Source: a virus. Taken from it: a stretch of 20,973 nt of DNA. Below are positions 1-20,973 of this stretch, piece after piece. Each line of letters begins with the position of its first letter. Position 1 is the first letter of the stretch. Location of the stretch: positions 1-20,973 of IMG/VR virus record IMGVR_UViG_3300029787_000409. One strand, written 5' to 3'. The position numbers were made by a program, and so were the translations under genes. The notes beneath the pieces were generated by a model. It searched no databases and was not told the origin of the DNA. It saw nothing but the letters and a program-made list of their open reading frames with translations.

Positions 1-1818
1 ATCGTCAGACTCTCTATCTATTTTTGTAGGTCCACCAATAAGATCTCCAAACGTACCTATCTGTTCTACGTCACCAACAAATGTTGCTTCACCAACACCG
101 CCACCAAGTGCACCTCCAATGAACCTATTTGTTTTACCCCGTGTATTTAAAGTTAAAACATCATCAGCTAATTTCTTTACCTGACTTGTAGGTTTAAAAT
201 ACTTACCAGTTTTTGCAGCTCTCATAGCATCAACTGCAATTTTAGAACCTACTCTAAAACCTGCAGTAGCAGGTAAACCAATGTTGACTAATGCTTCTGT
301 TATCTGACCGGCTACAGTTGCTTCTGCTTTCTCATCTAGTGTTGTAAGATCATCAAAAAATGCCTCTACTCTAGCTGCTCTGTTTTGATCAACACCTAAA
401 TCTAATAGTGTTGCACCTAATGAAAAGAAACCTTTTGGTATTGCAAGAAGACCAGAACCTACACCGGCTAGTATAGATTCAATTGTACCTACTTTATTAT
501 TATCGTTTGATTCCGCTAATATTAGTCCACCATAGTTTTCTTGTAAATAATCTATTTCATCTTTGTTTTCGTTATTTTTTTCCCATTTCTGATATTTGTC
601 ATCTGGGAAAGTAAAGTCTACGTTTGTGCCTTTAGATGATAATATACTTGTTAAAGTATTACTTGTTACTAAATTTTTACCACTTATCTCTGCTGTTGCA
701 AGAACGTCAGCTGCAGAACTACCTGTTAAATCTTTTTGTATTTTTGCAGTAGCTGCTTTTTTGTATGCAAGATCGACTGCAGCAGCTGGATCATTTTTTT
801 TAATATCTTTTTCAATTTCACCTTTAAGAACTGCAGCATCAATTTGTCTTTTAAGATCAGTAGATTTATCTAATTGTCCAGATATTGCTTGTATAATTCT
901 GTTTTGTAAAGTACCAGATTTAATAGCTCCTTTAAGATCTGCTCCTTCTTCTTGTACAATTTTACTAGAATCTACTAATGATTTATAGATAGCGTCTTTA
1001 TTCATCTTATCTATACCCATTAATTTGTAGTATTTATCTTTTGTTTCTTGAATTCTAGCTTCGTTTATCTGTTGTTTTTCTGCGTCTGATGTTACAGTTG
1101 CGACTTCTCCTGTGCCAGTTCCAGATATATCCCCAACGTTTTTATCTTTTGGATTACCACGTTTTAATCCAGTGCCATCACCTTCCGGTACTTTGTCTTT
1201 TTTTGGACCAAACGGATCAAACCTTGTGCCTGGTACTAAGAAGTTTGCAAACCCTTTTGCTGTGTCTATAGCTAAAGGAACTCCTATTTCACCTGCGCTA
1301 TAAGCTAGACTAGGTGTTGAGGCTGCTAAAAGTTTATTTTCTCTTATAGCCATACCTAATTTATTAGGATCTTTTAAAGCTTGTAGAATACCTAATCTAC
1401 CTGTTGCATCTACTTTTGAACCATAAGGAACTAAAGCTCCTTTAGTTGTTCCTGTTCCACCCATGGGTATCATAGAACCTGAACTTCTAAATCTACCACT
1501 TGGTAACATTTTTTGTATAAACTGAGGTACTTTACTCATAAAACCTGTTGTAGCTGGTTCGAATGCTGTTGGTGTTTTTACACCAGACATAACATTTTTA
1601 AAAAAACCAGGTGCTTGAGATACTCCTCGTCCTAAAGCAGCTCTACCTGTATTAAGTAAAGCCAGCGCAGCTGTACCATAACCATATTGTGATCTACCAT
1701 CAGGTCCTTTTGGATATACAGGATCTCCTACAAGAGCAGGTTTACTTTTTATTCCATCCATGATCCCTTCTTTAATAGGACCACCGTATTTAAACATTGG
1801 TCTATTTAAAGGTCTCAT
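1..1818 (-). CDS. Large internal virion protein, N-terminal 606 aa (cut by the window edge)
   Basis: The frame is open from ATG at 1818 to base 1 without a stop, 606 codons, so the C-terminus lies outside. The N-terminus MRPLNRPMFKYGGPIKEGIM is familiar from long marine-phage proteins of unknown function. Visible parts: Gly/Ala-rich regions (about 47-66 and 105-130), a hydrophobic helix pair around 447-480 (SILAGVGSGLLAIPKGFFSLGATLL), a Lys-rich coiled-coil-like region (about 230-370), and an alpha/glycine region (567-590) with FVGDVEQIGTFGDLIGGP that I also know from these proteins. The ATGA overlap with the 68-residue gene shows coupled translation. The combination of hydrophobic helices and size suits an ejection-type protein; a lytic domain, if any, would be in the missing part. 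Confidence 0.75.
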   Translation of the reverse strand, partial: MRPLNRPMFKYGGPIKEGIMDGIKSKPALVGDPVYPKGPDGRSQYGYGTAALALLNTGRAALGRGVSQAPGFFKNVMSGVKTPTAFEPATTGFMSKVPQFIQKMLPSGRFRSSGSMIPMGGTGTTKGALVPYGSKVDATGRLGILQALKDPNKLGMAIRENKLLAASTPSLAYSAGEIGVPLAIDTAKGFANFLVPGTRFDPFGPKKDKVPEGDGTGLKRGNPKDKNVGDISGTGTGEVATVTSDAEKQQINEARIQETKDKYYKLMGIDKMNKDAIYKSLVDSSKIVQEEGADLKGAIKSGTLQNRIIQAISGQLDKSTDLKRQIDAAVLKGEIEKDIKKNDPAAAVDLAYKKAATAKIQKDLTGSSAADVLATAEISGKNLVTSNTLTSILSSKGTNVDFTFPDDKYQKWEKNNENKDEIDYLQENYGGLILAESNDNNKVGTIESILAGVGSGLLAIPKGFFSLGATLLDLGVDQNRAARVEAFFDDLTTLDEKAEATVAGQITEALVNIGLPATAGFRVGSKIAVDAMRAAKTGKYFKPTSQVKKLADDVLTLNTRGKTNRFIGGALGGGVGEATFVGDVEQIGTFGDLIGGPTKIDRESDD

Positions 1819-2021
1819 TTTTTCCTCTTCATTGCTTTACCAAAACCACGTTTGGCTATTCCACATCCTCTAACTCTACCACCATCTTTCATTCCCATTG
1901 CTTTCATACTTATGTCAGCTAATGAATGTAAAAGTGCAGTGCTTTCTAATGCTTTTCTACCAAGTCCTTTGTCAGGATCTAAAGGATTTAAAAATTTTAA
2001 AATTTTATTTTGTTTAGCCAT
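1815..2021 (-). CDS. Small basic virion protein with GGRVRGCGIAKRG motif, 68 aa
   Basis: The ATG at 2021 has AAAAGGAAC eight bases upstream and lies one base after the stop of the 265-residue gene. A start at 2063 would add 14 residues and overlap that gene by 41 bases, so I reject it. The product begins MAKQNKILKFLNPLDPDKG, then ALLHSLADISMKAMGM and ends DGGRVRGCGIAKRGFGKAMKRKK (last 23 residues; GG, one Cys, many Lys/Arg). I recall the RGCGIAKRG motif from many marine phage small proteins next to internal virion genes. A DNA-binding, membrane-active or assembly function is possible. Its TGA overlaps the next ATG (ATGA). Confidence 0.7.
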   Translation of the reverse strand: MAKQNKILKFLNPLDPDKGLGRKALESTALLHSLADISMKAMGMKDGGRVRGCGIAKRGFGKAMKRKK

Positions 2022-2022
2022 G

Positions 2023-2820
2023 TTAGTTCCTTTTAAATTGTCCAAACAATCCACCAATACCAAGAGCTGTACTTAAAGCTGTAGAGAATGGACTAGGAGT
2101 TGCAGGTGTTTGAAATTGGTTTCCAGCCACACCTCCAGCAAGACCTGTCAACCCTGTTCCATATGTAGATAATCTACCAAATGGTTCGTAGGCTGCAGTT
2201 TGTGCTGCTTGTGCTTGAGCATTTAATTGCGCTTGATTTAACCCTTGTCTAAATGCACCAAGTTGACCTAAGTTAGCTATATCTGCACCTTGACCTGCTC
2301 TTTGGAAATTAGATAATGCAAATTGATTTTGTAAACCTTGTGCTCTTCTTGCTGATGCATCTTGAAAACCTGATTGTAATAATTGTGCTGCAAGACCCGA
2401 TCTACCTGCTGTAGTGTCGGCCATGTATTGTCCCTCTAATGCACCTTGTCTACCACCACCAAAGTTACCAGACATAGCAGCTTGATCTGCAATACTTTGT
2501 AAACCACCTTGTCTTGATAAATCAAACTGTCTTAATGTTTCATCAATGACACCTGTTTGATATGGTGACATAAATGATGAGATAGATCCAACCCCGGTCC
2601 CTGCTCCAGGTCCCGTGAGTGCTTGTGCTTGTGTTAAAAATGGTTGATAAGAACCAAGACCTTGTGTTGCAAGATTAACTGCTTGTGTTTGTAAAGGATC
2701 TTCACCTGCAACAAATTGTTGACCTGTAAACGTACCTGTATTTATAGGTGTAGATGTTGCCGCCGTAAGTTGTTTGGCGTAATCTTTTGCAGTTTCTTGT
2801 AAATAATCTGGTAATGCCAT
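2023..2820 (-). CDS. Gln/Ala-rich internal virion protein, 265 aa
   Basis: Starts with ATG directly overlapping the preceding stop (2820). Residues about 1-25 form a helix (MALPDYLQETAKDYAKQL); then GEDPLQTQAVNLATQGLGSYQPFLTQAQAL (about 39-68); FMSPYQTGVIDETLRQFDLSRQGG (about 83-106) is a motif I know from the uvMED-type family (MxPYxxxVID); a long Gln/Ala/Gly-rich helical body follows (107-210); then a short hydrophobic Gly-rich tail (221-265) with GGLFGQFKRN. Such low-complexity helices are typical of internal virion proteins that leave with the DNA. The next gene starts one base after the TAA. No enzymatic motif is present. Confidence 0.65.
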   Translation of the reverse strand: MALPDYLQETAKDYAKQLTAATSTPINTGTFTGQQFVAGEDPLQTQAVNLATQGLGSYQPFLTQAQALTGPGAGTGVGSISSFMSPYQTGVIDETLRQFDLSRQGGLQSIADQAAMSGNFGGGRQGALEGQYMADTTAGRSGLAAQLLQSGFQDASARRAQGLQNQFALSNFQRAGQGADIANLGQLGAFRQGLNQAQLNAQAQAAQTAAYEPFGRLSTYGTGLTGLAGGVAGNQFQTPATPSPFSTALSTALGIGGLFGQFKRN

Positions 2821-4175
2821 TATTCTATTCTACTCTCCAACATTTGTGCTTGATCGAACATTGCTTGTGCAGGATTTTCTTCGCCCTGAGACTCTTCTGA
2901 TATAGTACCACCAGATTCTAAATTGTCCATCATATTTTGCATGGCCTCGGCGCCTTTGTCTATGTCGCCTCCACCTGCGTTTCTTACAGCGTCTGCTGTA
3001 AATACAAATTCATTCTTGCTAAGTCTAGCCGGCACATCGTCCGCTCTTTCCTCAGCTCCTAGTGGCACAAAACCACCTTCTCTATAATCTTTTTCCATAC
3101 CACCTAAGTCCATAATTCCACCGTCTGCTTTTCTTTGTCTTAATGCTTCATAAATCATATCTTCTTCAGAGCCAGTGCTTCTAAGACCACCTTGGTAGTC
3201 TTCATAACTTTTCATAAAATCATTTATATCATCACCACCCAGTCTTAATCTTTTAGCAATTTCCTCTAAAGGTCCTTCGTCTAAAGAACTAACAGAGTAA
3301 CTACCATCTACTTCTTTAGCAATACTGTATCCTTCATCAATTAACTCTTCCATAACCTTTACAGATTTTTTAGATTTAGGTGTAATAAATACATCCATAC
3401 CAACAGCTTGAGCTTGTAGCCCTGCATCTGTCATGACATCTTCGTCTCTAACACTAAGATTTATATCAGCATCATCAAATAAAGATTTAACTTTACCCAT
3501 ACCAGCTTTCATCATTTGACCTGCTTTTTGTACTACATTACCAAATCTGTATCCATCTCTAGGTATGTCAGCTAGTCCACCACCAGCAGCATAAAATCTA
3601 CTTTGTACAGCTGATTTAGGAGGCATAAAATATAATGCAGAGTTTGTTGGATCTCTATAGTATGCTTTAGCTTGGTTTCTAATATCAGCTACCATTGGCT
3701 GTATACCAGCAAAATCTATACCTTCATCAATTTCTTCTTCGTCACCACCCATTAAAAATGGTGCAGCAATTGCAGAACCAATACCAAGTCCACCTAATAA
3801 TCTTAGTGCACTAAAAGGTGAATCTTCTTCTTTTCCACCACCAACTCTAAATACATTTCCTATTTGACCTAAGAAACCTTCTCTACCTTTTAAACCTGAA
3901 AGAATACCACTTCCAAAACCAGCTCCTGGTATTCTAGATAATGCACCACCAAAAAGTTTACTACCTGAAGCAAAAGGACCTAGTCCTCCTGCAAAAGCAC
4001 CTAATCCGCCAATTAATGCAGCTTTACCTAACGGTGATTTAAAAACTTTCTTTGCAGTTTTTTTTGCTTTTCTTACAAGCTTACCTAGAAAATATCCTTG
4101 TCTAGGTTCGTCTAGTGACATGATACCTCCACCAGCTCTAAGTTGTCTTTCCATGTTCATTCTTGAAATTGCCAT
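2820..4175 (-). CDS. Glycine-rich internal virion/ejection protein, 451 aa
   Basis: A widespread marine-phage virion family; I recognise the C-terminal block EGGFVPLGAEERADDVPARL with SKNEFVFTADAVRNAGGGD and KGAEAMQNMMDNLE (about 367-420). Parts in order: a motif with AGGGIM and GYFLGKLVRKA (13-37), a basic and glycine-zipper segment (38-80, KKTAKKVFKSPLGKAALIGGLGAF), a small hydrophobic stretch (126-142), a second copy of the first motif (196-218, AAGGGLADIPRDGYRFGN), an acidic domain (240-320) and a third GGIMDLGG motif (352-359). The hydrophobic glycine-zipper next to a cationic stretch could insert into membranes during DNA entry. AAAGGT lies upstream of the ATG. The exact function is not known. 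Confidence 0.7.
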   Translation of the reverse strand: MAISRMNMERQLRAGGGIMSLDEPRQGYFLGKLVRKAKKTAKKVFKSPLGKAALIGGLGAFAGGLGPFASGSKLFGGALSRIPGAGFGSGILSGLKGREGFLGQIGNVFRVGGGKEEDSPFSALRLLGGLGIGSAIAAPFLMGGDEEEIDEGIDFAGIQPMVADIRNQAKAYYRDPTNSALYFMPPKSAVQSRFYAAGGGLADIPRDGYRFGNVVQKAGQMMKAGMGKVKSLFDDADINLSVRDEDVMTDAGLQAQAVGMDVFITPKSKKSVKVMEELIDEGYSIAKEVDGSYSVSSLDEGPLEEIAKRLRLGGDDINDFMKSYEDYQGGLRSTGSEEDMIYEALRQRKADGGIMDLGGMEKDYREGGFVPLGAEERADDVPARLSKNEFVFTADAVRNAGGGDIDKGAEAMQNMMDNLESGGTISEESQGEENPAQAMFDQAQMLESRIE

Positions 4176-4209
4176 AATCTTACCTTTTTATAGTCTTTTT
4201 CTCCTATAA

Positions 4210-5370
4210 TCAATCATATATATCTACTAGATCAGCTAGTCCACCATCCATATAATCAGTTCTTCCTCTACCAGTTCTATTACTTACAGGACCACCGGTT
4301 GTTGCATTAGCCCCAAATCCTTGTCCTGTATCAAAAGATTGCCTACCATCACTACCTAATCCATAGTTAGTTGGTCCATGTATACTAGGGTCATATTGTC
4401 TTGCTGATTCTGCTCTAGATAAAGCTGCTAATCTTTCAGCTTCTCTTTTTTCATTTGCTTCTTGAATTCTTCTATTTCTATCTCTTAGTTCAGTTTGTTT
4501 TCTATAGAACACTTGTTTTTTTCTTAATAGATTAGTTCTTTTATTTATTCTTTCTAATTCTTCTGGTGATAATTCCTCACTTTCAAACAACCCTGTTACA
4601 GGATTATATGTTGCTCCAGAAAACTTAGACCCTACTTTACCTTCTGGACTTAATACATCAGTCATTTTATCATATTCTTTACCCACTCTTTCTGCATAAT
4701 TACCTAGTGCAGATCGTGTAAATATTCCAAAAGGATCTCTACTCAATCCAGATTGATCTCCTCCAAATACTGTTGGGCCTGTATAACCCATATTTAATTT
4801 AATAAATTCTTGATCAGCTTTAGGTAATGAATCAAATCTATCCATTTTATTCATTAAAAAATTAACAGGACCAAGTCCTGCAAGTGTCTCTCCTAAACTT
4901 CCTATACCCTCGTTAACCCTTCCAAGTTGTTGTTGAGCTATACCTGCTCCAGTTAATTCTAAAGGAATATCAGTTCCTGATGCAATATACTCACCCAAAT
5001 CTGCAGCCGATAAGTCTTGTTCTCTATAGCTTGGCATGTTCATAAAAGTTTGATCAACTTTACTTTGATATAGATTATCTACATTAGGTGTATCTTGATT
5101 TTTAAAATATTGATCAGATGTAAGGTTATAAAAATTTTCTTGATTTAATAGTGGACTTGTAGGTCCTAACGGACCTGTTTCAAATATACCCCCACCTCCT
5201 ACATATGGTTTTATAAAAGGTTGTTTAAGTGATGTTATACCTAAAGCCTCACTTGTTGGAGATGAAGTTTGATTTGTTTGAAATTGAAAAGGACTTGATA
5301 GGTATTGATTAAAAGGTACAAAATTAAAACCTTGGTCTCTTACTGCTTGATCTACTGGTTGTAATATCAT
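4210..5370 (-). CDS. Unknown virion protein with C-terminal coiled coil, 386 aa
   Basis: Not recognised by name. The N-terminal 140 residues are Gln/Pro/Phe-rich (e.g. NQYLSSPFQFQTNQ) with a GGGGIFETG turn. Residues about 140-240 are helical (IAQQQLGRVNEGIGSLGETL), and residues about 268-325 form a long charged helix (EELERINKRTNLLRKKQ, then RNRRIQEANEKREAERLAA) that predicts a coiled coil. It ends YMDGGLADLVDIYD, where GGLADxxD is a motif shared with the next two proteins. It starts by ATGA overlap with the 57-residue gene. Position after the tail genes and before other glycine-rich proteins suggests an internal or ejected virion protein; this is inference. Confidence 0.6.
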   Translation of the reverse strand: MILQPVDQAVRDQGFNFVPFNQYLSSPFQFQTNQTSSPTSEALGITSLKQPFIKPYVGGGGIFETGPLGPTSPLLNQENFYNLTSDQYFKNQDTPNVDNLYQSKVDQTFMNMPSYREQDLSAADLGEYIASGTDIPLELTGAGIAQQQLGRVNEGIGSLGETLAGLGPVNFLMNKMDRFDSLPKADQEFIKLNMGYTGPTVFGGDQSGLSRDPFGIFTRSALGNYAERVGKEYDKMTDVLSPEGKVGSKFSGATYNPVTGLFESEELSPEELERINKRTNLLRKKQVFYRKQTELRDRNRRIQEANEKREAERLAALSRAESARQYDPSIHGPTNYGLGSDGRQSFDTGQGFGANATTGGPVSNRTGRGRTDYMDGGLADLVDIYD

Positions 5371-5540
5371 TTTTTTGTTTCTCCAAAAATATCTAAACTA
5401 GGCATTATGACATTTACATCTTGAGCCATGTCTTTTTCCTTATAACCTTTAGCTTCCCAGTCTTTTCTTTCCTTAAAAAGCTCTCCTGTTTCTTTGTGTC
5501 TATAAGTTGTTTCTACTTTTGCTGGTTTTATTACTTGCAT
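5367..5540 (-). CDS. Small basic protein, 57 aa
   Basis: A 57-codon frame starts at the TAATG overlap of the previous gene and ends in an ATGA overlap with the 386-residue gene. The product begins MQVIKPAKVETTYRHKETG and continues LFKERKDWEAKGYKEKD, then DVNVIMPSLDIFGETKK. Lys and Glu dominate, suggesting a charged helix. Both ends show tight coupling, so I consider it real although short. No family recognised; it could be a virion assembly helper. Confidence 0.65.
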   Translation of the reverse strand: MQVIKPAKVETTYRHKETGELFKERKDWEAKGYKEKDMAQDVNVIMPSLDIFGETKK

Positions 5541-5881
5541 TATGTTACCACTTCTCTAGGCTGTATTTCTAATATTGAAGCTATGACGTGCAGCTCGTTT
5601 GCGTCAGAAGCTTGTACTTTTAATATTTCGCTTTCCTCTACTACAAGAGGTTGAGTTAAAAGTTCTGTTGTTGTATTTGTGTCCACCGCTTTTGTTTTAA
5701 ATAAACTAAATATATTTGCACTAGCATCAACTAAAGTAACTGTTATATTACAACTAGATCCAGCATCATTTGAAACTAATAGTGATTTTACCACAGAAGT
5801 TCTTGCAGATGGAACGGTATATAAAGTAGTTAAGTCAGTTGTTGTTAAATCTACTTTTTTATTTATAAAACTATTTGCCAT
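5540..5881 (-). CDS. Small beta-rich virion protein, 113 aa
   Basis: After MANSFINKKVDLTTTDLTTLYTVPSARTSVVKSLLV the sequence has NITVTLVDAS, FKTKAVDTNTTTELL, PLVVEESEILKVQASDANELHVIASILEI. This is a plain beta-sandwich pattern and a family I recall from marine-phage structural regions, where the TLYTVP and VKSLLVSN strands are conserved. It resembles in size and fold the 104- and 89-residue proteins at the right end, so the three may be related. ATG overlaps the preceding stop and its own stop overlaps the next ATG. Likely a small virion component; no catalytic residue is seen. Confidence 0.65.
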   Translation of the reverse strand: MANSFINKKVDLTTTDLTTLYTVPSARTSVVKSLLVSNDAGSSCNITVTLVDASANIFSLFKTKAVDTNTTTELLTQPLVVEESEILKVQASDANELHVIASILEIQPREVVT

Positions 5882-6045
5882 TAATTTAAAAAGAAGTTTT
5901 GAGCTTCTACCTCATCCTTTAGATCTTGTTGGTATGTAGTATTTAATTTTTGAACTATACCATCCAAATCTCTAGTCTGTGCCTCAGCCACAGTATAGTC
6001 ATATTCTTGTGAGGGTCTAGTTATTACTTGTGTAATTTTTGCCAT
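5881..6045 (-). CDS. Small unknown protein, 54 aa
   Basis: A 54-codon frame starts with ATG overlapping the stop of the 728-aa gene by one base (TAATG) and ends in TAA, which in turn overlaps the next ATG in the same way. The product begins MAKITQVITRPSQEYDYTV and has a charged helical middle (AEAQTRDLDGIVQKLNTTYQ) and an acidic end. Length, coupling on both sides and codon use like the neighbours make it a real gene. It resembles the small proteins that sit after gp10-type genes in marine phages; a structural or chaperone role is possible but not shown. Confidence 0.7.
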   Translation of the reverse strand: MAKITQVITRPSQEYDYTVAEAQTRDLDGIVQKLNTTYQQDLKDEVEAQNFFLN

Positions 6046-8231
6046 TATCTTCTTCCATCAGGTTGTATATCTAATCTAAAAGTTCCTAACTTCCAACTCT
6101 GGTCAACAGCTGTGTTTTCTATTTTTACCGCAATTGCTCTAGCTCTAGCTCTTGTATCGACTTTAGTTGTAGACGACGTAATATCAAAAGGTCCAAGTGG
6201 TGAGCTTGCTTGTGTACCATTAGGGTAGTTTTTTAATTGTAGTGTAACTCTTGTTGTTCCTGTCTGTGATACAAAGTCAGGGATAAATCTTCTAATCTTC
6301 ATTAAAAATTCACCATCTCCTCTAAGATCTGGCATACCAGTTGCTTGACCAGTCGCAGCTCTTCTTTGTGTAATATCAAAATCACCCGAAGCTATGTTTG
6401 AAGTAATAGCAGTAATCGTACCATTTTTATTTTGATCAGTCCCTGTTTCGTGTTCATAATAACTTGTTCTACCTTCTGTGTTGCCTACAACATCAAAAGA
6501 CGTATCTGTAGCTGCATCGTATTCTAAGGCATGTGGTTTACCAAAGACGGCAGAATCACGCCACATAGTTCTTGCAAGTGATCCAATAGTCCATACCGGT
6601 CTTTGTGTTGATGAATCAAAATAATTAAATGTTACTTGTTTATTAACTACGTCTGATGTCGCTGATGGGTAGAACCAAATAACTTCACCAAACAAATTAT
6701 TTAAACCTGCTGACACCATTTGATTACCAGAATCTAAATTAATATCATCATATACGTGGTCTTCTACAAGACAGGGTAATGATTCTAGTTTACCTGCATA
6801 TCTAAAAAAACCATTTTCCGACATCCAATATGTAGCACCATCAACTTCAACACATGCGTTCTGTCCAACAAGTCCACAATGTGTTCCAACTTGTGCAAAG
6901 GCAAATGTAAATGGTTGACCAACAAAACGTTGAGTGAACAATGCAGTATCAGTCCAAACATAAATTGCATCTCTACCTCTAAGTGCTCCCATGATCCGTG
7001 ATCCGTCAGCCAGTCTTTGTGTACCAGCTGTATTGGTTGCTGTCGGTGTATAAGAATTAATATTTTCTTGATCAGAGAATCTAATAAACATATCATCTTG
7101 TGTAGATGTATCTCCAATAGTTGTTTCGGTGCCAAAAAATACTAAGTGACGATCCGGTGTAGATACAATCATATGTCTTGATGCTGTCGGTGCACCAGAT
7201 ATAATTGTAGCTCGTGTTTCAGTTGCATTCGCTAAACTAGAGTCCCATTCAAAACAAGCACCATCGTGAATCAAACAAATAGCTTTGTTACCAAAATTAT
7301 CTAGTGACCACATACCTGGATCTAAAGCAAGGCCTTCTTGAGTTTGTTCATTCCATGCGCTGTAATCTGTACCATTAGTAACAGTCACTCCATCACTATG
7401 AGATGCAGCAGTGGTTCCTCGAGTTCCTCGTGTAACACCGGTTAAGGTATTACCACTAATTCCTGTGTACTGAATCATTTCTGTTCCAATTAACACAAAG
7501 CTAGTTCCCGTAGATGGAAACTGTACAGCACTTGTTAAAACTATGGTTGTTGCGCTAGCATTTATCGCTCCGTTTAAAGTAGTGGTAACAGCACCTGTAT
7601 CTTCACCACCATATGAGCCTAAACCCCAGCCATAACCTTTTTCTTGAACGGCTGTACCTACAGGATAATAATGTTGTACTCTTATACCACCTGAAGTAGT
7701 TGCCCCGGACCCTGATTCATTGGACGGCATTGTAACAGTAAGAGTAGTTGATGTTGGTACAGAGGTTATCATAAATTTTTTGTTATCAAAATCAGACGCT
7801 CCAAAGTTAGATCCTGTTATAGTTGTAAAATTATCTAATAAAATAATGTCTTGTGGAGACATATTATGTGCAGTTGAAAAAGTTATTGTAACAACAGCTG
7901 ATCCGTTAGTCGTACTAAATGCATTTGTAAGCGTTGTTGTAGTTTTAATAGGATGAATGTCGTAAAATACATCTCCAGAAAATGCATACAATATTCTGTT
8001 AGTTCCAATAATAGCGTATCTTCTTCCGGCAGTATTTAAAAAATGATGAAGACCTCTACCTGCACCGGTTAGTTCGTTAGAACCCGAACCCCCTAACTGG
8101 TTCCAACCCCCTATTTTTTCAGGTATACCATATCTAAATCTTACATTATCACAGTCAATCCACTGATTCTCTGCTGCTGTGGCTGTTATTTGTTTATTAA
8201 TACCTGGCTGAAATCCTATTTTCTGTAACAT
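6045..8231 (-). CDS. Tail protein, P22 gp10-like (tail hub/stabilisation), 728 aa
   Basis: In P22, gp10 sits between gp4 and the tail needle and stabilises packaged DNA. The N-terminal GFQPGINKQITATAAENQW then CDNVRFRYGIPEKIGGW (about 6-43) is the signature I know from marine-phage proteins of this type, followed by GRGLHHF and RYAIIGTNRILYAF. Residues about 110-183 form an FCCH-like beta insert (GSAVVTITF, DNF, DFDN, TTLTVTM). Residues about 222-285 form the TTIVLTSAVQFP ... GTEMIQYTGI ... TLTGVTRGTRGTTAASH insert common in phage structural proteins. The body is a beta-propeller-like repeat with Trp, then a C-terminal beta domain. No clear SD is seen ahead of the ATG. It overlaps the next small gene by one base (TAATG). 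Confidence 0.7.
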   Translation of the reverse strand: MLQKIGFQPGINKQITATAAENQWIDCDNVRFRYGIPEKIGGWNQLGGSGSNELTGAGRGLHHFLNTAGRRYAIIGTNRILYAFSGDVFYDIHPIKTTTTLTNAFSTTNGSAVVTITFSTAHNMSPQDIILLDNFTTITGSNFGASDFDNKKFMITSVPTSTTLTVTMPSNESGSGATTSGGIRVQHYYPVGTAVQEKGYGWGLGSYGGEDTGAVTTTLNGAINASATTIVLTSAVQFPSTGTSFVLIGTEMIQYTGISGNTLTGVTRGTRGTTAASHSDGVTVTNGTDYSAWNEQTQEGLALDPGMWSLDNFGNKAICLIHDGACFEWDSSLANATETRATIISGAPTASRHMIVSTPDRHLVFFGTETTIGDTSTQDDMFIRFSDQENINSYTPTATNTAGTQRLADGSRIMGALRGRDAIYVWTDTALFTQRFVGQPFTFAFAQVGTHCGLVGQNACVEVDGATYWMSENGFFRYAGKLESLPCLVEDHVYDDINLDSGNQMVSAGLNNLFGEVIWFYPSATSDVVNKQVTFNYFDSSTQRPVWTIGSLARTMWRDSAVFGKPHALEYDAATDTSFDVVGNTEGRTSYYEHETGTDQNKNGTITAITSNIASGDFDITQRRAATGQATGMPDLRGDGEFLMKIRRFIPDFVSQTGTTRVTLQLKNYPNGTQASSPLGPFDITSSTTKVDTRARARAIAVKIENTAVDQSWKLGTFRLDIQPDGRR

Positions 8232-8269
8232 AATTTAGCACTATACAGAGTTTTAAGTCAAATTCCACC

Positions 8270-8605
8270 TCATTTTTTAGGTATAAATATAGTCCATTCT
8301 AGCTTTGATATTAAATCATCAACATATACTTTGTTTAAATTATTCTTTTTTAAATAATTGTGTAATTCTTCAATGTCAAATACAACCCATTTGTCTTTCA
8401 TTTCCAAAACCATTTTATTTGCCTGACTATCTAATCTGCCTTTTTGAGCAGGTCTTCCATTAGAAAGTTTAAACATCTCTCTTACATCAAATTTATAGAA
8501 ACCATTTTGACCCCTTATAATACCAGCAATATTCCAAGATGTTTTTTCTTTAGGATATTCTATAGCTACTAAACATTCAGAAAACCTAGTTACTATTGTT
8601 GGCAT
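8270..8605 (-). CDS. Unknown cassette protein, 111 aa
   Basis: Not recognised. It starts inside the kinase gene (13-base overlap), so translation is coupled. The sequence is mixed alpha/beta with many Lys: MPTIVTRFSECLVAIEYPKEK, then IAGIIRGQNGFYKFDVREMFKL, a KGRLDSQANKMVLEM stretch, DKWVVFDIEELHNYLKKNNLNK and a terminal LEWTIFIPKK. No P-loop, metal site, membrane segment or helix-turn-helix can be seen. Being the last gene of the AT-rich cassette and downstream of the kinase, it could assist the sulfation or hydroxylation enzymes, or be a separate small accessory gene. A 38-base gap then leads into virion genes. Confidence 0.65.
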   Translation of the reverse strand: MPTIVTRFSECLVAIEYPKEKTSWNIAGIIRGQNGFYKFDVREMFKLSNGRPAQKGRLDSQANKMVLEMKDKWVVFDIEELHNYLKKNNLNKVYVDDLISKLEWTIFIPKK

Positions 8606-8979
8606 TTATTACGAATTTCCTTTATCACATCTTGATAATCAAAGTTTGTAATTTTAAAATGACAGTGTGATGGTTTCTCAAACATTTTGTTTGTATCATC
8701 AAATCTACCTTTCTTAATTGTGTTCATCCAAACTCTTACATCGTACTCAAGTCTGTCTTCATCAAACGGACAAATAAAATCTATAATTGCATGACCCTCT
8801 ACAAGAGAAGATAAACATCCCATTCTTTGTGCTTGTCTAGTTCTACCATCTGCAGAGAAATCCCAATCGTTAAACATCTTTCTAACTTCATCAGCGTTGA
8901 AGTAAGCATGACCTGCAGACAGCTGTCTTGCAAAGGTTGTCTTACCTGATCCTGGTAGTCCGAATACTAATATTCTCAT
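8593..8979 (-). CDS. Short adenylylsulfate (APS) kinase-like protein, 128 aa
   Basis: APS kinase makes PAPS from APS and ATP. Visible: a P-loop GLPGSGKTT (7-15), NADEVRKMFNDWDFSADGRTRQAQRM (28-53), whose layout copies the DxDNVR ... GFSxxDRxENIRR block of APS kinases, GHAIIDFICPFDEDRLEYD (62-80) matching the VxxxFISPFxxxR strand, and the final DTNKMFEKP segment typical of the short marine-phage version. The normal enzyme has about 170-200 residues; this one lacks much of the C-terminal lid. It overlaps the previous and next genes by four and 13 bases. The nearby sulfotransferase makes PAPS supply the simplest role. Other nucleotide kinases of the same fold remain possible. Confidence 0.75.
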   Translation of the reverse strand: MRILVFGLPGSGKTTFARQLSAGHAYFNADEVRKMFNDWDFSADGRTRQAQRMGCLSSLVEGHAIIDFICPFDEDRLEYDVRVWMNTIKKGRFDDTNKMFEKPSHCHFKITNFDYQDVIKEIRNKCQQ

Positions 8980-9572
8980 TTTAAACTAGGTCCTGTTAAC
9001 CAACTTACTAAAGAATATCTTTGTCCTTTTTTAATAGGCAAGACTTGATGTAACATATAACTTGGAAAAATAATAATAGAACCCTGTTCCTTAGTCATTT
9101 TAAATTTATCTTTAGGATGTGATCCAGTTATTATTTCAAGTTCACCACCTTTGTAATTGTCTGGGGACAGTTGAATACTTACAGACAGTTTTCTTGTTAC
9201 TATACCACTAATAGAATCTTGATGACTTTTAAATTGACCTTTTTTCTTTGCTTCATAGTGAGTAAATTGAATGGGTTCACCAAACCCTCTAATGTCAAAT
9301 TGAAAATGTTCATCGTTTAATTTAATAACGCTCTCTGCAATTCTAGAATATATCCATTGTGTGTTAACATTAAAAGCAATCCAAGCAGTTTTACTACTTC
9401 TAAATGAACTATCTTTTTTTGATTTTAATTTAACACCTACAAAAGATTCTTTAGGTTTTAGAGATTCACCTAGTTCTATAATTTTTTCACATTCTTCTTT
9501 AGTAAAAATATTTTTTTGATAAGCAAAGTTGCTTACATTATCTTTAAAAGGTACAGAAAAAGGAACTATCAT
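8976..9572 (-). CDS. 2-oxoglutarate/Fe(II)-dependent oxygenase (PKHD-like), 198 aa
   Basis: Contains FAYQKNIFTKEECEKIIELGE (about 16-36) as the N-terminal helix, FKSHQDSISGIVTRKLS with H117 and D119, LSPDNYKGGELEI (about 135-147), GSIIIFPSYMLHQVLPI with distal H175 and KKGQRYSLVSWLTGPS with R185. The set matches the PKHD-type hydroxylase core. An SD-like AGGAC lies upstream, although the start also overlaps the previous gene by four bases (ATGA). The next gene, the APS-kinase-like protein, begins with a four-base overlap, so the products are likely made together. Among the cassette oxygenases this and its 185-aa neighbour are the most alike. Substrate not known. Confidence 0.85.
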   Translation of the reverse strand: MIVPFSVPFKDNVSNFAYQKNIFTKEECEKIIELGESLKPKESFVGVKLKSKKDSSFRSSKTAWIAFNVNTQWIYSRIAESVIKLNDEHFQFDIRGFGEPIQFTHYEAKKKGQFKSHQDSISGIVTRKLSVSIQLSPDNYKGGELEIITGSHPKDKFKMTKEQGSIIIFPSYMLHQVLPIKKGQRYSLVSWLTGPSLK

Positions 9573-10126
9573 TTTAATAAAGGTCCTTTCATAAACATAG
9601 TGAGACTAATCCTTTCACCTTCTGTAATTGGAGTTACTCTGTGGTTATACATAGAGGGAAACATAATTAACGCTCCTGGTTTAAAATTATCTACTCTATT
9701 TATTACATGATGAAATATTTCTAAGTCACCTCCTTCATAAGATTTAGTAGATATGTTGATTAATACAGTTAACTTAAGATCTTCAAAACGATAATTATTA
9801 GCTATGTCAGTATGCCAGTCATATCGACCATCTACATTATAAGTATTAGTTAATATGTAATCATAGTGATTAATTGGATGCACATCAAAACCATATTGTT
9901 CTCTGTTAATAACAGAGCAACGTTCAAATACATTTGATAAATATTTTTTTAACTCGCTATATATAATTAATTTTGATGTAGTGTGTTTTAACGTCTTGCC
10001 ACCCACTCTTGCACCATTTTGTTCCGGCTCGTTAATCCCACTTTTTTTAGATATTCTATTAATTGAAAGTATTTCTTTTTTAGAAAGCACATCAGGAATT
10101 ATCCAATAGATTGGTCTTTTATTCAT
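9569..10126 (-). CDS. 2-oxoglutarate/Fe(II)-dependent oxygenase (P4H-like), 185 aa
   Basis: The core motifs are complete: YDWHTDIANN with H105 and D107, LKLTVLINISTKSYEGGDLEIF (about 117-138), GALIMFPSMYNHRVTPI with distal H162, and GERISLTMFMKGPLLK with R172. This motif order is that of PKHD/prolyl-4-hydroxylase-like oxygenases known from T4-like and marine phages. The C-terminal ending (M-K-GP-LLK) and the FPS..xH.V.PI.xGxR block closely follow the next gene (8976-9572), suggesting the two arose by an old duplication. It overlaps the sulfotransferase gene by eight bases and the next gene by four. Substrate is unknown; peptidyl, lipid A or nucleotide substrates are known for the superfamily. 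Confidence 0.85.
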   Translation of the reverse strand: MNKRPIYWIIPDVLSKKEILSINRISKKSGINEPEQNGARVGGKTLKHTTSKLIIYSELKKYLSNVFERCSVINREQYGFDVHPINHYDYILTNTYNVDGRYDWHTDIANNYRFEDLKLTVLINISTKSYEGGDLEIFHHVINRVDNFKPGALIMFPSMYNHRVTPITEGERISLTMFMKGPLLK

Positions 10127-10919
10127 ATAAAATTTTATTTAAATGTTTGTATTTATTAATTACAGTTTCAGGGAGTTGAATATCATTCGGTTCTTTTTTA
10201 ATTTGTTTAGTTCTAATAGAATGCATGGGTGCACCTAAAATAGAATCATTATAAAAAGGTTGTTTTAAATTATTAAAGGTATGTTTATATTTTTCTATAC
10301 CATAGTAGCTATATATTTTATCAATAGTTTTTTTAGGGTTATTAACTAAATCATTATAATCAATTAATAAAAAATTTTTAATTAAATTATTCTTTTTTAA
10401 TTGGTATATTGAATAGAGCATTGTATCTACGTAATCTCCTTTAGTCATCATTAAGTCAACTTTAGTTTCAATTTCATTAGTAAATAAAGTAGTAGGATCT
10501 AAAGATTTATATATTTGATTGTAAAAATAATTAGGGTTATCTTTACATAGCTTTAAATAAGATTTTATTATCTCCAATATATCCCTTACTAATATAACAA
10601 CTTTAATTGGGTTGGGAGCAATTGATTGTAAAACCTTATAATTGTAGGGAGTCAACCAATCTCCTCTTTCAACAATGTATTTAAAATCATGGTGACTATA
10701 GTAATTAGGAATTATGTTTTCATAAACGTTTTTTAAATTAGTAGAGCATGGATAGTTTTTAAAACGCATAGAATTTTGTTCTGCATTTTTTATAGCAAAT
10801 AAAAGATCTGGTAAAAAGGAATGACCAGTCGCGTAGATATCAGAGTTTTGATTTAATATTGCTGATAACAAAGTATTGCCTGATCTAGGTAAACCTGTAA
10901 AATAAAAATATTGTTTCAT
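10119..10919 (-). CDS. Sulfotransferase (PAPS-dependent), 266 aa
   Basis: Transfers sulfate from PAPS to a hydroxyl or amine. The N-terminal strand and loop FTGLPRSGNTLL (about 7-18) is the 5'-phosphosulfate-binding loop (P-R-S-G-N/T pattern), and KVVILVRDILEIIKSYL (106-122) holds the 3'-phosphate-binding R112 and S120 of the sulfotransferase family. A YNDLVNNPKKTIDKIYSYYGI segment (about 204-224) matches the conserved C-terminal ...LV..P......I..+LG.. region. The length is normal for bacterial and phage members (250-300). There is no signal peptide, so it acts in the cytoplasm. It sits in the middle of the oxygenase run with overlaps of four and eight bases, and the APS-kinase-like gene lies two genes downstream; that kinase could supply PAPS. 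Acceptor not recognisable: a tail protein, glycan or metabolite are options. Confidence 0.85.
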   Translation of the reverse strand: MKQYFYFTGLPRSGNTLLSAILNQNSDIYATGHSFLPDLLFAIKNAEQNSMRFKNYPCSTNLKNVYENIIPNYYSHHDFKYIVERGDWLTPYNYKVLQSIAPNPIKVVILVRDILEIIKSYLKLCKDNPNYFYNQIYKSLDPTTLFTNEIETKVDLMMTKGDYVDTMLYSIYQLKKNNLIKNFLLIDYNDLVNNPKKTIDKIYSYYGIEKYKHTFNNLKQPFYNDSILGAPMHSIRTKQIKKEPNDIQLPETVINKYKHLNKILYE

Positions 10920-11359
10920 ATAAATTCTGTTTTAAACGCTAGGGTTATTCTATCACCTTTTTTGGGTGCATTCCCTTTGTGGGGTTTTTTAGCATCAAAT
11001 AATATAAGTTTATCTTCTTCAAACTTTATTTTACTTTCATCTTTAATTTCAAAATCTCCTTCACCATTTACCATATATAAACATGTCATATGCCCGTCGT
11101 CAATATGGTAGTCTCCAGGCATATTAGAATATTGTAAATTAGTGTAAACCCTTAAAAGTTTTAAATTCTTTCCTAAAATATTTTTAATCTTAAAAAATAT
11201 AAAATCCATCAAAGAATCAAAAGGAACTTGACCCTGTAAGAAATCAGAAGTTTTTCCTCCCCTACTTTGTTGAATTCTATAATTTATATATTTTAAATAA
11301 GATTGTAGGAAGCCATTCATTTCTTTTCCTAAAAAATTTTTTTTAATTATTGTTTTCAA
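10916..11359 (-). CDS. Compact 2OG-Fe(II) oxygenase-like protein, 147 aa, TTG start
   Basis: The shortest oxygenase of the cassette. The core shows GDYHIDDGHMTCLYMV with H85 and D87, a short turn (NGEGDFEIKDESKIKF, about 98-113), DKLILFDAKKPHKGNAP with distal H127, and GDRITLAFKTEF with R137. The usual substrate-side insert between the strands is minimal, so it could also be a cupin-like sensor. The start is uncertain. The 147-residue version begins at TTG (11359), inside the previous gene and without a clear SD, but includes an IIKKNFL strand typical of family N-termini. The ATG at 11320 (134 residues) has TTAGGAAAAG ahead of it, a good SD. I keep the longer form because of the N-terminal strand. 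It overlaps the sulfotransferase gene by four bases. Confidence 0.75.
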   Translation of the reverse strand: MKTIIKKNFLGKEMNGFLQSYLKYINYRIQQSRGGKTSDFLQGQVPFDSLMDFIFFKIKNILGKNLKLLRVYTNLQYSNMPGDYHIDDGHMTCLYMVNGEGDFEIKDESKIKFEEDKLILFDAKKPHKGNAPKKGDRITLAFKTEFI

Positions 11360-11843
11360 TTTTTTTGTACCATGTTGCTATCGTATATCTTTCATTTTTT
11401 AAAACTGGTCTAACTCCATGTTTATAGTATTGACCATCAAAAAATATTATGCGTCCTTGTTTAGGTTTAAAAAAAGAACCGTCTTCAAAATATGTTTCAC
11501 CACCATCGTAGTCATCATTTAAATATAGAATAGAAGACAATGTAGTGTGCTTATATGCAAAATCTCTATGTAATTTTTGATAACAATTTACAGGCCATTT
11601 AACTAAATGACTATACTCAAACATTGAATAATTTAACATTTTAGAAACATAGTTTAAATCTTTTACAAGTTTGTCAAAATGTTTAAAAAAATATTTTTCT
11701 GTATTTAATTCTAAAACTATATTGTAAATGTTGTCCTCTGTCTCATGTTTATGAAAATTCTTTTTAGGTTTTTTCTTAAAAAATTTTATAAGCTTTTCAC
11801 AATCTTCTTTTGACAACATGTTGTCTCTACACAAAAATATCAT
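11343..11843 (-). CDS. 2-oxoglutarate/Fe(II)-dependent oxygenase, 166 aa
   Basis: A small prolyl-4-hydroxylase-like enzyme. The N-terminal helix MLSKEDCEKLIKFFKK (about 9-24) is followed by Lys-rich sequence; the core begins at about residue 88: QKLHRDFAYKH with H92 and D94, SSILYLNDDYDGGETYFEDG (about 103-122), KQGRIIFFDGQYYKHGV with distal H142, and NERYTIATW with R152 as the 2-oxoglutarate anchor. All four residues needed for iron and co-substrate are in place, so an active enzyme is plausible. The start overlaps the upstream gene by four bases (ATGA), and the downstream gene overlaps this one by 17 bases if its TTG start is used. The region is extremely AT-rich with runs of AAA Lys codons. 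Substrate not recognisable. Confidence 0.85.
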   Translation of the reverse strand: MIFLCRDNMLSKEDCEKLIKFFKKKPKKNFHKHETEDNIYNIVLELNTEKYFFKHFDKLVKDLNYVSKMLNYSMFEYSHLVKWPVNCYQKLHRDFAYKHTTLSSILYLNDDYDGGETYFEDGSFFKPKQGRIIFFDGQYYKHGVRPVLKNERYTIATWYKKIENNN

Positions 11844-12475
11844 TTTAACACCAGTCTAGTTAAACCATTTTGATCACCTAAATCTCCTTTTATAAAAGTG
11901 TTAAAAGCTAAACTAATTCTATTATTACTTTCTTGTTTGGTTATAACTGAATGTTCTAATCTTGATGGAAACATTATTAATAACCCCTTTGCTATAGGTA
12001 TTACCCAAGAACCAGAGTTGTCTTCTGTATATTTTATTGTTTTAGGTTGTATTTGAGTATATCTTATAGGTGACGTAAATTTTATTGAATCTTCTTTTTC
12101 AGCAGCAAAATAAAAAACTCCAGATATAAAACTATTTGGATGTTCATGAGTATGGTGGCTTTGATTTTTAGTAGTAATATTTAACCAAGACTGAGTTATG
12201 TAAATTTTATTTTTAGGGTCTGCATGAAAAACTTTATAAAAAAATTTTTCTATATGATATTGTAAAAACTTATTTAAATTTTTAAATAATTTATCTTTTA
12301 AAACATAATTATTTTTACTATTAAAATTTAAACCTGTGTTGCACTCAACGTCTTTTAAATATTTTTCTATAGCTTTTGTCTCTTGATTTAAAATTTCTCT
12401 TCCAATACTAGTTTTATAAACCGAAGTAGGAAATATTCTTTGCACTTCTGCTTGTTGGTTAAAAATATGTTTCAT
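11840..12475 (-). CDS. 2OG-Fe(II) oxygenase-like protein (TIGR02466/2OG-FeII_Oxy_5 type), 211 aa
   Basis: This protein differs from its neighbours. It has an N-terminal FPTSVYK (about 15-21), a helical middle, then TQSWLNITTKNQSHHTHEHPNSFISGVFYF (about 94-123), GSWVIPIAKGLLIMFPSRLEHSV and NNRISLAFNTFIKGDLG at the end. This order (FPTxVY start, WLN, HxHP-S-SGV-Y, FPSxLEHSV, RISxxFN) is what I know from the putative 2OG-Fe(II) oxygenase family in marine phages and cyanobacteria. The usual HxD pair is replaced by a His-rich stretch; the iron ligands are probably within H108-H112, with distal H175 and R186. Activity therefore needs testing. It overlaps the next gene by four bases (ATGA). Function unknown in the phage. 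Confidence 0.75.
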   Translation of the reverse strand: MKHIFNQQAEVQRIFPTSVYKTSIGREILNQETKAIEKYLKDVECNTGLNFNSKNNYVLKDKLFKNLNKFLQYHIEKFFYKVFHADPKNKIYITQSWLNITTKNQSHHTHEHPNSFISGVFYFAAEKEDSIKFTSPIRYTQIQPKTIKYTEDNSGSWVIPIAKGLLIMFPSRLEHSVITKQESNNRISLAFNTFIKGDLGDQNGLTRLVLK

Positions 12476-12476
12476 A

Positions 12477-13073
12477 TTAATACCCCCAAGTTATAAAAGA
12501 ATAACGCGTTCCTTTAGTTATTGTTTTAACTTCGTGAGGGTAAATAAAATTAGAAGGAAATATAAGCACATCTCCTTGCTTTAAATTTATTTTTTGATTA
12601 CAGACATAGAACTCTCCACCTTTATAATTATCATTTAATAAACCAATAATACTTAAAATAGGTACTCCTCTTTCGTTGCCATGTGTATCGGCTTCATAAA
12701 AAATATCATGTATATTGTCTACATGCGGAGCCATGTTTGTGTTCTTATCATATCTATTTAATCTAAATCTGGACATCTTGTTTATAATTCGTTGGGTGTT
12801 ATGTAGATGTAAATGGGGATATAAAGAAAAAGTATTATGTCGATACTGGTAAAACGCATCTGTTATAAATGGAACTAAAGTATTTTGTTCCTCTTCTTTC
12901 ATCATGTAATTTTTTAATTCTTCTTTTTTATTCTTTCTAGATCCAAGACTTTTACCATCAACGTCTTGCCATTGATGTAAAGTGTATTTTACTTTTTTAA
13001 AACCTTTTATTAAACTATTACAAGTTTCTTTAGGTATGGTATTGTATACTCCTACAAAATCTAAAACATTCAT
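12477..13073 (-). CDS. 2-oxoglutarate/Fe(II)-dependent oxygenase, 198 aa
   Basis: Uses 2-oxoglutarate, O2 and Fe(II) to hydroxylate a substrate. The double-stranded beta-helix core is visible: H117-V-D119 (MAPHVDN) as the first two iron ligands, a strand block SIIGLLNDNYKGGEF (about 141-155), GDVLIFPSNFIYPH with the distal ligand H180, and KGTRYSFITW with R190 as the 2-oxoglutarate-binding residue. The N-terminal helix (MNVLDFVGVYNTIPKETCNSLI) is typical of prolyl-4-hydroxylase-like enzymes. Length is normal for the compact family. It is the first gene of the AT-rich cassette, directly after the promoter-like element, and the next gene starts one base after its stop. No SD is obvious. Substrate unknown; a protein, lipid or sugar hydroxylase remains possible. 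Confidence 0.85.
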   Translation of the reverse strand: MNVLDFVGVYNTIPKETCNSLIKGFKKVKYTLHQWQDVDGKSLGSRKNKKEELKNYMMKEEEQNTLVPFITDAFYQYRHNTFSLYPHLHLHNTQRIINKMSRFRLNRYDKNTNMAPHVDNIHDIFYEADTHGNERGVPILSIIGLLNDNYKGGEFYVCNQKINLKQGDVLIFPSNFIYPHEVKTITKGTRYSFITWGY

Positions 13074-13078
13074 GATTT

Positions 13079-13097
13079 CTAATCTTTTTTAGATTAG
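13079..13097. repeat. Perfect inverted repeat overlapping the cassette promoter
   Basis: CTAATCT (13079-13085) and AGATTAG (13091-13097) are exact inverted complements around a 5-base A/T loop. The right arm overlaps the -10-like hexamer and the left arm lies six bases from the ATG. Three readings are possible: an operator bound by a repressor, a small mRNA hairpin that masks the start (no clear SD is visible), or a weak terminator for transcripts from upstream. No long U-run follows on the minus strand, so termination is the least likely. The position over the predicted start of transcription favours an operator. Confidence 0.5.
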
Positions 13098-13122
13098 TAC
13101 CATCTTAAATAATTAATGTCAA
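13094..13122 (-). promoter_or_regulatory. Sigma-70-like promoter at the entry of the accessory cassette
   Basis: On the minus strand TTGACA (13117-13122) is a perfect -35 consensus. It is followed by a 17-base spacer and TACTAA (13094-13099), a 3-of-6 match to the -10 hexamer including the TA start and A at position 5. It sits in the 55-base gap between the fibre-associated gene and the first oxygenase gene, one of the largest gaps in the window. No such combination was noticed in the other gaps checked, although AT-rich DNA yields chance matches. Transcription would start near 13087, giving a very short leader. Confidence 0.5.
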
Positions 13123-13128
13123 TTGAGG

Positions 13129-13665
13129 TTATTTTGATATCCAAGAAGAAGAGGATGAATCCCAATAATGAGTTGCAACAAAACCATTGCTTTTATCTTC
13201 AGTAAAAGGAGCACCTTCCCATCTAGCTTCTGATTCAATCCAAAATATATCTGCTTGTATAGAGTTAATTTCAACAACACTTGGAAAATCAACCGGAGGT
13301 GTCCATGAACCTGTAGGTTCATTAAAAACCCATGATGGATTATCTAACGGTTGTCTAGCTATAAAAGAATCAGAACCCTCATCATATTTCATTCCAACAG
13401 ATGCAAAATTTTTTCTAAAAGCTTTTGATTGATCTGGATCTACAACAGGTGATTTAGTGCTATCACTTGGAGTATAATATACTCCAGCTCTTGTGTTATA
13501 AGAAGTTTGTTTAAAGTCTGAGTTAGGTAAATTAAATAATTTTCTGCAAAACTCAACACCTAAAGCTTCTTGTTCAACTCCGTTTTCGTCCGTAATAACT
13601 TCGTTATTAACAACCATAACTTTCATTACGTTTTTATCTTGATCTAAAAGTGCAAAGTGAGCCAT
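13129..13665 (-). CDS. Conserved marine-phage fibre-associated protein, 178 aa
   Basis: I recognise the N-terminus MAHFALLDQDKNVMKVMVVNNE from a small family widespread in cyanophages and other marine phages, followed by GVEFCRKLFNLPN, KQTSYNTRAGVYY, then AFRKNFASVGMKYDEGSDSF, a Pro/Trp-rich NPSWVFNEPTGSWTPP, and a C-terminal Trp-containing segment with AxFIW and THYWDSSSSSW. These blocks (FCxxLF, KQTSY, RKNFAxxG) are the family's signature; members are found among tail and structural genes and some were detected in virions. AAGGT stands upstream of the ATG. It is the last virion gene before the accessory cassette. The role is probably at the fibre or neck; no catalytic residues are seen. Confidence 0.65.
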   Translation of the reverse strand: MAHFALLDQDKNVMKVMVVNNEVITDENGVEQEALGVEFCRKLFNLPNSDFKQTSYNTRAGVYYTPSDSTKSPVVDPDQSKAFRKNFASVGMKYDEGSDSFIARQPLDNPSWVFNEPTGSWTPPVDFPSVVEINSIQADIFWIESEARWEGAPFTEDKSNGFVATHYWDSSSSSWISK

Positions 13666-13667
13666 AA

Positions 13668-14636
13668 TTATACCTTCAAAGTTCCTGATCCTGTAAATTG
13701 TAAAATTGTATCAGATCCGCTTGTCGTTACAGTTGGACTTCCTGTTACTACTCCTGAATAACTTGAAGTTGCTAATCTTAAAATAACAATACCCGAACCG
13801 CCTTGGCCTCCTTGCCATCTTCCGGCATCATATGGCCCGGGATCTCCGCCCCCGGATCCTCCTCCGCCGCCGCCGGTGTTAGCCTGACCGCTTCCTGCTT
13901 GTGAGATTCCTTGTGGTGGATTTCCGTGGCCGCCGTCTCCGCCGCCGCCAGCTCCCTCATTTCCAGGGTTTGATGGGGCTTTATATTTTCCTCCGCCACC
14001 TCCGCCTGCTCGCGTAACCGACGATGCTGTAATTGAAGATGCTAAACCTGCTCCTCCAGCTGAGGGATAACCCCCTACAGCAACAGCTCCGCCTGCTCCT
14101 CCTCCGCCACCATTTGAATAATATAATCCATTAGATCTTGGTTGTGCTCCACCATCAAAACCTTGAGTGGCATTACCACTTCCTGGTCCTTGTGAACCAT
14201 CTTGACCTGGAGCAAAAGCTCCTCCGCCTGATCCGCCATCGGTTGCTTGTGTATATGAAGTTGGTGAAGGCCAAGTAGTTCCGTATCCTCTGCCTCCGCC
14301 AAGTGAAGTAATGTTTACTCCAGTTTGACCAACGATACTTGAATCATCTCCCCCAGTGTCAGAAGTACTACTAGGATAACTAGTCGAACCCCCTGCTCCA
14401 ATTGTAATAGTTAGTGTTTCACCTGTTTTAGGTGCTATATCAGATTCTGTTGGGCTATTTCTACCTGAGTTTTCTGAAGCGTAAGAGTTTCTATATCCCC
14501 CTGCTCCTGCTCCTCCGGCCGCAACTCCACCTTTTGATCCACCATTTCCGCCACCACCGATGACTAAGAAATCCATAGTTACTGGGGCACCGAAGCCTCC
14601 GCCAGATCCAAAACCTAGAACTTGATATCCAAACAT
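13668..14636 (-). CDS. Glycine-rich receptor-binding/adhesin-like protein, 322 aa
   Basis: A short unique N-terminus (MFGYQVLGFGSGGG) is followed by MDFLVIGGGG and then a very long Gly/Ser/Ala-rich body with many GGGGG clusters, and the end GGSGIVILRLATSSYSG followed by a final pair of beta strands (ILQFTGSGTLKV). This layout is that of the glycine-rich tail fibre proteins common in marine phages and metagenomes, and it resembles in principle the polyglycine-helix adhesins at fibre tips of T2/S16-like phages. Such regions commonly determine host range. The DNA is strikingly GC-rich (for example 38 of 60 bases in 13861-13920) against a low-GC neighbourhood, because of Gly codons GGN; most are written GGA/GGC/GGG/GGT mixed. 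AAGGAGA precedes the ATG. The receptor is unknown. Confidence 0.7.
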   Translation of the reverse strand: MFGYQVLGFGSGGGFGAPVTMDFLVIGGGGNGGSKGGVAAGGAGAGGYRNSYASENSGRNSPTESDIAPKTGETLTITIGAGGSTSYPSSTSDTGGDDSSIVGQTGVNITSLGGGRGYGTTWPSPTSYTQATDGGSGGGAFAPGQDGSQGPGSGNATQGFDGGAQPRSNGLYYSNGGGGGAGGAVAVGGYPSAGGAGLASSITASSVTRAGGGGGGKYKAPSNPGNEGAGGGGDGGHGNPPQGISQAGSGQANTGGGGGGSGGGDPGPYDAGRWQGGQGGSGIVILRLATSSYSGVVTGSPTVTTSGSDTILQFTGSGTLKV

Positions 14637-14648
14637 ATTTTATTCTCC

Positions 14649-15863
14649 TTATGCGTCGTTAGCAGCATCTGTTGTGAAGAATAATTTAATCCCTAGTAAT
14701 TTTGCATCTGCTGTTAAACTATCTGCAGATACATCTCTTGAGATTTGAAAAAATACTTGATCTCCTGCTGCAGGTGTTCCTGCAATAGTTACTGCTCCAC
14801 TTTCATTTGCTACTGCTAAATCATTTGCTGTTCCACTCATAGCTTTTGCTGTTGCAACAACCTGTGTTCCGAAAGCTGTATTACAAGAATCATCATCAGA
14901 AATAGCTACACCGGATAATCCCCATGCTGTTGTTCCTGTGTTTGTTGAATCTGCTGTAAAAAATGCTTGAAAAGTTACTGTGCCTTCGTTCCAAGATTTT
15001 GGAAAAGCAACAGAGAATTGAGCAAATTCATCAGAGTCTTTATCGAAAGCTAAATTTTTAATTTCTGGACCATTTGATAACTCAACTTGTGCTATATCTG
15101 CACAACCGTTTGTAGAATTAGGATACATAGCAACTGCTGGAACCCAGATAGTTTCTTTGCCAGCTATTTTAACCGCTGCTGTTCCTGATTTAAGAACGCC
15201 TGTTCCTTTAGGATTTAAATTTAAATCAACGTTTGTTTCACCTGTTGAAGAAATAATTGGACCGTTTCCAGTCGCAGCATTAGCTAATGTAATTTCGTTA
15301 ACAGCTGAACTTGTTGCTGTAAGTAAAGCTAATTCATTTCCGTTAGTATCTAAAATAGAAGTTCCAATTTTAGGTGACGTTAAAGTTTTGTTTGTTAAAG
15401 TTTGTGTTCCACCAGTAGTTACATTACCAGCTGGTAAAGTATAAATATCTGGATTAGTTCCATCGTTTGCAGTTGCAAATACAACAGCATCACCTTTGTC
15501 AGTTGATGAGAAAGTAAAAGTATCTCCTGATCCAGATGTATATTTAAATTGTACTGTGTATGCACCTGATGTTGAATTTCTTAAATAATAAAAAGTTTGA
15601 ACATCTAATGGAATAGTTACGATTTGGTTTCCTGTAATTGAACCTGTGAATTCAATCATTCTATGAGATAAAACTGCTCCAGTTGATCCATCAGATACAG
15701 ATAAAGCTGTAGTCTGTGCACCTCCTGCTATTGATTGCGCAGTAAATCCACCAACAATTTGTTCAAATATTTGTAAGTTTGTATTAGTTTTAGTTCCCCA
15801 CGTTCCAGCGTTTTCACCGGTTGCTTGAAGTTCTACCCCTAAAGGTGTGTATGTTGAAGCCAT
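14649..15863 (-). CDS. Tail fibre/appendage protein, 404 aa
   Basis: The N-terminal segment (MASTYTPLGVELQATGENAGTWG then TNTNLQIFEQIVGG) is a hallmark I recognise from a very common marine-phage tail protein family. Residues about 60-160 hold the beta region with FYYLRN and DVVF-like strands (GDAVVFATANDGTN), then GGTQTLTNKTLTSPKIGTSI (about 152-171), a motif typical of phage fibre shafts. Residues about 172-235 are a repetitive shaft-like segment (LNPKGTGVL). Residues about 240-404 form a C-terminal beta domain starting ETIWVPAVAMYP, containing FAQFSVAFPKSW and ending in a KLLGIKLFF strand, resembling a stand-alone jelly-roll domain found in marine phage structural proteins. GGAGA lies upstream of ATG. 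It sits between the cupredoxin repeat protein and the glycine-rich adhesin, so a tail appendage role is likely; receptor specificity cannot be read. Confidence 0.7.
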   Translation of the reverse strand: MASTYTPLGVELQATGENAGTWGTKTNTNLQIFEQIVGGFTAQSIAGGAQTTALSVSDGSTGAVLSHRMIEFTGSITGNQIVTIPLDVQTFYYLRNSTSGAYTVQFKYTSGSGDTFTFSSTDKGDAVVFATANDGTNPDIYTLPAGNVTTGGTQTLTNKTLTSPKIGTSILDTNGNELALLTATSSAVNEITLANAATGNGPIISSTGETNVDLNLNPKGTGVLKSGTAAVKIAGKETIWVPAVAMYPNSTNGCADIAQVELSNGPEIKNLAFDKDSDEFAQFSVAFPKSWNEGTVTFQAFFTADSTNTGTTAWGLSGVAISDDDSCNTAFGTQVVATAKAMSGTANDLAVANESGAVTIAGTPAAGDQVFFQISRDVSADSLTADAKLLGIKLFFTTDAANDA

Positions 15864-15879
15864 TTTTTATAATCTCCTG

Positions 15880-17343
15880 TTATGCAACATCACTATAACT
15901 TGTATTTGATCCAGTTGCAACATCTGTATACGAAGAATTTGAACCTGTGTCAACATCAGAATATGCTTGAATTCCGAAGCCAGTAGCAGTTCCAAATCCT
16001 GCTACAGAAGACGTTGTTTCTTGTCCAGTTAATCCCATAACTTGATCTGCAGGCGTAATAGATCCTACAGAGAATGTAGATGATTGACCACTTATTCCTA
16101 CAAGTATTTGACCTAAATCTACAGATCCTACAGAAAAAGTGGACGCAACACCTGTTAGCGGTATAAATTCTATAGTGCCTTCTATTGTGTCTCCAACTGA
16201 TGCAGTTATTTCTTGACCTGTTGGTATTACTATAGAAGTTAAATCAAGTGTTGTAGAACCAACTGCAGAAGTTATTGCTTGACCAGATAATCCTACTAAT
16301 TCTTGATCTGGAAATATTGTTCCAACTGCACTAGTCATAGTAACACCTACGACTTGTTCTGGTATGTCAAGTTGAGCAGGAACTGCTGAAGTTATTTGTT
16401 GACCTGTTAATCCCATTACATCTGCAGGATTAACGGTAAACATACCCCAACCATTTTCACCATAAGATGCATTACTCCAACCATTAGCACTTAAGTTAGA
16501 TGTAATTTCTAAACCTTCTAGTGATACAGTTAAACCAGAGAAACCCCAACTTTCAAAGTTCCAAGTATCTCTACCCCAACCTGATTCTGGAAAAGCTGTA
16601 ATATCTCCAAGAGAAGAAGTTATTTCTTGACCATCAAGAATTTGAGTTACAGAATTAGAACCCCAAGATTCAAAACTCCAAGTGTCACTACCCCAACCTT
16701 CACTTGGAAAAGCAACTGCATCTCCTAAAGTAAGAGACATTGCAAATCCACTTACGGATACAACAGGACTAAAACTATCTCCATATGGTTCTTCCGACCA
16801 GCCATCTCGACCCCAACCTTGCTCTGGAAACGTAGTTAAGTCACCTAGTGTTGTTGTAATTGATTGACCAGTTAGTTGTACTACTTCATCATTAGCTTGA
16901 CCCCATGAACCACCAGTATTCCAAGCATCCACACCCCAACCTGATGTAAATGCTTCACTTATTCCCCAAAGATTTGCACTCCAATTTCCGGCTCCCCAAA
17001 AATCAGTGTTAGGTGTATTTGCTTGTCCACCCATACCGCCATGGTTTGTACAATAATAATAAAGAGTTGGTGCGCTAGAAGCTACTTCAATTTGAGTGTA
17101 AGCTCCAGATGATCCTGGAGTTCCATCTGTTGTTACGTTAGTTGTGTATTGAGTTCCGCCTGAAGCATCTGCGGCTGTTGCAAACCTTAATGGATGTGAA
17201 CTATTAGAAGAATCTGATTGATCAAATCTAAAAGTTGCACCTTCAACTAATTCTAAAGTAGGTGTTTGAACGCCATCAATAAAATATTTATTACCGGAAC
17301 CGGTAGAAACTACCGTTACTGTGAAAGTTCGAGTAACGGACAT
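15880..17343 (-). CDS. Virion appendage protein with N-terminal cupredoxin-like domain and tandem repeats, 487 aa
   Basis: Residues 1-106 look like a cupredoxin (plastocyanin-type) fold: beta strands, a lone H50 in SHPLRF and a C-terminal YYYCTNHGGMGG giving C98-x2-H101-x2-M104, the four ligands of a type 1 copper site. Residues about 115-302 are Trp/Gly-rich, with FPxxGWGxDxW units beginning at F172, F212 and F251 (period 39-40). Residues about 155-460 also contain some eleven copies of a GQxITSxxG-type beta motif with varied spacing. The last 27 residues are an 11-residue tandem repeat (YTDVATGSNTS type). AAGGAG precedes the ATG. In marine phages I know this copper-site motif from virion proteins near tail genes; the role is unknown. 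Copper binding is inferred from ligands only. The repeat region suggests an elongated fibre or sheath-like structure. Confidence 0.65.
   Translation of the reverse strand: MSVTRTFTVTVVSTGSGNKYFIDGVQTPTLELVEGATFRFDQSDSSNSSHPLRFATAADASGGTQYTTNVTTDGTPGSSGAYTQIEVASSAPTLYYYCTNHGGMGGQANTPNTDFWGAGNWSANLWGISEAFTSGWGVDAWNTGGSWGQANDEVVQLTGQSITTTLGDLTTFPEQGWGRDGWSEEPYGDSFSPVVSVSGFAMSLTLGDAVAFPSEGWGSDTWSFESWGSNSVTQILDGQEITSSLGDITAFPESGWGRDTWNFESWGFSGLTVSLEGLEITSNLSANGWSNASYGENGWGMFTVNPADVMGLTGQQITSAVPAQLDIPEQVVGVTMTSAVGTIFPDQELVGLSGQAITSAVGSTTLDLTSIVIPTGQEITASVGDTIEGTIEFIPLTGVASTFSVGSVDLGQILVGISGQSSTFSVGSITPADQVMGLTGQETTSSVAGFGTATGFGIQAYSDVDTGSNSSYTDVATGSNTSYSDVA
15883..15963 (-). repeat. C-terminal 11-residue tandem repeat, 2.5 copies
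   Basis: The last 27 codons of the 487-aa gene encode YSDVDTGSNSS, YTDVATGSNTS and YSDVA, an 11-residue unit repeated two and a half times. At the DNA level the copies are also related (repeated CATC-A-TAT-GA patterns), so copy number may vary between related phages. Such short C-terminal repeats often act as attachment or trimerisation tails; here the role is unknown. Confidence 0.8.
17026..17343 (-). other. Cupredoxin-like domain with H-C-H-M ligand set
   Basis: This segment encodes residues 1-106 of the 487-aa protein. The ligand candidates are H50, C98, H101 and M104, the set of a type 1 copper centre, with the C-x2-H-x2-M spacing on the last loop. Between them lie strands with an FRF pair near 38-40 and a disordered-looking Ser/Asn-rich turn just before H50. 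No signal peptide is seen, so the domain would be folded inside the host cell before copper could bind, or load copper outside after release. Confidence 0.6.
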
Positions 17344-17354
17344 CCGTTAACTCC

Positions 17355-17792
17355 TTACGCTAATCGTATGATCGCGTTACTTGCGTCTGCCGCTGGAAAT
17401 TGAATTGTGAAAGTTCCACTTGATACTGTTTTGTCACCACCAAAAGCGATAACAGCAACAGCTTTGTCAGATTGCGTATCGTTATAAATTAAACAGCCGT
17501 TAGCTGTAAAAGATGCAGATGTAAAACTAACATCATTAAAATCACAAACTGCAGTTGATCCAGATAAAGCTGGAGTTACACTTGTAAGAGTTGCGCCACC
17601 TGCTGAGTACGCTGATCCTGATGTGTTAGAAATTTCGTTTGATGTTGAATAAGCAGTGGTACTGGCACCTAAAGATGCATCACTGGTAAATAAAGCTATT
17701 TTAAAAGTATTACCGCTTGATGCAGTAAAATTATGTGTTCCAACTAAAACTTCTTGTTTAAAGCTATTACAAATTGCTGATGATATTGCCAT
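17355..17792 (-). CDS. Beta-rich virion protein, 145 aa
   Basis: The start has GGAGA ten bases upstream of ATG. N-terminal residues MAISSAICNSFKQEVLVGTHNF are followed by FKIALFTSDASLG, TSNEIS, SAYSAGGATLTSV, CDFNDVSFTSASFTANGCLIYND and a final GTFTIQFPAADASNAIIRLA. I recognise this as the widespread small marine-phage protein family whose members carry the KIALYTS-like first strand and the GGxxL and W/CDF motifs; it is usually annotated as hypothetical or as a putative structural/tail protein. Three cysteines are present but no metal-binding pattern. Its position between the adaptor genes and the large appendage genes suggests a tail or appendage component. No biochemical function can be read from the sequence. 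Confidence 0.6.
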   Translation of the reverse strand: MAISSAICNSFKQEVLVGTHNFTASSGNTFKIALFTSDASLGASTTAYSTSNEISNTSGSAYSAGGATLTSVTPALSGSTAVCDFNDVSFTSASFTANGCLIYNDTQSDKAVAVIAFGGDKTVSSGTFTIQFPAADASNAIIRLA

Positions 17793-17806
17793 AATTTAAT
17801 CTCCTT

Positions 17807-18514
17807 TTACGGTGTCTGTGAAGGGACTGGTATACGAACTGTTCCGTCTGTATAATCATCTCTTCGTCTTCTACCAATTTGCTCTGCAGCAAACTTTTGT
17901 ACCTCTTGTTTATACTTATTTTCATATAGTGTCAACATATCTGTAGGCCCTTTTAAAAAAGCGTATGTCTCTGATAGACAGCAATATAGTAAGCCATTTG
18001 GGAAGTTTAGACTGATATAATTAGTAGTATTATCTGAAGCCAAAGTAGCTGGCATTTTATTATAATGCACTCTAAATTTGTATGTTGTATCAGGGACCGG
18101 TGCAAACATCATTCTCCCAGAATTAGTGTCTCCATCTCCAGTAGCTGCACCAAACATAGCATAATATTTAGGTTGTCCTCTTTTTGATGATTCTGTTGAT
18201 GGCACATATTCTTGTAAATATGTAACGTCTTTTTTTTCTAAAAATCTATTAGCTCCAGTTGTAGCTGATGTAGAATCGTAAACTTGTACACCTCTAATAA
18301 ATAAAGCTCCCCCTGGAGCATTTATTGTTTCTTGACCTGTAACTAAATTACCTGTTTGTTGTTTTCTATCTGCATCAATAGGAACGTCTCTCATTATTCT
18401 ATATTGAGCATTTAAAATAATGTTTTCTAAAATATCTGTAGTTAAAACATTAGAATCTGTTTCTGTATAGTTTCTAATTTGTGTAACTAAAGTGGTGTAA
18501 CTAATTCCTGCCAT
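17807..18514 (-). CDS. Head-tail adaptor-like protein (SU10 adaptor type), 235 aa
   Basis: Adaptor proteins bind the underside of the portal and link it to the tail nozzle. Features seen: an N-terminal helix with YTTLVTQIRNYTETDS, then TTDILENIILNAQYRIMRDVP (a long amphipathic helix, about 24-45), a beta middle (about 50-165) with an LEKKDVTYLQEY strand-helix and a GQPKYYAMFG strand, a CCLSETYAFLKGP helix (about 178-193), and a C-terminal helix ending in a basic patch (RRRRDD). This order (helix, beta barrel, helices, charged tail) is what I associate with the SU10-type adaptor family in marine podoviruses and siphovirus-like phages. It starts by TAATG overlap with the preceding gene and follows the gp4-like gene. 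Portal-distal position is inferred from context. Confidence 0.6.
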   Translation of the reverse strand: MAGISYTTLVTQIRNYTETDSNVLTTDILENIILNAQYRIMRDVPIDADRKQQTGNLVTGQETINAPGGALFIRGVQVYDSTSATTGANRFLEKKDVTYLQEYVPSTESSKRGQPKYYAMFGAATGDGDTNSGRMMFAPVPDTTYKFRVHYNKMPATLASDNTTNYISLNFPNGLLYCCLSETYAFLKGPTDMLTLYENKYKQEVQKFAAEQIGRRRRDDYTDGTVRIPVPSQTP

Positions 18515-19008
18515 TATGGTGTTAACGTTACCGGACCAGCCGATATACTTCCTCCTCCAATTTTTTCAGTCGCTGTTGCTGTTCCTGAAGCTGTAAATGT
18601 ATAATTATTAGCATTTGTAACGGTGATTGTAAATCCCGAAGAATTATTAATATCCGCAGAAGTTAATCCTGCACCAGGTTCACTATCTCTAAATCTAACT
18701 GTATCACCTGTAGTTCTCCCATGATTGTCTTCAAACACTGTTATAGTTTGAGACCCGTTTGTAGCAGATAAAGGATTTAAAGTTAAAATTCTTGCAACCG
18801 AAGGTTCTGTTCTTGCAGGCCTTGCATTACGTAAACCTTGTGGATCTGCGCTATGTGGTTTTGGTTCTAATTGTGGGTGTTTCTTTTCAAATTCTGATAT
18901 GTGAACTCTAGATCCATTCCATTCTATAACCATTTCAGAATATGGAAACTCTAATCCTGATCTATCAGAAATAAATTTTGCGTATTTACCTGAAGAAAGA
19001 TTTGACAT
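18514..19008 (-). CDS. Virion protein with relic zinc-ribbon-like N-terminus and FCCH-like module, 164 aa
   Basis: Two parts are visible. Residues about 8-62 (KYAKFISDRSGLEFP then EWNGSRVHISEFEKKHPQ and DPQGLRNARP) resemble the N-terminal zinc ribbon that I know from phage proteins with a C-x2-C ... C-x2-C layout, but the cysteines are absent (S14, S17, H36, S38 near the expected positions), so metal binding is probably lost. Residues about 84-155 match the FCCH-like beta module found in many phage proteins: GSQTITV, then GDTVRF, then SADIN, FTITV and NYTFTASGTATA. The same module type appears in the 728-aa tail protein. The gene is flanked by two connector-type genes with one-base overlaps (TAATG on both sides), so it is probably a minor virion or tail-junction protein. 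The role is not established. Confidence 0.55.
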   Translation of the reverse strand: MSNLSSGKYAKFISDRSGLEFPYSEMVIEWNGSRVHISEFEKKHPQLEPKPHSADPQGLRNARPARTEPSVARILTLNPLSATNGSQTITVFEDNHGRTTGDTVRFRDSEPGAGLTSADINNSSGFTITVTNANNYTFTASGTATATEKIGGGSISAGPVTLTP

Positions 19009-19733
19009 TATGACTCCGGATAATAAACTTTAGGACTAATATATGTGCTAGAAGAAGAACCATCTTCAGCTAAAGCTCTTTGTAATTCATCTTCATATAA
19101 CATTTTCATTTGTTGAACCATCTGTGGTTTAAATTTCTGTGCTAGATAATAAGCTAAACCTGATGCCATGCATGGCACAAATCTATAAGGAACATCTGTT
19201 GCGTTAGTATAGTCACCTACATCTTGAATTCTTTTTACATAATAATAATTTAAAAATTTTCCTGCTTCAGAAGATCCAGGTGTTAAATATAAAGTAATTG
19301 TAACTTTATCTATAAATCTTTGAACAAAATATTGTGATGGCGTTCCTGTAGATGTTTTATTTGATAAAGCTTGATATTGTGATCTGTTTATTTTTGTAAG
19401 CGGTGTGTCTACATTAGAGTTTCTGTACGATGCTTCTAATATATCATCAACACCATAAACAGCAGTAGCGTCGGATGTACCATCACCTGTGGATCTAAAC
19501 ATTGTGTAGACTGCTTGATCTGCAACTAATGTAATATTATTGTTTGCAACTTCCCAATAATGAAGACCTCTATTACCCCATTCTTGGAACATTATATTTA
19601 AAGATCTTCGAGCAGAACGTAACTGATTACCAGATACGCCTTGCATACCTATTCTTTCATAAGCCTCTTCGATTACTTCATCGATAGCGAAACTCTTATC
19701 AAAAACTGTTGTGCCCGAAGTAGTGTTTGCCAT
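19008..19733 (-). CDS. P22 gp4-like head-tail connector/tail accessory protein, 241 aa
   Basis: In P22-like podoviruses gp4 binds below the portal and closes the channel while forming the platform for the tail. The N-terminal third here is an alpha-helical block (about 15-60) with the pattern seen in that family: an acidic EVIEEAYERIGM helix, then RSARRSLNIMFQEWGNRGLHYW with a conserved Asn and Trp. A beta-rich middle follows (about 65-165) and a C-terminal helix (about 185-225) with QQMKMLYEDELQRALAEDG. Length is in the range for gp4-type and related connector proteins. It overlaps the next gene by one base (TAATG) and is followed by another adaptor-like gene, a typical connector cluster. 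The match to gp4 is by helix pattern, not by alignment. Confidence 0.6.
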   Translation of the reverse strand: MANTTSGTTVFDKSFAIDEVIEEAYERIGMQGVSGNQLRSARRSLNIMFQEWGNRGLHYWEVANNNITLVADQAVYTMFRSTGDGTSDATAVYGVDDILEASYRNSNVDTPLTKINRSQYQALSNKTSTGTPSQYFVQRFIDKVTITLYLTPGSSEAGKFLNYYYVKRIQDVGDYTNATDVPYRFVPCMASGLAYYLAQKFKPQMVQQMKMLYEDELQRALAEDGSSSSTYISPKVYYPES

Positions 19734-19741
19734 TTAGCCTC

Positions 19742-20011
19742 CTACTTGTCCAATATAATCGTTGCAGTGGCGTTTGAAATTGCTGATATAGTCATACCAC
19801 CTTCAAACAAAATACCATCTTCTGCAAGATTATATGAAAACACGTCTCCAGCTGGAACGTCCACTTGAAATTGTGTAACAGAGTTACCGTCTTGTAAAGT
19901 TACTGAACCTGCTGATCCAGTTGAAGCAAGAATAATTCCTCTTAATCTTGTTCTACCTGCAAAGACTGATGTAGCATCTGTTTTTCTAACTGCTCTTACG
20001 TCTGATTTCAT
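19742..20011 (-). CDS. Small beta-rich virion protein, 89 aa, paralogue-like
   Basis: A short protein with a basic N-terminus (MKSDVRAVRKTD) followed by beta-rich sequence. Residues about 20-89 follow the strand order of the preceding 104-aa protein: a strand, VTLQDGNS (beta turn with DG), FQVDVPAG, then EDGILFEGG and a final ATIILDK strand. This pattern of small single-domain proteins between capsid and connector genes is common in marine podovirus-like genomes, where they are annotated only as hypothetical or structural. The ATG overlaps the previous stop by one base (TAATG), so the two are probably translationally coupled and made in similar amounts. No cysteines, metal sites or membrane segments are visible. 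Confidence 0.5.
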   Translation of the reverse strand: MKSDVRAVRKTDATSVFAGRTRLRGIILASTGSAGSVTLQDGNSVTQFQVDVPAGDVFSYNLAEDGILFEGGMTISAISNATATIILDK

Positions 20012-20325
20012 TATCCTGTGTATCCTATTGTTACAGAGTCTGTAGTAGTTAAATCTAAATAGACTCCTGTTTTAAATCTTATGCCAGAACCGGGAATCAT
20101 TATATCTAATCCTTCAGAACTAAATTTAGCTTGAAACTCTAAAGAACCACCTGTTCCAGTTCCATCATGTAATTTTACTAAACAGTCTGATCCACCATGT
20201 GCTTGTATGTAAGTTACTCTACATGGTCCTAAATTTGTACTTCCACCAGTAATAGTTTTAAAACTACCATCTGCTGTCAGTGTTGTAAACTTTTGATCAC
20301 TTATAAAAGATCCGCCGCCTGCCAT
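20011..20325 (-). CDS. Small beta-rich virion protein, 104 aa
   Basis: Function not recognised by name. The protein starts with a Gly/Ser-rich segment (MAGGGSFISD), followed by alternating polar/hydrophobic residues predicting a compact beta-sandwich, with GSDCLVKLHDG (about 45-55) in a strand-turn-strand position and a closing LTTTDSVTIGYTG strand. The start has AGGAG nine bases upstream. It lies after the UUCG hairpin and overlaps the next gene by one base (TAATG). The last 65 residues have the same layout as the 89-aa neighbour: a substitution-tolerant core, a DG turn, an aromatic strand, then a GIxF/GVYL-type segment and a final T-I strand. I infer distant paralogy. Likely roles are head decoration, head-tail junction or a minor virion component; no enzymatic motif is visible. 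Confidence 0.5.
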   Translation of the reverse strand: MAGGGSFISDQKFTTLTADGSFKTITGGSTNLGPCRVTYIQAHGGSDCLVKLHDGTGTGGSLEFQAKFSSEGLDIMIPGSGIRFKTGVYLDLTTTDSVTIGYTG

Positions 20326-20345
20326 ATTCTTCTCCTAAATTTAAA

Positions 20346-20365
20346 TGTGGGGCCGAAGCCCCACA
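20346..20365 (-). terminator. UUCG-tetraloop hairpin after the 177-aa virion gene
   Basis: On the minus strand an 8-bp perfect stem (TGTGGGGC with GCCCCACA) closes on TTCG, i.e. the exceptionally stable C(UUCG)G tetraloop. It sits 11 bases after the stop of the 177-aa gene. Only a short TTTAAATTT follows instead of a long U-run, and the next gene's AGGAG is a few bases further. This fits a leaky terminator or an mRNA 3'-end stabiliser that raises the level of the upstream message relative to downstream genes. The stem is symmetric, but no plus-strand gene ends here. Confidence 0.7.
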
Positions 20366-20376
20366 CTAATTATTTA

Positions 20377-20910
20377 TTAAACTGCCGCGCTAAACGGAGT
20401 TGCTGGTGTACCAGTACAACCAGACTCTACATCAACTTTCCATTGAGTAGAACTAATTGCAGTACACGTAACTTTTGCAAAAGTTACACCACCAGTTGTA
20501 CTACCATTTAAAGTAATAGTGTCTGATGCTGCAACAGTTTCAAAACCAACCATGTTGTCAGAAGAGTCGTCAATAAATTTTGCGCCTCCAACCATAACAT
20601 CGTTAGAATTTGCAACTTGTACAACAAAATCTCCAGTCTTAGTAATTGATGCAAAAATTTCAAAACTTGCACCTATGTTACTTAGATTGTTTAGATCTGC
20701 TCCTGGTCCTGCAACTGCAGAATCAGAGTTAGCGTTAATTGCTGGTAATGTGTAAGTTACTGCACCTGCCGCATTATTGTGTACAATTCTACCTGAATGA
20801 GTAGAAACTGTTAATGCAACGCTAGCGTCAGCGTCTACAACATTAGCCGGACCTGTAGTAATAAATCCATTTTTGGATGTTACCGGTCCTTGGAACGTAG
20901 TGTTTGCCAT
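20377..20910 (-). CDS. Beta-rich virion structural protein (decoration-like), 177 aa
   Basis: I do not recognise a named family with certainty, but the sequence is typical of small marine-phage virion proteins. It is rich in Thr, Ser, Val, Ala, Asn and Gly, has alternating hydrophobic residues that predict beta strands, and no signal peptide or membrane segment. The C-terminal part (about 128-175) has a TITLNGSTTGG stretch followed by a strand containing a lone Trp (W157) and ends ATPFSAAV, which I associate with short capsid or fibre decoration proteins of uncultured marine phages. Two cysteines (C149, C165) could pair. The full AGGAGG site upstream and the strong hairpin immediately after the stop point to an abundant product. 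Its place just ahead of connector genes suggests the major capsid gene lies right of the window. A tail-fibre role cannot be excluded. Confidence 0.55.
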   Translation of the reverse strand: MANTTFQGPVTSKNGFITTGPANVVDADASVALTVSTHSGRIVHNNAAGAVTYTLPAINANSDSAVAGPGADLNNLSNIGASFEIFASITKTGDFVVQVANSNDVMVGGAKFIDDSSDNMVGFETVAASDTITLNGSTTGGVTFAKVTCTAISSTQWKVDVESGCTGTPATPFSAAV

Positions 20911-20919
20911 AGTATATAT

Positions 20920-20925
20920 CCTCCT
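20920..20925 (-). promoter_or_regulatory. Strong ribosome binding site of the first virion gene
   Basis: The minus strand carries a full AGGAGG nine bases before the ATG at 20910. Most other genes in the window have shorter motifs such as AGGAG, AAGGT or AAGGA, or none visible, so this gene is probably translated at a high level, as expected of an abundant virion protein. Confidence 0.7.
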
Positions 20926-20934
20926 AGTTACGTT

Positions 20935-20973
20935 TATGTAGTCTCTAGGCCGTCGACTATACGCGTCTACATA
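20935..20973. repeat. Inverted repeat at the right edge with a -10-like hexamer
   Basis: Seven-base arms TATGTAG (20935-20941) and CTACATA (20967-20973) are perfect inverted complements around a 25-base loop that is more GC-rich than the surrounding DNA. Inside the loop the minus strand reads TATAGT (20956-20961), which resembles a -10 element, but the matching -35 position would lie beyond the window. A shorter nested pair, TAGTC/GACTA, could form an alternative stem. It lies directly upstream of the 177-residue virion gene, so it may be a promoter/operator or the end of a terminator of the preceding (unseen) capsid gene. The sequence is cut, so no firm call is possible. Confidence 0.3.

Follow-up and report, generated by a model that had tools for sequence, protein, structure and literature searches.

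A candidate phage sulfation module in a cargo slot among virion genes

Canonical APS kinase (CysC, or the kinase domain of PAPS synthetase; PF01583, TIGR00455) shares its fold, its P-loop and APS-site residues, and its linkage to a sulfotransferase with the compact phage kinase described here (KIN). KIN has only 128 aa, however, and the nucleotidyltransferase that partners its relatives is neither Sat nor CysDN. PAPS synthetase, a fused APS kinase and ATP sulfurylase, has the same kinase-then-nucleotidyltransferase order as the pair in the relatives of KIN, which is also fused at times, but the putative nucleotidyltransferase of that pair has about 115 aa and is nearest in sequence to NMN adenylyltransferase. 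Phage cysC genes have been assigned to assimilatory sulfate reduction (PMC10914622). KIN is likewise phage-borne but is tied to a sulfotransferase, which points to sulfation instead of sulfur assimilation.

Sulfotransfer_3 proteins, among them the protein-tyrosine sulfotransferases TPST1 and TPST2, have PF13469 and the PAPS loops in common with the sulfotransferase of our locus (ST), although ST has 266 aa and is set among phage virion genes. Phage sulfotransferases have been noted in OM43 phage genomes, and the accessible part of that report calls their function unclear and describes no PAPS-making partner (PMC10580990), unlike the situation here. These proteins and those of cyanophages S-SRM01, S-SKS1 and S-SCSM1 belong to the same Pfam family as ST. 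Cargo of 2OG-Fe(II) oxygenases is known from HTVC023P-type pelagiphages and T4-like cyanophages, in the same families as found here, and the kinase-sulfotransferase pair is undescribed in the accessible parts of those reports (PMC9599517, PMC3037559, PMC9602691). HTVC027P carries one oxygenase in the same slot, beside a homologous virion gene.

Gene run and families

The best reading of the window (the whole 20,973-nt stretch of viral DNA analysed, IMG/VR record IMGVR_UViG_3300029787_000409) is that it probably holds a phage sulfation module within a hypervariable cargo slot, or tailoring hotspot, of a virion gene block. The kinase, the sulfotransferase and six oxygenase-fold genes form one run amid virion genes (8593-13073), all on the minus strand:

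6045..8231, minus strand: virion structural gene at the edge of the cargo slot (phrog_3287, 4.8e-96), the neutral survey anchor
8270..8605, minus strand: small gene between kinase and virion gene, kept in related loci, with no family match in Pfam, PHROG or NCBIfam
8593..8979, minus strand: KIN, compact APS-kinase-like gene, 128 aa (PF01583, phrog_10255), proposed to convert APS to PAPS
8976..9572, minus strand: OXA, 2OG-Fe(II) oxygenase (PF13640, 56.7 bits; HQD117...H175...R185)
9569..10126, minus strand: OXB, 2OG-Fe(II) oxygenase (PF13640, 47.8 bits; HTD105...H162...R172)
10119..10919, minus strand: ST, PAPS-type sulfotransferase, 266 aa (PF13469, PF00685)
10916..11359, minus strand: OXC, oxygenase-fold gene, 147 aa, listed with a TTG start (phrog_274, 2.4e-20; HID85...H127...R137)
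11343..11843, minus strand: OXD, 2OG-Fe(II) oxygenase (PF13640, 49.5 bits; HRD92...H142...R152)
11840..12475, minus strand: OXE, PF13759-type putative 2OG oxygenase (77.2 bits; HxH metal site, not HxD)
12477..13073, minus strand: OXF, 2OG-Fe(II) oxygenase (PF13640, 52.2 bits; HVD117...H180...R190)
13129..14636, minus strand: gene pair flanking the slot towards the tail-fibre-like genes (phrog_7759-type; glycine-rich phrog_2295-type)
15880-17343: tail-fibre-like genes on the other flank of the run (phrog_30742)

Neighbours in the run overlap by 4-17 bp, except for a 1-bp gap between OXE (ending at 12475) and OXF (starting at 12477). The order OXF-OXE-OXD-OXC-ST-OXB-OXA was repeated in the related loci L002 to L006, where the kinase follows in each but L004, and the arrangement is therefore not chance. 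An earlier note, made from the sequence alone, had described this overlapping run inside virion genes, and the ORFs were found where it had placed them. The gene pair at 13129..14636 kept its position in related loci, and relatives carry a nucleotidyltransferase near the place held here by the small gene at 8270..8605. The virion gene at 6045..8231 is 45-47% identical to its counterparts in phage 023Pt_psg01 and Pelagibacter phages HTVC027P and HTVC023P, and these three phages are nearest for two virion genes of the window fragment (36-47%). Judged by such similarities, the source appears to be a marine relative of phages that infect SAR11 (pelagiphage-like).

KIN scored 23.2 bits on the Pfam APS_kinase model PF01583 (cut-off 21.1), and its cellular relatives scored 25-31 bits. 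Because it reached 18.8 bits on NCBIfam apsK (TIGR00455), far under the cut-off of 138.7, we filed KIN in an APS-kinase-like compact divergent group and not as apsK proper. Its predicted structure (AF2 pLDDT 91.6) aligned over the full length of 128 residues with APS kinase 5cb8 in VIA-align (Z 15.1, rmsd 2.2 Å). The best 26 VIA-align matches were APS kinases or bigger chains containing that domain, the first other kinase having Z 12.8, and the best 10 Foldseek matches were APS kinases. Two long multi-domain chains aside, the nearest solved sequences were also APS kinases. The GLPGSGKT P-loop, D30, R33, F41, R46, R52, P71 and R76 are invariant in the family, and KIN is about 40 residues shorter than the aligned APS kinases. 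Structure prediction and searches thus bear out the APS-kinase-like identity that had been read from the sequence.

ST passed both PF13469 (50.3 bits, cut-off 27) and PF00685 (41.0 bits, cut-off 22). Its 5'-phosphosulfate loop (P11, R12, G14, T16) and 3'-phosphate site (R112, S120) are invariant among 39 relatives. Searched against the PDB, the family profile matched TPST1 best (4.5e-14), with TPST1/2 among the best matches. ST is 28-31% identical to cyanophage and marine-virus sulfotransferases. A whole-record search, which had no positive control among the records, did not find the kinase in S-SRM01, S-SKS1 or S-SCSM1.

PAPS-dependent sulfation is probably the function of the pair. In the mechanism that we infer, the 128-aa kinase would phosphorylate the 3'-OH of APS to give PAPS, and the sulfotransferase would transfer the sulfuryl group of this PAPS onto a hydroxyl.

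Linkage of kinase and sulfotransferase

Of 82 viral loci bearing the kinase (on 81 contigs, since L006 and L081 share one), 79 had a sulfotransferase, compared with 4 of 80 neutral loci, which were fetched with the 6045..8231 virion gene as anchor and carried no kinase (0/80). The link has a Fisher p of 6.5e-37, a value that ignores phylogenetic non-independence. The transferase lies on the strand of the kinase and mostly overlaps it, and in two of the three loci lacking it the kinase stands at a contig end. Separate occurrence with no co-occurrence had been named in the earlier note as a finding that would tell against its proposal; for these two genes the opposite was seen. A transferase was found apart from the kinase in L004 (the same cassette, transferase 86% identical), L140 and L154. 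L082 has the kinase and a nucleotidyltransferase next to a DNA polymerase, and this fragment includes no transferase.

The transferases vary much more than the kinase. One conserved kinase is paired with six transferase groups (<50% identity), of which one belongs to a different Pfam family, and in 11 of the 79 loci the transferase is of another type, bearing Sulfotransfer_2 motifs. Mean column identity is 76% for the kinase vs. 41% for the transferase. A conserved donor maker with a swapped transferase is expected if the donor supply is shared while acceptors differ between phages. The tie between such a donor maker and interchanged sulfotransferases amid virion genes points to phage-directed sulfation of particles or of infected cells, of which we found no report in the literature; such a reading contrasts with the earlier ones of sulfotransferases of unclear function and of cysC as a sulfur assimilation gene.

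The slot itself is hypervariable, with 83 oxygenase clusters among 156 loci and with halogenases and carbamoyltransferases in some, as would be expected if unrelated morons had accumulated in a recombination hotspot. We think this quite unlikely as an account of the whole run, since kinase and transferase are not independent and are paired again in SAR116 genomes. For the kinase and transferase, unrelated morons are thus disfavoured, while several of the oxygenases may still be such.

The nucleotidyltransferase partner and cellular homologues

A HIGH-type nucleotidyltransferase of about 115 aa was found in 58 of the 82 kinase-bearing loci, adjoining the kinase in 50; it is absent from this window. 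The two are fused in Stenotrophomonas phages as well as in genomes of SAR116 and gammaproteobacteria. Its profile best matched an archaeal NMN adenylyltransferase, and its nearest proteins are NMN adenylyltransferases, not ATP sulfurylase. It scored 16.8 bits on PF01747 (under the cut-off of 24.3), and no NCBIfam model, Sat TIGR00339 included, was above cut-off. An assignment to ATP sulfurylase by fold was rejected: 4dnx came just at Foldseek rank 18 (E 0.26), and no ATP sulfurylase was among the best 50 VIA-align matches of the model, which is weak at residues 79-91. Despite failing the Sat models, the protein may function like ATP sulfurylase. In the relatives, where it stands beside or fused to the kinase, it probably makes APS from ATP and sulfate; for this contig, host APS would be used or the gene would lie elsewhere in the genome.

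The resemblance to NMN adenylyltransferase, and a fused copy beside a NADAR gene in phage Bhz60, would fit a NadR-like NAD salvage pair of nicotinamide riboside kinase and NMN adenylyltransferase. This is highly improbable, because the kinase resembles APS kinases both by sequence and by fold, the contig carries the kinase but no nucleotidyltransferase, and NAD salvage leaves the links to sulfotransferase and aprA unexplained.

The cellular homologues are consistent with sulfation. In two SAR116 genomes the kinase-nucleotidyltransferase is followed by a sulfotransferase. In Pelagibacteraceae it adjoins aprA in 29 of 30 loci, and kinase and nucleotidyltransferase are both present in the same 33 of 53 genomes. 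CysD and canonical apsK are each found in 7 of the 53, none of them among the 33 (p = 1.4e-4). That the two genes go together in these genomes, next to aprA, and that CysD and canonical APS kinase are always absent where they occur, suggests a PAPS-synthesis pair that had escaped recognition. SAR116 genome G008 has both the canonical kinase and the compact pair; therefore, exclusivity is not universal. Pelagibacter is known to lack both sat and cysDN while having AprBA (PMC5069961), and the position of the pair next to aprA in the genomes examined bears on this gap. Tentatively, kinase and nucleotidyltransferase might form a third system for PAPS synthesis, made up of a minimal ATP sulfurylase of NMN-adenylyltransferase type and a short APS kinase; encoded beside AprBA, it would stand in for CysDNC in many SAR11 and be spread by phages with interchangeable sulfotransferases sulfating tail proteins or the host surface. 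As a general claim, the idea that the host lacks PAPS and the phage must bring it was rejected, with 41 of the 53 Pelagibacteraceae having their own Sulfotransfer_3 match.

In Campylobacter, the O-methyl phosphoramidate capsule pathway pairs a CysC-like kinase with a cytidylyltransferase. By this analogy, and with a nucleotidyltransferase not recognisable as ATP sulfurylase, the pair could act on another activated nucleotide and the transferase could move a group other than sulfate. We regard this as very unlikely: the cellular neighbours aprA and aprB encode APS enzymes, the pair and CysD or apsK exclude each other in the Pelagibacteraceae genomes, and in all six groups the partner is a sulfotransferase of PAPS type.

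Acceptor and oxygenases

The foremost candidate for the acceptor, on present evidence a tentative one, is a protein exposed on the virion, for instance a tail adhesin, because of the gene position and because the nearest solved relatives are protein-tyrosine sulfotransferases. Acidic-Tyr motifs typical of tyrosine sulfation are absent from the virion genes of the window. EEYD repeats, which some kelch-like fibre genes close to the transferase contain, were considered as a sign of tyrosine sulfation and set aside, their frequency hardly differing between loci (2/79 vs. 0/76). Next comes a host-surface glycan or lipid, whose sulfation would alter the surface of the infected cell and might, for example, block superinfection. 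Surface glycans are frequent targets of bacterial sulfotransferases, and in cyanophage S-SRM01 a glycosyltransferase and a nucleotide-sugar epimerase are encoded near the transferase. We consider it somewhat unlikely here, as the gene sits amid virion genes in the window and its relatives, the run has no glycosyltransferase, and the nearest solved relatives act on proteins.

Six oxygenase-fold genes had been recognised earlier by HxD...H...R. Five of them have the motif; OXE has HxH instead, as do all 21 of its homologues with a parsable motif, although it passed PF13759 and also TIGR02466 (80.3 bits, cut-off 62.5). OXA, OXB, OXD and OXF combine the motif with PF13640 above cut-off. For OXC, Pfam gave just a sub-cut-off Cupin_2 match, and the motif is H85xD87...H127...R137. 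The six are mutually 17-29% identical.

The earlier note had joined them to the sulfotransferase in one dedicated pathway, in which oxygenases hydroxylate a target and the new hydroxyls are sulfated. The shared overlapping run, with its order kept across related contigs, agrees with this, and so does the enrichment in sulfotransferase loci of the OXD subfamily (17/80 vs. 0/76 loci without the transferase) and the OXE subfamily (18/80 vs. 4/76), an enrichment confounded by shared ancestry. OXC was found in 7 sulfotransferase loci and in none of the others. However, oxygenases occurred in 78 of 80 neutral loci, 76 of the 80 being without sulfotransferase, which makes them the default cargo of the slot; OXA is general, about equally frequent either way (58/80 vs. 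45/76). Natural Ser/Thr/Tyr or sugar hydroxyls would also be enough for the sulfotransferase. Hydroxylation is thus unlikely to create the hydroxyl that is sulfated, and the single pathway found no support in the form proposed. In the sulfation mechanism that we prefer, the oxygenases would belong to the resident cargo of this slot, and some of them may hydroxylate the target of the transferase. PHROG labels these families 'DNA endonuclease V' and 'ferrochelatase', names that are probably wrong, the proteins having oxygenase motifs.

Kinase, sulfotransferase and oxygenase genes in the viral fragment

Eight overlapping minus-strand genes run from 13073 to 8593 in this viral fragment of 20,973 bases, in the order OXF, OXE, OXD, OXC, ST, OXB, OXA and KIN. 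ST is the PAPS-type sulfotransferase gene, KIN the compact 128-aa kinase gene, and OXA to OXF are oxygenase-fold genes.

12477-13073, minus: OXF, Pfam PF13640, over cut-off
11840-12475, minus: OXE, Pfam PF13759, over cut-off
11343-11843, minus: OXD, Pfam PF13640, over cut-off
10916-11359, minus: OXC, oxygenase by PHROGs and HxD...H...R residues only
10119-10919, minus: ST, Pfam Sulfotransfer_3 and Sulfotransfer_1, over cut-off
9569-10126, minus: OXB, Pfam PF13640, over cut-off
8976-9572, minus: OXA, Pfam PF13640, over cut-off
8593-8979, minus: KIN, Pfam APS_kinase, over cut-off

Tail-fibre-like genes flank the run on one side and a large virion structural gene on the other. Thus the open reading frames, the Pfam and PHROGs matches and the flanking virion genes confirm the earlier description of these families as one overlapping run within virion genes. 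Two virion genes of the window have their best matches (36-47% identity) in HTVC027P and HTVC023P, which infect SAR11, and in the related 023Pt_psg01. In HTVC027P a gene annotated as a 2OG oxygenase is separated by one gene from the homologous virion gene. Judged from these similarities, the host is likely SAR11-like.

Every part of the module falls in a known superfamily. Sulfotransferases and cysC have been published in phages (PMC10580990, PMC10914622), as has oxygenase cargo in pelagiphages and cyanophages (PMC9599517, PMC3037559, PMC9602691). We found no report in the open-access literature of the paired kinase-transferase module, or of a kinase-nucleotidyltransferase pair as PAPS source, which is no proof of priority.

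In OXE (11840-12475), HxH replaces the expected HxD, as it does in the 21 homologues parsed; its metal chemistry may be different. Three PHROG families, phrog_3531, phrog_274 and phrog_2297, match 2OG-oxygenase proteins at 8976-13073 of the window under the names 'ferrochelatase', 'DNA endonuclease V' and 'DNA endonuclease'. The 'ferrochelatase' partner genes described in pelagiphages (PMC9599517) may be oxygenases as well.

Identity of the kinase and its linkage to the sulfotransferase

The AlphaFold model of the kinase (pLDDT 91.6) aligned over all 128 residues with APS kinase 5cb8 (Z 15.1, 2.2 A). Its top 26 structural matches are APS kinases or larger chains with that domain, and the first other kinase follows at Z 12.8. 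Foldseek agrees on the APS kinase fold, and the sequence profile agrees with APS kinases, two long multi-domain chains excepted. KIN is about 40 residues shorter than APS kinases and falls far under the NCBIfam cut-off; it is therefore named APS-kinase-like. From profile and model we judge that it would act as an APS kinase.

A kinase-only search returned 80 viral loci, and loci found via the transferase brought the kinase-bearing set to 82. A sulfotransferase is present in 79 of them, encoded on the strand of the kinase and in most cases overlapping it. The control set, which consists of 80 loci retrieved with the virion gene at 6045-8231, contains the kinase in 0/80 and the transferase in 4/80. 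For kinase and sulfotransferase, the co-occurrence that the earlier note proposed to survey was thus observed (79/82 vs. 4/80; Fisher p 6.5e-37, a value that overstates independence). By a conservative count there are six transferase groups under 50% identity, every one paired with the kinase. Mean column identity is 76% in the conserved kinase family and 41% among the diverse transferases. Eleven loci initially scored as lacking a sulfotransferase carry another protein type with LIPKNGSTS and REPxxRxxSG motifs and a weak Sulfotransfer_2 match. The three kinase loci without sulfotransferase are L028 and L080, where the kinase lies at the contig end, and L082, where kinase and nucleotidyltransferase (5414-6125) directly follow a DNA polymerase gene and no sulfotransferase occurs within the fragment. 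No such kinase was found in cyanophages carrying a related sulfotransferase; their hosts may be the PAPS source. In many related loci a gene of about 229 aa without known Pfam family immediately precedes the sulfotransferase (L018:980-1666).

A nucleotidyltransferase of about 115 aa occurs in 58 of the 82 kinase loci, directly after the kinase in 50; a search of the window found no copy. It contains GRxQPxHxGH and ISATxIR motifs, matches Pfam CTP_transf_like over cut-off, and is nearest to archaeal NMN adenylyltransferase by sequence and to PPAT/NMNAT by fold. Kinase-nucleotidyltransferase fusions occur in Stenotrophomonas and other isolates, in SAR116 and in one gammaproteobacterial genome. 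Those of Stenotrophomonas phages DLP_6 and Bhz60 (L084:5001-5729 and L085:4992-5729) have no sulfotransferase annotated nearby.

The kinase would probably produce PAPS, and the transferase would then sulfate a hydroxyl; the nucleotidyltransferase, where present, probably supplies APS. A virion protein is weakly favoured as sulfate acceptor because the gene sits in the virion block and ST resembles protein-tyrosine sulfotransferases.

Oxygenases as cargo of the slot

The earlier note had linked the oxygenases to sulfation as possible makers of the acceptor hydroxyls. Such a general tie is not shown, since 78/80 control loci contain oxygenases (1-10 ORFs, most within the same slot); oxygenases are resident cargo of the slot. 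When the oxygenases were clustered at 38% identity (83 groups) and 80 sulfotransferase loci were compared with 76 others, the frequencies were 17/80 vs. 0/76 for OXD, 18/80 vs. 4/76 for OXE, 7/80 vs. 0/76 for OXC, 9/80 vs. 1/76 for OXB, 15/80 vs. 5/76 for OXF, and 58/80 vs. 45/76 for OXA. Because of this subfamily distribution, a functional tie of particular oxygenases to sulfation is possible.

In some relatives the slot has further contents, consistent with a general tailoring hotspot. Two tryptophan-halogenase-type genes (PF04820) share it with sulfotransferase and kinase in L011:11138-14266, and a carbamoyltransferase split into N- and C-terminal domain genes adjoins the sulfotransferase-kinase pair in L068:3971-5619 (assigned by Pfam) and L024:7880-9296 (by sequence likeness).

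The kinase-nucleotidyltransferase pair in cellular genomes

The gene after the pair in SAR116 genomes is a sulfotransferase, of the Sulfotransfer_1 family in L096 and of the Sulfotransfer_2 family in L092. In Pelagibacteraceae the pair adjoins aprA in 29/30 loci (L196-L225; also L104:3484-4363), with AprB confirmed by PF12139. Among 53 Pelagibacteraceae genomes, kinase and nucleotidyltransferase are present in the identical 33. CysD and a canonical apsK that passes its cut-off each occur in 7 genomes, none of them among these 33 (p 1.4e-4 for mutual exclusion, in genomes partly incomplete and related by descent); one SAR116 genome, an exception to this exclusivity, holds both systems. No Sat over its cut-off was found in the Pelagibacteraceae genomes. 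aprA exceeds its cut-off in 32, all of them kinase genomes, and the 33rd kinase genome has an aprA fragment at a contig end. Sulfotransfer_3 matches, mostly ORFs of about 570-580 aa, occur in 41/53, in both kinase and CysD genomes.

Strain HTCC1062 has been reported to be without sat and cysDNCHIJ (PMC5069961). Table 3 of that paper nevertheless gives a cysC for the very strains that have aprA, and a cysD for HIMB59. We infer that this cysC is the compact kinase found here.
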